From contig CACAXR010000001.1 in the NCBI GenBank assembly GCA_902536555.1, positions 1-64,000 on the forward strand: 64,000 bases of DNA. The letters are read 5' to 3'. The translations under genes and the position numbers were made by a program. The stretch is from an uncultured Prochlorococcus sp. (GTDB taxonomy: Bacteria; Cyanobacteriota; Cyanobacteriia; PCC-6307; Cyanobiaceae). Shown one piece after another: positions 1 through 64,000 of the stretch. Every line of letters starts with the position of its first letter. The stretch's first letter is position 1. The notes under the pieces were generated by a model. The model worked only from the letters and a program-made list of their open reading frames with translations, had not been told where the DNA came from and ran no database searches.

Positions 1-453
1 AGAACTCCTACTTGGTTTTGGAATGGAGAATATCCTCTTAGTATAAGTAAAGAATTAATCACCGATTTAGAAAAGTTCTCTGAAAATGAAAAAACCAACT
101 GCAGAATCTGTATACATACTAATCCAGAAGAATTATGTCAAGTAATGCTAATTGTAGAAAGAAGAGGCATGAACATACCACCTCATTTTCACAAAAATAA
201 ATCTGATTTCGTTTTTGTTTTAAAAGGTGAGATGGAATTTTACACCTTTGATAAATCAAGTAAGAATAAAAATATTAAAAATTTATCACCATTTGAGGGA
301 TTTAAAACTCCTCCAGGAATGATCCATGCAGTAGGTATAAAAAGTGAAAAATGTGCTTATTTAGAAACATCAACTGGGCCTTTTATTAAGAATGAAGATG
401 CCATATTTCCTTCATGGGCAAAGGAATGGCATAATAATTTCTGTATGATATGA
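1..453 (+). CDS. Cupin-fold protein (WbuC-like), 5' end truncated by the window
   Basis: Frame 1 is open from base 1 (RTPTWFWNGEYPLSISKELITDLEKF...CQVMLIVERRGMNIPPHFHKNKSDFVFVLKGEMEFYTFD), so the listed ATG at 145 is internal. PPHFHKN...VLKGEMEF is a cupin motif. Confidence 0.7.
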   Translation, partial: RTPTWFWNGEYPLSISKELITDLEKFSENEKTNCRICIHTNPEELCQVMLIVERRGMNIPPHFHKNKSDFVFVLKGEMEFYTFDKSSKNKNIKNLSPFEGFKTPPGMIHAVGIKSEKCAYLETSTGPFIKNEDAIFPSWAKEWHNNFCMI

Positions 454-480
454 TTTAATTTTTATATTAGCTTGACTTAG

Positions 481-1557
481 ATGTCAAAGAACTCTATTGA
501 GGAAGTTATTTTTGGTGAACCAGCAAGCTCAAAGTCTTCAGCTGAACTTATTAAAAATATACATAGAAAAAAATTGGGAAAGGAATATTTAGTTAAAAGA
601 ATTCAACCTAAGATTAGTTCCTATAATGATTTAATCGAATTTCCATCACATTTTGAAATTGAAACTATAAACGCTTGTAATGCACGATGTCCCATGTGCA
701 CAATAGATGATTGGAACAAAGAAGAAAAGATGATGCAAGATAGTCTTTTTAAGAAGATTGCAAATGAACTAAGTGAAAATAAAAAACATTTAAAGAGGGT
801 TAATCTTTATCGGGATGGAGAACCTCTTTTAGATAGAAAATTACCTGAAAGAGTTGAGTATCTTAAGAAACTTGATATTCCAAATTTATCTATATCAACA
901 AATGTTAGTTTGCTAACAGATCAAAAAGCAAGAGAAATTCTCGAAGCAGGGATGAATATGGTCACGTTATCAATAGATAGTCTTAATAAAGAAGTATATG
1001 AATCTATTAGGAGAGGATTAATATTTGAAAAATGTATTGAAAACGCCAAAAATTTTATAAAAATAAGAAATGAAATGAACTCAAATTGCGAAATTTGGAT
1101 AAGAATGATAAGGCAAGAATCAAATAAAAATGAATTTGAGTCATATAAAGATTATTGGGAAAGACTAAAAATATTAGATCCTAAAAAAGACCGTATCTAT
1201 TTTCACAATATTTTCGATTGGGGGGGGCAATTAGATGGATTTAAATCAATCTCAGAAAATACTGAGCTTCATTTACCTTGTGTATCTTTATGGTCTCTAA
1301 TGCCCATTTTTGCTAATGGTGATGTGCCAATGTGCAATGTAGATTATGGAGCTCAAAATAAAATTGGAAATATCAACAATTCTTCGATCAAAGAATTATG
1401 GAATTCCATTACTTTAAATAGAATTAGGAATAAACATCTTGAAGGTAAAAAGTGTTCAATAGAAATGTGTTCGAAATGCAACGTATGGGAAGAGATGCCT
1501 CCTAGAGATGGAGGTAACACTATAAGCTCTAGATATGCTAAATTGCTGAAGCCTTAA
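481..1557 (+). CDS. Radical SAM protein with C-terminal SPASM-like domain
   Basis: CNARCPMC (CxxxCxxC) 4Fe-4S motif; C-terminal cysteine cluster CVSLW...MCNVDYG...CSIEMCSKCNVWEE. Confidence 0.9.
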   Translation: MSKNSIEEVIFGEPASSKSSAELIKNIHRKKLGKEYLVKRIQPKISSYNDLIEFPSHFEIETINACNARCPMCTIDDWNKEEKMMQDSLFKKIANELSENKKHLKRVNLYRDGEPLLDRKLPERVEYLKKLDIPNLSISTNVSLLTDQKAREILEAGMNMVTLSIDSLNKEVYESIRRGLIFEKCIENAKNFIKIRNEMNSNCEIWIRMIRQESNKNEFESYKDYWERLKILDPKKDRIYFHNIFDWGGQLDGFKSISENTELHLPCVSLWSLMPIFANGDVPMCNVDYGAQNKIGNINNSSIKELWNSITLNRIRNKHLEGKKCSIEMCSKCNVWEEMPPRDGGNTISSRYAKLLKP

Positions 1558-1573
1558 TATATATACTTTAAGA

Positions 1574-2707
1574 GTGTCAAATAAATCAGCGGCAATTATT
1601 GGTGGAGGATTCTCTGGTTGCAGTTACGCCTATTTTCTAGTAAAGAATGGTTGGGATGTAACTATAATTGAAAAATCAAATCTAATTGGAGGCGGAGTAA
1701 AGACTTTTTTCCATGGAGGTCATCCATTTACCTACGGACCTAGACACTTTATAGCTCCTGAAAGTTCTATGCCTGCATTTGAATTTTTAGAGAAAGTAAT
1801 TCCGATGAGACATATAAAAAAGATAAATTATAGCTATCAAGAACCAGATGATGTTTTTACAACTTACCCTTTACACCAAGATGATATAGGTAAATTATCG
1901 TGCTCCTCTCAAATATTTGAAGAATTAAAATTACTTGAAGCAAGTGGTGAATCAAAGGCTCATAATTTTGAGGAATTCTGGATTGGTAGAGTGGGGAAAA
2001 CTTTATATGAAAGATACAATAAATTTTATAATATGAAGGCTTGGTTTCTTGATGATAATAGAAAAATGGATTTTGGTTTTGAAGCAACTGTAAAAAGAAA
2101 ACCATTAGAAAAAGGCTCACGTTATGAATTCCATACTGGTTGGATAAATGCTTACCCAATCGCACATGATGGTTACAATAAATATTTTCAATGGTCTACA
2201 GAAGGGACAACAAAGTTACTAAATACTGAAGTTAAAAAAATAAATTTTGATAAGAAACAAATTACCTTATCTAATGGTGAAGAAATAAATACTGACATGA
2301 TTATTTCAACAACATCGCCTGATCTACTATTTGATTATGATTTAGGAGAACTTAAATATGTTGGGAGAGAAGTTCATAAAATTGTATTACCTATCGAACA
2401 AGTACTTCCTGATGATGTTTATTTTATTTATTATCCAGGACCTAAAGAGACCCAAACTAGAGTTACAGAATTCAAAAAATTCACAAATCACAAATCACCT
2501 AATAGTCTTATAACTTTGGAAGTCCCAAGCTTAAAAAATAAACTATATCCTACATTGCTTAAAAGCCAAGTACAACTTGCAGAAAAATATATTAAAAGAT
2601 TGCCAGAATACGTTCACTCAGTTGGAAGAATGGGCAAATATAGGTACGTTGATATCGATGATATTTTGCTTGATGCTATTCAATTTGAAAAAGATTATCT
2701 TAAATGA
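1574..2707 (+). CDS. FAD-dependent NAD(P)-binding Rossmann protein, UDP-galactopyranose mutase-like
   Basis: GTG start; GGGFSGCSYAYFLVKNGWDVTIIEKSNLIGG dinucleotide-binding motif; GGHPFTYGPRHF resembles the Glf GPH region. Confidence 0.75.
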   Translation: MSNKSAAIIGGGFSGCSYAYFLVKNGWDVTIIEKSNLIGGGVKTFFHGGHPFTYGPRHFIAPESSMPAFEFLEKVIPMRHIKKINYSYQEPDDVFTTYPLHQDDIGKLSCSSQIFEELKLLEASGESKAHNFEEFWIGRVGKTLYERYNKFYNMKAWFLDDNRKMDFGFEATVKRKPLEKGSRYEFHTGWINAYPIAHDGYNKYFQWSTEGTTKLLNTEVKKINFDKKQITLSNGEEINTDMIISTTSPDLLFDYDLGELKYVGREVHKIVLPIEQVLPDDVYFIYYPGPKETQTRVTEFKKFTNHKSPNSLITLEVPSLKNKLYPTLLKSQVQLAEKYIKRLPEYVHSVGRMGKYRYVDIDDILLDAIQFEKDYLK

Positions 2708-3489
2708 TTCAAGATTTTGATATTAATGGTTATTTAATAATTAACCATGAAAATAATAGTTCTTATAAACAATTAAAAGAAATTGTTGAAGAATCTATCA
2801 AAATCTCTGTAAAAAAAATATGTGGTGAAGAACTGAAATCATTACCTAAATTTCATGAGACAGTGAATAATAGAAATGTAAATGAAGTAAGAGTTAATGC
2901 ATACAATTTAATTAATTCTTTTCCAAATTTACATGATCTTTGCTTTTCACTAATAAATAATCAAATTAATACCCTTCTTGGTCCTGACTTAGCTGTTCAA
3001 GCCAAAGTTAATCTTTCAATTGTTCCCCCTCATGATAAATCATCCATAATACCTTTACATTCAGACATAAATACAGGCGAATCCATTCATCAAATAGTTT
3101 CATGGATACCATTAACTAAGTGTTATTCCTCAAATTCAATATTTATAACAGATCTTAAGGAATCTTTAAAACTTCATAGAAATTTAGCTGATTTTAATAA
3201 ACCTAATCAGCCTACAATTAGTGATTATAGTGAAAAAAACTTAAAGCCTAAATACTTAAATTTAGATACTAGTCAAAACTTAATTTTTACTCCATTGATA
3301 TATCATGGATCTAATCCAAATTTAACAAATGATACTAGAGTATCATTGAACTATAGGCTTAAAAATCTCTATTCTCCATATTTACATCATGATTGTGAAG
3401 GTAAATCACTTTCAACTTTTTATAAGAAATATAAGATATCAAAATTAACTGAAGTAACTGACTCATACAAGAAACCAATTTTTAAATGA
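2704..3489 (+). CDS. 2OG-Fe(II) oxygenase-like / phytanoyl-CoA dioxygenase-like protein of a sporadic carbohydrate cluster
   Basis: HSDINTGESIHQIVSWIPLTKC and a later H/R-containing region (YHGSNPNLTNDTRVSLNYR) fit the HxD...H...R arrangement; ATGA overlap with the upstream gene. Confidence 0.65.
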   Translation: MIQDFDINGYLIINHENNSSYKQLKEIVEESIKISVKKICGEELKSLPKFHETVNNRNVNEVRVNAYNLINSFPNLHDLCFSLINNQINTLLGPDLAVQAKVNLSIVPPHDKSSIIPLHSDINTGESIHQIVSWIPLTKCYSSNSIFITDLKESLKLHRNLADFNKPNQPTISDYSEKNLKPKYLNLDTSQNLIFTPLIYHGSNPNLTNDTRVSLNYRLKNLYSPYLHHDCEGKSLSTFYKKYKISKLTEVTDSYKKPIFK

Positions 3490-3878
3490 TAATTACTTAT
3501 ACATCAATGCGACCTATTCCAATAGGTCGCTTTTCATCCAAACATCAAAATAAAATAATAAAAAAATATTGTAAGAATAATAATTTAAATTTTTCAATAC
3601 CATTTCCAGAATTTGTATACCCATCTTGCTTTATTCAACTGTTCAATATTTTTGGTTTAGCTCCAAGTAATTCTAGTATTATTTTTTTTTCTTCATCGCA
3701 ATTTTTTGACTATCCTGGGAATATAAAAGAGCTTATAAATTCTTTTCGATTAAAATTCAATACTATATATTTTGCATCAGAGAACTACCAAATAGATCTT
3801 AATCAAAACTACAAAGAATTAGAAAAAATAATTGAAGAACTGAGGAATCTAGATTTAATAAAAAATAAATCTAAATAA
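3486..3878 (+). CDS. Sporadic carbohydrate cluster protein, LIC12192-like family
   Basis: 130 aa; YTSMRP...KHQNKIIKKYC...EFVYPSC...IIFFSSSQF...IYFASENYQI resembles the LIC12192 family pattern; ATGA overlap with the upstream gene. Confidence 0.6.
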   Translation: MIITYTSMRPIPIGRFSSKHQNKIIKKYCKNNNLNFSIPFPEFVYPSCFIQLFNIFGLAPSNSSIIFFSSSQFFDYPGNIKELINSFRLKFNTIYFASENYQIDLNQNYKELEKIIEELRNLDLIKNKSK

Positions 3879-3938
3879 ATTTTTACCCATAATTAAAGTA
3901 AAATTCCTAATAATTAAATATTTAATCAGATTTCTGAC

Positions 3939-4715
3939 ATGCAATTTTCAAATCATTTGGGGATATTGAGTGCCATGCCTGAAGAATTAGGGTCTACTTT
4001 AGATAATTTAATTGACGTCAAAAAATTTAAATTTGGTGACCTCTTCTTATATCAAGGTTATTGGGTAGATCATATAAACAAAAAAAATATTTTAGTAACA
4101 ACTGCATGGAGTGGCTGGGGTAAAGTTAGTGCGGCGAGAGCAGCCACTAGATTATTAAGTTTAAGAGGTCATCCAATTCCAATAAAAATTTTAATCTTTA
4201 CAGGAGTGGCTGGGGCATTAAATAAAAATATAAATCAGTGGGACATTATTGTACCCAATAAAGTTTGTCAATATGACATGGATGCTAGACCAATATTTAA
4301 TAAATTTGTAATTCCTTCTTTGAATAAAAAATATCTAAAAACAAATTCAATATTACACAAATGGGCTTTTGATTCGATAGAGAAATACTTAGAAGAGACT
4401 AACTTTTCAAACTTTGGTAAAGTATATGATGGGATAATTGGTACTGCAGATAAATTTATATCTAATGAAAAATCCCGTAATGCAATAATAAAAGAATTTC
4501 CTAAAATGCAAGCAGTTGAAATGGAAGGTGCCGCAGTAGCACAAGTTGCCCATCAAGAAGAAGTACCTTGGATATTAATAAGAGTAATTTCTGATAGCGC
4601 AGATAAAAAAGCAGTACATAATTTCAAAGATTTCTTAGATGAATATTCAAAATTCTCTTGGAAGTTAGTTGAAGTACTTTTGAATAATATTTCATCAATT
4701 AATCTAAAAAATTAG
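3939..4715 (+). CDS. MTA/SAH-nucleosidase-like (phosphorylase superfamily) protein
   Basis: LGILSAMPEELGSTL, TGVAGALN, QAVEMEGAAVAQVAHQEEVPWILIRVISDSAD: 5'-methylthioadenosine nucleosidase motifs. Confidence 0.88.
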   Translation: MQFSNHLGILSAMPEELGSTLDNLIDVKKFKFGDLFLYQGYWVDHINKKNILVTTAWSGWGKVSAARAATRLLSLRGHPIPIKILIFTGVAGALNKNINQWDIIVPNKVCQYDMDARPIFNKFVIPSLNKKYLKTNSILHKWAFDSIEKYLEETNFSNFGKVYDGIIGTADKFISNEKSRNAIIKEFPKMQAVEMEGAAVAQVAHQEEVPWILIRVISDSADKKAVHNFKDFLDEYSKFSWKLVEVLLNNISSINLKN

Positions 4716-4720
4716 TTTAA

Positions 4721-5728
4721 TTATTTTTTATGAATATAATCCCATTTAAGTTTTTTAAGCTCCTCCAAGTTTTGATCAACCCAATCAAAAGTATCTTTTA
4801 TTCCATTTTTTAAATTAATTGAATCTTCCCAATTATATTTTTTTCTGATTTTTGAACTGTCTAGAAAATAATTTTTATCTTTACCTAATCTCTCTTCTAC
4901 ATCTTTTACAATTTCACTGAAAGGTCTTTCTCCAATATTACAAATTTTTTGTACTAAATTTCTGATTGATAAAGCTTCTTTAGTTGATATATGCCAACAT
5001 GAACCAGGTTCTGCATCAAAAGTTAATTTTAATGTTGCTTTAACCACATCGCTTATATGAATAAATGATCTTTTAGAATGCCCTGCACCATGTAGATATA
5101 GTTTTTTTCCTGTTCTAATACTTAAGATGGTTCTAGGAATTATTCTATAAAGTTGTTGACCAGGTCCGTAGACATTTGCTGCTCTCGTAAAGATAACTGG
5201 AAAATCATATGCCTTAAAAAAACTCAATAAATGACTATCGCAAGCTGCTCTGCTTACCGAATAGGGAGTAGTTGGGTTGAAGTTATGATTTTCCTTTATC
5301 CAACCATCTGTATCACCATAAACTTCAGGAGTTGAAATATGAACATATTTTTTTAAAAACTTTTTTTTCCTTAAGTAATCATGAAAAGCTACTTGAGATA
5401 ATAAATTAGTTTGATACCAGTGTGTTGGTTCTAACCAACTTTCAGCTACCATTCCCTGAGATGCAAAATTAACAACATACTCGGGTTGATATTCATCAAC
5501 AAGTTTAATTAAAAGATCAAGATCTTTGTTCAAATCAAGTGATTTAAATATAAAGTTTTTTTCTAATATTTTGAAATCATTTTGATTATTCCACCACTTG
5601 TAAGCTAAAAATAAGCTTTTTGGCTCCTTCGATCTACTTACCCCTATTACTCTATGTTTGTTCCTAAGAGCTTCTCTTACAAAATGAGATCCACTAAAAC
5701 TATTGCTCCCAATAACAAGTAATTTCAT
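4721..5728 (-). CDS. NAD-dependent epimerase/dehydratase (GDP-mannose 4,6-dehydratase-like)
   Basis: MKLLVIGSNSFSGSHFVREAL Rossmann motif; STPEVYGDT...PTTPYSVSRAACD (YxxxR/K-type active site). Confidence 0.88.
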   Translation of the reverse strand: MKLLVIGSNSFSGSHFVREALRNKHRVIGVSRSKEPKSLFLAYKWWNNQNDFKILEKNFIFKSLDLNKDLDLLIKLVDEYQPEYVVNFASQGMVAESWLEPTHWYQTNLLSQVAFHDYLRKKKFLKKYVHISTPEVYGDTDGWIKENHNFNPTTPYSVSRAACDSHLLSFFKAYDFPVIFTRAANVYGPGQQLYRIIPRTILSIRTGKKLYLHGAGHSKRSFIHISDVVKATLKLTFDAEPGSCWHISTKEALSIRNLVQKICNIGERPFSEIVKDVEERLGKDKNYFLDSSKIRKKYNWEDSINLKNGIKDTFDWVDQNLEELKKLKWDYIHKK

Positions 5729-5802
5729 AGTAATACTGAGTTGTTTTTACTTTAAATAAACATTAATTCTAACTTTTAAAAGATATTATTAAACTCTATA
5801 AA

Positions 5803-6849
5803 TTAAAATTTAATCATTAATCTTCCAGGTATTTCACCCTTTGAAAACTTAGAAATTGCAGAATTTATTTCTTCTAAGTTACAAAATTGACTTATGATTA
5901 TTTCTAAATCAATTTCTCTATTATTTATTAAATTTAAGTATCTCAGGATATCTTTTTCAGGTTTTATATCTCCACCGTGAGAACCTAATATAGTCTTTCC
6001 AAAATGTAACGGTAATGAGAATAAATTAATATTATTTCCAATTTTTGGAACTCCTACTAACACTACTCTTCCATTAATATCGGTTATTCTATACCCCATT
6101 TCAATTACGGAAGGAATACCAGTATTATCTACAAAAACATCTAATTTAGTATTTTTTAAAATTTCATTTATCTTCTTTTCTGGATCGTAGTATTTAGAGT
6201 TAATAGTATGAGTTGCGCCAATTTGTTTTGCTAAATGTAATTTTTCATCAGTCAAATCTACCGCAATAATTGGGAAAGCATTCCTTAAACTAGCAGCTTG
6301 AATCATATTTAATCCTATACCTCCAGAACCATAAATTACAATTGACTCACCAATTTTTAAATTTGCATTATTCTCAATAACTCCAAAACCAGTTGTAATA
6401 GCACAACCAAATAAAGACGCTATCCTCTTATTTGTATCTTTAGGAATAGTTGTACATCTATTTTCACTAACTATCGCATATTCATTAAAAGTAGTTATCC
6501 AACCAGCATTAATATTTTCTCCTCTTAATTTATATTTCGGCGGATTAGATTGAATACCATCGCCCTTTTTCCAGTGAAGAACAACTAAATCTCCATTAGC
6601 AATAGTTTTCACACCTGGGCCAATTTCTAAAACAGTCGCACAACCTTCATGCCCCATCAAATGTGGAAGATATTTATCATCTCCTTTAACCCCTCTTATT
6701 TCTCCTAACTGAGATCCGCAAATTCCGCTGAAATGCAGTTTTACTAATACTTGTCCTATCTCTAATTCCGATGGAAATTCAATACTTTCAATTTTTAAAG
6801 GTTTATTCTGTTCAACTAAAATCGCAGCTAAAGATTGACTTATTTTCAT
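5803..6849 (-). CDS. Zinc-dependent alcohol dehydrogenase
   Basis: GICGSQLGEIRG...LMGHEGCATVLEIGPGV; GSGGIGLNMIQAA cofactor motif. Confidence 0.9.
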   Translation of the reverse strand: MKISQSLAAILVEQNKPLKIESIEFPSELEIGQVLVKLHFSGICGSQLGEIRGVKGDDKYLPHLMGHEGCATVLEIGPGVKTIANGDLVVLHWKKGDGIQSNPPKYKLRGENINAGWITTFNEYAIVSENRCTTIPKDTNKRIASLFGCAITTGFGVIENNANLKIGESIVIYGSGGIGLNMIQAASLRNAFPIIAVDLTDEKLHLAKQIGATHTINSKYYDPEKKINEILKNTKLDVFVDNTGIPSVIEMGYRITDINGRVVLVGVPKIGNNINLFSLPLHFGKTILGSHGGDIKPEKDILRYLNLINNREIDLEIIISQFCNLEEINSAISKFSKGEIPGRLMIKF

Positions 6850-6856
6850 TTAATTT

Positions 6857-7528
6857 TTATTCAAAGTATATAAAAGAATAATGTCCTGAATATTTTGTTT
6901 TATCAAACCACCATTTCCACTCTTTTGGGTTGTTAAAAGCTTCGCAAGTTACCTGCCAATATAATAAATTTGTTTTTTCTATTTCATTTCGATAACTTTC
7001 GACACATATATATTTATTTTTTTTGCCAACTCTTTCCATCTCTAACAAGGATTCCTCTAGCTCGTAACAGTATAAATTATGAAATGTATTTATTGAAATA
7101 ACTAAATCGAAGTAATTATTTCCCCAAGGCAATTTTGTTGATGAACCTAGAGTTAAACTTTCTTTAATTTCCTCTTTTGCATTATCAATAGCATATTTAG
7201 AAATATCTATGCCAAATACTTGGCATTTAGGTAATAATTTTTTAAATTCATAAAGTAAAAAACCTTTACCACAACCAATATCAAGAATTTTTGAATCAGA
7301 ATTTATTTTATAAAAATCAATTATATCCTTTGCTACACCTTCCCATCTCCCTGGAATATATTTATAACCACCATAATTAATTCGTCTATCTCCATCCCAA
7401 TAATCAAAGTCATATTTCTTGGCTAGAGTTGCAGCCTTTGCCTTTGGAAATTCTTTATCATTTACTCTATTTAAATAATTTCTATTAGTGCTTTTATGAA
7501 TCGTACTCATAAAGTCTAATTCTCTCAT
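6857..7528 (-). CDS. Class I SAM-dependent methyltransferase
   Basis: SKILDIGCGKGFLLYEFKKLLPKCQVFGIDISKYAI motif I. Confidence 0.9.
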   Translation of the reverse strand: MRELDFMSTIHKSTNRNYLNRVNDKEFPKAKAATLAKKYDFDYWDGDRRINYGGYKYIPGRWEGVAKDIIDFYKINSDSKILDIGCGKGFLLYEFKKLLPKCQVFGIDISKYAIDNAKEEIKESLTLGSSTKLPWGNNYFDLVISINTFHNLYCYELEESLLEMERVGKKNKYICVESYRNEIEKTNLLYWQVTCEAFNNPKEWKWWFDKTKYSGHYSFIYFE

Positions 7529-7737
7529 AAAATTTCCATAAAAACCTATTATAAAGCTATATGCTAAAAATATTCTCTAGATTTAAAAGCTATTGTTTAA
7601 AAATTTCAAAAAAATAAAATAAGACTTTTGATTAATACTTTAATTGTTTGAAATTATGTAGGAAATAAAAAACAAACTAATCTATGAAATTTATTTCAAA
7701 TAAATTATATTTAGATATAAATAAAGAAAATTGATCA

Positions 7738-9153
7738 TTAACCAAAATAAAGCTCAGAATATTTTTCTAATTCGAATTTTGAAATAATTACAGAAAAATT
7801 TTCTTTACGTCCAAATTCACTAACATTTTGCGATAAGTACAAACTATTATTTCTGAGGTAATATTTCTGCCAGAGTTTAATTTTATTTATTTTCAATTTT
7901 GAAAAATCTTTATTATCATCAACTTCTAAATATTTAAGAAATTCTTCTAATGAAGATATTATTTCATTACTTGATGGAAATTTAATATAAATATTTTTTG
8001 ATTCCCAATAAAGTTTTTTATAAGGAACAATTCTCATTTTTATTAAATTACTTAAAGTCAATAGTGAATTATCTTTTTTATTAAAAAATTTTTTAGGGAT
8101 TACCATAGAGTTGTTTAATTGATGCAAATTATCAAATCTATGATATCCAACAAAAAAGATAGGTAACCCAAATAATCGAGCACATTCATGGGCTCCAGAA
8201 CCAAGACTTATGCAAAATTTAGAATTAAATGGGATAAGAAAATCTAAAAATTGCATTTTACTTTTTTTTCTAAATTCATATGCTAAGTCATAAAAGTTTT
8301 TATTTTTTATTGGGAAAGGGTTGTTTGATCTTCCTAACCTTACTACGTTAAATTTTCTAGCTAGCAAAAATTTTAAAGTATCAAAAATGATTCGATTATC
8401 TATATCTCTCAAATACAATTCATCACTAATATTATTTTTTTTAGATTCAAGATTTACTCTCCCCTTTCTATTGTCCTTATCATAATCATAGAAAACAACA
8501 ACATTATTAGAAAAAATACTTTTTAAAAGTTGATTAAATTTTTTTCCTAATTTATTTTCCGAAAGATATTCTAAGGAAATAAAATCTTTATTTTTTTGCA
8601 AAAAGCTATAATTATCCTTCATATCAAATCTATTTGTATAAGAACCTATAACTCCAAAACGAGGCCAAAGGTAAGAATCAATTTTAGAAAATATTGGGAA
8701 TTTATTTTTATAAAAAATATTAATTTCTTTATTATTTTTTATTCTATATTTTATTAATTTATATTTTATATATGTTTCATCAATTTTTTTATCTTTTAAT
8801 ATAGTTTGCAAATTCATATGGAACCAATCATCTAATATATTATTGGTTATTTTTCCAATAATAAAAACATTGATTCTTAATAAATAAAATTGAGAATTTT
8901 TATAATTCTTGGATTCTATATATCTGACTATATTAGAAAGTGCATTAACATATTCATAAATTGATTCTCCAAAATACTTTCTGTTTATGTACAAATTTAA
9001 ACTTCTAGGCTTTGTTCTTAAATATAAAAAATTAAATATTTTAATCTCTCCAAGAATCATATTAAAAATATTTCTAAAAAAATATTTAAAATTTATATAA
9101 CGATGATATAAGTGAATTTCAGATAAATACTTTAAATAAAAATTCTTATTCAT
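7738..9153 (-). CDS. Putative glycosyltransferase, TIGR04372-like
   Basis: RDIDNRIIFDTLKFLLARKFNVVRLGRSNNPFP...DFLIPFNSKFCISLGSGAHECARLFGLPIFFVGY resembles the TIGR04372 family C-terminus. Confidence 0.6.
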   Translation of the reverse strand: MNKNFYLKYLSEIHLYHRYINFKYFFRNIFNMILGEIKIFNFLYLRTKPRSLNLYINRKYFGESIYEYVNALSNIVRYIESKNYKNSQFYLLRINVFIIGKITNNILDDWFHMNLQTILKDKKIDETYIKYKLIKYRIKNNKEINIFYKNKFPIFSKIDSYLWPRFGVIGSYTNRFDMKDNYSFLQKNKDFISLEYLSENKLGKKFNQLLKSIFSNNVVVFYDYDKDNRKGRVNLESKKNNISDELYLRDIDNRIIFDTLKFLLARKFNVVRLGRSNNPFPIKNKNFYDLAYEFRKKSKMQFLDFLIPFNSKFCISLGSGAHECARLFGLPIFFVGYHRFDNLHQLNNSMVIPKKFFNKKDNSLLTLSNLIKMRIVPYKKLYWESKNIYIKFPSSNEIISSLEEFLKYLEVDDNKDFSKLKINKIKLWQKYYLRNNSLYLSQNVSEFGRKENFSVIISKFELEKYSELYFG

Positions 9154-9329
9154 AAATCCTAATTACATTGAATATTAAATAAAATTGTATTTTTATTTAA
9201 GGATTATATCTTATCTCTTAGATTTATATAAGAACATCAATTTTAAATTTTCTCTTTTAAAAATATTTATAAATTAAAAAATTCCTTAAATTCTTTATGA
9301 TATAGTTTTTGTTACACCATAATAGTTTC

Positions 9330-10316
9330 GTGAAAACTTTTTTAATAGCAGAGGCCTGCGATAATCATCTAGGTTCCTTAGAAAACGCGAAAAGATTAGC
9401 AGAAAAATCTAAAAATTCAGGGGCCACAGCTGTTAAATTTCAGCACCATCTACCCGATGAAGAGATGTTGAAAGAAGTACCAACCTCTTCGAATTTTAAT
9501 ATACCTCTTTATGACTTTCTCAAGAAATATTCATTAACTTTAGATGAACATTATGCTTTAAAAGAATTTTGTGACTTCATTGAGATTGAATATATGTGCA
9601 CTCCATTTAGCTTGAAAGCAGCAATTGAAATTAATCCCTTGGTAAGAAGATTTAAAATTGGATCAGGAGAATTTACAGATATACCAAGCTTAATTGAAAT
9701 TGCAAAATTTAAAAAACAAATGATTCTATCAACTGGTATGTCATCTTTAGAAGAGATAGAGATGGTTTACAGTAAACTTAAAAATCATACTGATCAATTG
9801 TGTTTTCTGAATTGCGTTAGTGAATACCCACCTGTATTTGAAGATATAAATTTAAAAGTAATTCCATTATTAATTAAAAAATATCCCGATGTCATAATTG
9901 GTCATTCAGACCATACACCAAGTATTGAAACATCTCTAGCTGCAATTACATTAGGTGCAAAAATAATAGAGAAACATGTAACACTTGATAAAAAAATTCC
10001 ATGCCCTGACCAATCTGTTTCAATAGATTTTGATGAATTTCAATTATTATCTAAATACATAAACAATATTGAAAAAGCTCTTGGTGGTAATAAAACTGTT
10101 CACGAAAAAGAAATCGCAATAAGATCTTGGGCAAGAAGGAGTCTCGTAACAATAAAAGATATAAAAAAAGGAGAAATTTTATCAAAAAAAAATATTTGGT
10201 CCAAGCGTCCTGGGACAGGTATACCTTCTTATCTTATGGATGAATATATAGGGAAACTAGCTATTGTTGATATCCCAAAAGATACAATCATTGAAACAAA
10301 TATGTTAATTAATTAA
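9330..10316 (+). CDS. neuB: N-acetylneuraminate synthase family protein (NeuB/SpsE) with C-terminal SAF domain
   Basis: FLIAEACDNHLGSLENAKRL, KIGSGEFTDIP, ILSTGMSSLEEIE, CVSEYPP, GHSDHTPSIETSLAAITLGAKIIEKHVTLDK; GTG start at 9330 preferred over the listed 9309. Confidence 0.93.
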   Translation: MKTFLIAEACDNHLGSLENAKRLAEKSKNSGATAVKFQHHLPDEEMLKEVPTSSNFNIPLYDFLKKYSLTLDEHYALKEFCDFIEIEYMCTPFSLKAAIEINPLVRRFKIGSGEFTDIPSLIEIAKFKKQMILSTGMSSLEEIEMVYSKLKNHTDQLCFLNCVSEYPPVFEDINLKVIPLLIKKYPDVIIGHSDHTPSIETSLAAITLGAKIIEKHVTLDKKIPCPDQSVSIDFDEFQLLSKYINNIEKALGGNKTVHEKEIAIRSWARRSLVTIKDIKKGEILSKKNIWSKRPGTGIPSYLMDEYIGKLAIVDIPKDTIIETNMLIN

Positions 10317-11450
10317 ATGAAAATATTATTTGTATTAGGTTCAAGAGGAGAATGGGGATACATAAAACCTTTAATAAAAGAATTAATAAAAAATAATATT
10401 AATTATGGAATATGCGCAACTAATATGATTCTTCTTAAAGAGAATGGCTCTTTAATAAATGAAATAGAAAGTGAGGGTTTTAATGTTACAAGTAAAATTC
10501 TAATGTCTCTTGAAGGTTCTACAAATATGGCTATGGCAAAGTCTATAGGACTTTTTACTGCAGGTTTTGTAGATGTACTTCTTCAAGAGAAGCCAACATG
10601 GACAATATTAGCTGGAGACAGAGGTGAACAATTAGCTGCTGCTATTGCATGTTCTTATTCATATATACCCTGTGCACACATACAAGCAGGAGAAAGGTCT
10701 GGGAATATAGATGGTGTAGCGAGGCATGCAATTGGTAAATTAGTACATCTTCATTTCGCATCAAATAAAGAGGCTGCAGACCGATTACTTAGATTAGGTG
10801 AGCAAAGTTTTAGAATTCATAATGTAGGTGCGCCTCAATTGGATGAAATCCAGCAAGAATATATTCCAAGCCTTAAAGAAATAAATAAAAATCTCAATTC
10901 AACTATTAATGAAAATTTTCTTTTGGTAGTTCAACACCCAGTAACAGAAAAACTGATATTTGCTGGTGAAAATACAGAAATACTTTTTGATGCTTTAGAT
11001 AATTTTAATATGCAAAAGGTTATTATTTTGCCTAATAATGATGCAGGTGCTTCAATTGTTAGAGCTAAGATTAGAGAAAAAAGAAAAACTAATATGTTTA
11101 TATATTCAAATTTAAGAAGATCTATTTATTTAGGCCTTTTGAAAAATTGCAAATGCATAGTTGGTAATTCTTCTTCGGGCATAATAGAGGCTCCTAGTTT
11201 TAACACTCCATCTTTAAACTTAGGAACACGACAAAAAGATAGAGTTCAGGGTGATAATGTTATAAATCAAGACTATAATCTTGAATCAATAATATCATCT
11301 ATCAAAAAAGCAATTTCAAAGGAATTCAAAAATTCAATGAAAAGCTCCTCTAATCCTTATGGAGATGGAAAGTCATCAAAAAGAATATTAGACATAATGC
11401 TATCAACCAAAATAAATGATAGGCTTCTGATTAAAGGGATTACTTCATAA
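10317..11450 (+). CDS. neuC: UDP-N-acetylglucosamine 2-epimerase (NeuC-type)
   Basis: GSRGEWGYIKPLIKEL, LAGDRGEQLAAAIACSYSYIPCAHIQAGERSG, VGNSSSGIIEAPSF. Confidence 0.92.
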   Translation: MKILFVLGSRGEWGYIKPLIKELIKNNINYGICATNMILLKENGSLINEIESEGFNVTSKILMSLEGSTNMAMAKSIGLFTAGFVDVLLQEKPTWTILAGDRGEQLAAAIACSYSYIPCAHIQAGERSGNIDGVARHAIGKLVHLHFASNKEAADRLLRLGEQSFRIHNVGAPQLDEIQQEYIPSLKEINKNLNSTINENFLLVVQHPVTEKLIFAGENTEILFDALDNFNMQKVIILPNNDAGASIVRAKIREKRKTNMFIYSNLRRSIYLGLLKNCKCIVGNSSSGIIEAPSFNTPSLNLGTRQKDRVQGDNVINQDYNLESIISSIKKAISKEFKNSMKSSSNPYGDGKSSKRILDIMLSTKINDRLLIKGITS

Positions 11451-11806
11451 TGTCGAAAATTAGTAATTATCTGCTTCCACTAGACTCAACTATCTTAGAA
11501 GCAGCAAATATAATAAACTCATCAAAAAACAGAGCTTGCGTTGTTGTGCAAGATGATAATCATGTTATAGGAATTATTTCAGAGGGTGATATTTTAAGAG
11601 CTATTCTCAACGATGCTAATCTTAAATCTAGTATAAAACCATTTATTAATACAAATTTCTTCTTTTTATCTCATGGTGAAGAAAGTAGTGAACAAATAAA
11701 AGATTTTTTTCATATTAAACAAGTTACCCTAATACCAATAATCACCAAAGATATGAAACTTAAGGATATAATTACACTAAATGATTATTTAAAATCATTA
11801 AATTAA
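11450..11806 (+). CDS. Stand-alone CBS-domain protein
   Basis: STILEAANIINSSKNRACVVVQDDNHVIGIISEGDILRAIL; second CBS half VTLIPIITKDMKLKDIITLNDYL. Confidence 0.85.
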   Translation: MSKISNYLLPLDSTILEAANIINSSKNRACVVVQDDNHVIGIISEGDILRAILNDANLKSSIKPFINTNFFFLSHGEESSEQIKDFFHIKQVTLIPIITKDMKLKDIITLNDYLKSLN

Positions 11807-11819
11807 TAAATTAAATTTT

Positions 11820-12512
11820 TTACTGCATCTTTAATTTTGAATCAAAAAGAAAGTTTGCATAAATCAAATCATCATATGTATTTATATCAATAGCTTCCTT
11901 TTGGTCAATAATATAAGCTAACCATTTATCACATACAAGTGAATTAGTTTTCAGCAAAAAATCAATCTTAACGACATAAACTGTGCTACTTTCTACAAAC
12001 AAAGATTCCCTTTCTTGTCTGCGTCGTGGTTGATTCTTTATAAGTGGTTTGTAATTAAAAAAACTATCAATTAGACCAATACATGCTTTAGTTTCATAAA
12101 CAGTTAGAAGAGATTTCCTATCTTCATCAATTATTTTTTTTATACAATCATCTATTGTCTTAGTCTTACGAAAAGGTGAGGTAGGTTCTAGAACTACTAA
12201 ATAATCATAAGTTAATCCTATCTTTAAAAGTTCCTTAATTGCATGAATCAAACATTCTTCAGTTTTAGAACTATCTAATGAAATTTCAAAAGGTCTTTTA
12301 ATTGTTTTAGAACCATTCAATTCAGCAATATTAATTATTTCTTCATCATCAGTTGAAACGAAAAAATCAGTGATTAATTCTGATTCTTTAGCCTGCTTAA
12401 TAGTATGGAAGATTAAAGGTTCCCCTCCTAATGCTTTGATATTTTTTTTTGGTATTCCTTTTGATCCTCCTCTTGCTGGGATAATAGCTAAGATTTTCTC
12501 TTTTTTATACAT
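11820..12512 (-). CDS. neuA: Acylneuraminate cytidylyltransferase
   Basis: ILAIIPARGGSKGIPKKNIKALGGEPLIFHTI signature; LEPTSPFRKTKTIDDCI. Confidence 0.93.
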   Translation of the reverse strand: MYKKEKILAIIPARGGSKGIPKKNIKALGGEPLIFHTIKQAKESELITDFFVSTDDEEIINIAELNGSKTIKRPFEISLDSSKTEECLIHAIKELLKIGLTYDYLVVLEPTSPFRKTKTIDDCIKKIIDEDRKSLLTVYETKACIGLIDSFFNYKPLIKNQPRRRQERESLFVESSTVYVVKIDFLLKTNSLVCDKWLAYIIDQKEAIDINTYDDLIYANFLFDSKLKMQ

Positions 12513-12520
12513 AAATTTTA

Positions 12521-13489
12521 TTAATTTAATTTATACTGATTTTCAAGAATTTCTTTGATTCCATTTTTTAACGAAAAGCATGGTTTAAATCCTAAATTAC
12601 TTTTTGCTAAAGAAATATCTGATTTTGAATATTTTATCTCACCTGCTCGAGCATTTTTGAAGATAGGAGTTATTTTTCTTTTTGTAATTTTAAAATCATC
12701 GATTAAAACTGATTTCATAATTTCTAACAACTCTAATAAATTAACAGAATTACCATATCCGATATTGTAAATATTATCGGATAGATGATCATTAATTAAA
12801 GCCAAATAAAATGCATTACAAACATCATTTATGTGAATAAAGTCTCTAGTAGATTTTCCATCTCCATAAATTATTGGATCTAAATCATTGATAATTCTAG
12901 AAATCCAAGTAGGTATTACAGATGCATATCCTGTATTATTATTTTGAAAACTACCAAATACATTAAATAATCTTAAACCAGTTATTTTTGGATATCCATC
13001 TAAAGAGTTAAAATTTGAGGCATAAAGATCATTAAGGTATTTCGTACTAGCATAAATACTTAAAGGATTTATCAGTGAGTTCTCATCAAGTTTCTGATTA
13101 TTTGAATCTCCATAAACTGCGCAACTTGATGAATAAACAATTTTTTTAACTTTCATAATTTTAGCTAACTCTATTAATTCTAAAAAAGCTGTAGCATTCA
13201 AAGTATGCGTTTCTTTGGGATTCTTTATTGATTTTATTACTGATACTTGTGCTGCAAGATGAATTAAAATATCAACATCCTTTAAGACATTTTTTATTAA
13301 ATTTTGATCTAAAATACTACCCTCTAAAAATATATATTTTTGACCATAAATTTCTAAATTTCTATGAACATTTCCCCGAAAACCAGTTGCGAAGTTATCA
13401 ATGCCAATAATGTCTATATTTTTTCCTAATAAAAAAGAAACTAAATGTGATCCTATAAATCCAGCTGAACCAGTAATAAGAACTCTCAT
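12521..13489 (-). CDS. NAD-dependent epimerase (UDP-glucose/GlcNAc 4-epimerase-like)
   Basis: RVLITGSAGFIGSHLVSFLLGK; YSSSCAVYGDS...SIYASTKYLNDLY. Confidence 0.9.
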   Translation of the reverse strand: MRVLITGSAGFIGSHLVSFLLGKNIDIIGIDNFATGFRGNVHRNLEIYGQKYIFLEGSILDQNLIKNVLKDVDILIHLAAQVSVIKSIKNPKETHTLNATAFLELIELAKIMKVKKIVYSSSCAVYGDSNNQKLDENSLINPLSIYASTKYLNDLYASNFNSLDGYPKITGLRLFNVFGSFQNNNTGYASVIPTWISRIINDLDPIIYGDGKSTRDFIHINDVCNAFYLALINDHLSDNIYNIGYGNSVNLLELLEIMKSVLIDDFKITKRKITPIFKNARAGEIKYSKSDISLAKSNLGFKPCFSLKNGIKEILENQYKLN

Positions 13490-13594
13490 TAATTCTTTCT
13501 ATATTTTGTAAAAGAAATTCCTAATTGATTCATCTAAGAAACAAAGGATTTGTTTATTTAATTATAGATATAAAGACTAACAAATTATAAAAAT

Positions 13595-15187
13595 TTATTT
13601 CTTGTTTTTTAAATAAGTTGCATTTGGTTTTTTGATCCATTTTGAAAGTTGATCAATTTCTTTAAAAATAGATTTAATATTTATAGAAGTAATTTTTCTT
13701 AAAAAATCATTTCTTTTGTTTGTTTTAAAGCTTCTCACTGTGCTTTGGGAAAATGTCATCTGATTCCATAAGATATCAAGATATAATGCAGCATTAAAGA
13801 TACTTTCCTCCTTAATTAAAAAATTAGAAGTGCTAGCTTTTTTAATTAAACAAAAGTAATCATCAAGATTATTTGGAAAAATTCCAAACCCATAACCATT
13901 AAATCTACCATTACCTGCAAAAATTACATTTTTACCAAAAAGGGAAGCTTCAATACCAACAGTTCCTCTTACTGTTAAAATATAATCTGATTTTTCGATT
14001 ACTGATATTGTAGAAATTTTAGTATCAGGTTTAAGATATATCACTCTTTTTTTAAATTCTTCCTTTTGAGCGAGTAAAAAACTTTTTATTGGAGATTTAT
14101 ATTTAATACCTAAACTTTGCAGTTTAAATATATTGCTGGGATGATCTTTAACGATAAGTATTGATTCAGTATTTTCCAAAATATAAAGAACAGTTTTCTC
14201 AAACCATTCCTTATAATCATTAAATAAATCATCACCAGCTGCACTAGATGCATCCCAATATATATGAGGGAAAATAGCGAAAATATTTAAATTTGTATTC
14301 TTATTCTTTCTGTTTACCTGAAATGCATCTTTAAAATTAACAAATTGTTGATATTGTGAAGTTCCAACATAGTTAAACCATTCCTGATTTTTATATAGAT
14401 TCTTTAATTGAACTCTTATGTTAGATACTAATTTTAAACTTTCCTTCTTTTTAATTGCTTTTTTACTTTCAATAAAAATATCAAGAGGAGGAGAGTAAGG
14501 ATGTCTATTTTGTGAATTAGTTTCTAATTTATTGACTATTAATGTATCAGCAATGTGTCCTCCGTTAAAACTTAAAATATCTATTTTCTTATGATAATTA
14601 TAAATAAAATCTAATAAAGGTCCTTGAGGTACATATACATAATCAGAAAAAAATATGGCTTTCACGTTTTTAAGATTTACTTTTGCAAAATTATTTAATA
14701 AGTTCTCTATTTTTAAATCTAATATTTTCTTTTTACTATCAAAATCATTTAAATCATTTATTGAACCAGTTCTATATTTCCTCATTAGTGAGGGAATTGT
14801 ATATTTCCGAAAATCAAATTCTAATTTATAGTTTTTCATCCTTAATCTATTTGGTAAAAAGGTACTTAGAAAATGAAACTTTGAAACACCCAAAAGTAAA
14901 TAAAAGGGGATCATGGTAATTGAACTTATGGGTAGATAAATTTCAATATTGTATTCAGCTTTATATACTGCAAGATATAGAGGAAGGTTTATAAGACTTA
15001 AGTCAATTGAAGCCTCACAAGGGAACAAAACTGCTTTTTTATTTTTCCAAAATTTATTTTTTAACTTTATTCTATAAACTATCAAAAAAACTTTGATGAT
15101 ATTAAAAAAATTCGTTTTTAACCTAATTACAAAAAATAAAACTTTCTTATAATTTTTAGTATAAATGAATTCAAAAATACCGTACAT
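13595..15187 (-). CDS. Putative capsule/surface polysaccharide glycosyltransferase-like protein
   Basis: ILIVKDHPSN...EKSDYILTVRGTVGIEASLFGKNVIFAGNGRFNGYGFG resembles KpsC/KpsS-like or CDP-glycerol-transferase-like GT-B C-termini. Confidence 0.5.
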   Translation of the reverse strand: MYGIFEFIYTKNYKKVLFFVIRLKTNFFNIIKVFLIVYRIKLKNKFWKNKKAVLFPCEASIDLSLINLPLYLAVYKAEYNIEIYLPISSITMIPFYLLLGVSKFHFLSTFLPNRLRMKNYKLEFDFRKYTIPSLMRKYRTGSINDLNDFDSKKKILDLKIENLLNNFAKVNLKNVKAIFFSDYVYVPQGPLLDFIYNYHKKIDILSFNGGHIADTLIVNKLETNSQNRHPYSPPLDIFIESKKAIKKKESLKLVSNIRVQLKNLYKNQEWFNYVGTSQYQQFVNFKDAFQVNRKNKNTNLNIFAIFPHIYWDASSAAGDDLFNDYKEWFEKTVLYILENTESILIVKDHPSNIFKLQSLGIKYKSPIKSFLLAQKEEFKKRVIYLKPDTKISTISVIEKSDYILTVRGTVGIEASLFGKNVIFAGNGRFNGYGFGIFPNNLDDYFCLIKKASTSNFLIKEESIFNAALYLDILWNQMTFSQSTVRSFKTNKRNDFLRKITSINIKSIFKEIDQLSKWIKKPNATYLKNKK

Positions 15188-15442
15188 AAAGTATTGTTAT
15201 TTTTATCATTAACAGTATATAAACTATCATCTTTTTTCTTCCTTCAACAACCCATAAATGCCTAAATTTTTTTAAAATTAGAAGTTATTAAATTTATAAC
15301 AATCTTAAAAAAAAGCTAAAACTTGTGAAAATCACCTATTAAAATTTATCAAAATTAAATAATAAAAATTAAAAAAATACTATTATAATTTGAGCGATTT
15401 AAAAATGATATTTAAATTTATTGATATCAAGAACTTTTCTTT

Positions 15443-15483
15443 GGTGTAATAGATCAGTTGTTAGAGCACCTGTATGGCATTCA
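15443..15483 (+). other. Degenerate 5' half of tRNA-Ala (positions about 1-41)
   Basis: Ungapped alignment to the intact tRNA at 15658 (my count 33/41 identical): ggtgtaatagatcagttgttagagcacctgtatggcattca; the upstream 'tttattgatat' is also shared with the intact copy. Confidence 0.7.
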
Positions 15484-15657
15484 ACTCTCAAAAGCCTTTA
15501 ATCTTAATCTATATTAGGGTTTGTATCAGTAATATTAAAGTTCAGGAGCAGAGCTAGATTCAGATCTTAACAATCAAACCTTATAAAGTACTATAGGTAT
15601 TAGATACGTCTGAAAGAAATCTTTGGATTTATTGATATAGGTGACGTTTCGAGATTT

Positions 15658-15730
15658 GGGGCCATAGCTCAGCTGGTAGAGCACCTGCATGGCATGCAGG
15701 GGGTCAGGAGTTCGAATCTCCTTGGCTCCA
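15658..15730 (+). tRNA. tRNA-Ala (GGC anticodon)
   Basis: GGGGCCATAGCTCAGCTGGTAGAGCACCTGCATGGCATGCAGGGGGTCAGGAGTTCGAATCTCCTTGGCTCCA: paired acceptor stem, anticodon stem CCTGC/GCAGG, T-arm AGGAGTTCGAATCTCCT. Confidence 0.97.
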
Positions 15731-15900
15731 TTGAATTTTATTAGTGATAGCAATAGATTCAGGCGATTCTCACAAATCTAATGATTAGGCTGATATAGGT
15801 TGATAGTTGACGATATAGCTAAATTCCGCAATAATTTTCGCAATGTGATTATTAATGAAAGTTTAGTTATAGCAAAAATCTCAATTGGATCAAAAAATAT

Positions 15901-15992
15901 AGGGCCGATATTAGCGTCGATTTTGGAATAGGGAGGCTTTTAAGGGGTTTAGTAGAGGTCAAAAGTAATATGGTTATGCAAATAGAAAAAAA
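15901..15992 (+). repeat. Direct repeat copy A (~90 bp, imperfect)
   Basis: agggccgatattagcgtcgattttggaatagggaggcttttaaggggtttag...tatgcaaatagaaaaaa, homologous to 23179-23268. Confidence 0.75.
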
Positions 15993-16186
15993 TGATTTAA
16001 TAAAAAATTTGTTTTTTTTAATTCTAGATTAATTTTTATTTAAAAATATTTTTAAATTAATGATATTTAAAGTAAGCTTTCAATAAATTACTAAATTATG
16101 ATTTAATCTTAAATAAAAAGATTTCAAAAATTCCTTTCTTTTGAACAAAATTATAAAAAATATAACTACTTTTAAAAACTAATTTT

Positions 16187-16993
16187 ATGATAAAAGATTT
16201 AGAAGATAAAAATTTCGATATTGAAAAATGCGTTAATTCTTTAAATGATAATGGATATTTAATTTTGAAAAATCTTATTTCTTTAGAAGAAGTAAAAAAT
16301 GTTCAAAAATACATTGATAGTTTAAGTATAGGTCCAAAAGAAAGAATAACTTCCGATAATCATCCCTTTTTATTAGAAATTTCAAATAATAAAAAGGTTT
16401 TAAAAATAGCAAGTGCTTTTTTTAAAGAGAATGCAGCTCCCGTTCAAGGACTCTTATTTAAATATCCTACTCAACAAGAAATTCATCAAGATACAGTTCA
16501 TTTTTCAACCTTTCCAAGAGATCTTATGTTAGCAGCCTGGGTAGCATTAGAAGATATTACGATCGATAATGGGCCACTTGAATATATCCAAAATTCGCAT
16601 TTAATACCTTCTTTTTCTCATTATGAATTTCCATCAAGACATACCAATAGAAATAAAAATAATAAAAATTATAATAAGCAATACGTGAAAGAAATATCTC
16701 AATTAATTGAAAAATTAAGGCTGAAAAAATCATTTTTTCTTGCAAAAGCAGGAGATTGCTTTATGTGGCATCCAAGATTAATGCATGGAGGAAATCAAAC
16801 CCCCAAAGAAGAACTCACTAGATACTCATATGTAACTCACTATATGGCTACCAAAACCCCTATTTACTTTAAACATTTTGGAGGTTTCAACTTTATACCA
16901 AGACTGCAATCACCAAAAAATATTAATAATCGAAAAAAACTTTATAAATTTGGCGCTATATCAATGATAAAAAGATTAATAAAATTACTTTAA
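16187..16993 (+). CDS. Phytanoyl-CoA dioxygenase (PhyH) family protein
   Basis: NGYLILKNLISLEEV; HQDTVHFSTFPRDLMLAAWVALEDITIDNGPLEYIQNSHL; WHPRLMHGGNQT. Confidence 0.88.
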   Translation: MIKDLEDKNFDIEKCVNSLNDNGYLILKNLISLEEVKNVQKYIDSLSIGPKERITSDNHPFLLEISNNKKVLKIASAFFKENAAPVQGLLFKYPTQQEIHQDTVHFSTFPRDLMLAAWVALEDITIDNGPLEYIQNSHLIPSFSHYEFPSRHTNRNKNNKNYNKQYVKEISQLIEKLRLKKSFFLAKAGDCFMWHPRLMHGGNQTPKEELTRYSYVTHYMATKTPIYFKHFGGFNFIPRLQSPKNINNRKKLYKFGAISMIKRLIKLL

Positions 16994-17219
16994 GTATTTT
17001 TATTTAAAAAAACTTAAAAGATGAAAACAAATTTTTTGGGAACCTTTCATAGAGAATCTTTTTATTATGTCCCTATTAATTTTTTCTAGCCTTAAGTTTT
17101 GTCTTTAATAAGGTGTTATCATATACTCTGTCAAGTTCTCGCACTAATTTTTGCAATTTACATTTAGTTATAAGCTCTAACGCGTTTTATAGTAATGGAA
17201 CTGACCTGTTTTAGCCCTT

Positions 17220-17262
17220 CATGGCATGCAGGGGGTCAGCGGTTCAAATCCGCTTGGCTCCA
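17220..17262 (+). other. 3' fragment of a tRNA-Ala (positions 31-73) with a different, internally compensated T-stem
   Basis: catggcatgcagggggtcagcggttcaaatccgcttggctcca versus 15688-15730 (my count 38/43); T-stem AGCGG/CCGCT still pairs. Confidence 0.85.
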
Positions 17263-17428
17263 CTTAATTTTTTTCATTAATACCAATAGTTTTCAGACAT
17301 AGTTTAGTAATAACATAACTTTTGTAACTAATTGTCCAAGCTTGTTTGTACGTTTCTGCTCTCTAAAATGCACTTATATTAAAAAATTTTATTAAATATG
17401 TTATTTTAAAATATTATGTTTTTTTGAA

Positions 17429-18118
17429 ATGAAACGTTTTATTCATGATGAACAACCTCAAGAATTTTACGATTCCTTCAATAGTTTTATTATTTCAAGC
17501 GATTTAAAATTATTTTCCAAGTTATATTCTAAGTTTAAGTTAGTAGAATTAGTTAAAGATATACCTGGAGACATTGTTGAGTTAGGAGTTTTTAAAGGTT
17601 CTGGATTATTCGCATGGTTAAAAATTAATGCTTTATGTAATATAAATTCTAAAAAGGTTTATGGATTTGACGCTTTTGACATAGACCAAGTTTTATCTAA
17701 TCTTGATGGAATGCAGAGGGACATGATGTCCAATTTATTTTCCCAAAGATCTTTCAAACCTAATGATACATCTATTAATTATTTTTCATTTTTAGAGGCA
17801 ACTTTAGAAAAATGTGGATTTCAAAATTGTCATCTAATAAAAGGTGATGTGTTAGATACTATTCCTAAATTTGTAAAATCAAATCCTGGATTTAGAGCAA
17901 GTATTGTAAACTTTGATCTAGATAATGATAAGCCAACTTTTAAATGTTTAGAGTCTCTATGGGATCGAATAACACCTGGTGGGATTGCTATTTTTGATGA
18001 ATATGCTGTTAATCAGTGGGATGAAAGCAATGCTGTCGATAGATTTTTAAAAAATAAAGATATTAAACTTATATCTACGGGTTTCCAAGCTCCTACTGCT
18101 TATTTAATAAAAAATTAA
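17429..18118 (+). CDS. TylF/MycF-like (macrocin O-methyltransferase) family methyltransferase
   Basis: IPGDIVELGVFKGSGLFAWLKI...VYGFDAFD...INFDLDNDKPTFKCLESLWDRITPGGIAIFDEYAVNQWDE. Confidence 0.85.
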   Translation: MKRFIHDEQPQEFYDSFNSFIISSDLKLFSKLYSKFKLVELVKDIPGDIVELGVFKGSGLFAWLKINALCNINSKKVYGFDAFDIDQVLSNLDGMQRDMMSNLFSQRSFKPNDTSINYFSFLEATLEKCGFQNCHLIKGDVLDTIPKFVKSNPGFRASIVNFDLDNDKPTFKCLESLWDRITPGGIAIFDEYAVNQWDESNAVDRFLKNKDIKLISTGFQAPTAYLIKN

Positions 18119-18300
18119 ATCGTAGGATTAATAAATTATTTTGCTTTATGCATAAACTTATATTAATTAACTTCAATAATGAAAATGATATTTAGAAGTT
18201 CGTTTTTAAATTAGGTTATTTATTAATATTAAAATTTGAATTCATAGACTCTTTTAACTTTTGTAGAGTCTTAAAACCACCTTTATTTGAATATTTTTTG

Positions 18301-18342
18301 TATGGAATGCAGTAAGTCAAGTGTTCGAGTATGCTTTCTTGA
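18301..18342 (+). other. Strongly degenerate tRNA-Ala 3' fragment
   Basis: tatggaatgcagtaagtcaagtgttcgagtatgctttcttga aligned ungapped to tRNA positions 31-72 (my count 27/42), with ATGG-ATGCAG and GTTCGA kept. Confidence 0.5.
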
Positions 18343-18439
18343 TTAGATTTTGACCAGCATGTAATATAAGATGTCTTTTATAAAGGTATATTTTAAAATT
18401 TAAATTTCTACTTTAAAATGATTTAATAAAAAATACAAA

Positions 18440-20095
18440 ATGCCTGAAGATATAAAAAAAGATTTAACTGTATTAATTCCTGCTGCTGGCATTATAAGAA
18501 ACCCTTTCAATATTAAATCTGCTTCAAAAGATCCAAGTTTTCTTAATATGGGTAATTCTCTTGCAATTAAAGAAATTAAAGAAAAATATGATTATAAGAT
18601 TTTATTAGCAGTTCAAAATAAATCAAAAAAGTTCTTTAAATTAATACCATTTAAAGGAATTCAAATTTTAGAAGTTGGTTTAACAAAATCGATATCAGAT
18701 ACGATATATAAAGCGTTAGAAAATGTTAAAACCAAGTGGTGTTTAATTAATCCAATAACTACCTTACCAGATACAGATTTTATTGAAACGCCATTTATTG
18801 AATTTGGATCCAAATTAATTCCTAAGGAACAATGGTCAGCATTGATATTTAATAAAGATGACTATCCATTGTTTATTAATAAATCATCAACTAATTATCT
18901 CGGAATTCTAAGCCATCCGTTCACAGGAAGGATCTTAGCAAAAACTGAAGACATTATTTCAGTAATAAATAAATTAGAAGAATCAGAAAAAGATGATTGG
19001 CTTAATATTGCTATTTCGCTTTTTAAAGAAGCAAAAGTAAATATAAAATATTGTAAAAGCTGGCTAGATATTGGACATGAAGCAACTTATCCTCTACTAA
19101 AAAAATCGACCATTACTAGCAGATTTTTTAATTCTATGATTTTTGATGAAGACAATAATTCCATAATAAAGAGATCATCCAATAAGCAAAAAATTGACAA
19201 CGAGATTTATTTTTATAAAAATATTCCTAATAAAATTAAAAGATACTTCCCACCAATTTTAAGTATTGATCAAAAAATAAATTATAGTTCCTATGAAATG
19301 GAATTCATAAGCAAACCAACTCTTTCCGAAATATATCTATTCAACGAAATTGGCCATAACTCTATAAATAGAATATTTAATTCAATTGAAAAAGTTTTAG
19401 ACACTTTTTATGGTGAAAAGCATGTTGTTGAAGATTGCCCAACTTGGATTTATAGCGCTAAAACAAATTCTAGAATAGAAAATTTAAGCAAAATTATTAA
19501 TCAAAATGAAAATGATGATAATAATATTTTAAAAAGCATATACAATAGTAGTTTCAAGATTAATAATATAAATTTCCCTTCTCTAAAAAGAACATTTTTT
19601 AGTTTAAAAGAACAAATTAAAAAATTTGATAATATTTCTCCACTTTTTATAGGTCATGGAGATTTGTGTTTTAATAATATTCTTGTAGATCCTTTATTTG
19701 GGAACATAAATCTAATAGATCCAAAGGCAGAAAAATATTTTGACAATAATATTTATGGTTTAGTTGATAAATTTTATGATTTATCAAAATTAAACCATTC
19801 AATTGAAGGTATTTATGATTCAGTAGTAAATTATCTTTTCAAATTAGAAATTTTAGATCTTAACAATATAAGTTTTGAAGTTTATAAACCTAAAGAATAT
19901 GATATTTATAATATGTATTTTTCTGAAATAATTTCTTATAAAAGAATAAAAAAGGATGATTTAAGATTATTAACTGCAAATTTATTCTTTTCAATGCTTC
20001 CATTACATATTGAAAATGTAAAAAAAGTTATAGCATTAGCTTTTCTTGGAAACATTTTCTTTTATAGGCATCCTATGAAAAAGGTATTTCTATGA
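18440..20095 (+). CDS. N-terminal nucleotidyltransferase-like domain fused to aminoglycoside/choline-kinase-like phosphotransferase
   Basis: N-terminus LTVLIPAAGIIRNPFNIKSASKDPSF; C-terminus PLFIGHGDLCFNNILVDPLFGNINLIDPKAEKYFDNNIYGLVDKFYDLSKL (APH HGDxxxxN...xDP motif). Confidence 0.7.
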   Translation: MPEDIKKDLTVLIPAAGIIRNPFNIKSASKDPSFLNMGNSLAIKEIKEKYDYKILLAVQNKSKKFFKLIPFKGIQILEVGLTKSISDTIYKALENVKTKWCLINPITTLPDTDFIETPFIEFGSKLIPKEQWSALIFNKDDYPLFINKSSTNYLGILSHPFTGRILAKTEDIISVINKLEESEKDDWLNIAISLFKEAKVNIKYCKSWLDIGHEATYPLLKKSTITSRFFNSMIFDEDNNSIIKRSSNKQKIDNEIYFYKNIPNKIKRYFPPILSIDQKINYSSYEMEFISKPTLSEIYLFNEIGHNSINRIFNSIEKVLDTFYGEKHVVEDCPTWIYSAKTNSRIENLSKIINQNENDDNNILKSIYNSSFKINNINFPSLKRTFFSLKEQIKKFDNISPLFIGHGDLCFNNILVDPLFGNINLIDPKAEKYFDNNIYGLVDKFYDLSKLNHSIEGIYDSVVNYLFKLEILDLNNISFEVYKPKEYDIYNMYFSEIISYKRIKKDDLRLLTANLFFSMLPLHIENVKKVIALAFLGNIFFYRHPMKKVFL

Positions 20096-21198
20096 ATTAT
20101 TTAATTACTGCAGCTGGCGAAGGCTCTAGGTTTCTACAAAAAGGTATAAAACCTCCCAAACCTTTAATAAAAATACATGGTAACGAGTTACTAATCTGGA
20201 GCTTAAGTACTTTTAATTTCAATTCAAAAGATAAGTTATTTATTGTTACTCAAAAGAGTCATCAAGTTCGTGAAAAGTTGTATAAAAAACTAAGAATTAT
20301 TTATCCAAACATCAAGATATTTTGGTTAGAGTTAGAAACATTATTAAATGGTCAGTTACTTACTTCCTTAACCGCTATTTCACATTTTAAAATAAAAGGA
20401 AAATTAATAATACATAATTGCGATAGTTCATTTAAGTACAATAATTTAGAAACTGATAAATTATTAGAATCTAATATATTTGGCATAATTCCTTGTTTTG
20501 AAGCAAAAGGGAATCATTGGTCATTTGCTAAAAGCTCTCACTCAGATAAAAATTCAGCAATAGAAGTTAGAGAAAAAGTAAGAATATCCAATAATTGTTC
20601 AGTTGGCACTTATATATTTTCTTCGAGCGAAATACTTGTTAATCTCTTTGAAGAATACATAAAAGAATACAACCCTAAAAATAAAGAACAATATATTGCT
20701 CCAATTTATCAATTTGCAATTGAAAAAAATATGAAAGTAATTATATCAAAAGCAAATGAAGTAAAAATATTTGGTACTCCAGATGAATTAGTAAAAAGTT
20801 TTAATGTGAATATGCAAGAATTAATAGGAGAAAACGGATTTGATGCTCATCAAAGGAAAACATTAGTTGTTGATATAGATAATACATTATGTAAAAAAGA
20901 CATAACTCAACAATACTCAGAAGCAATTCCTATCACCATAGTCTGTGATGCATTAAGAAAAGCAGATAAATTAGGGGCTTACATAATATTATTTACATCA
21001 AGGAATATGAGAACCTTTAAAGGCTCCATTGGTCTAATTAATAAATTTACAGTGCCAATTATACTAAAATGGCTATCAGAAAATAAAATTCCTTATGATG
21101 AAATATATTTTGGTAAACCTTGGGGAAATTCCTTATCTTACATAGACGATAAAAATATATCAATTGAAAATTTTATTAAAGAATATGAGAAGCTTTAA
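20092..21198 (+). CDS. NTP transferase (LicC/RmlA-like) fused to HAD-like phosphatase domain
   Basis: MNYLITAAGEGSRFLQKGIKPPKPLIKIHGNELLIW; C-terminus RKTLVVDIDNTLCKK...ILFTSRNMRTFKG...YFGKPWGNSLSYIDDKNI. ATGA overlap with the upstream gene. Confidence 0.8.
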   Translation: MNYLITAAGEGSRFLQKGIKPPKPLIKIHGNELLIWSLSTFNFNSKDKLFIVTQKSHQVREKLYKKLRIIYPNIKIFWLELETLLNGQLLTSLTAISHFKIKGKLIIHNCDSSFKYNNLETDKLLESNIFGIIPCFEAKGNHWSFAKSSHSDKNSAIEVREKVRISNNCSVGTYIFSSSEILVNLFEEYIKEYNPKNKEQYIAPIYQFAIEKNMKVIISKANEVKIFGTPDELVKSFNVNMQELIGENGFDAHQRKTLVVDIDNTLCKKDITQQYSEAIPITIVCDALRKADKLGAYIILFTSRNMRTFKGSIGLINKFTVPIILKWLSENKIPYDEIYFGKPWGNSLSYIDDKNISIENFIKEYEKL

Positions 21199-21332
21199 TG
21201 CACAGCAAAGTTAGAGAAGCAAATAAAATTAATTTTGCAGATTGTAGAGCTGCTGCTGAGTTGAGTTATTATTAGGATTTTGTACAGGATACAAGTCAGA
21301 TTAGAAAATCTGGAGGAAAAGCTATAAGATGA
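21198..21332 (+). pseudogene. Short interrupted coding remnant
   Basis: Frame reads MHSKVREANKINFADCRAAAELSYY*DFVQDTSQIRKSGGKAIR*: one frame with an internal stop. Confidence 0.3.
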
Positions 21333-21539
21333 CCTGATTTATTAATATCAATTTTTGGTATTGAAATAGTTACTAAGACTATAATAACTTTCTTATCATA
21401 ATGAAAAGCCGTTATAGTTTGGGTCCCAGAGACAAATCTCAAAACACTATATACCTTATCTTTTTTTAGGCCCTTATCTACTTCTTGGCGATTCAAAAAA
21501 TAATTTAGATATTTTTTTTAATTTTTTGGTAAATTTTAT

Positions 21540-21790
21540 TTAATTTATTGTTTCCTGAAGGTTTTTAAATGATTTAAAATCCCTTTTCAAAGGATTTGAT
21601 AGAGATAAATAATTTTGATTACCATTTTCGATTATATATTTTTTAATTTCTGATTTAATTTGATTTAATAATTTTTTTATCTATACCAACTTCTATACAA
21701 ACAAATCCGCCATCTTTATCATTTAGTTAAGATATAATTCTGTTAATATCTTTGATTGGTCAGTAATTTTAATTATTTTGCACCCTAAAC
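21540..21790 (-). pseudogene. Decayed gene remnant with frameshifts
   Basis: Minus strand: CKIIKITDQSKILTELYLN* / DKDGGFVCIEVGIDKKIIKSN* / IKSEIKKYIIENGNQNYLSLSNPLKRDFKSFKNLQETIN*; coding-like segments in successive frames. Confidence 0.45.
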
Positions 21791-21882
21791 CTTATTTAAT
21801 AATATATTCAAAAATCATAATGTATTTTTCATATTAAAATTAAATACTATATTAAAGTATATAGTGCCTTTAAATAAAATAA

Positions 21883-23178
21883 TTGAAAGTAATACACATA
21901 AATTCAAGTGATTTAAATGGTGGTGCTGCCAGAGCTGCTTATAGAATACACAAATCTCTGCTTGATAATGAAAATAGACTTAATATTAAGTCAATAATGA
22001 GAGTAATAAAAAAAGAAAGTGATGATTTTACTGTAGTAGGAGGAGCTCCTTTAAATAAGAGTAAATACTTTATAGCTTTAATGCCCTACTTGGCAAAATT
22101 ATCTAGATTTGGATTTAATACTAAAAACCAATCAATTCATTCCACTGCTCCTTTTAAGAGTGGATTGGGTTATGAATTAAAAAAAAGATTTGAAAAAGAT
22201 CGTAATGAGATTATTCATCTTCATTGGTTAGGTGACAATACCCTTTCTATTGAAGAAATAGGAGAAATTCCTCAAAGGATTGTTTGGACATTGCATGATT
22301 TTTGGCCATTTTGCGGAGCAGAACATTATCTTCATTATGATTTAAAAAATCTAATCTTATGCGATGAAAGATATAAAAATGGATACACAAACGCAAATAA
22401 AGCGATTTTCGAAAAGGGGAGGGACATTAATAAAAATACTTGGTTAAGGAAGAAAAAATCTTGGCAAAAACAGATTGATATAGTTTGCCCAAGTAAATGG
22501 ATATATGAATGCGCAAAGAAAAGTCTTCTAATGAGGAATTGGGATATAAATCTAATACCTCATCCACTAGATTTAATCAAATGGTCACCAGTTGAAAAGA
22601 AAATAGCCAGAAAAATACTAAATTTGAAAGAGGATAGATTCTATATATTATTTGGAGCATTAAGAGCAACTTCTGATCCGAGGAAAGGAAGTAATTTATT
22701 ATTTAAAACAATTTTGCGGTTGCATTCTATATTAAAACCATCATATTTAAAAAAGATTGAAATTTTAATTTTTGGGCAAAGCAAGCCAAAATACTTGCCT
22801 AGAATAGGATTCCCAGTGACATATTTTGGCAGATTAAATGATGAAATAAGTATGCGAATTCTATATTCAGCGGCTGACTTAATGGTAGTCCCATCTATTC
22901 AAGAATCATTTGGTCTTACTGCAAGTGAATCTCAGGCTTGTGGAACACCAGTAGTAGCTTTTCGTAATTCTGGGATTATTGATTTAGTTGATCATGAAAT
23001 TACAGGGCATCTAGCTAATCCCTTTGATGATTTATCTTTGGCATACTCAATAAAATGGGTTCTTGAAAATGCAAAAGAATTGAAACTAGGAAAAAATGCT
23101 AGAGAAAGAGCAATACGCTTATGGAATCCTTCAAAAATAGCCAAACTTTATTCTAATGTTTACAACAATAAAAGATAA
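21883..23178 (+). CDS. Glycosyltransferase, GT4-type (GT-B)
   Basis: TTG start; MKVIHINSSDLNGGAARAAYRIH; C-terminus VPSIQESFGLTASESQACGTPVVAFRNSGIIDLVDHEITGHLANPFD. Confidence 0.92.
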   Translation: MKVIHINSSDLNGGAARAAYRIHKSLLDNENRLNIKSIMRVIKKESDDFTVVGGAPLNKSKYFIALMPYLAKLSRFGFNTKNQSIHSTAPFKSGLGYELKKRFEKDRNEIIHLHWLGDNTLSIEEIGEIPQRIVWTLHDFWPFCGAEHYLHYDLKNLILCDERYKNGYTNANKAIFEKGRDINKNTWLRKKKSWQKQIDIVCPSKWIYECAKKSLLMRNWDINLIPHPLDLIKWSPVEKKIARKILNLKEDRFYILFGALRATSDPRKGSNLLFKTILRLHSILKPSYLKKIEILIFGQSKPKYLPRIGFPVTYFGRLNDEISMRILYSAADLMVVPSIQESFGLTASESQACGTPVVAFRNSGIIDLVDHEITGHLANPFDDLSLAYSIKWVLENAKELKLGKNARERAIRLWNPSKIAKLYSNVYNNKR

Positions 23179-23268
23179 AGAGGCTATATTCGCGGCGATT
23201 TTGGAATAGGGAGAATTTTAATGGGTTTAGAGGTCTAAAACAAAGATAGTTATGCAAATAGAAAAAAT
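23179..23268 (+). repeat. Direct repeat copy B (~90 bp, imperfect)
   Basis: agaggctatattcgcggcgattttggaatagggagaattttaatgggtttagaggtc...tatgcaaatagaaaaaa, homologous to 15901-15992. Confidence 0.75.
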
Positions 23269-23423
23269 TTGTTTTTTTAAGACATTAAAATAAAGCTTTC
23301 CTTGCGACTGCATTAACCAAATAACTTTAACTACATTTATGATCTAAATCACATAAAGGTATCAGAGATTAAAATCCCTTAACTCCTTAAAAAAAAATAT
23401 AAGTTTTTAATATTAAAATATTT

Positions 23424-23933
23424 TTATTGCCTATTTTTTTCGATTATTTCCTCAGCAAACTTCTTATTTATTGGATACTGATTACAGTACATTAAATGCT
23501 TAATTTTTTTAGGATCATATTCATATTCAAAATACTCTAAAAGTCTAATTGCTAAATCATATTTCAATTCAGGAATAAAAAAATTATTATATTTAATTTT
23601 ATTTTCTAAAATTAAATTAGCTAGGTTTTTTTTTATCTTAATTTTTGAAAAGCAAGAAAAATCATCTGTAATATCAAATTTTATATCTAATTTATTTCCT
23701 TTCATGACATCAATTTGCAAATTATTATTCGATGCAATATATTCCTTAAATTTTATTCCATCCCTATTCAGCATTTCTTCTATACAATTTGCGCAAGCAT
23801 ATTTATCTCTAGATAAGATGTCGATGTCAGAATTAGTTTTATATTTTGGGAATTTTTGTGGATCAAATTTCAAAATACAATAATCATCTAATTTTGAAAA
23901 AATATATTCTAAATCTATTAAATTTTTAGACAT
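23424..23933 (-). CDS. Small nucleotidyltransferase-fold-like protein
   Basis: KYKTNSDIDILSRDKYAC (xDxDIL-type motif) followed by LQIDVMKGNKLDIKFDI. Confidence 0.45.
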   Translation of the reverse strand: MSKNLIDLEYIFSKLDDYCILKFDPQKFPKYKTNSDIDILSRDKYACANCIEEMLNRDGIKFKEYIASNNNLQIDVMKGNKLDIKFDITDDFSCFSKIKIKKNLANLILENKIKYNNFFIPELKYDLAIRLLEYFEYEYDPKKIKHLMYCNQYPINKKFAEEIIEKNRQ

Positions 23934-24811
23934 TCTATGTTATCAATTCCGATACTTTTTAAAATCGCAAACCTGTGCAGACCATCTAATATCAGATTTT
24001 CTTTATTTATTATAATGTATGATTTTTTTTTATTTTTGTTATTATAGTTTTTATCGAAATTATTGATCAATTTTTCAAATGCTTCAGAATAATGATCCTC
24101 CTGGAGTTTTTCTCCAATATGTCTATCAACATATTCAATATAAGGATTTTTATTACCCTCTACAAATTTATAATGAGGAGTATCTTTGATACTCACGATC
24201 CCTTTATCAATTATTGAACACTTCAATTCATTAATATTAATTCTTTTTATCAAATTATATTTACCTAGAGGGAGGTGCCAAGGTATTTCTATATTTAAAT
24301 TATCATATTTTTTGTAGAATCCTATACTCTGCATACCCAAAAATTTCAGTAGATATTCTGTTTGCGATTCGTAATCTGTGGCATGAATACAATGTTCATG
24401 AGAGACTCCCCTTGGTAAAGGATTTATTTTCCTTAATCGATATTTAAATGAGGGATTAAATTTTGATCTAATATCTAATTTTGTTTGATTAATTCTTTCA
24501 CATTGGATATGCTGAAATTCGCCAGTACCCATTTTAAATTCTTTTGGATCTTTATTTTTTACTAAAACCGAAAAAATTCTCTTTGGAGATTTTAAAAGAT
24601 ATCTAGTTTTTGATATCAAATGTTTAATAGGTACGCTATCGCACTTGTATATATTTTTTATGAATCTTTCAGTATTATTAAATCGATGATATTTTAATCT
24701 TACTAATTTATAGTTATCATCATTTCTAATCTCAGAAATTATTTCAGGGATAAAATTTAACCCATTTCCCCAAATAATAAATAAATCAAATCTCACGATA
24801 TTTAATCCCAT
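23918..24811 (-). CDS. Hypothetical protein with ParB/sulfiredoxin-like C-terminal motif
   Basis: C-terminus KENLILDGLHRFAILKSIGIDNIECLKI resembles the ParB-like 'DGxHR' motif; overlaps the downstream gene by 16 bp. Confidence 0.45.
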   Translation of the reverse strand: MGLNIVRFDLFIIWGNGLNFIPEIISEIRNDDNYKLVRLKYHRFNNTERFIKNIYKCDSVPIKHLISKTRYLLKSPKRIFSVLVKNKDPKEFKMGTGEFQHIQCERINQTKLDIRSKFNPSFKYRLRKINPLPRGVSHEHCIHATDYESQTEYLLKFLGMQSIGFYKKYDNLNIEIPWHLPLGKYNLIKRININELKCSIIDKGIVSIKDTPHYKFVEGNKNPYIEYVDRHIGEKLQEDHYSEAFEKLINNFDKNYNNKNKKKSYIIINKENLILDGLHRFAILKSIGIDNIECLKI

Positions 24812-25031
24812 TAAAGGATAATAATTTCAGATTTATTTCTCTGTTAAAATTAACCACAAGAAATAAAATGTATTTTAACTAATGGGAAAACAAAATTAAA
24901 TTTTATGCATGGTTTGTAAAAAAAATGCATTAACCTGAAATTAAGTAATCTTGAAAAACAAGTAAAAAGGAATAATGATTCATAAATATAAGAAATCTTC
25001 TAGATGACTGGAGAGCAAAAAATAAATTTTA

Positions 25032-26195
25032 TTAAATATCAACTATTTTCTTCGCATAGTTAAATTCAAGCTGGTTTAAATCTAATAAATTCAATTTAGT
25101 ATTTTTAATTTCTCCATTAAATAATCTTATTAGAATATTTTTAATTTGTTCTTTAGAATTTGGATTAAAATAAACCATTTCTTGAGCATAGTCCTTTAGC
25201 TCATAATTTATTTCTATATTGCTAAGAGCTAAAGGTTTATTCATTCCTATTGCTTCCCAGGCACTGAATCCTCCAGGTCCACCTTCAAAAATTGAAGGTT
25301 GTATAATTCCCAAGCATTTTGTTACAAGTAAATTATGAAAATCATCAGGAACATGATCTAGAACTAAAATGTTTTTTTCAAGATTGTTTTTTTTAATATA
25401 ATTTATTGCACTATCGGCAATATCTGACCTCCCCTTATTACCTTGTATTGAACCTGTAATTACTAAAAAATAATTTTCAACATCAGAATGTTTTTCTAAA
25501 TAAACTTTCATATCATTAAATGCTTTTATTACTATTAAGTGATTTTTGTGATTCCACCATCTATTTGATATGAGCAAAAACTTTTTAGAATCTTTTAAGA
25601 AATGATAATTATATCTTTGCATTAATAAGTTGGTATTATATTTTTTATTTTTTATAATTGGCATGAAAGGTAGATCTATGATTTTATGGGAATTTATAAA
25701 TGGATAAAATCTTTTTAAATCATTCTTAACTGATCTGGAATTTACTAAGATTCGCCTGGATAATATTAATGTAAATAAAAAAATACTTGTTCTATATATT
25801 CTCTGGAAAAAATTAAAATTACTTTTTAGATATAAATGTTGGCAATCAAAAATATAGCCAATATCAGTAAAAATGAATTTAGGTATACTAATATTTCCTA
25901 CAAAGATATTTTCATTATTTTGCTTAAGTTTGTAATACTCGAAAAATTTAATACTTTTTATTTTATTTTCTTTAAAAAATTGATTATTTTCATACCTATT
26001 TTTCGATTTTAATTCATTTTTTATTATCTTCTTCATTGTATTAAAATAATTTAGCTCTTCTATAAAAATCAATTCAGGTGCTGAAGACAAACCTAATTTC
26101 CTCCAATATTTATTTACAGTAAAAAAACAATTTCTTATAAATTCTTTGGTTCCTTGAGACTCTAAAAATCCATTTACTACAAAATAAAACTTCAT
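25032..26195 (-). CDS. Glycosyltransferase, GT4-type
   Basis: KKFLLISNRWWNHKNHLIVIKAFNDM; IIQPSIFEGGPGGFSAWEAIGMNKPLALSNIEIN. Confidence 0.88.
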   Translation of the reverse strand: MKFYFVVNGFLESQGTKEFIRNCFFTVNKYWRKLGLSSAPELIFIEELNYFNTMKKIIKNELKSKNRYENNQFFKENKIKSIKFFEYYKLKQNNENIFVGNISIPKFIFTDIGYIFDCQHLYLKSNFNFFQRIYRTSIFLFTLILSRRILVNSRSVKNDLKRFYPFINSHKIIDLPFMPIIKNKKYNTNLLMQRYNYHFLKDSKKFLLISNRWWNHKNHLIVIKAFNDMKVYLEKHSDVENYFLVITGSIQGNKGRSDIADSAINYIKKNNLEKNILVLDHVPDDFHNLLVTKCLGIIQPSIFEGGPGGFSAWEAIGMNKPLALSNIEINYELKDYAQEMVYFNPNSKEQIKNILIRLFNGEIKNTKLNLLDLNQLEFNYAKKIVDI

Positions 26196-26200
26196 ATAAT

Positions 26201-26914
26201 CTAGATATCATCAAATGATAAGATATCTCTCCCTTCTAATTTTGCAGGATTTAAAGGTGGATTTATCATTGCCTTTATAAATCTCTTCTGTTTGTTAACA
26301 TCCCATTTTAGATTTAATTCTCCATTGTAAGGACAACCCCTTTTATAAAAACTACCCTTATTTGGCTGTTCTTTTCCAGGATCTCCGATGATCACCATAT
26401 CTAGAGCCTTATTAAAATATTCTAAACTTTTAAACATTATTCTTGAGTAAAGACTTTGCTGAGTATCAAATTCATATATTTTTTCTTCAACTTGAAAAAT
26501 TATATTCCCTTTATCAACCTCTTTCTCGATATAGTGATAAGTAAAACCACAATTTGTTTCGCCATTTATTATTGCCCAAGTTAGACTTGAGCAGCCTCTA
26601 TATTCAGGCAATAATGAAGGATGTAAATTAAATATTTTTTTGTTAACAATATTTATAATGTCTTGATCAAAAATATCCCTGTAGTAGATAGAAGCTATAA
26701 CATTTGGTAAAAAAGGTAGGTTATTTATAGTTATTTTCTCTGTGGTAAATTTTATTTTTTTATAATTGCAAAATTCAATTAAATTATTTACATGCCATGG
26801 TGATTCATGAGTATAAACAAACACTTCATAATTTCTTTCGAGCAATAATTCCAATGCTTTACATCCAGACCAGTTGTAACCGCATAAAATTATTTTTTTG
26901 TTATTTTGGTCCAT
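26201..26914 (-). CDS. Formyltransferase family protein (Fmt/ArnA-like)
   Basis: IFNLHPSLLPEYRGCSSLTWAIINGETNCGFTYHYIEKEVDKGNIIFQ formyltransferase signature. Confidence 0.9.
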   Translation of the reverse strand: MDQNNKKIILCGYNWSGCKALELLLERNYEVFVYTHESPWHVNNLIEFCNYKKIKFTTEKITINNLPFLPNVIASIYYRDIFDQDIINIVNKKIFNLHPSLLPEYRGCSSLTWAIINGETNCGFTYHYIEKEVDKGNIIFQVEEKIYEFDTQQSLYSRIMFKSLEYFNKALDMVIIGDPGKEQPNKGSFYKRGCPYNGELNLKWDVNKQKRFIKAMINPPLNPAKLEGRDILSFDDI

Positions 26915-27189
26915 CCAAAAAAGAAATTATTTTTTATCAAAAATAAACATATATCCATTGCCATATAAACATAGAGTTACTAACAATGCCATAGATATTT
27001 ATTTATTTTTTTAGATGATTTAATGTATTTATGCCAACTATTAAGGAAATTTTGAAAGATTATAAAGGGTTTTTATCTAAATATTTTTCCTGAAAACCAA
27101 GTTTGTGAAAATAATTATGAACAAGATTATTAAATTAAATTTTTAAAGAAAATTTAAATGTATCCAAAATTATTAATTTCTTATATTAT

Positions 27190-28110
27190 CTAAATAAAAA
27201 GAGTATATTTCTTCTCAAATTTAACCCTCACATAATTTATTAAATCCTTAATGATATCAAATATCTTGATTGCCAAATTATTGTTTAATTTTCTTTGTTT
27301 TTTATTTTTTTGCAGAACAACCAAATATGCAATAGTTGAATGATAAGCATATGGATACTTTTTAATTTTTAAATATAAAATTTCCAAGTTGGCCTTATAA
27401 GCTAAATTCTTAATTGAATATCTAGAAAAAAAATTAATATGCTCATAAATTGAAGGCTTTCTAATAATCCCCACAATATCTGCTGGCAATTCAAGATAAA
27501 TTAATCCATCATTTTTTAAGGCAGTGACTAATTCAATCAGTACTTTTAATGGATCTACTAAATGTTCAAAAACGTGAGTAGACATTATTAAATCAAATTT
27601 ATTACCTTTTAGATTTCTCAGTTTAATAATGTTTGCTTCAGTTTTATGATTACTTTTATCTAAAACATATTTTTCCGTTTTATCTGCAATATCAGGAATA
27701 TTTCTTCCATGCCAACCTCCAAAATCTAAAACTTTTCCTGATTTTCTCCAATTTCTATATTTACTATAATTTTGTAAGACTAATAACTTACGAATTAAAT
27801 TAGATCTTGATTCTAGTTTTGCCTTGTTTGAATTAAAAGCAGATTTATATCCATCTATATATTCAGATCTCTTTTTATTATATCTAGCGGAATAAAGCTT
27901 ATTTAATTCTTGTTTTGAATAACGATAATTAAAGAAAAATAAGAAGCAATCAGAACATCCCATCATTGAGCATTTTATATTATTTTTATTAGTTACCACT
28001 TTTTCCAAAAGAAATTTTGTGTATTGATTCTCTCTATCTATTTTTGAATCATATAATTTAAATATTTTTTTGCTTTTACAAATTGGGCAGATATTTATGA
28101 AACCTTCCAT
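27190..28110 (-). CDS. Class I SAM methyltransferase with N-terminal zinc-finger-like CxxC
   Basis: NICPICKSKKIFKLYDS N-terminus; GKVLDFGGWHGRNIPDIA; FDLIMSTHVFEHLVDPLKVLIELVTALKNDGLIYLELP. Confidence 0.85.
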   Translation of the reverse strand: MEGFINICPICKSKKIFKLYDSKIDRENQYTKFLLEKVVTNKNNIKCSMMGCSDCFLFFFNYRYSKQELNKLYSARYNKKRSEYIDGYKSAFNSNKAKLESRSNLIRKLLVLQNYSKYRNWRKSGKVLDFGGWHGRNIPDIADKTEKYVLDKSNHKTEANIIKLRNLKGNKFDLIMSTHVFEHLVDPLKVLIELVTALKNDGLIYLELPADIVGIIRKPSIYEHINFFSRYSIKNLAYKANLEILYLKIKKYPYAYHSTIAYLVVLQKNKKQRKLNNNLAIKIFDIIKDLINYVRVKFEKKYTLFI

Positions 28111-28336
28111 ATTTTTATGAAACTATAAATAAAAAAATTTTTTACTAAAAATATATTAATTTAAAACTAGTAAAATAAAAAAAAATATTAATCAGTAAAA
28201 ATAAAATATAAAAAAAATGAACATAAGGATCTAATTAAATTTGCAAAATTGGTAGGAAATTTAAATTAAAAAACCGATTAAAAAAGAAAATTGATATGCT
28301 GGATATGCTTTTTGTCATTATAAATTATACTTATAA

Positions 28337-29278
28337 TTATTTACCAGAAGAAAAATTAACCGCAAATCTATCAATATAAAATCCAAAAGAGATAACTAGA
28401 ATTGAAAAAATTATTAGAATATCCAAACTGAAAAAATAATTTACTAAAGCTAATAAAAATGATGTTCCTATATATATTATTGATACCTTTGCATGACTCA
28501 TACCTCCCCTAACAAGCCTCTGAAAAAGATGTTTATTATGACCCTTAAAAATATTTTCATTACAGGCAAAACGTCTTAAAATACAAAATGTTGTATCAGC
28601 AAATAATGGAGTTGCTAATAAAAAGATTCTTATCATGTCTTCAATATTATTAGAATTTAAAATGATCCCAAAATAAACCGCACCAAGAAATAGACTCCCG
28701 GCATCTCCCATAAAGAATTTTGAGGGATGCCAATTTAAAAAAAGAAATATTAAAAGCCCAGCAGATAATGTAAGAATCAATGGCGATATCGATAAATACA
28801 GATTAGCACCTATTAATGATACAAGTATTGAACCCGCCAATAAGCCATCAATACCATCGGTAAAATTAATTAAGTTAATTATCGATACTCCAAAAAAACA
28901 AATTGGGAACAGAAGAATTATATTAATCCCTGAAAAAGGGGATATGGCAATTATTAAAGAAACAACTAGAAGTTGTACTATAAATCTGAAAATTCTTGAG
29001 AGAGAAAAATAATCATCTAATATACCCACTAATGTTAGGATTGTTGAGAGTAAGATAAAATTCTCAACGAATGAAAACCCATTACTTAATCCACTATAAA
29101 CGGTTAAAATAGTAGTAGAGATAACAAAACATAAACCCGCACCTGAAGGTGTTGGTTTTTTATGAGAACTTATTTTTATAGGATTTATTAAAAAATAGCT
29201 TTTAAGAAATGGAGACAATAACTTAAAAATTATTAAATTTAATACTAGACCTATAAAAAAGTATTCTAAATAAAACAT
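28337..29278 (-). CDS. MraY/WecA-like glycosyl-1-phosphate transferase
   Basis: KPTPSGAGLCFV; LVGILDDYFSLSRIFRF; INLINFTDGIDGLLAG; NWHPSKFFMGDAGSLFLGAV. Confidence 0.93.
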   Translation of the reverse strand: MFYLEYFFIGLVLNLIIFKLLSPFLKSYFLINPIKISSHKKPTPSGAGLCFVISTTILTVYSGLSNGFSFVENFILLSTILTLVGILDDYFSLSRIFRFIVQLLVVSLIIAISPFSGINIILLFPICFFGVSIINLINFTDGIDGLLAGSILVSLIGANLYLSISPLILTLSAGLLIFLFLNWHPSKFFMGDAGSLFLGAVYFGIILNSNNIEDMIRIFLLATPLFADTTFCILRRFACNENIFKGHNKHLFQRLVRGGMSHAKVSIIYIGTSFLLALVNYFFSLDILIIFSILVISFGFYIDRFAVNFSSGK

Positions 29279-29375
29279 TGAAAATATTTTATTTTCTTTA
29301 TTAAGCTAAATTTATATTAACTTTAAATGACTTAAATTAATTTAAATTATTTTTTTTTTAAAATATTTAAAAATT

Positions 29376-29993
29376 TTAAATTTTCCTCCAAACTGCTAAT
29401 AATTTTCCTTGTATTGAAACTTGATCTAAATCTAATACTATTGGTTGATAATTTGGATTTGCAGCCTCTAAAAAAATTTTCCCATTTCTTTTAAAGAAAT
29501 ATTTTAAAGTTGTCCCTAATCCAGGGACAAGAGCACTTACTATCGTTCCATTTCTCAAAGAGTAACTGTCAGTAATTGGCTCCATTAAGACCATATCTCC
29601 ATCTGCGATACATGCGTCTATCATAGAATCTCCATTAACTGTAAGAGCAAAAACATTTTTCTTTTTTAAAACATCAGAAATATCTAAATTCTCTTGAACA
29701 TCAGAGTAAGTTTCAATTAAACCTCCAGCTGCGACTGAACCCATAATTGGTACACCTTCTATAATTTCATCAACTATTTGCATTGTTCTTGCTTTACCTT
29801 CTTGCCAAGAAATGTAGCCTTTTTCTTGCAAATGTTTTAAGCGACTTTGAATTGGAGCAGGAGATTTTAATCCCATAGCTTGCATCATTTGTCTGATGGA
29901 TGGGCTATGTTGAAAGTCTTTCATATATTCTTTTATCCATCCATAGAGCTCATTCTGAGCTTGGGTAAGATCGTCCCCTGAAGAATTTTGCAT
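29376..29993 (-). CDS. lexA: LexA repressor
   Basis: SPSIRQMMQAMGLKSPAPIQSRLKHLQEKGYI; GSVAAGGLIETYSD; VNGDSMIDACIADGDMVLME; S24-type layout. Confidence 0.95.
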   Translation of the reverse strand: MQNSSGDDLTQAQNELYGWIKEYMKDFQHSPSIRQMMQAMGLKSPAPIQSRLKHLQEKGYISWQEGKARTMQIVDEIIEGVPIMGSVAAGGLIETYSDVQENLDISDVLKKKNVFALTVNGDSMIDACIADGDMVLMEPITDSYSLRNGTIVSALVPGLGTTLKYFFKRNGKIFLEAANPNYQPIVLDLDQVSIQGKLLAVWRKI

Positions 29994-30023
29994 AAAACAT
30001 ATGTACTCTAATACATTTGTACC
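29994..30023 (-). promoter_or_regulatory. Two near-consensus cyanobacterial LexA boxes upstream of lexA
   Basis: Minus strand GGTACAAATGTATT and AGTACATATGTTTT against RGTACNNNDGTWCB (each with a mismatch in the second half-site). Confidence 0.5.
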
Positions 30024-30050
30024 CTTTTATTAATTGGTTCGCAAGTATTC

Positions 30051-30977
30051 CTATTGGAGAATGCAAGATAAAAGAGCTTGTTGAGCATGTAATCTATTTT
30101 CCGCTTGATCAAAAATTCTACTTTTGCGACTTTCAAATATTTCATCAGTTATCTCTTTTGATCTATACGCAGGAAGGCAATGAAGAATAATTGCATCTTT
30201 ATCAGCCTTACTAACTAAATCACTGTCAATAGTAAACCCATTAAAAACTTTTTCTTTCTCATCTTTTTGATTTTCTTCACCCATAGATGACCAAACATCT
30301 GTATAAAGAACATTTGCTCCTAAAACAGCAGTATTGGGATCATTAGTGATTTTCAACAAATTCTTATTTTCATATATTTCATATGCTTTATCGATCAAAA
30401 ATGAGTTAGGTTCATAACCTTTAGGACATGCAATCCTAACTTCTACTCCTAACAACGCGCCACATAAAATAAGAGAATTTGCGACGTTATTACCGTCTCC
30501 AATAAATGTCAAAACTACATCTTTAAAATCAAGAAATTCCTCTTTGATTGTCATAAAGTCAGCCAAAGCCTGGCATGGATGTTCTAAATCAGTAAGAGCA
30601 TTAATAACTGGCTTAGAGGACCATTTTGCATACTCTTCCAAATCACTTTGTTTAAATGTTCTTATAGCAAGAACATCGCAGTATCTACTTAGAACTCTTG
30701 CTGTATCTCTAATTGGCTCTCCCCTCCCAATTTGTGAAGTAGTAGGATTTAGGTCAACCGTGGTTCCTCCAAGTCTTGACATTGCCACCTGAAAACTAAC
30801 TCTTGTACGAGTGGATGACTTATCAAAAATCAACCCTAAAACTTTTTCTTTAAAATTTACATTTAGATCTTTATTTTTAAAATTTTTTGCTATGTCTAAA
30901 ATATGAAGAAATTCTTCACATGAGGTATCCAAGCTTGATAAAAAATTTTTACTTGCAAGCTTGATCGGGTTTAACAT
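30051..30977 (-). CDS. argF: Ornithine carbamoyltransferase
   Basis: FDKSSTRTRVSFQVAMSRLGG; LTDLEHPCQALADFMT; HCLPAYRSKEIT. Confidence 0.96.
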   Translation of the reverse strand: MLNPIKLASKNFLSSLDTSCEEFLHILDIAKNFKNKDLNVNFKEKVLGLIFDKSSTRTRVSFQVAMSRLGGTTVDLNPTTSQIGRGEPIRDTARVLSRYCDVLAIRTFKQSDLEEYAKWSSKPVINALTDLEHPCQALADFMTIKEEFLDFKDVVLTFIGDGNNVANSLILCGALLGVEVRIACPKGYEPNSFLIDKAYEIYENKNLLKITNDPNTAVLGANVLYTDVWSSMGEENQKDEKEKVFNGFTIDSDLVSKADKDAIILHCLPAYRSKEITDEIFESRKSRIFDQAENRLHAQQALLSCILQ

Positions 30978-31005
30978 CTAACTTTGTACGAAAACCTAAA
31001 TTCTA

Positions 31006-32868
31006 CTATGCAGGCATTTTACTTTCTGCTAGGAGAGTTTTAAGATCCTCACCCTCTATAACTTCTTCTTGAAGTATTTTTTGAGAAATCGATTCAAGAA
31101 GAGGTAAATTATTCCTCAAAATATTAAGTGCTGTTTCGTGTGCATCATCAACTAAATCTCTAACCTCTTTGTCTATTGCTTGAGCAGTAGCATCACTAAC
31201 AGATCTTCTTGGATTGTTTCCATTTCCTAAGAATTGACCTCCACCTTGCTTGTCATAAGCTAAGGGGCCAAGAATATCACTCATCCCGAATGTACCGACC
31301 ATTTGCTCTGCTATATCAGTTGCTCTTTGTAAATCATTTGAGGCTCCCGTAGTAATCTTTCCAAAAACGACCTCTTCAGCTGATCTTCCTCCAAGAAGTG
31401 TAGCTATTTGTCCTTTTAACTCCTCTTTAGAATTCAAAAATCTTTCTTCTGTTGGCAATTGAAGAGTATAACCAAGTGCACTCATACCTCTGGGTACAAT
31501 AGAAATCTTGGCCACTTTTGAACCTCCTGGCATGAGATGGCCAACTATTGCATGACCGACTTCGTGATAAGCCACAACTTTCTTTTCATCGTCCTGAAGT
31601 ACTCTACTTTTCTTCTCTAGACCAGCAACTACTCTTTCGATAGCCTCACTTAAATCTTGTTGTTCAACACTTTTTCTCTTTGCTCTGGCTGCCAACAGAG
31701 CTGCTTCATTAACCATATTAGCTAAATCGGCTCCAGCGAAGCCGCTAGTAGCTTGGGCGATAGAATCTAGATCTATAGATTCTGCTAGTTTTACTTTTTT
31801 TGTATATATTTCGAGAATTGTCTTTCTTCCAGATAAGTCAGGTCTATCAACTAATACTTGTCTATCGAATCTCCCAGGTCTTAATAACGCAGCATCTAGA
31901 ACTTCCGGTTGGTTGGTAGCTGCAAGCACAATAACTGGTTTATCAGCAGAGGCAAAACCGTCCATTTCAGTAAGCAACTGGTTTAAAGTTTGTTCTCTCT
32001 CATCATTTCCTCCAACAACGCCCATAGATCCAGAACGACTTTTACCTATAGCATCTAATTCATCAATAAAAATAATACAAGGAGCTTTTTTCTTTGCTTG
32101 TTCAAAAAGATCTCTAACTCTTGCAGCACCTGCACCAACAAAGAGTTCTACAAATTCTGAACCTGAGATTATAAAGAAAGGAACTTCTGCTTCTCCCGCA
32201 ACAGCTTTTGAAAGAAGTGTTTTTCCTGTTCCTGGAGGTCCCACGAGAAGCACCCCTTTAGGTATTCGCGCACCAATATCTGTATATCTCTCAGGTTTTT
32301 TTAGAAAATCAACTATTTCCGTCAATTCGTCTTTAGCTTCATCAACACCAGCAACATCAGCAAATGTTACTTTAGATTCATCATCAGGTACGTAAACTTT
32401 TGCTTTACTTTTAGTAAAACTGAGGGCTCCCTGAGCGCCTCCACCACCCATGCTTCTTCTAGCAAAAAACTGTAAAACAAGAATAAAAATTAAAGGGGGA
32501 ACAACCCAGCTCAAGATAGTTGAGAAAAAATTAGGTTTTTTGGGAGGAGCTGCAGCGAACTCCACCCCTTTACTTTCTAACCTTTGTGGAAGGTCCATAT
32601 CGAAAATTGGAGTTGTTGCTAACACAGAAGGTGCTCCTTCTTCAGCCCCATTTAACTCGTATCTAATCTGTTCTTGAGTAATATATGCACGTTTAACTTC
32701 ACCATCATTAACCTGATCTATAAATAAAGAGTAAGGAACTCTGGGGATTTGCATATTTTGATTAGGGAAGAGGCTACTAAATAGAAGTAATGCTCCAACT
32801 CCTATCAAAATAATATTTACAATTCCAAATCTTCTATTAGGTTGATTATCGTCTTGTCTTATCGGCAT
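31006..32868 (-). CDS. ftsH: ATP-dependent zinc metalloprotease FtsH
   Basis: GVLLVGPPGTGKTLLSKAVAGEA; IDELDAIGKSR; VAYHEVGHAIVG. MPIRQDD start preferred over the listed upstream start. Confidence 0.97.
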   Translation of the reverse strand: MPIRQDDNQPNRRFGIVNIILIGVGALLLFSSLFPNQNMQIPRVPYSLFIDQVNDGEVKRAYITQEQIRYELNGAEEGAPSVLATTPIFDMDLPQRLESKGVEFAAAPPKKPNFFSTILSWVVPPLIFILVLQFFARRSMGGGGAQGALSFTKSKAKVYVPDDESKVTFADVAGVDEAKDELTEIVDFLKKPERYTDIGARIPKGVLLVGPPGTGKTLLSKAVAGEAEVPFFIISGSEFVELFVGAGAARVRDLFEQAKKKAPCIIFIDELDAIGKSRSGSMGVVGGNDEREQTLNQLLTEMDGFASADKPVIVLAATNQPEVLDAALLRPGRFDRQVLVDRPDLSGRKTILEIYTKKVKLAESIDLDSIAQATSGFAGADLANMVNEAALLAARAKRKSVEQQDLSEAIERVVAGLEKKSRVLQDDEKKVVAYHEVGHAIVGHLMPGGSKVAKISIVPRGMSALGYTLQLPTEERFLNSKEELKGQIATLLGGRSAEEVVFGKITTGASNDLQRATDIAEQMVGTFGMSDILGPLAYDKQGGGQFLGNGNNPRRSVSDATAQAIDKEVRDLVDDAHETALNILRNNLPLLESISQKILQEEVIEGEDLKTLLAESKMPA

Positions 32869-32981
32869 AGTTAAGATCAATTTTGAACTTATTATAAACT
32901 AAACGAAGAGTTTCCGTATCTGTATTGTTTTTTTTGGGTGAGAACCGTACGGTACTTTGACCCATGGAATTACTAATAAAA

Positions 32982-34082
32982 TTATTTTTTGTAAGAACTC
33001 TGAACTCGTATATCATTTCCAATCAAACTAAACTGAGAATCACTTAATTTAATGATTTCGTGCATTTCTTTAAATGCAAAATCACCTAAGGGATTCATAC
33101 TATTTTCTCCTCCTAAAATTTTGGGAGAGATAAAAGTAATAATTTCCTGAATACAATTAAATTTCATAGCAGCAGTAGCCAACCGAGGGCCACATTCCCA
33201 AAGAACTTTATTACATCCTCTTTTTGCAAGTATTTTTGAAATTAACTCTGGATTATCTGATGAAACCTTTTCAACCTCTACACATTTCGGAATCTTTGAA
33301 AGGTTGCTTTCATTTGCTGTGGAAGAATCATAAATAACTAAAGTTTTTGCCTTATTACAGTCCCAAAGATTAGATTTTGAAGGGAGATCTAAACTTTTTG
33401 TGAAAACAACTCGCAAAGGCTCAGGATTTTTAGAACCTCTGGTAGTTAAAAGTGGGTTATCTCTTCTTAGTGTGTTTCCCCCAATTATTATTGCATCAAA
33501 TTCTGCCCTAAAAGAATGAACTAATGACCTTGATTCTTCATTAGTAATCCATTTACTTTTTCCATTTTTTAAAGCTATTCTTCCATCAATACTCATTGCC
33601 CATTTAAGAACACCAAATGCCTTTTTTGTAATATTCCTATGAATGAAAGCCTTATTTAGATCTAAGGATTCTTTTTTACATAATCCTAAGTAAACTTCTA
33701 TTCCAGCCTCTTTTAGCAATTTAATTCCTTTACCAGAGACTCTTTTATCAGGATCTTCAATAGATATAAATACCTTTTTTATCCCAGAAGATATAACTTT
33801 TTCTACACATGGAGGTGTTTTACCATGATGGCAACAAGGTTCAAGATTGACATACATAGTTCCACCTTTAGGATCCTTTTTTAAATTATTAAAGGCCATT
33901 GCCTCGGCATGAGGCATGCCTGCCTTGAAATGAAAACCTTCTGAAATAAGGCTTCCATTCTTATCAAGTATCACTGCTCCCACCTTAGGGTTAGGGCTCG
34001 TCGTATTTTTGCCCAAAGAAGCCAAAAAAATTGCTCTTTTCATCCACTTTGTATGGCTTATATTTTTTTCAGACATCTCCAA
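32982..34082 (-). CDS. ribD: Bifunctional riboflavin deaminase/reductase
   Basis: GMPHAEAMAFNNL...MYVNLEPCCHHGKTPPC deaminase motif; C-terminal reductase domain. Confidence 0.95.
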   Translation of the reverse strand: MEMSEKNISHTKWMKRAIFLASLGKNTTSPNPKVGAVILDKNGSLISEGFHFKAGMPHAEAMAFNNLKKDPKGGTMYVNLEPCCHHGKTPPCVEKVISSGIKKVFISIEDPDKRVSGKGIKLLKEAGIEVYLGLCKKESLDLNKAFIHRNITKKAFGVLKWAMSIDGRIALKNGKSKWITNEESRSLVHSFRAEFDAIIIGGNTLRRDNPLLTTRGSKNPEPLRVVFTKSLDLPSKSNLWDCNKAKTLVIYDSSTANESNLSKIPKCVEVEKVSSDNPELISKILAKRGCNKVLWECGPRLATAAMKFNCIQEIITFISPKILGGENSMNPLGDFAFKEMHEIIKLSDSQFSLIGNDIRVQSSYKK

Positions 34083-34091
34083 AAATCAAAT

Positions 34092-34592
34092 TCAGTTTAT
34101 TGATCTCCACTCTTTTACAACGAAAGGAGGCACAGGTAACTCAGAAAAAACCCCTGACAAAGATAATCTTAGTGGTCTATTTTTATCTAAATTTTGTATC
34201 AATTCATCAAGATCAAATTCTGCAGCAGCTTGTCTCCCATCATTTGCTAATTCCACATTAAGTAATGTTTTATCATTTAAAAACCACTGTTTTCTGCCTG
34301 ATTCAACCCTCAAGTCAGTGGGATGATCAATTCTGAGATTTCCTGGATATCCTATTACTCTCAAGATTAATTTATCTTCAAAAAGAGGTGATTTGTAAGC
34401 TACTAATTGCCAAGTTTCAAAATCCAAGTCCCTTAAAAACTCACTACTAGCACTTATTAATTCCCCATTTATTTCTGTTTCTGAAACTTCTGCAGATACT
34501 TTTAATGGATTAAATATAAAAGATAACAGTAAAAATAAAGGTAATATTCCTTTTAAAAAAATTTTTTTATTTGATTTTGTAATTTTCTTCAT
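34092..34592 (-). CDS. DUF3122-like exported protein
   Basis: N-terminal signal-like hydrophobic stretch; SEFLRDLDFETWQLVAYKSPLFEDKLILRVIGYPG. Confidence 0.6.
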   Translation of the reverse strand: MKKITKSNKKIFLKGILPLFLLLSFIFNPLKVSAEVSETEINGELISASSEFLRDLDFETWQLVAYKSPLFEDKLILRVIGYPGNLRIDHPTDLRVESGRKQWFLNDKTLLNVELANDGRQAAAEFDLDELIQNLDKNRPLRLSLSGVFSELPVPPFVVKEWRSIN

Positions 34593-34818
34593 TTTCAGAA
34601 TCCATCAGAGCATCTAGAGTTACAGCTGTTCTTACAATAGCTTGATATCTTTTGATTATTTTACGATTTTTTTCTATAACTCGAGATAAATTCAAAGTGT
34701 CTTTTTCAGAATAGCTAGATGTTAAATCGCTAGAATCTTCTTCAATAAACTCAAATTCACTATCTTTATTAATTAGAGTTAACAATAAATCATGTAATCT
34801 CTTTCTCCTTTCAGACAA
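34567..34818 (-). CDS. Hypothetical small conserved-type protein
   Basis: 83 aa ORF overlapping the next gene; no recognised domain. Confidence 0.55.
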   Translation of the reverse strand: MSERRKRLHDLLLTLINKDSEFEFIEEDSSDLTSSYSEKDTLNLSRVIEKNRKIIKRYQAIVRTAVTLDALMDSENEENYKIK

Positions 34819-34901
34819 TTAATTTACTATGATAACTCGAATAATAATAAGATAATTTAATAAAACATTCAAACAATTTAGTTCCATTTGATTAAATATT
34901 G

Positions 34902-36182
34902 ATGACTGAAGTTAATAGAAAAATTCATGTAATTGGGATTAATTCTTATAAATTTGAAGATCTATCTTGCAAATTACAAAATCTATTTTTAGAAACAGCA
35001 AATATTGCAGTTCCAAATTCATATTTTGAAAAAATTAAATCATGGAGTGAAAATGGTTTAGAAAAAAAGAAATTATTTTTTTCTAGCAATAGTAATAAGG
35101 AACTTGTTTACTGGCTTAGATCACAAAAAACTGATGTTATTTTGATTTCTAGAGGAGATCCACTTTGGTTTGGAATTGGCAGAATACTACTAGAAAATTT
35201 TTCAAAAGAAGAATTAAGTTTCTACCCTTCAAATACTTGCATTCAATTAGCATTTAGTAAATTAAAGATTTCATGGCAAGATACTGTTAATGTAAGTATT
35301 CACGGCAGAGATTCGACTAGGTTAGTAGAGGCTCTTAAAGCAAGGCCTTCAAGTTTGGCAATTATTACAGATTCAAATAACAAAAGTTTAGAAATAATCA
35401 AAAAAAATTTATCAGAATTAAATTTGATTGACATCTATGATTTTTGGCTCTGTGAAGAGATTGGCCTCGACAATGAAAATATAAGAAAATTAAATCTTAA
35501 TGAGTCATTGCCATCTGATGTATCAAGTTTGAACATTGTTGTTCTTACAAAAACAAAGAAAAATCACTCAAATAATAATCTCCCTCCTTTTGGAATAAGT
35601 GACCATATTTTTAAAACTTTTGACGATAGACCAAATTTATTAACTAAGAGGGAGGTTCGCATACAAATATTAGCTGATCTAGAGCTCCCTAAAAATGGTG
35701 TCATCTGGGATATTGGAGCAGGTTGTGGGTCAATTGGTTTAGAAGCATTAAAAATAAGGCCTAATTTAGATTTGTTTTGTATCGATAAAAGAATTGGCTC
35801 AAAGGCATTAATACTAGAAAACTCAAAAAGACTTGGCGTTAAACCAAAATTTATTTTTGAGGAAGACATAAATAGTATCTTTAATACGAGAAATTTAAGT
35901 TCTCTTGAAAAACCTAATAGATTAGTAATTGGAGGATGTGATAAAAAGACTAAACTTCAAATAATTAATACAGTATCTCAGGTTATGAGTATAGGAGATA
36001 TTGTAGTTATCCCAATAATTGACATTCAAATTATTAAAGAATTAAAAGAGGAATTAGAAAATAAAAATTTTAAAACAAATTTAAATTTAATTCAGACCTA
36101 CAAGAGCCTAAGTATCTCTGAGGGAATGAGATTAGAACCAAATAATCCTGTTTTTTTATTAAAAGGAAACAAATATATTTAA
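34902..36182 (+). CDS. cobL: Precorrin-6Y C5,15-methyltransferase (CbiE/CbiT)
   Basis: VILISRGDPLWFGIGRILLE (CbiE); GVIWDIGAGCGSIGLEALKIRPNLDLFCIDK (CbiT). Confidence 0.92.
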   Translation: MTEVNRKIHVIGINSYKFEDLSCKLQNLFLETANIAVPNSYFEKIKSWSENGLEKKKLFFSSNSNKELVYWLRSQKTDVILISRGDPLWFGIGRILLENFSKEELSFYPSNTCIQLAFSKLKISWQDTVNVSIHGRDSTRLVEALKARPSSLAIITDSNNKSLEIIKKNLSELNLIDIYDFWLCEEIGLDNENIRKLNLNESLPSDVSSLNIVVLTKTKKNHSNNNLPPFGISDHIFKTFDDRPNLLTKREVRIQILADLELPKNGVIWDIGAGCGSIGLEALKIRPNLDLFCIDKRIGSKALILENSKRLGVKPKFIFEEDINSIFNTRNLSSLEKPNRLVIGGCDKKTKLQIINTVSQVMSIGDIVVIPIIDIQIIKELKEELENKNFKTNLNLIQTYKSLSISEGMRLEPNNPVFLLKGNKYI

Positions 36183-36189
36183 ATAATTT

Positions 36190-37098
36190 TTATTTGATAG
36201 GTTTTGCGACATGGGGCAAACCCCAACCTAGTTTATTTCTTAAAACTTGGAAAAACTCATGATCTTCAAGTCTAATAAACTTAACTGAATGTTTACTTTT
36301 TCTTATTAAAACCCTATCTTCAGGCCAAACATAACAACCAGCATTTCCATCAACAACCATTACCAACCTTTCAGGAGTTGCAGGAAAAACAGTTACTGGC
36401 TCCGAATCATTAAAAACCAATGCCCTAGACGCCAATGAATGAGGAGCGATTGGAGTTAATTGCACTACTGGACAATCAGGTGTAATAACTGGTCCTCCAG
36501 CACTCAGAGAATATGCAGTAGAACCAGTTGGAGTAGATAAAATTACTCCATCAGCTGAAATATCCACTGGAGCATGACGCCCTATAGAAATCTCAAAGTG
36601 ACACATACTTGTAAGAGGTTCTCTATGAAGAGCCATCTCATTAAGGCAAAGAGACTCCCATCTCCTCTGATCATTCCTCATTACACTAATGATAAAGCAA
36701 GTCCTTTCTTCAATATCCCAATTTCCAGCAATTATTTTATCTATAGCCTGATCTAGGTTAGATAAATAAGCTTCCGCGAGAAATCCTAAATGACCAGTAT
36801 TTATTGTAAGGATTGGAATTTTAGCAGGTGCCGTTTGCCTTGCAGCAGAAAGCACAGTCCCATCTCCGCCAAGAACAATTGCAAATTCCATTGATGAATC
36901 AAACCCCTCGGGAACGCAATTCGTATATCCCAAAGGACGAACATGTTGATCAGGATTTGCGAAACCAACCATCCCTCCAGAACTACTAACTCTTACAACT
37001 TCAAAATTAGATTTTTCCAATTTTTTTTGAACAGAAGTTGCAGTTTGAACAGCTAGTTCCTTTCCATCATTAACTATTAGTCCTGCTTTACGTACCAA
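36190..37098 (-). CDS. nadK: NAD(+) kinase
   Basis: [32 protein letters not shown]. Confidence 0.95.
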
Positions 37099-37168
37099 TC
37101 AAAAAATTAACACTAGTACTATTTTAAACTAATTTGTTGGACAATTCTAAATTAAGAATTAATTACTA

Positions 37169-38176
37169 TTAGAACTGTTCTAAGAATCTAATATCATTTG
37201 TATAAAATTTTCTGATGTCGTCTATCTGATGTCTCACCATACAAAATCTCTCAACTCCTAATCCTGCTGCAAAACCAGTCCATTTCTCAGAATCTATTCC
37301 TAATTTTTCTAAGACCTTTGGATCTACCATTCCGCAGCCCATTACTTCAAGCCATTTACCTTTCCACTGGACGTCAACTTCTGCTGAAGGTTCAGTAAAT
37401 GGGAAATAACTAGCTCTAAATCTTACGGGAATATCTCCAAAAAAGGTCTTTAAAAATGTAAGAACTGTTCCTCTTAAATGACTAAAATTAATGTCTTGAT
37501 CGATACATAAAACCTCAACTTGATTAAATACAGGAGAATGAGTAGCATCTACTGCATCTCTCCTATATACTCTCCCGGGCGCAATAATTCTTGCTGGAGG
37601 AGGATTTTTCTCTAAGTATCTTATCTGAACAGGAGAAGTATGGGTCCTTAAAAGTCGATTTTCATCTAAGTAGAAAGTATCCTGCATATCTCTTGCGGGA
37701 TGATTTTTGGGTATGTTGAGAGACTCAAAATTATAAAAATCAGTTTCTATTTCAGGGCCGCTTTCAACTGTATATCCTAAACCACAAAAAATATCTATTA
37801 TTTCGTCTTGAGTGGAAATCAAAGGATGTTTATTACCAGGGGGTGTTCCAATTGAAGGGATAGTTACATCAATTTTTTCTTCTTTAATCTTTTTATCTAA
37901 GGCTTCGCTGTTTAGTTTATTTTTTCTTTCAGTTATTAGTTCTTGCAGGTTTATCTTTATTAAATTTGCCTTTTGGCCAATAATTGGTCTATCTGTAGCA
38001 GATAATTGACCCATTGTTTTCAAGATAATTGACAAATCACCTTTTTTTCCTAGTAAGGAAACTCTCAATTGATCCAGTTCTTCATGAGTATTAGAATTAT
38101 CTATATTATTTTTTGCTGTTAGAGAAAGGTTATTTAGTTTTTCCTCAATTTGACTTAATGATTCAATTTGACTCAC
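37169..38176 (-). CDS. pheS: Phenylalanine-tRNA ligase alpha subunit
   Basis: [14 protein letters not shown]...[36 protein letters not shown]. Confidence 0.97.
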
Positions 38177-38244
38177 TGATATAGTAAAAATAAGTATTGC
38201 TTTATCTTACTTAAATATCGTCCATAAATAAAATTTATTGATTA

Positions 38245-39054
38245 ATGAAACCGTTAAATATATTAATTAGCAATGATGATGGTGTTTTCGCAGCGGGGAT
38301 AAGAGCCTTAGCAAAATCAGCAAAAAAAAGGGGGCATAAGGTAAAAGTAGTATGTCCTGACCAAGAAAGATCAGCTACTGGTCATGGTCTTACTTTACAA
38401 TCCCCATTAAGAGTAGAAAAAGCTGACGAATTATTTGGAGAAGGAATTGAAGCTTGGGGATGTTCCGGCACACCTGCTGATTGTGTCAAATTAGCACTAT
38501 CTGAACTCTTGGATCATAAACCTGATCTGGTACTATCTGGAATAAATCACGGACCCAATTTAGGGACAGATATTTTTTGTTCAGGCACAGTCGCTGCAGC
38601 TATGGAAGGCACTTTAGAAAATGTTCCCTCCATGGCAATAAGTGTTGCTAGTTTTAAGTGGAAGAATTTTGAATTTGCTGGAGAAATTGCAATGAATATT
38701 GCCGAACAAGCAATTAACGATAGTTGGCCACCTTCACTTTTATTAAATTTGAATATCCCTCCCTGCAAAAAAAACAAAATAAAAGAATTATCCTGGACAA
38801 GATTATCGGTAAGAAAATATAAAAATCAATTTTCCAAAAGGGAAGACCCAAGGGGTGACGATTATTATTGGTTAGCAGGCGAGGTTGTTTTAGATCTTAA
38901 ATCAAAAGGTTATGGTCCAAAAAACTGGCCCAGTGATGTATCTCAAATACAAGAAAATAAGATATCTCTTACACCTGTAGAGCCAGATTTATTTTGGAGA
39001 GGTAATTTAGACAACTTACCTAAAATTAATAATTCATTTATAAATCCTTCTTAA
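38245..39054 (+). CDS. surE: 5'/3'-nucleotidase SurE
   Basis: [57 protein letters not shown]. Confidence 0.97.
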
Positions 39055-39567
39055 AAGCCATAAAGAAAAGCAAAGTCCAAAAAAATGAGCAGCAATAACT
39101 TGTGTGTTACTGAGAACTGATAATATTTCAAGCCCAGTAATTGGTATATCAGATGTCGCTGTTATCAATTGTCCAGTAGTTTGAGATGATGCTTGTATAA
39201 ATAGTGCGCCCATAAGAGCTTGATATCCAATTAATCCAAACAAAATTCCTAATAAATCAACTATTAGACCTCTTTTTATTAATTTACTGGTTTGTCCTCT
39301 CGAGGGCCTTGCATTGCTTGCGATTGCTCTACCTGTTCTAACTATTAACCAACCTTGCCAAAGACTAAAAAGTAGTAAAATCAAGGATATTGTTGTAAGT
39401 GAAAGACCAGGCGCTAAGCCAAGCTGTCCTTCGCTATTATTTACAACATTTGAAAAAAGCAAAACAGCTGCAACAACAACACCTAAAATGGATTGAACCC
39501 AAAAGCGTATCCATCCAATGCGCCGCATTCCAAATGAAAGGGACTGAAAATCAATTTTGTCAGACAT
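39034..39567 (-). CDS. DUF3611-like membrane protein
   Basis: [32 protein letters not shown]; four hydrophobic segments. Confidence 0.75.
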
Positions 39568-39635
39568 TCATTTGATTGAATAAACTATAATCTATTCAAA
39601 TTTGCCATCAAAATCATAAAATTGCACGTAATCTT

Positions 39636-40559
39636 TTGATCTCTTTAATATCGCCATCTGAAGTTAAGAATCCTACTTCAATAGCTATTGGAAGTTTTGA
39701 TGGTCTACACGCTGGCCACAGAAAATTAATAAAAAGTGTAGTTGAAGAAAATCAATATACCCCAACTATTGCGAGCTTCTGGCCTCATCCCAGAGAAGTT
39801 TTATACGAAGAGAGACGTCTTAGACTGGATCTTCCTTATGAAAAGTTACCTATTCTTGAAGAACTCGGGATTGAACAATTAGTTCTGATTCCTTTTGATA
39901 AGGAACTATCAAAATTAAGTGCAGAAAAATTTGTAAGAGATATTTTGATAAATCAATTACAAGCCAAAAACATTTCTGTGGGAGCTAATTTTAAATTTGG
40001 TTTTAAAAGAAGTGGAGACATAAATACTATAAAAAATTTGATCAAAAATACGGATATAAAACTAAAAATCACTCCGATTTTAGAAGACAAAGAAGGTAGA
40101 ATCAGCAGCAGCAGAATAAGATATCTATTAGAGAAAAGTGATCTGAAAAATGCTTTCAAAATTCTTAATAGGCCTTATAGTTTTAATGGAAAGGTTGTCA
40201 AAGGTAAAGGTATGGGAAAAAGTATAGGATGGCCTACCGCAAATCTTGAAATAGATGGCAGAAAATTTTTACCTGGAGAGGGAGTTTACGCATCTTGGAC
40301 AACCATAGAAAATTCCAACCAAAAAATTGAATCTGTTATGAATCTTGGCTCTCAACCAACAATAAACCCTTTATTGCCATCTGCAGTTGAAGTTCATTTA
40401 ATAAATAAAGATATCGATCTATATGGCTTAAATCTATCTGTAGAACCAGTTGAAAAACTTAGATCTCAAATTAAATTCAAAAATATAGATCAACTTTCTA
40501 ATCAAATTAAAAAAGATAGAGATAATGCTCTAAAAATTTTTAAAACCTACAAAAAATAA
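39636..40559 (+). CDS. ribF: Bifunctional riboflavin kinase/FAD synthetase
   Basis: AIGSFDGLHAGHRKLI; FNGKVVKGKGMGKSIGWPTANLEI. Confidence 0.95.
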   Translation: MISLISPSEVKNPTSIAIGSFDGLHAGHRKLIKSVVEENQYTPTIASFWPHPREVLYEERRLRLDLPYEKLPILEELGIEQLVLIPFDKELSKLSAEKFVRDILINQLQAKNISVGANFKFGFKRSGDINTIKNLIKNTDIKLKITPILEDKEGRISSSRIRYLLEKSDLKNAFKILNRPYSFNGKVVKGKGMGKSIGWPTANLEIDGRKFLPGEGVYASWTTIENSNQKIESVMNLGSQPTINPLLPSAVEVHLINKDIDLYGLNLSVEPVEKLRSQIKFKNIDQLSNQIKKDRDNALKIFKTYKK

Positions 40560-40566
40560 ATCACTA

Positions 40567-41622
40567 ATGCTTAATTTCAATACTAAAGACGCTGAAGATT
40601 TAAGAATTTATCAAATTATTGATGCTAATCTTGATAGAGCTAGAGAAGGACTAAGAGTATTAGAGGATTGGGCTAGATTTGGTCTAGGTAAAGAAAAATA
40701 TGTTGAAAAGATTAAAAATTTTAGACAAATTTTAGGAAAAAACCATTTAGAAGTTTATAAACAATCTAGAAATCACATTGAGGACAAATGTAAAGGATTG
40801 ACTCATCAAGAGCAAATGAACCGAAAATCATATGAGCAAATTATAAGTTCTAATTCAGCCCGAGTTCAAGAAGCATTAAGAGTAATAGAGGAATTTACAA
40901 GGCTACAGAATCATGAGCTTTCAAAAATCGCTTCGGAAATTAGATATGAAATTTATACTATCGAAATTGACTTATTAAGTTTTAGCAAGTTTAAGAAGTC
41001 GGAGGAAATGTTAAAAGAAAATGATTTATATGTAATCACCGATCAAAAGGATAATTTATTAGAAATAATTGAAGATATTTTAATTGCAGGAGTAAGAATT
41101 ATTCAATATAGATTTAAAACGGGGACTGACCAAGATCATCTTAAAGAAGCAATTCAGATTAAAAATCTATGTAAAAGATATAATTCTTTGTTTATCGTTA
41201 ACGATAGACTTGATATAGCTCTAGCATCTAACGCGGATGGAATTCATCTTGGACAAGATGACTTAGACTTAAAAACCGCAAGAAAACTATTAGGATATTC
41301 AAAAATTATCGGTATAAGTGCAAATAATGCAATTGACATTTCAAATGCTCTTAAGGAGGGTTGTGATTACATAGGAATAGGGCCAGTATTTGAAACTAAG
41401 ACAAAAAAGAACAAAAAACCTTTAGGTATTGAAAATATCAAAACATTAACAAAGGATTTAAATATTCCTTGGTTTGCCATTGGAGGAATCAAGTTAAATA
41501 ATATTTCATATTTAAAAAGAAATGGGTTTGAAAAAGTTGCCTTGGTTTCGCAATTAATGAATTCTGAAGATCCTAAAGAAGACGCTATTATGATGCTAAA
41601 AGAGTTGTCTTATGAAAATTAG
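40567..41622 (+). CDS. thiE: Thiamine-phosphate synthase with N-terminal extension
   Basis: N-terminus RIYQIIDANLDRAREGLRVLEDWARF; C-terminus FIVNDRLDIALASNADGIHLGQDDL, IGIGPVFETKTKKNKKPLG. Confidence 0.95.
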   Translation: MLNFNTKDAEDLRIYQIIDANLDRAREGLRVLEDWARFGLGKEKYVEKIKNFRQILGKNHLEVYKQSRNHIEDKCKGLTHQEQMNRKSYEQIISSNSARVQEALRVIEEFTRLQNHELSKIASEIRYEIYTIEIDLLSFSKFKKSEEMLKENDLYVITDQKDNLLEIIEDILIAGVRIIQYRFKTGTDQDHLKEAIQIKNLCKRYNSLFIVNDRLDIALASNADGIHLGQDDLDLKTARKLLGYSKIIGISANNAIDISNALKEGCDYIGIGPVFETKTKKNKKPLGIENIKTLTKDLNIPWFAIGGIKLNNISYLKRNGFEKVALVSQLMNSEDPKEDAIMMLKELSYEN

Positions 41623-41821
41623 GGTAAATGGAGAAGAAAAAAAATTAGAACTTGATAAAGAAAATGCTCTACTATCTAAAGCTCTTAACCATATGGGATA
41701 TAAACCAAACACTATTGTAGTGGAGTTAAATAATTTAATTATAAATTCAATGAAATGGGAAAAAGTGAAGCTTAAAGACGGTGATAACTTAGAAATCGTT
41801 TCAATAGTTGGTGGTGGTTAA
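41612..41821 (+). CDS. thiS: Sulfur carrier protein ThiS
   Basis: 69 aa ending in IVSIVGGG (C-terminal GG); overlaps thiE. Confidence 0.93.
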   Translation: MKIRVNGEEKKLELDKENALLSKALNHMGYKPNTIVVELNNLIINSMKWEKVKLKDGDNLEIVSIVGGG

Positions 41822-41932
41822 AAACAAATTCTTTATATGTTCAAAATCTTCATAATTTTTTAAGTTTAGGCTTGAAACAATAACAAAAATTCTCTAGTTT
41901 TCGTTTTATATTCTTAATACTTAAATATAACA

Positions 41933-42100
41933 ATGAAAGAAAAAATTGATACTAACTCAAGGTCCCTAAAATGGGAACAAAATGGTGAGCTAGCACAAAA
42001 AGATCTCTATGAGCTAATTGAAAGATTAAAAAATGTAGAAAGTGAAGGAACCTCATCTGAGTTGTCTAGATTAGGCGCAAAATCAAAAATAAAAGATTAA
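41933..42100 (+). CDS. Small hypothetical protein (55 aa), absent from the ORF track
   Basis: ATG...TAA: MKEKIDTNSRSLKWEQNGELAQKDLYELIERLKNVESEGTSSELSRLGAKSKIKD. Confidence 0.6.
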   Translation: MKEKIDTNSRSLKWEQNGELAQKDLYELIERLKNVESEGTSSELSRLGAKSKIKD

Positions 42101-42166
42101 ATTTGTTACTTAGATCTTGTTTTTATAAAAATTTGTACCAAATTAAAATTACTGAATAAAAAATAA

Positions 42167-42298
42167 ATGCCGAAAAGATTTCCAGAGTGGGTAAATACAG
42201 AAGTCTTGCTAAAAGCAATCAAAATGAGAGAAGAAGGAATGCTATCAAAACAACTTAATTTATGGATAGAAAACCTATTAGAGATAGAAAAAAAGTAA
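42167..42298 (+). CDS. Small hypothetical protein (43 aa), absent from the ORF track
   Basis: ATG...TAA: MPKRFPEWVNTEVLLKAIKMREEGMLSKQLNLWIENLLEIEKK. Confidence 0.5.
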   Translation: MPKRFPEWVNTEVLLKAIKMREEGMLSKQLNLWIENLLEIEKK

Positions 42299-42302
42299 TT
42301 AT

Positions 42303-42959
42303 TTAGCAAATACTTTTAATAATTCTGAGAGCCGCCATTGCTGCTCCGTAACCATTATCTATATTCATAACTGCAATTCCTGGAGAACAACTTGACAACA
42401 TACTATTTAAAGCAGTTTCTCCATCCTTGCTAACGCCGTAGCCGATTGAGACAGGTACTGCAATTATCGGTTGCGCCAACAATCCGCCCACAACTGTTGC
42501 CAAAGCTCCTTCCATTCCAGCACAAACTATTAATACATCGTATTGATTAATTTCTTCTAACTTACTCATCAATCGATGAAGTCCAGCCACTCCAACATCT
42601 ATAAAAGTTTGACAATTCACACCATAAATTTCAAGCGCTAATTGTGCTTCAAGTGTTACTGCCAAATCGCTTGAGCCGCCTGAAATTATGGCAACTTTTT
42701 TATTCGTATTTATTTTATTAAGATTTTTCCCAATTATTAGGCAATTTGCTTCTTCATAGAATCGTGCATCATCATACAAATCCAAAAGATAATTAGCCTT
42801 TTCATTATTAATCCTAGTAATAAAAACAACCTCATTTTTACTTAATACATTTTCAGATAATCTCTCTAGTTGATCGATACTCTTATCTTGCCCCCAAATA
42901 GCCTCAATGAGTCCAAGCCTATCTCTTCTTTGAAAATCAAACTTGATATCAAAATTCAT
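42303..42959 (-). CDS. larB: LarB-like (NCAIR mutase/PurE-related) protein
   Basis: AIISGGSSDLAVTLEAQLALEIYG; DVLIVCAGMEGALATVVGGLLAQPIIAVPVSIGYGVSKDGETALNSMLSSCSPGIAVMNIDNGYGAA. Confidence 0.9.
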   Translation of the reverse strand: MNFDIKFDFQRRDRLGLIEAIWGQDKSIDQLERLSENVLSKNEVVFITRINNEKANYLLDLYDDARFYEEANCLIIGKNLNKINTNKKVAIISGGSSDLAVTLEAQLALEIYGVNCQTFIDVGVAGLHRLMSKLEEINQYDVLIVCAGMEGALATVVGGLLAQPIIAVPVSIGYGVSKDGETALNSMLSSCSPGIAVMNIDNGYGAAMAALRIIKSIC

Positions 42960-43402
42960 CTTTGCTTATCTAATTCTCCCTCATAAATTAATTCAAAAGG
43001 ATTTTCTTCTATATTTAGAGCAGCTTTGACATTGTCTTCAAATTTTTGTTGAACTACATTTACTTCTGACATTGGTATATTTTTCCATAATTTCTTACTT
43101 TTCCAATTTACCAATATTAAAGCTTCTTCTTTTTCTTTATCCCAAAATAATTGTCTTCCCAAAAACCCATCTTGAGAAGATAACCATGGCTCCCATATTT
43201 CTTTTTCAGCATTTAACCAAGCTGCTTTTACATGGGCAGGAACTTTAAGTCTTAATTCCTCTATGACCATTTCACTTTGATAATTATCCATTGTAAGAGC
43301 TTTTAAATTGGGAATACCAGATTGAAAAATTAAAACTAATAAGCAAATAAATAATAAACAAAATCTTTGAAATTTATTTTTCAAATTTAAGTTAAATCTC
43401 AT
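42956..43402 (-). CDS. TIGR03792-like family protein
   Basis: [63 protein letters not shown]. Confidence 0.7.
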
Positions 43403-44619
43403 TTTTTCTCAAGTAGAACTACTGAATGGCAACTTATACCCTCTTCTCTACCTTCTGGACCCAATTTTTCATTAGTGGTTGCTTTAATCCCAATTAAATT
43501 TTCATCAATATTTAAGATTTCAGAAATATTTTTTTTCATCAGTTTAATATGTGGCATTATTTTTGGCCTTTCAGCAACAAGAACACTATCAATATTATTT
43601 ATTTCCCAACCATCTTGTCTTATCAATTCAATTACTTTTGATAACAAAAACAAGCTATCAGAATTTTTCCATTTTTCATCAGATGGGGGGAAATACTTCC
43701 CTATATCGCCCAGCGAAAGTGCTCCCAATAATGCATCCATTATTGAGTGAGTTAAAACATCAGCATCACTATGTCCATCCAATCCCAAATTTTTAGGATG
43801 ATGCAATTTTACACCTCCAATAATTAAATCTCTATCCTCTACTAGTCTGTGAATATCGTATCCGTTGCCTATTCTAAATTTCATGAATTGATTATCATCT
43901 TTTATTATTCTCTTACTTTGTGGGAATTTTTTGTAGTTTTCATTTGAAATTAAGTCACCTCTTCTATCTATTGTTCTTTCAATACTTTTTTGTCTTCTCC
44001 ACGATTTAATCTCTTCATGATTGCCGCTCACTAAAATATCTGGCACTTTCATATCTTTAAAAGTTAATGGCCTGGTGTATTGAGGATATTCTAATAAATA
44101 AGAATTATGACTCTCATCCACTAAGGAGTCTGGATCCCCAAGAGTTCCTGGTAATAATCTTGTCAAACCATTAATTATCGATATAGCAGGTATTTCACCT
44201 CCAGAAAGTACATAATCGCCTATCGATATCTCTTCATCAGCTAAATATCTAATCCTTTCATCAAAACCTTCATATTGACCACAAATAATAATTATTTGAT
44301 CCAAAGTGGACCATCTGGCAAGATCCTTTTGCTTTAAGACTTTACCCTGTGGGGTCATCAGCAAAGTTTTACTTTTAGGTAATTTTCTAATTGATTCATA
44401 TGCCTTATAAATAGGTTCAGGTTTTAATACCATACCTGCGCCTCCTCCATAAGGCTTATCATCTACTTGTCTGTAAGAACCTTCTCCATATTCTCTTAAA
44501 TCATGTAAATTTACATCTATCAAATTCTTATCTAGAGCTCTTGTTATGACCCCTAAATTTTTTATTAATTCAAAAGCTTTAGGGAACAATGTAATTACAT
44601 CAAAATTAAAACCACTCAT
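43399..44619 (-). CDS. trmD-ispF: TrmD-IspF continuous ORF: tRNA (guanine-N1)-methyltransferase fused to 2-C-methyl-D-erythritol 2,4-cyclodiphosphate synthase
   Basis: N-terminal half [40 protein letters not shown] (TrmD); C-terminal half [44 protein letters not shown] (IspF), in one frame. Confidence 0.93.
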
Positions 44620-45531
44620 CTAGAAATCTTCCTCATAACCAAACTCAATTAACCTTGATTCTTTTTTTCTCCAATTTGGAACAACTTTCACAAACAACTC
44701 TAGGTGAACTGGACCATCAATTAATTTTGACATATTTGATCTTGCTGACTGACCAATCATTTTTAACATTGAACCTTTCTTTCCAATAAGAATGCCTTTT
44801 TGAGTTGATCTTTCAACAATAATAGTAGCCAAAATAGCTGTAAAAACTTTACCATTTTTTCTTTTCATTTCCTCTCTCTTTTCTATCTTTACTGCGACAC
44901 TATGAGGTACTTCTTCTCTTGTATTTTTTAATACCTGCTCTCTTACTAAATCAGATAACAAGTTATCTAATGGTTGGTCGCAAATCGTCTCTTCGTCATA
45001 AAGTTTTGGTCCCTCTGGAAGAAAATTAAGTACCATATCTACCAGTTCAGAACATCCCTCTCCTTGAAAAGCACTTACAATTTGAAAGTTTCTTTTAACT
45101 CCAAAAAATCTTCTATATTGATCTAATCGTAAATTCCTAAATTCTTTATTAACCAAATCCCACTTATTTAATGCCACAATAAATTCAATTTTATTTGCGA
45201 TTAGAAAGTTCAAAATATATTCATCACCTCTACCAGGTTCTTCACTTGAATCAATTACAAAAATTACCATATCAACTCCATTAATTGCAGATTTTGCGTT
45301 TTTTACTAATATCTCTCCAAGTCGATGATGAGGTTTATGAACACCTGGGGTATCAACAAAAATTATTTGCCCATTATCTGTAGTAAGTATTCCTTTTAAT
45401 TTATTTCTAGTAGTTTGAGCTATTGGAGAAGTAATTGTTATTTTTTCTCCAATCAATTTATTTATTAAAGTAGATTTACCTACATTTGGCCTTCCTAGTA
45501 AAGTTACGAACCCAGATCTATAATTGGCCAA
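44620..45531 (-). CDS. era: GTPase Era
   Basis: LLGRPNVGKSTLINKLIGEKI; DTPGVHKPHHRLG; ALNKWDLV; KH domain at the C-terminus. Confidence 0.96.
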   Translation of the reverse strand: MANYRSGFVTLLGRPNVGKSTLINKLIGEKITITSPIAQTTRNKLKGILTTDNGQIIFVDTPGVHKPHHRLGEILVKNAKSAINGVDMVIFVIDSSEEPGRGDEYILNFLIANKIEFIVALNKWDLVNKEFRNLRLDQYRRFFGVKRNFQIVSAFQGEGCSELVDMVLNFLPEGPKLYDEETICDQPLDNLLSDLVREQVLKNTREEVPHSVAVKIEKREEMKRKNGKVFTAILATIIVERSTQKGILIGKKGSMLKMIGQSARSNMSKLIDGPVHLELFVKVVPNWRKKESRLIEFGYEEDF

Positions 45532-45569
45532 AGACTTTTATTGCATCAATAATAAAATTCTGATCAAAA

Positions 45570-46097
45570 ATGAAAAAAAAAACCATAAATTTAAAAGAAG
45601 CTTCGTTCACGCAAGCAATAAACATAGCTGCACAATGGTGCAAAGAGTGGAGTGAAGATTTACTCAGCGAAGAGGTTTTAGCAGATAGAATCGCAGAGCT
45701 AACTAAAACAAGAAATGGACTCAGAGGATTTTTTGCATACGCTTTATCAGATAAAGATTGTTTTTTGTTAGATAAACTTCCTTTTTCACTAATTTACAAA
45801 CTGAACGAAGGTGGTGATTCTGTAACAGAAATAGTAGTAAAAAATTTAATAATGAGTTCCGCTCAAATTATTATTCATCGAAGAGATAATAATCATGAAT
45901 ATGAAATAACATCGGAAAACATTTCAGATAGATGTAAGGCTATTTTAAGACTGCTTGAAACTAAGTCAGTTACAAAGTCTGTTAATCAAGTCCTTAAAGA
46001 CTTAGATGATATGGGCAATAGTTTTAATAATTCAGTAAAGTATGATTCCGAGCAAAAGGAATTCATAAAAAAACAAATTCTTGATATTGCCCAATAA
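45570..46097 (+). CDS. Hypothetical protein
   Basis: 175 aa ORF in an otherwise empty interval; ends at a strong hairpin. Confidence 0.7.
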   Translation: MKKKTINLKEASFTQAINIAAQWCKEWSEDLLSEEVLADRIAELTKTRNGLRGFFAYALSDKDCFLLDKLPFSLIYKLNEGGDSVTEIVVKNLIMSSAQIIIHRRDNNHEYEITSENISDRCKAILRLLETKSVTKSVNQVLKDLDDMGNSFNNSVKYDSEQKEFIKKQILDIAQ

Positions 46098-46098
46098 A

Positions 46099-46124
46099 AA
46101 AGCGTAGTAACAAGTCTACGCTTT
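46099..46124. terminator. Bidirectional hairpin terminator candidate between convergent genes
   Basis: AAAGCGTAG-taacaagt-CTACGCTTT, 9-bp perfect stem flanked by A/T runs. Confidence 0.75.
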
Positions 46125-46148
46125 AGGCTAATTATTTACTTAATAAGT

Positions 46149-46886
46149 TTAGTCTCTTCTTCCTCCGCCTTGGAGTGCAATCATTAATCTCAATATAAAG
46201 ACAAAAAGATTTATATAAGTTAGATACATACCTAGAGCCCCTGCAAGGTATTGATCATCATTATATCTTCTTGGCATTGTATAGAAATCAACGAAAGACA
46301 TTGCAACAAATAAGACAGTTCCAAATCCTGCAATTATCAATTCGAGTCCTGAACCTCCAAAAACTCCTGGAGCAAAGAATCCTCCAATTAGTTGCACAAA
46401 CATTGCTATAAGCAATCCTATCAATCCAAGCCCAACTACTCCACTTAGTGCTTGACCAACACTATCACTCATTCTTTGGCCAGTGTAAGAAGCAATAACG
46501 AAAGTTATACCAGTAGCTAAGGCAGCTGTTCCAACCGAACCAATACCAATTGTTCCTATTGCTAAAGCAACTATTCCACTTAAGGTGAATCCAGTTAACA
46601 AACTAAATGCTGTCAACAAGGGCAGGGCCTTCGCATTATTTGCATTATTTGCAGCGCTTGTGGCTATAAAAAACAAAATCAATTCTGCAATTAATGCAAC
46701 TATTGAAAGAGGCTGGAAAAGAACAGGATTTGTTGCTATGAGTGAAACACCTGCTAAAACGCCTAAAGAAGTTAAAACCATACCTCCACCTACATAAGGT
46801 AAAGCTTTTTGAACAACATTAGGTCCAACAATTGAACTATTTTGTGCTTCACGAATAGCTTGATTGAAATTACTACTTGCTGGCAT
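46149..46886 (-). CDS. Bax inhibitor-1/YccA-like membrane protein
   Basis: Multiple hydrophobic segments; FVAMSFVDFYTMPRRYNDDQYLAGALGMYLTYINLFVFILRLM. Confidence 0.8.
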   Translation of the reverse strand: MPASSNFNQAIREAQNSSIVGPNVVQKALPYVGGGMVLTSLGVLAGVSLIATNPVLFQPLSIVALIAELILFFIATSAANNANNAKALPLLTAFSLLTGFTLSGIVALAIGTIGIGSVGTAALATGITFVIASYTGQRMSDSVGQALSGVVGLGLIGLLIAMFVQLIGGFFAPGVFGGSGLELIIAGFGTVLFVAMSFVDFYTMPRRYNDDQYLAGALGMYLTYINLFVFILRLMIALQGGGRRD

Positions 46887-46959
46887 TTTTTTTTTTTTAT
46901 TTGGACTTATTCTACTTGATTTTTCAAATTTCAGGGTACGGATCTCCAGAGTTATAAAT

Positions 46960-47916
46960 TTATTGATAAGCCTCGATAATTTTTTGAACTAAAGGATGAC
47001 GCACTACATCTTCAACATTTAAATAACAAAATTTTATACCTTCAGTATCAGAGAAAATTCTCGATGCTTCAATGAGGCCGCTTTCCTGTTCTTTTTTTAA
47101 ATCAATTTGTGTAATATCTCCGTTCACAATCATTTTTGATCTCTCTCCTAATCTGGTCAAAAACATTCTCATTTGAGAGCAAGAAGTATTTTGTGCTTCA
47201 TCCAAGATAATTAAAGAATTATCTAAGGTTCTTCCTCTCATAAATGCCAAAGGAGCAACTTCAATAATTCCCTTATCAATTAACGAATTTGTTCTATCAA
47301 ACCCGAAAATACTATGTAAAGAATCAAATAAGGGTCTTAAATATGGATCTACTTTTTGTTGCAAATCACCAGGTAGAAATCCCAAACTTTCACCAGCTTC
47401 TACAGCTGGTCTGGTTAAAACAATTTTTTCAATTTTTTTCTCGTTCAATAGCCTTGCCGCGCAAACAGTTGCTAAAAATGTCTTACCAGTTCCAGCTGGG
47501 CCAATAGCGAAAGTAAGATCAAAGTTTTCAATTGATTCAACATATTCTTTTTGCCTTATAGTTCTTGGTCTTAAAAATCTTCCCTCTTTGGAACGCGCAA
47601 GAATTTTTTTTCCAAGTTCAGCATGTGAAGACGATTCGCCCATATTTAAAGAACTTAAAGCCGCTTTAAGATCTACCTCTGGAACTTCTAACCCTTGTTC
47701 CCAAATTGGTCTTGTAAGTTCTACTAATGCTGAGGCTCTCTCAATTTTAGATATGACACCGTTCATCTCAAGTTGTAAGCCTCTTATAGTTAAGGAAACT
47801 CCCGTAAGAGACTCAAATTTTTTTAAGAAAGAATTACCAGGTCCAGATAATGCTGTAGCGGCATCAGAGCTTGGCAAATCAATTTTGAAGTGACCAGTTT
47901 TGGAAACTTCCTTCAT
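46960..47916 (-). CDS. phoH: PhoH family protein
   Basis: FAIGPAGTGKTFLATVCAARLL; LTRPAVEAGESLGFLPGDLQQKVDPYLRPL; ILDEAQNTS. Confidence 0.95.
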   Translation of the reverse strand: MKEVSKTGHFKIDLPSSDAATALSGPGNSFLKKFESLTGVSLTIRGLQLEMNGVISKIERASALVELTRPIWEQGLEVPEVDLKAALSSLNMGESSSHAELGKKILARSKEGRFLRPRTIRQKEYVESIENFDLTFAIGPAGTGKTFLATVCAARLLNEKKIEKIVLTRPAVEAGESLGFLPGDLQQKVDPYLRPLFDSLHSIFGFDRTNSLIDKGIIEVAPLAFMRGRTLDNSLIILDEAQNTSCSQMRMFLTRLGERSKMIVNGDITQIDLKKEQESGLIEASRIFSDTEGIKFCYLNVEDVVRHPLVQKIIEAYQ

Positions 47917-47952
47917 CTAGTTATTGAATAAGAATAAAAATTTATCAAATCA

Positions 47953-48318
47953 CTAGCTTTCTGCTTCATTACTCTCGCTTTCAGCTTTAGTACTATCATT
48001 TTCTTCGTCTTTTATTTTAGCCTTAGCTAATTTTTCCTTCTCTAACTTTGCTTTACCAATTGCGATAGAGGGTCTTTCCGTTTTTTCTAATAACCCTCCC
48101 TTTTCTAGTAAGGTTCTCACAACATCAGTTGGCTGAGCACCTTGAGTAAGTCTTGTTCTTAAAGCTTCTGTGTCAAGCCTGGTTTCCTTAGTTCTTGGGT
48201 TATAAAAACCTAGTTCTTGTAGAGGTCTACCATCTCTTCTGGAAGTACTATTGCATGCAACAATTCTGAAACTTGCCTCTTTTTTCTTTCCAAAGCGCTT
48301 AAGGCGCAATTTAATCAT
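47953..48318 (-). CDS. rpsP: 30S ribosomal protein bS16
   Basis: [41 protein letters not shown]. Confidence 0.97.
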
Positions 48319-48372
48319 CTTAAAGTAATGCGTTTTTTATAATAATATCATTTAAAGGTAAAAATATAGAAA

Positions 48373-49833
48373 CTATAAATCGGCAAAACCTTTTTTCTTT
48401 TTATTATTTTTTTGTTTTTTCATTGGCTTATTTCCACTCATACCTCCCATTCCTGGCATACCTCCCATTCCTGGCATACCTCCCATTCCTGGCATACCTC
48501 CCATTCCTGGCATACCTCCCATTCCTGGCATACCTCCGTTAGACATTTGTTTCATAAAACCTCTCATCCTTTGAAAATCAGCTAATACTTTATCTACATC
48601 TTTTGCTTCATAACCACTACCCTGAGCGATCCTTTGTCTTCTGGATGGTTGAGCGGCAAGAACTTCGGGTTTTTGTTTCTCCTCAAGAGTCATTGACGAT
48701 ATCATAGATTCTATTTTCTTAAGTTGATCTTCTCCATCTTTTATCATCCCATCATCTATTTTATTCATTCCAGGAATTAATTTAATCAATCCACCAAGTG
48801 AACCCATTCTTTTAATTAATCTCATTTGCTTTACAAAATCATTAAAATCAAAAGTTGCTTCTTGAAGCTTCTTTTGCATAGCTTCTGCATCAGCAAGTTC
48901 AACTTCTTTTTGTGCTTTTTCAACTAGTGTCAATACATCGCCCATTCCTAAAATTCTGCTGGCCATTCTCTCTGGATGAAATGGTTGCAATGCCTCTATT
49001 TTTTCACCCACACCTATAAATTTGATTGGTTTACCACTTATTTTTCTTATTGATAAAGCAGCTCCGCCTCTTGAGTCACCATCCAACTTAGTTAATATCG
49101 CCCCTGTGATTCCTACTTTTTCATGAAATGACTTTGTTAAATCTGCAGCTTCTTGACCAATCATTGAATCAACAACAAGCAAAACCTCATCAGGATTAGA
49201 AACTTCTTTAATTCGAACCATTTCACTCATCATGGAATCATCAATTTGCAGTCTTCCTGCGGTATCAATAATTATCGAATTAAAATCATTTTCACTAGCA
49301 AAATTCAATGCTTCCTTTGCTATTTCTTCTGGTTTGCTATTCTTTTCTTTAGCTGAAAAAACTTCCAATTCATATTGACTTCCCAATGTTTTAAGCTGCT
49401 CTACAGCTGCTGGTCGATAAATATCCGCAGCCACCAAAAGAACTTTTTTATCTTTTTCCTTTAAATAAAGTCCTAATTTTCCTGTTGCAGTTGTTTTACC
49501 CGCTCCCTGAAGTCCAGCCATCAAAATTACTGTAGGACTATTTTCATTTTCGTTTAATGGAGAATTTTCATTCCCCATAATGTTAATCAATTCTTTATTT
49601 ACAACTTCTATAAATTTTTGACCTGGGTTAACACCCCTAACTACTTCTTCTCCAATAGCTTTATCTTTAACATCTATTATAAACTCTTTTACTACAGACA
49701 AACTAACATCTGCATCAAGCAGTGCTCTTTTTACCTCCCTCAAGGCATCGTTAATGTTATTTTCACTAATTTTTGCTTCGCCTCTTAAACCCTTTACTGC
49801 GTCTTCAAAGCGTGACGAGAGTTCATCAAACAT
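48373..49833 (-). CDS. ffh: Signal recognition particle protein Ffh
   Basis: MAGLQGAGKTTATGKLGLYL; LLVAADIYRPAAVEQL; Met-rich C-terminal M domain. Confidence 0.97.
   Translation of the reverse strand: MFDELSSRFEDAVKGLRGEAKISENNINDALREVKRALLDADVSLSVVKEFIIDVKDKAIGEEVVRGVNPGQKFIEVVNKELINIMGNENSPLNENENSPTVILMAGLQGAGKTTATGKLGLYLKEKDKKVLLVAADIYRPAAVEQLKTLGSQYELEVFSAKEKNSKPEEIAKEALNFASENDFNSIIIDTAGRLQIDDSMMSEMVRIKEVSNPDEVLLVVDSMIGQEAADLTKSFHEKVGITGAILTKLDGDSRGGAALSIRKISGKPIKFIGVGEKIEALQPFHPERMASRILGMGDVLTLVEKAQKEVELADAEAMQKKLQEATFDFNDFVKQMRLIKRMGSLGGLIKLIPGMNKIDDGMIKDGEDQLKKIESMISSMTLEEKQKPEVLAAQPSRRQRIAQGSGYEAKDVDKVLADFQRMRGFMKQMSNGGMPGMGGMPGMGGMPGMGGMPGMGGMPGMGGMSGNKPMKKQKNNKKKKGFADL
48441..48530 (-). 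repeat. 18-bp tandem repeat x5 inside ffh
   Basis: tacctcccattcctggca repeated five times with no differences, encoding (GMPGMG)n. Confidence 0.95.
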
Positions 49834-49880
49834 TATTAAAAAGTAATTTCAATTATTATAGATGATCTTGAAGTTTGCGA

Positions 49881-51986
49881 TTACAAGCCACTCACGAAAT
49901 CAACTAATTTCCATGATTTATTTGAAAAACCCAAAATATATTTAACTTTAAGGGGATTCAATGATGTTTCATTAACAAATTCTCCAGAACTCTTTACTAT
50001 TCTCTCTAGATAATTCAATTCAACTAAAACAACTATCCGAGATGAATTTTGCGACTCCAAATCAATCTTACGAATTTGAGAATTAATTTCTTTATAAATC
50101 CCCTTCTTGATATCGTTTTGTCTTTCTTCGATTGTTCGATTAATCAAACCTTTACTAACAATCTTAGAAAGATTCATTTCACTATTCCCTGCTAAGTAAT
50201 TACTTTTACTTAGAAGCCAACCATTAATTAAATTCCTAATATCTTCTAGAGAAGGTGAAGGGGTATTAAGTTCTTTGAATTCATATGAAATAATTGAAGT
50301 AGATTTCTCAGGAATAGAGTTCAATTTGCTTGAAGGATTTTTTTTTATTTCTTGATTATTATATTTTTCACTAATCTTTTGATTTTTATCTATTGCAATT
50401 AAAGGTTTTTCAGCAATAGCTTCCTCCTGAGTTGATTTTTTTAAATTATTTCTTAAAAATCCAATCCCAATACCAAATGCAAATAAGATTAAAAACGCAT
50501 AAACATAAATTAAATAAGGTGACCGATTAATAATCTCTTTATCCTTCAAAAATTCACCAAAACTAAACTTTAATTCGGCAATTTTTTCAAATAAAAAATT
50601 ATAAAACTCTATTGGTTTTTTCTTAAAGTATTCCTCATTGAACTTGTTTTCTTTGATCTCAACCTTTTCATAATCTTGCTTTATGCCACCAGGCCAAGGT
50701 AGTTTTCTATCATTAATATTTTCCAATAAATTATCAAAGTCTTCAGTCGTTTCTGTGAAGGATTCCTTATCGATCTGTTGTTTCTGAAGATTTGACCTAA
50801 TTGAAATTTTATTTGATTTCTTTTCTAATTTTTCAATAAATTCTTGAATTTCCCTGTCTTCAAACCAAGAATCTAAATCAACCTCTTTTGAGTTAATGTC
50901 TCTATACCCAACTAAAACATCATTCTCTAACCAATTTTTACAGAAAATACATATCGCTTCTAACTTATTTCCGGGATAACTATTTAGCCAATCTCGTAAA
51001 TTTTCATCAGAACTACTTGAAAACCTTGCAGAGGCCTGATCAATATCAGCTAAAAGCAAATCTAAACAACCAACTAGCGGCATTGAATCAAGACCAGATA
51101 AATTTAGTTTCTTTAAAATTCTTCTCGCTTCAAATAATTTTTCCGGCTTTCTTCTAGAGAAACCAATAGCTGTTAAGGATAGAAATGCTAAAAATCCTGC
51201 TTCTAATGATCCTCTTTTTTGTAATTCAAGAAACAAATCAATCTGTTCTTGCACAGTCAAAAATGGCTTAATTTGTTGAAAAAAAGCTTCAAACTCTTGC
51301 TGATTTAAATAATCTTTATATTCAGCTTTATTATTACCTTCCAAACCACCTCTTTTGATTATTAAATTTTCCAACATACTTAAGCCTTTTTTATGAGACT
51401 CTTGATCATTTAGATCCCTACTAAGTAGATCTAGGATTCTGTAAGGAAGCAAAGCAACCAAATCTTCTTCAAGTTCTTTTCTTATATCTCCAAGCTTTCC
51501 CATTCTTTGTAGAAGTTGTATACCTTCATGTAAAAAGTCTGCCGCGTTCGAATAGGATCTAAGCTGTTGTTCTTGAATTGCAGAATCTCTAGCTGTTAAA
51601 GCAGCCAATAATGTTAAATCAGCTTCTCTACTACTTCCTAAAGCTGGAGTTTGTGGAGGCTGCAATGCTTTTCTCGTGATTTTAAAAGCTTCTTTTGGTG
51701 AACCTGATTCCCAAAGAAGTATTAATCCTGCTACTTCTCTATTTGAGGAAAAATCCAATCCAGAATTCCCATTTAATAACAAATTTTCGTACTCTCTTCT
51801 ACTTTCTGGATCTGTAAGTAGATCGGCAGTGAGGCGAAGCAACTCAGATCTTTGGGTTAAAACTTCATAAGTAAAACCTTCATTGGGTGTTTTATCTAAC
51901 CGCAATTGAAACGCCCTTAATATTTCCTCAGAAGTTGCAGAGGGGCTTACGCCAATTAAACGAAAATGATCTAAAGGAAGTTCCAA
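49881..51986 (-). CDS. Ftn2/ZipN (ARC6-like) cell division protein
   Basis: DnaJ-like N-terminus LPLDHFRLIGVSPSATSEEILRAFQLRLD; single TM segment SPYLIYVYAFLILFAFGIGIGFL; C-terminal IMS-like domain. Confidence 0.85.
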   Translation of the reverse strand: MELPLDHFRLIGVSPSATSEEILRAFQLRLDKTPNEGFTYEVLTQRSELLRLTADLLTDPESRREYENLLLNGNSGLDFSSNREVAGLILLWESGSPKEAFKITRKALQPPQTPALGSSREADLTLLAALTARDSAIQEQQLRSYSNAADFLHEGIQLLQRMGKLGDIRKELEEDLVALLPYRILDLLSRDLNDQESHKKGLSMLENLIIKRGGLEGNNKAEYKDYLNQQEFEAFFQQIKPFLTVQEQIDLFLELQKRGSLEAGFLAFLSLTAIGFSRRKPEKLFEARRILKKLNLSGLDSMPLVGCLDLLLADIDQASARFSSSSDENLRDWLNSYPGNKLEAICIFCKNWLENDVLVGYRDINSKEVDLDSWFEDREIQEFIEKLEKKSNKISIRSNLQKQQIDKESFTETTEDFDNLLENINDRKLPWPGGIKQDYEKVEIKENKFNEEYFKKKPIEFYNFLFEKIAELKFSFGEFLKDKEIINRSPYLIYVYAFLILFAFGIGIGFLRNNLKKSTQEEAIAEKPLIAIDKNQKISEKYNNQEIKKNPSSKLNSIPEKSTSIISYEFKELNTPSPSLEDIRNLINGWLLSKSNYLAGNSEMNLSKIVSKGLINRTIEERQNDIKKGIYKEINSQIRKIDLESQNSSRIVVLVELNYLERIVKSSGEFVNETSLNPLKVKYILGFSNKSWKLVDFVSGL

Positions 51987-52134
51987 ACAAATATCCTATT
52001 GAAAATTCTTAGATAAATTTTATCAAGTTAAAAATTTTTTTCACAAGGTCTTACAGAGTTATTAAAAAAAATCATGAAAATCGCCCTTCACAGCTTAGAA
52101 TGTTAACAAATCAAAACTTCGTTAAGGTATTTTC

Positions 52135-53172
52135 TTGGAAACACACGTAGAGAGAATCTCAAATCTTCAAGACATAAAAAAAGCTGAATTAGATCGAGAA
52201 ACCGGATTATTCCTTTTTGAGGACATGACGCTTGGTCGTAGGTTTGAAGATAAGTGTGCAGAAATGTATTACAGGGGGAAAATGTTTGGTTTCGTTCATT
52301 TATATAACGGTCAAGAGGCTATAAGCACAGGAGTAATTGGCGCAATGAAAAAGAAACATGATTGGTTTTGTAGTACTTATCGCGATCATGTTCATGCACT
52401 AAGTGCAGGGGTCCCCTCCTTTGAAGTAATGAGTGAACTTTTTGGTAAAGCTACTGGTTGTAGCAAAGGCCGAGGTGGGTCCATGCACTTATTTTCAAGA
52501 GAGCATCACTTACTTGGAGGATATGCATTTATTGGAGAGGGAATTCCAGTTGCCTTAGGGGCAGCCTTTTCAAGCAAATACAAAAAAGAAGTTGCTGGTA
52601 ATAGTAATAGTGATGCTGTAACTGCAGCATTCTTTGGGGATGGTACTTGCAATAATGGGCAGTTTTTTGAGTGTTTAAATATGGCCCAGTTATGGAAATT
52701 ACCCATAATTTTTGTTGTTGAAAATAATAAATGGGCTATTGGTATGGCTCACGATAGAGCTACTAGTAATCCTGAAATCTGGAGAAAAGCGTCTGCTTTT
52801 GGTATGCACGGCGAGGAAGTTGATGGAATGGATGTATTAGCAGTTAGAGGAGCAGCACAAAGAGCAATTGAACGTGCTAGAGCAGGAGAAGGTCCGACAC
52901 TTTTAGAATGTTTGACTTATAGATATAGAGGACATTCTCTTGCAGATCCAGATGAATTAAGGTCTGAGAAAGAGAAGGAGTTTTGGGGGAAAAGAGATCC
53001 TATTAAGAAATTAGCCAAAGAAATTATTGACGGTAAATTCGCAACAGAGGAAGAATTAAAAATTATTGAAAAGAAAATTGATGCAGAGATATCGGAGTCA
53101 GTTAAAAATGCTATTGAAGCTCCCGAACCCCCTTCAGAAGAATTAACCAAATATATTTGGGCAGAAGATTAA
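52135..53172 (+). CDS. pdhA: Pyruvate dehydrogenase E1 component subunit alpha
   Basis: TTG start; [70 protein letters not shown]. Confidence 0.96.
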
Positions 53173-53173
53173 A

Positions 53174-54115
53174 TTAAATACCGCTGGGTAATTTTCTGGT
53201 TAAATTCCTTAATTTTCTTAGTGCCTTAAGTTCAACTTGTCTTACTCTTTCTCTGGAGACTTCTAATAATCTTCCAATTTCTGCTAGCGTATGTCTCTCA
53301 TTTGCATCAAGTCCAAACCTTAGTTTGAGAACATGTTGTTCTTGCTCGCTTAAATGACTTAACCACTTACCAAGTTGCTCTTGATGCATTTTCTGTTCAA
53401 CTTGATCTAAAGGCTCCTCATTATTACTATCTGCAATTAAATCACCTAAAAAGCTCCTGCCATCATCACCATTTACTGGAGCATCTAAACTACTTGTCGA
53501 TAAAGCTTGTCTTAAAACAGAGTCCAATTCTTCAACATCAATTTCCATTGCCTCTGCAATTTCAATTCTACTTGGCATAGCACCCAGCTTATGAGCCAAA
53601 TCTCTACTAACTTTTCTAATAGAAGCTAATCTTTCGCTTAAGTGAACAGGTAAACGGATAGTTCTTGACTGACAGGCAATTGCTCTTGTCATACTCTGCC
53701 TTATCCACCAAAAGGCATAAGTCGAAAACTTATATCCTCTTGTTGGATCAAATTTTTCAACAGCCCTCTCTAACCCAAGAGAACCTTCTTGTACTAAATC
53801 AAGTAATTCCAGTCCTTTACCTTGATATTTTTTTGCCACACTGACAACTAATCTTAAATTAGCTTTCATCATTCTTTCCTTAGCTCTTCGACCAATCTTT
53901 ATAGTTCTTTTTTGCTGAGGTGTAAAATCACTAATCTTTTCATTTAATTGTCCATCTTCTGTAAGAATCATCATCTTCTGGACTTGATTACCCAATTCAA
54001 TCTCTTCGGCAGGTGTTAGTAAGGGAACTCTACCAATATTTTGCAAATACCAACTTATTGGATCATTTCCCCTCCTTTTAGGTTGTTCTGATTGAGCTGG
54101 TAATGATGAGACCAT
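53174..54115 (-). CDS. RNA polymerase sigma factor, RpoD/SigA-like (group 1/2)
   Basis: GKGLELLDLVQEGSLGLERAVEKFDPTRGYKFSTYAFWWIRQSMTRAIACQSRTIRLPVHLSE; C-terminal HTH LAEIGRLLEVSRERVRQVE. Confidence 0.95.
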   Translation of the reverse strand: MVSSLPAQSEQPKRRGNDPISWYLQNIGRVPLLTPAEEIELGNQVQKMMILTEDGQLNEKISDFTPQQKRTIKIGRRAKERMMKANLRLVVSVAKKYQGKGLELLDLVQEGSLGLERAVEKFDPTRGYKFSTYAFWWIRQSMTRAIACQSRTIRLPVHLSERLASIRKVSRDLAHKLGAMPSRIEIAEAMEIDVEELDSVLRQALSTSSLDAPVNGDDGRSFLGDLIADSNNEEPLDQVEQKMHQEQLGKWLSHLSEQEQHVLKLRFGLDANERHTLAEIGRLLEVSRERVRQVELKALRKLRNLTRKLPSGI

Positions 54116-54256
54116 TTTTTTTGACCTAATAAGGTATTAAAACTTTCCTATACTTTTTATGAAATGGCCAAATATTTAATGCGCGCTTCAGATTTCAAGT
54201 AATATTTGTACACTTATGTGTTTAAAACTATAAATAACTCTCTTAAATTGTTTCTT

Positions 54257-55822
54257 TCAAGATATTTGTCTCGTTTTTATATTTCTCATTAATTTTGTCA
54301 GTTCATCACCAATAGCAGAAGCATTGGACCCACTTTTGCACTTTGATGCAGCGAATGAATGCAAAAGTACATATTTAGCAAAAAAATCTGTTGATATATT
54401 TCTACACAAGGTTAAATCAATCGCAGAACTACCAGCTACAAAACCAGATAAAAGATCACCCAGTCCAGCTCGAGCTGTCTGAGAATCGGTTCCAAAAATT
54501 TGCCATACTTTTTTATTATCAGCAACTATACTATTAGCCCCTTTTAACAAAATACTGATATTGAATTCTTTTGCCGCATCACGAGCAAGTCCAACATTGG
54601 TCTTAGATTTGATATTAGGAAATAATCTTCCAAATTCTTTGCTATGTGGTGTAATCCATGTCTTAAACTTTCTCTCTAAAAAAAAATTTGACCCCAACTT
54701 AGATTCCGAAATTCTATTAAGTGCATCTGCATCCAAGATCAATAATCCTTTAAAAGCCAGAAGATAGTCTTCTGATTTTTGCCAATCATCATTATCAATC
54801 CCTATTCCTGGGCCGACAGCTAATGAATCAAATGTACTTAAATCTATGTTCTTTAATGCACTAAATAAAGATGCATTTCCATTTTGGTTAGATTGCATAG
54901 TTTCTTTTAAAACTATTTCTGGGGCAACTTGCCAAATAGATTCAGCAACTATCCCAGGAAGGACCGCAGAAATAAAGCCTGCTCCACTTGATATGGCCCC
55001 TTTTAATGCCAAGTATGCAGCACCAGGATATTTTTCACTTCCGACTATTAGTAATGTTCTACCTCTTTGATATTTGTTGGAATTTTTTGGTAAAGAAGGT
55101 AAATCAATATTTTTTATATCTTTGTAAGTAACCTTAAAAATCTTTTTATCAATTCTGGACAGCTTACGAGTAGGAATCCCAACATCTAAATGGTGCAATT
55201 CTCCAATAAAAGGTAAAGCAGAATCTTGGGTTAACCCAATCTTGCAAAGACCAATTGCCAAGGTATAGTCTGCCTTTACTGCGTCATCAAAAAAAGGCTC
55301 TCCTTTATCAGGACATAATCCTGTTGGAATATCAATACTTATTACCTTTCCAGATTTTTTATGAAATTTTTGATTAAACAGTTTAATTAATTTATCATCA
55401 ACTTTTCTTGTTTGATTATTACCAAAAACGGCATCAATCCAAAGCTCTTTCCCATTTGCATCAGGAGGCTCTACTAATTTTGTGACCCCAATAGATGTAA
55501 GATAATTAAGGTGGTTATTTGTTAATGTTTTTTTTATGGGGAATGGACACCATACCTGAACATAAAAACCTTTCAAAAAAAGCTCTCTAGCTATTACTGC
55601 ACCATCCCCGCCATTATGCCCAGGACCTATAAAAATTGTTATTCCATTCCTGAGAAGAGGTTTCTTTTTTAAGAGCCATCTACTAATTTGGATACCAGCT
55701 TTTTCCATCAATGCTTCTTGTGGCATTCCATCAGAAAACATTTCTTTCTCTAATATCAACATTTGCTTAGAATCAACAATTAAATGTTCAGAGTCAATTG
55801 TTGGCCATACAATTTCGTTCAT
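54257..55822 (-). CDS. nnrD: Bifunctional NAD(P)H-hydrate epimerase / ADP-dependent dehydratase
   Basis: IFIGPGHNGGDGAVIARELFLKGF (YjeF-N); SLAVGPGIG; LDADALNRI; ARAGLGDLLSGFVAG (YjeF-C). Confidence 0.93.
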   Translation of the reverse strand: MNEIVWPTIDSEHLIVDSKQMLILEKEMFSDGMPQEALMEKAGIQISRWLLKKKPLLRNGITIFIGPGHNGGDGAVIARELFLKGFYVQVWCPFPIKKTLTNNHLNYLTSIGVTKLVEPPDANGKELWIDAVFGNNQTRKVDDKLIKLFNQKFHKKSGKVISIDIPTGLCPDKGEPFFDDAVKADYTLAIGLCKIGLTQDSALPFIGELHHLDVGIPTRKLSRIDKKIFKVTYKDIKNIDLPSLPKNSNKYQRGRTLLIVGSEKYPGAAYLALKGAISSGAGFISAVLPGIVAESIWQVAPEIVLKETMQSNQNGNASLFSALKNIDLSTFDSLAVGPGIGIDNDDWQKSEDYLLAFKGLLILDADALNRISESKLGSNFFLERKFKTWITPHSKEFGRLFPNIKSKTNVGLARDAAKEFNISILLKGANSIVADNKKVWQIFGTDSQTARAGLGDLLSGFVAGSSAIDLTLCRNISTDFFAKYVLLHSFAASKCKSGSNASAIGDELTKLMRNIKTRQIS

Positions 55823-55868
55823 AATGAGTACAAAGCAATTGAAGAACTGTTCAAAAATTTAAACTTCC

Positions 55869-57026
55869 ATGCTAAAGACACAAAAGGATAAAAAATTAGA
55901 GAACTTTTTTTCTTCTAATAATAAAACTAAAAAGAAGAAAAATATTATTGTAGGTCTTTCTGGTGGCGTTGATAGTTCTCTTTCAGCTGCTCTTCTTGTA
56001 GAAAGAGGCTGGAATGTTGAGGGACTAACCCTTTGGTTAATGAAAGGACAAGGCTCCTGTTGTTCTGAAGGATTAGTAGATGCTGCTGGTCTTTGTGAAG
56101 ATTTGGGAATTAATCATAAAATAATAGACTCAAGAGAAGTTTTCGAAAGAGAGGTGATTAAAAAAACTACTGAAAGCTATGAGAAAGGACTCACTCCACT
56201 TCCATGTTCGATGTGCAACAAGAATGTGAAGTTTGAAGAGATGCTTAATTACGCAATAAACAAAAAAGACTTTACTTATATTGCGACCGGACATTACGCA
56301 AGGATAAAAAAATCATCTTGTGCTGAAACACTTGATTGCAAGAGCTTTATATTAAAGGACTTCCTTCTTCTCAGAGGTGCTGACGAAAATAAAGACCAAA
56401 GTTATTTTCTTTATTCTCTTTCACAAGAAGTACTAAGCAGATTAGAATTTCCTCTTGGTGAAATGAAAAAAGAAGAAACAAGAAAAGAAGCGCTGAGATT
56501 AGGCCTCAGAACTGCTCAAAAACCAGAAAGTCAAGATTTATGTTTAGTTGAGCATTATGGATCAATGCAGAGATTTATCGACAAACATATTGAACCCAAA
56601 GAAGGAGAAATTGTTCATGTTAATGGAAAAGTCCTAGGAACGCACAATGGTATTCAGCACTTTACGGTAGGTCAAAGAAAAGGTTTGGGCATCGCTTGGC
56701 CGGAACCATTATATGTAAAAAGTTTAGATAGGGTAAAAAACATAGTTTATGTGGCAGACAAAAATGATCTATTTAATAGAGAAGCAATAATTACAAAGGT
56801 TAACTGGGTTTCAATCGAAGAACCTAAAGAAGAGATAGAAGTAGAAGCACAAATTAGATATAGAAGTCATCCAGTAAGAGGAACTTTAATCCCTTTGAAA
56901 AGTAATGATAATCCTACTAAAACATTTAAATTAATTTTTGAAGATAGTCAAAGTTCGGTAACGCCCGGACAAGCTGCAGTTTTTTATAAAGGAGAAATTT
57001 TATTAGGTGGAGGGTTAATTAATTAA
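55869..57026 (+). CDS. mnmA: tRNA-specific 2-thiouridylase MnmA
   Basis: [46 protein letters not shown]. Confidence 0.96.
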
Positions 57027-58506
57027 TTTTCCAAAAGATATTTAATCCTATAAAAAATATAAACAAAAACAAAATAGGTTTATCTCCAAATTTTGTATAG
57101 AAAGTCTTTTCGGATGAAAAATTAGGGAACACTATTTCATTTTGCTCAACATCATAATCCAAAAGTTTAATTATTTTTCCATCATCTTGAACTAAGCCCG
57201 AAGGGCCTGTATTTGATACTAGTAAATTATTTTTCTTATTTTCAATACTTCTTAATCTAGCCAAAGATAGGAATTGATTATAAAGCTTAGCTGGATATGG
57301 ATCTAAATTTGCTGCAGTTATTATTAGTTTTGCACCGCTATTAATAGCCTTTCTTATTTCTAGTCCATCACTAATTTCGTAACATATAGCTACTGCTAGT
57401 GGAGGTGTAAATTTAGGATCAAAAAATCTTGAATCAGAGCCTGGTTGAATTCCTCCTACTGCAGATAATCCTCTTGAAAAACTATCTAGAAATCTAGGTA
57501 TTTTTTCACCTATTGGAACAAGTCTATTTTTATCTATAAATGAGGTAAAAGATTTATCTCCAATATGAAATCCGAGTAAAGAACTTCTTAACTCATTATT
57601 TGAATTTCTGAAACCTCCTGACAAGGTATTAACCTTCATGCTTTTAGAAAAATAAAAATTATTAGATAGAGTTCCTTCAGGAGCAACAAGAAGATTCGCT
57701 TTGTTTGATAAAGCATATTTTTGAGCGATAGATAGCTTTTCTTCAATAAATTCATCACTTATTTTTAATTTTTCTCTTGTTGGTATATTAGTTTGCCAAA
57801 TAGCTACTGGGTATTCATAATTTCTTTTTAAAGGGGTTGTTAAACCTCCAAATAAATGTAAGAAAATAAAAACCAAAAGTCCTAAAAGAAATATTTTTTT
57901 AAAGTGAAGTTTTCTTTCCCATCTACCTTGAATATAAAAAATCCAAAATCCAATCAATATTTGTAATACGCATAAACCACTTGCACCAATCCATCTTGCC
58001 AAACCAGCAAGATAAATATCACCTGGGATAAGACTCTCTCCTAAACCTATCCAAAAAAAAGGTGTTTGAGAAAGTATCAGTTCACCTATACCCCAAGTCA
58101 AGGATAAAAAAAATACTTTTACTGTTAAAGGTAATATTTTCATTTTGAAAAAATCCTCTTTCCAGAGAATAATTTCAACTAACAATCCCCATAAATAAAC
58201 TAATATCCCACCTAGAAAAGCGCAAAATAATAATATTAAAATGGCAATTATTAAACTTGCAAGCCATGACAACCCAAGCCATGTCAATGGATGAAGATCA
58301 TAAAGCCAAGAATGACTAATCAAGATAAAGAAAAAACCCCAACAAAAATTTGCTATTCTCCTTTCACTTCCCTTCCATAAAATAAATAAAGATATCGGCA
58401 TAAATATCAGCCAAAAATGAGTTGAAACTGAAATTCCTCCTAAAATCCCTCCTAAACAAGGGTATAAATATTGTCTTAGACTTTTAATTTGAGTTGGGAT
58501 TAACAA
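57019..58506 (-). CDS. lnt: Apolipoprotein N-acyltransferase
   Basis: Multi-TM N-terminus; nitrilase-like domain [50 protein letters not shown]. Confidence 0.92.
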
Positions 58507-58592
58507 TCTAAAATTACGAAATTAAATTTATAATCACCCATTTATTGTACCTTCATTCTGTAAACTAAGTTTTAGTAACTTTCAAAATTTAA

Positions 58593-59165
58593 GTGAAAGA
58601 AGTCTTTATTAGTTTTGCAGTTTTTGTTTTTTGTGTTTCATTAACTCTTTTCAGTCAATTTAATTCACCTCAAGTTGTTAATGCTGCTGAATCAGAAACT
58701 CAGTCAGTTCAAAGAACACCTGTTGCAAAATCATCAAATATCTCAAATAATAATTTATTTGAACTAGACCCATCAGATCCAAATCCTATACTTTTCGCTA
58801 TGGCAGAAGAAACACCATCAGACAACAATTCAAGGACTACAGAAAGTGGTCTAATTATTGCAGATATTGTAAACGGAGAAGGAGATGAAGCTAGTGCTGG
58901 GCAAACAGTTACTGTAAATTACACAGGAACTCTAGAGGACGGGACACAATTTGATACCAGTATCGGAAGAGCTCCATTCAGCTTTCCCTTAGGTGCTGGA
59001 CGAGTAATAAAAGGTTGGGACGAAGGTGTAGCAGGCATGAAAGTTGGAGGCAAAAGAAAATTAACAATACCTCCGGAACTTGGATACGGATCAAGAGGAG
59101 CTGGAAATGTGATACCTGCTAATGCGACTTTAATATTCGAAGTTGAATTATTAAAAGTCAATTAA
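58593..59165 (+). CDS. FKBP-type peptidyl-prolyl cis-trans isomerase, exported
   Basis: N-terminal hydrophobic signal; [61 protein letters not shown]. Confidence 0.95.
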
Positions 59166-59243
59166 ATTAAGTAAGAAAAATATCTAAGACTTTTCAATTT
59201 AGTTAATCTCCAAGTAATATATATACAACACCAAATATTTGAA

Positions 59244-59717
59244 ATGTTAAGTAAATTCATCAATTCTTTTCTAGATAAAAAATCCCCAATGACAGTCCAT
59301 GCTCACTGCGATGGTCCTTGTGGTGTTTACGACCCAGCATCTACGAGAGTTGCAGCTGAAGCAGTTTTATCAATGACAAAAAAACTTATTGCATTAGAAG
59401 CTCCTTCTAGCACTGATTCAGCAGAGTGGGCTGCATACAGTAATACATTTTCTAGATACGTTGCAGTTAAAGAAGAGCAAGCAAAAGAAACAAAGAAAGA
59501 GATTCTAATTTTGTGGACAGATTATTTTAAACCAGTTCACTTAGAAACTTATCCAGACTTACATGAGACCATTTGGAAGGCGGCCAAATTATGCAGTGCA
59601 TGCAAAGTTAATATTGACTTAGCCCAAGCTGAAGAACTCATGAGTTATGTAGAAAAAATTCATAATATTTTCTGGGCTTCAAAAGGAAGATCAGACGCTT
59701 TTGTAAAAGCTAGTTAA
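59244..59717 (+). CDS. sodN: Nickel superoxide dismutase
   Basis: Ni-hook HCDGPCGVYDPASTR after a short pro-peptide. Confidence 0.97.
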   Translation: MLSKFINSFLDKKSPMTVHAHCDGPCGVYDPASTRVAAEAVLSMTKKLIALEAPSSTDSAEWAAYSNTFSRYVAVKEEQAKETKKEILILWTDYFKPVHLETYPDLHETIWKAAKLCSACKVNIDLAQAEELMSYVEKIHNIFWASKGRSDAFVKAS

Positions 59718-59801
59718 CTCAGAGTTATTTTCAAAAGTTTTTTTGATTTAATTTTATTTTTTTTAGGTTTAAGAAAAACCGCAATTATTAGTGGTGAATC
59801 G

Positions 59802-60119
59802 ATGTTCCCTTACCTAAAAGAAGGGGATATTGTATTTTTTAAAAAATATAAAAAGAATAAATCAATACTTAAAAATCGACAAATAGTTATTTTTAATCAT
59901 CCATTTAAAAATAAAAATCTAATAAAAAGGATAAATTCAGTAAATCAAAATAACGTTGAGGTTATTGGAGACAATATTGAATTTAGTGAAGATAGTAATA
60001 AATTTGGATTAATCAATAACGAAAAAATAATTGGGATTGTCACCTCTAAATTAATTATTCCTAAATTAAAAAATTTTTTAATTCAAAAAAACAGAAGTAC
60101 TTCTTTGAATCCAAAATAA
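59802..60119 (+). CDS. sodX: SodX-like NiSOD maturation peptidase (signal peptidase S26-like); real 5' end probably upstream
   Basis: Immediately downstream of sodN; in-frame upstream codons give ...IISGESMFPYLKEGD (S26 Ser-Met motif), then RQIVIFNHPFKNKNLIKRINSV. Confidence 0.85.
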   Translation: MFPYLKEGDIVFFKKYKKNKSILKNRQIVIFNHPFKNKNLIKRINSVNQNNVEVIGDNIEFSEDSNKFGLINNEKIIGIVTSKLIIPKLKNFLIQKNRSTSLNPK

Positions 60120-60749
60120 TCCCAAAGAAAAGGAAAGCCCTCCTGCTGCAGTTATTAATCTTTTAATAAATTTTTGACTTGCTTTAAAGGTGGTAAAAGA
60201 TATTAAAAAAGTAAAAAGATTCATACTTATGAGTGAACCAATCAAATATGAAATCAAATATAAGCAAGCGCTTGTTAGAGGTAGTGCTAAAGCAGGAAGA
60301 ACTGCAAGAAAATGTGAACCTCCAGCTATACCGTGTAGCAAGCCTAAACCAGTCAAAGCATGTGAGTGCCTATTATTATTTTTTTGTTCCTTAACATGAA
60401 GGTGAAAGTGACGATGGGCAATTCCATTCTCATGCTTATGGGAATGCGAGTGAATACTTAATTGAAAAGAATTTTTTATAGCAAATACTCCAACAATTAG
60501 AAGTGAAATTCCAACTAGGAATTCGGCCATACTAGAAAATTTGTTTAATGGCGTAATATCCTTAATAAAAATCGCTAGAAAAGCTAACAAGAGGACTCCT
60601 GAAGAATGGCCCAAGCCCCATGAGAAACTATTTTTAAGAGCTTTTTGAGGATTATTAATCGCTGCTGGTGCCATTGCAATTAGATGATCAGCTCCACTAA
60701 CTACATGTACAAAACCTGCCACTATACCTGTTAAAATTACAGCCTGCAT
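60078..60749 (-). CDS. Nickel permease candidate (SodT/HupE-NicO-like)
   Basis: GADHLIAMAPAA; His-rich loop HSHSHKHENGIAHRHFHLHV; GLLHGIAGGSHFLAVLPAL; next to sodN/sodX. Confidence 0.8.
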   Translation of the reverse strand: MQAVILTGIVAGFVHVVSGADHLIAMAPAAINNPQKALKNSFSWGLGHSSGVLLLAFLAIFIKDITPLNKFSSMAEFLVGISLLIVGVFAIKNSFQLSIHSHSHKHENGIAHRHFHLHVKEQKNNNRHSHALTGLGLLHGIAGGSHFLAVLPALALPLTSACLYLISYLIGSLISMNLFTFLISFTTFKASQKFIKRLITAAGGLSFSLGLFWIQRSTSVFLN

Positions 60750-60804
60750 ATATATTCAGTACAACTCTGTTTATTCAATTTTATAGCACGATTTGAAGTC
60801 AATA

Positions 60805-61692
60805 TTAAATTGAGTTAAATAATTTCTTGAACGATTGTTCAATATCAGTTTCTCTCATAAAAGTTTCACCAATTAATACTCCCATGATTCCAATAGATCT
60901 AAGCGATTCTAAATCTTCGGCACAATTAATTCCGGATTCACTAATGGGAATAATATTTTGTTTTAAAAATATATCTGCATATGTATGCATCAATTCTATT
61001 GATGTTTTTAAATCAGTTTTAAAAGTCTTTAAGTCCCTGTTATTTATTCCAATCAAATTAAAAGATTTTAACTTTAGAATCCTTTCTAATTCATTAGAGT
61101 TATGGACTTCAACAAGAACACTCATCTTTAAATTATCAGCTATTTTCTTTAAGTAAATTAAATCATCATCACTTAAAATCGCAGCGATTAATAATATTGC
61201 ATCAGCACCAGATACCCTTGCTTTATAAATCTGATAAGCAGAAATAATAAAATCTTTGCAAAGAAGAGGGAGATTAGTTGATTTCCTTACAGTTTCGAGT
61301 ATTTCATAACTACCTTGAAAAAACCTTTGATCGGTAAGTACTGATATACATGATGCACCTAATCCTTCATAACAAATTGCTATGTCTTCAGGATTAAAAT
61401 CTTTTCTAATCACTCCTTTACTCGGACTAGCTTTTTTTATTTCAGCAATTACTCCTGGTTTTATTTTTGACTCCAAGATATTTTTATAAAAATCTTTGGG
61501 AGCAGGAAGGTTTTCAATCTTTTTTATGAGGTCTTCTAAAGGGACTATTTTTTTAAAATTCTTAATTTCAATATCCTTGTGCCATACAATTTCTTCCAGA
61601 ATGTTTTTTGCTTGTGCTTCTCTATGAGGTACAGCATATTCTAAATTTTCTACCCTTACTGTTGGATTAGGTGGCCTGCGTCTTATCTCCAT
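60805..61692 (-). CDS. trpC: Indole-3-glycerol phosphate synthase
   Basis: [47 protein letters not shown]. Confidence 0.97.
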
Positions 61693-61704
61693 TAATTTTA
61701 GATA

Positions 61705-63144
61705 CTAATTTATTTGAGAAGCCGCCTGTTTATATGCGACCTCAACTACTTCACTAAGGGTGGGATGAGTATGAACTTCTTTAGATAATTCAATTACATC
61801 TTGGTTCCTTGAAATAGCGTTCGAAATTTCTTGAATTAAATCAGCTGCATGTAACCCAAAAATATGAGCTCCTAATACTTTCCCATTATCTTTGTTGAAA
61901 ATCAACTTTAGCAATCCCTCACTCTCTAATTCAGCCAATGCTTTTGAATTGGCCTTAAAGAAACTTTTGACAACTCCCAAAGTGAAATTTTCTTTTGTAG
62001 ATATCTCTTTAGCTTCAACTTCAGAGAGACCAACTGAACTTATCTCTGGGTGAGTAAAGGTTGCTGCGGGGATACTTTTATAGTTAATTTCGACATTACC
62101 ACCGCAAATATTATCAACAGCAATAGTACCCTGCGCTGCAGCTGTATGGGCAAGCATTAGTTTGCCCGTTACATCTCCAACAGCCCAAATGTTAGGTATT
62201 ATTTCATCACCATTCTTAACTCTCATTTGATCATCTACAGGAATGAAACCTTTTACTGTTTCGATACCAACCGACTCAAGATTTAAGTTATTACTATTAG
62301 GACTTCTGCCAGTTGCGACTAGTACAGCGTCAACTTCTAAAGTTTCTACAACTTCCTTAGATTTTGCATCAGTCAGTTCTATTTTTACAGGGCATCCAGG
62401 TGTTATTTTTGTTGCAAAGACATTTGATTTTGTGTCTATATCTCTTGCTTGAATAAGGTTCTTCTTAGCAATTTTAGTGATGTCTGGATCAAATGTTGGC
62501 ATAATATTTTCCAAAGCCTCGATCATGGTAACTTCACAACCAAGCGCGGTATAAACATCAGCAAATTCTAGACCTATATATCCGCTTCCAATAATTGCTA
62601 TCCATCTTGGAAGCCACTCAAGTTTAACCGCATCATCGCTAGTAAATACGGTCCTATTATCCAAAGTTATTCCACGGGGCACAAAAGGAGAAGAGCCTGT
62701 TGCTATAACAATATTCTTACATGTCAAAATTTTATCAATTCCGTTTTTATCTCTTACACCTACTTTTTGATTTCCTTCAATTCTTCCAATGCCCAAAATA
62801 ATTTCAACTCCACTCCTTTTAAGAGTTTTTGTTAAATTTTCTCTAACATTTAAAACTAAATTATTTGCATGATCTGCAATTTTTGATCTCTCGAACCTAA
62901 CTGGTGAAGCATGTATACCAAATTTAGCTAAATGTTCATAATTAGCTATTTCTCTAACTTTTCCACTTGCAGCTAAAAGAGCTTTAGATGGAACACAACC
63001 CTTGTTAACACAAGTGCCTCCCATATCAGAAGATTCTACTATTGCGACTTTCAGTCCCTTACCAGCAGCATGTTTAGCGGCATCAAAACCTCCGTATCCT
63101 GCTCCTATTACTATTAAATCAAAATCAAAACTTGAATCAGTCAC
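61705..63144 (-). CDS. lpdA: Dihydrolipoamide dehydrogenase
   Basis: VIGAGYGGFDAAKHAAGKGLKVAIVESSDMGGTCVNKGCVPSKALL. Confidence 0.97.
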   Translation of the reverse strand: MTDSSFDFDLIVIGAGYGGFDAAKHAAGKGLKVAIVESSDMGGTCVNKGCVPSKALLAASGKVREIANYEHLAKFGIHASPVRFERSKIADHANNLVLNVRENLTKTLKRSGVEIILGIGRIEGNQKVGVRDKNGIDKILTCKNIVIATGSSPFVPRGITLDNRTVFTSDDAVKLEWLPRWIAIIGSGYIGLEFADVYTALGCEVTMIEALENIMPTFDPDITKIAKKNLIQARDIDTKSNVFATKITPGCPVKIELTDAKSKEVVETLEVDAVLVATGRSPNSNNLNLESVGIETVKGFIPVDDQMRVKNGDEIIPNIWAVGDVTGKLMLAHTAAAQGTIAVDNICGGNVEINYKSIPAATFTHPEISSVGLSEVEAKEISTKENFTLGVVKSFFKANSKALAELESEGLLKLIFNKDNGKVLGAHIFGLHAADLIQEISNAISRNQDVIELSKEVHTHPTLSEVVEVAYKQAASQIN

Positions 63145-63155
63145 TTTTTATTTAT

Positions 63156-64000
63156 TTATTTAGAGGTGTATGCGGCTCTTTTTCGTTCTAGTAATAACGG
63201 AACTGCAACACAAGCCACATTCAATGATTCTACAATCTCACTATGCGGAATTGTAATTGTTTCATTAAAAGCTTCTTGAATTTTTTTATGAATACCTTGA
63301 CCTTCATTACCCAAAATTAATGCTGTACGTCTAGACCAATCAACTTCCCAGTAAGGTTTTGAAGGTTTTTTTGAACTCTCATTATGGCTACTAGTAGAGA
63401 AAATCTTAAATCCTACATTTGATAATTCAGACAAAGTCTTAAGTAAAGAATTTAATATTTCTTCTTCAATGCCATCAAATCTTAAAAATGGCAGATGAAA
63501 AACTGCACCTGAGGATGCTCTTAATACCTTTTGGCCTAATGGGTGCGCACCTCCAGCTAAAAAAATTGCATTGACACCCGCAGCTAAAGCGGTTCTAAAT
63601 AGATTACCCATATTCCCAGGATCTTGAATTCTGTCGAGAACAAGAACAAAATCATCTTTTCTATTAAATTGATAATTAGGTATTGCTGAAATCTCTACTA
63701 AAGCTGCTATTCCATCTGGATTAATTGTTGAAATCGCAGATGCCAAGACTTCCTCTGAGACAATATTTATTAATGACTCATCAAATTTTTTGCTTAGATT
63801 TTGATTCTTTCTTAGCCATTTTTCGGTAACTAAAATCTTAGAGGGATTTTTTCCAGACTTCAGCAATTCTTCAATGAGATGTGTACCCTCTATGCAAAAA
63901 AAGTCTTGATCTTTTGGAGATGATCCTCTTTTAAATGATCTAAATCTTTTAACTAGATTATTGTTTTTACTAGTTATTTTTAAAAAAGTATTTTCTATGA
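63156..64000 (-). CDS. TrmH/SpoU-family RNA methyltransferase, 5' end beyond the window
   Basis: LVLDRIQDPGNMGNLFRTALAAGVNAIFL; LILGNEGQGI. The frame stays open upstream of 63866 (ITSKNNNLVKRFRSFKRGSSPKDQDFFCIEGTHLIEELLKSG) to the window edge. Confidence 0.92.
   Translation of the reverse strand, partial: IENTFLKITSKNNNLVKRFRSFKRGSSPKDQDFFCIEGTHLIEELLKSGKNPSKILVTEKWLRKNQNLSKKFDESLINIVSEEVLASAISTINPDGIAALVEISAIPNYQFNRKDDFVLVLDRIQDPGNMGNLFRTALAAGVNAIFLAGGAHPLGQKVLRASSGAVFHLPFLRFDGIEEEILNSLLKTLSELSNVGFKIFSTSSHNESSKKPSKPYWEVDWSRRTALILGNEGQGIHKKIQEAFNETITIPHSEIVESLNVACVAVPLLLERKRAAYTSK

What the first reader, a model, noticed from the sequence alone, without database searches (positions are those of the whole stretch)
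15443..18342. tRNA-Ala plus three partial tRNA-Ala remnants delimiting single cargo genes
Seen: a degenerate 5' half (15443-15483, tRNA positions 1-41), an intact tRNA-Ala(GGC) (15658-15730), a 3' fragment (17220-17262, positions 31-73) and a decayed 3' fragment (18301-18342). Order: intact tRNA / PhyH dioxygenase / 3' fragment / TylF methyltransferase / decayed 3' fragment / NTase-kinase pair. The 5' remnant ends and the 3' remnants begin within the same short overlap (positions about 31-41, the anticodon loop), where tyrosine recombinases often cross over in tRNA attachment sites. Inference: repeated insertions at one tRNA, each bringing about one sugar-tailoring gene. No integrase is visible here, so the element could be mobilised in trans (tycheposon-like) or be a relic.
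Basis: partly seen in the sequence, partly recalled or inferred. Interest (0 to 1): 0.8.

Follow-up and report, generated by a model that had tools for sequence, protein, structure and literature searches.

The report
Stacked mobile gene cassettes at tRNA-Ala
In an ocean cyanobacterium (Prochlorococcus), one tRNA gene has been hit repeatedly by small mobile DNA elements, some carrying a single gene and no integrase of their own, and each hit left a piece of the tRNA behind, so the order of gene arrivals can be read from the sequence.

Summary
All four tRNA-Ala pieces are present and above chance, and comparison with about 60 Prochlorococcus loci shows they are attachment-site scars. Each of the three clear junctions joins a conserved element end.

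The PhyH unit (core to core 1,532 bp) has both ends of one element type, with paired 12-bp arm repeats at +97 bp from the tRNA and -77 bp from the displaced half, and no integrase. The TylF unit starts with an end 90% identical to that of an integrase-bearing element. The 5' remnant belongs to a third element of opposite polarity, reduced to its two ends.

Relatives supply empty sites (lexA-tRNA), occupied sites, and complete integrase-bearing elements of both polarities. The displaced 3' half next to PhyH is an undecayed copy of a different functional allele, so that insertion is recent although integrase-less.

Across the genus, short one-gene units with pristine scars and no integrase are common. 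I read the site as a tycheposon-type tRNA hotspot with non-autonomous single-gene cassettes. Repeated integration is well supported; mobilisation in trans is inferred (about 0.55), against decay after integration.

The parts
15443..15483 (+). Old tRNA-Ala 5' half (positions 1-41), scar of the 5'-type element E3
   Evidence: 35/41 identical to the intact gene; pristine counterparts in G106, G071, G132, G102
15484..15587 (+). Outer end (arm) of E3
   Evidence: 84/96 identical to the arm after the 5' half in G106; match to G071 runs to 15587
15561..15657 (+). Integrase-side end of E3, now the upstream region of the intact tRNA; nothing lies between the two ends
   Evidence: 76/91 identical to the sequence between integrase and tRNA in G106; matches in many loci start at 15556-15561
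15658..15730 (+). Intact tRNA-Ala(GGC), attachment site; core CATGGCATGCA at 15688
15731..15996 (+). Left end of element E1, with 12-bp paired arm repeat at 15827
   Evidence: 97/100 to G092, 93/97 to G082; 88% over 341 bp with G092; repeat
16187..16993 (+). PhyH-family dioxygenase gene, sole cargo of E1
   Evidence: Pfam PhyH 2.8e-22; relatives at E <= 1e-15 in only 4 of 265 other genomes
17119..17219 (+). Right arm of E1, with 12-bp paired repeat at 17140
   Evidence: 103/118 to G092, 104/118 to G182, 94/108 to G082; repeat
17220..17262 (+). Displaced tRNA-Ala 3' half (positions 31-73), scar of E1; other T-arm allele, no decay
   Evidence: 43/43 identical to a functional allele of relatives, 5 T-arm differences from the resident gene
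17263..17393 (+). Left end of element E2, with arm repeat at 17357
   Evidence: 90/100 to the integrase-bearing element of G207, 84/100 to G119
17429..18118 (+). TylF-family methyltransferase gene, probable cargo of E2
   Evidence: Pfam TylF 3.7e-10
18299..18336 (+). Decayed tRNA-Ala 3' half, probable scar of E2
   Evidence: Score 18 against shuffled maximum 13; no recognisable arm
29376..29993 (-). lexA, the core gene next to the native tRNA-Ala site in relatives

Best explanation
The locus is a stack of site-specific insertions at tRNA-Ala(GGC) by tycheposon-like elements that use lambda-type tyrosine recombinases. The crossover lies in the anticodon arm, whose sequence TGCATG-G-CATGCA is almost palindromic. 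A 3'-type element carries a tRNA 3' half: it rebuilds the tRNA and pushes the old 3' half downstream. A 5'-type element carries a 5' half and leaves the old 5' half upstream. The window records at least three insertions: E3 (5'-type, only its ends left), E2 (3'-type, TylF) and E1 (3'-type, PhyH), the most recent. Shown: the scars, the conserved ends and arm repeats, empty and occupied sites, integrases with matching ends in relatives, and allele replacement. Inferred: that E1 and similar one-gene units moved without their own integrase, served in trans by integrases of full-length elements at the same site (about 0.55), and that the cargo alters the cell surface.
For: Remnants above chance and recurrent in the genus with fixed polarity. 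Conserved element ends at every clear junction of the window: E1 97/100 and 103/118, E2 90/100 to an integrase element, E3 84/96 and 76/91. Paired 12-bp repeats at fixed distances on both sides of PhyH. Empty sites in G041, G083, G115 and occupied sites in G132, G088 with the same lexA flank. Complete elements with integrase, AAA and MerR-like proteins in both polarities: G088, G106 (5'), G207 (3'), and G119 (3') with integrase and MerR-like protein; integrases of the two polarities 49-57% identical. T-arm with 8 alleles against 1 for the anticodon arm in 48 genes, and 22 of 28 displaced halves differing from the resident T-arm. Short tRNA-adjacent units: 17 of 18 lack a full integrase; 10 of the 11 with near-pristine scars lack it.
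Against: No integrase, circle or attP was seen for the window's own units, and the genome is only 58% complete. The right end of E2 is decayed. No helper is identified for the commonest short class (CTGCGASC arms). Partly decayed elements exist (G092, G081, G071), so loss after integration also happens. The same one-gene unit was not found twice in different strains.
Confidence: 0.87

Rival explanations
1. Relic reading: each unit arrived as a full integrase-bearing element, lost its mobility genes by deletion after integration, and selection kept the useful cargo gene. The one-gene units are then cis-mobilizable relics (CIME-like), not moving cassettes.
For: Decay intermediates exist: G071 has a broken integrase in an otherwise G106-like element, and G092 and G081 keep integrase pieces. 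E3 in the window is plainly a deletion relic. Decay to CIMEs followed by accretion is the described route (PMC5704250).
Against: Ten short units without integrase have displaced halves with at most one change in 43, so deletion would have had to be almost immediate each time; the length distribution is two-peaked; both arm repeats are kept at fixed positions.
Confidence: 0.4
2. The genes arrived by homologous recombination within the surface island, and the tRNA pieces are bystanders copied with the flanks.
For: A related PhyH (54%) lies in the island of G033 with no tRNA half found nearby. The island varies strongly, and the tRNA is flipped relative to lexA in 10 of 44 genomes (by coordinates).
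Against: Does not account for ends and arm repeats at fixed distances on both sides of single genes, nor for the allele differences between intact and displaced halves.
Confidence: 0.08
3. The remnants are chance similarity in AT-rich sequence.
For: Only the 18299-18336 piece is weak and lacks an arm.
Against: All pieces exceed the maximum of 200 shuffles, and the three others match the junctions of relatives closely.
Confidence: 0.01

Closest known systems
Tycheposons of Prochlorococcus (Hackl et al. 2023; paper not held, known here from memory and through PMC10872708)
   Same: tRNA target, tyrosine recombinase beside the rebuilt tRNA, partial tRNA at the far end, nutrient cargo (the phosphonate genes of G106)
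   Different: The window's units are 0.2-1.5 kb without integrase; both polarities occur at one tRNA; described size range is 4-200 kb
CIMEs (cis-mobilizable elements) and tandem accretion (PMC5704250)
   Same: Units with both attachment sites but no integrase, stacked at one site
   Different: One gene each, arm repeats at fixed positions, near-pristine scars, recurrence across a genus; no conjugation genes seen
tRNA-gene islands as in the Islander database (PMC4383910)
   Same: Rebuilt tRNA plus displaced fragment, anticodon-loop crossover
   Different: Islander needs an integrase and at least 2 kb; it lists 3760 islands with 3' fragments but only 159 with 5' fragments, and only 4 tandems of three or more
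Integron gene cassettes
   Same: Analogy only: single genes gathered in series at one site, possibly by a tyrosine recombinase acting in trans
   Different: The site is a tRNA gene, the units carry tRNA halves and arm repeats, and no integron integrase or attC site was seen or searched for

Membership tests
Tycheposon | Full tRNA at one end and partial tRNA at the other | tested here: met
   E1: intact tRNA and 43/43 displaced half
Tycheposon | Own tyrosine recombinase | tested here: not met
   None in E1-E3 or elsewhere in the held part of the genome; met in G207, G119, G106, G088
Tycheposon | Size 4-200 kb | tested here: not met
   E1 is 1,532 bp core to core; size range from PMC10872708
Tycheposon | tRNA-Ala(GGC) among the seven tRNAs described | not testable with these tools
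   Primary paper not held
CIME | Both attachment sites kept, integration genes absent | tested here: met
   E1: both ends with arm repeats, no integrase
CIME | Derived by decay of an integrative element | tested here: inconclusive
   Ends shared with the 7.6-kb G092 element that has integrase pieces, but the pristine scar argues against slow decay
CIME | Mobilised by an element at the same site | not tested
   Needs a bench assay or sequences of excised forms
Islander-type tRNA island | Fragment in the correct orientation and configuration to the tRNA | tested here: met
   3' pieces downstream and 5' piece upstream on the same strand
Islander-type tRNA island | Integrase inside and at least 2 kb long | tested here: not met
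   criteria from PMC4383910

The most novel reading that the evidence does not exclude
Prochlorococcus holds a family of integrase-less, mostly one-gene cassettes (about 0.6-1.6 kb), bounded by paired 12-bp arm repeats at fixed distances, that enter tRNA-Ala(GGC) through integrases supplied in trans and add tailoring genes to the surface island one at a time: a tRNA-based counterpart of gene cassettes, with the displaced tRNA halves as a record of order and relative age.
Probability: 0.45. Interest if true: 0.85.

Novelty: new variant of a known kind. Interest (0 to 1): 0.7.

Why it matters
Gene turnover in the surface-polysaccharide island of Prochlorococcus has been linked to phage resistance (from memory), but how single genes enter is mostly unknown. 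This locus offers a concrete route, one gene per insertion at a defined site, and a way to read it: displaced tRNA halves and their T-arm alleles give order and relative age. It shows one tRNA used in both polarities by related integrases; the 5' polarity replaces the tRNA's upstream region, which reviews describe as rare (PMC8371274, PMC4383910). Units under 2 kb without integrase escape standard island finders, so such cassettes may be overlooked elsewhere.

Tried and rejected
A tRNA-splitting model, in which one element with a complete rescue tRNA leaves both halves at its two ends, was rejected for the window: the 5' and 3' scars carry ends of different element types and differ in decay. 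The arm before the decayed piece was compared with four arm families and not recognised. A helper for the CTGCGASC class was sought in 265 genomes: 24 sites in 16 genomes, 23 beside a tRNA-Ala half by coordinates, none with the reversed control pattern; only G111 has such an arm and an integrase in one unit, and its integrase has no close relative in the set. The G207 integrase has no match in phage records. Scans of viral contigs for attP got no answer from the machine. The primary tycheposon paper is not held. Other Rfam hits in this stretch are weak or reflect the fragment itself. Mirror homology between the ends of the two polarities is suggestive only (z 0.8 to 5.5).

Full report
Check of the observation. 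The intact tRNA-Ala(GGC) lies at 15658-15730. The three remnants score 25, 38 and 18 in local alignment; the best score in 200 shuffled 5-kb sequences is 13. Only the last, 18299-18336, is weak. The genome is a 58%-complete draft. The genus set contains genomes whose exact sizes match, from memory, MED4, MIT9301, MIT9312, MIT9215, MIT9515 and AS9601, so this is Prochlorococcus.

Genus-wide pattern. In 48 near-complete relatives and further drafts the same remnants recur: 3' halves lie downstream of the intact tRNA and 5' halves upstream, almost always on the same strand (G183 is an exception). Up to three 3' halves follow one tRNA (G021). Each half is joined to conserved non-tRNA sequence, the element side of an attachment site. 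Four main arm families precede 3' halves, and one main family follows 5' halves.

Empty and occupied sites. In G041, G083 and G115 the tRNA follows lexA after about 66 bp. In G132 and G088 the same lexA flank runs into the 5' half and then into the element arm. In G088 the element is complete: 5' half, small proteins, AAA ATPase, MerR-like protein, 431-aa integrase, intact tRNA. G106 has a 12.9-kb element of this 5'-type with a 439-aa integrase next to the tRNA and phosphonate cargo (PhnC, a PhnD-like binding protein, PhnE, and matches to methylphosphonate hydroxylase and hydroxymethylphosphonate dioxygenase). G207 and G119 have mirrored 3'-type elements with 429-430-aa integrases. Integrases of the two polarities are 49-57% identical. 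By coordinates, 11 genomes have such an integrase within 0.2 kb of this tRNA, and G119 has one on each side.

Reading of the window. E1: the intact tRNA is followed by an end 97/100 identical to that of G092 and 93/97 to that of G082; then PhyH; then an arm 103/118 identical to G092; then the displaced 3' half. Both E1 ends carry the paired repeat CGCA-N8-YGCA, at +97 and -77; in 64 kb this pattern occurs on this strand only at these two places. E2: the displaced half is followed by an end 90/100 identical to the integrase element of G207, then TylF, then the decayed half. E3: the 5' half is followed by about 104 bp matching the outer end of G106 and, slightly overlapping it, about 97 bp matching the integrase-side end of G106, then the intact tRNA; only the two ends are left. 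A still older 5'-type end may precede the 5' half (z about 3 to 6).

Allele replacement. In 48 intact genes the anticodon arm has one sequence and the T-arm eight, with paired stem changes. Of 28 displaced halves, 22 differ from the resident T-arm. In the window the displaced half differs at five T-arm positions from the intact gene, yet is identical over positions 31-73 to a functional allele elsewhere. It therefore came from the previous resident gene and has not decayed: E1 is recent. The 5' half of E3 (35/41) and the decayed 3' half look older.

Relic or moving cassette. Of 18 units directly after the tRNA and under 3 kb, one (G111) has a full integrase; 11 of the 18 have scars with at most one change, and 10 of those lack an integrase. 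Of six units over 6 kb, five have integrase matches, three of them full length. The sample was chosen for having fragments, so these are not frequencies in nature. Units with CTGCGASC arms share a layout: an arm pair 86-109 bp after the tRNA, usually one gene, and an arm pair 67 bp before the displaced half. The exact pattern occurs at 24 sites in 16 of 265 genomes and nowhere in the reversed control; by coordinates 23 of 24 lie beside a tRNA-Ala 3' half. Cargo of short units includes FkbM-type methyltransferases in at least five genomes, a GDSL esterase and a sulfotransferase. Four of the FkbM proteins are only 26-32% alike where they align, so these are separate acquisitions. This favours units that arrive small but does not prove it; decay intermediates also exist.

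Literature. Islander lists 3760 islands with 3' fragments and 159 with 5' fragments, and rejects units under 2 kb or without integrase (PMC4383910). Decay to CIMEs followed by accretion is the described route to integrase-less tandem units (PMC5704250). Tycheposons are described as 4-200 kb and tied to seven tRNA genes (PMC10872708). An archaeal review notes the resemblance of anticodon arms to integrase core sites and that rebuilt bacterial tRNA genes nearly always keep their own promoter (PMC8371274); the 5'-type insertions here do not.

Verdict. Site-specific stacking at tRNA-Ala is well supported. Whether E1-type units move in trans or are relics is open, with a modest lean to mobilisation in trans. 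The small, one-gene, two-polarity form is a new variant of tRNA-targeting elements as far as the literature at hand shows; the primary tycheposon paper could not be read.

Noticed in passing
window 15658-15730 and 29376-29993; The tRNA is on the opposite strand to lexA here and in nine other genomes, one of them in a single complete contig (G183), of 44 with both on one contig; in all it stays downstream of lexA. Inversion through the near-palindromic core is one idea; a chimeric draft is possible for the window itself.
   Followed up: partly
G128 and G002 (L135, L136); Two genomes rated 99% complete show no tRNA-Ala(GGC) match, intact or partial, and G128 has none in the 16 kb after lexA. Either an assembly gap or loss of this tRNA.
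   Followed up: partly
G106 (L056) and G071 (L075); Phosphonate transport and oxidation genes travel on a 12.9-kb 5'-type tRNA-Ala element in G106; G071 has a near copy with a broken integrase.
   Followed up: partly
G088 (L082:7113-7329) and G115 (L083:6250-6465); Both have an intact tRNA followed within 100 bp by an arm and a second 3' half, with no room for cargo: cargo-less scars or minimal elements.
   Followed up: no
L064:4928-5323, L082:1864-2250, L056:15690-16037 and others; A small protein with the motif ISRRRARQI recurs near the outer arm of nearly all long elements at this tRNA. It has no Pfam or PHROG family above cut-off; an outer-end binding role is a guess.
   Followed up: no
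window 9309-12512; A NeuB-type synthase gene (Pfam NeuB) with neighbours that read like a NeuC-type epimerase and a cytidylyltransferase suggests a nonulosonic-acid surface sugar pathway in the same island; only NeuB was tested by profile.
   Followed up: no
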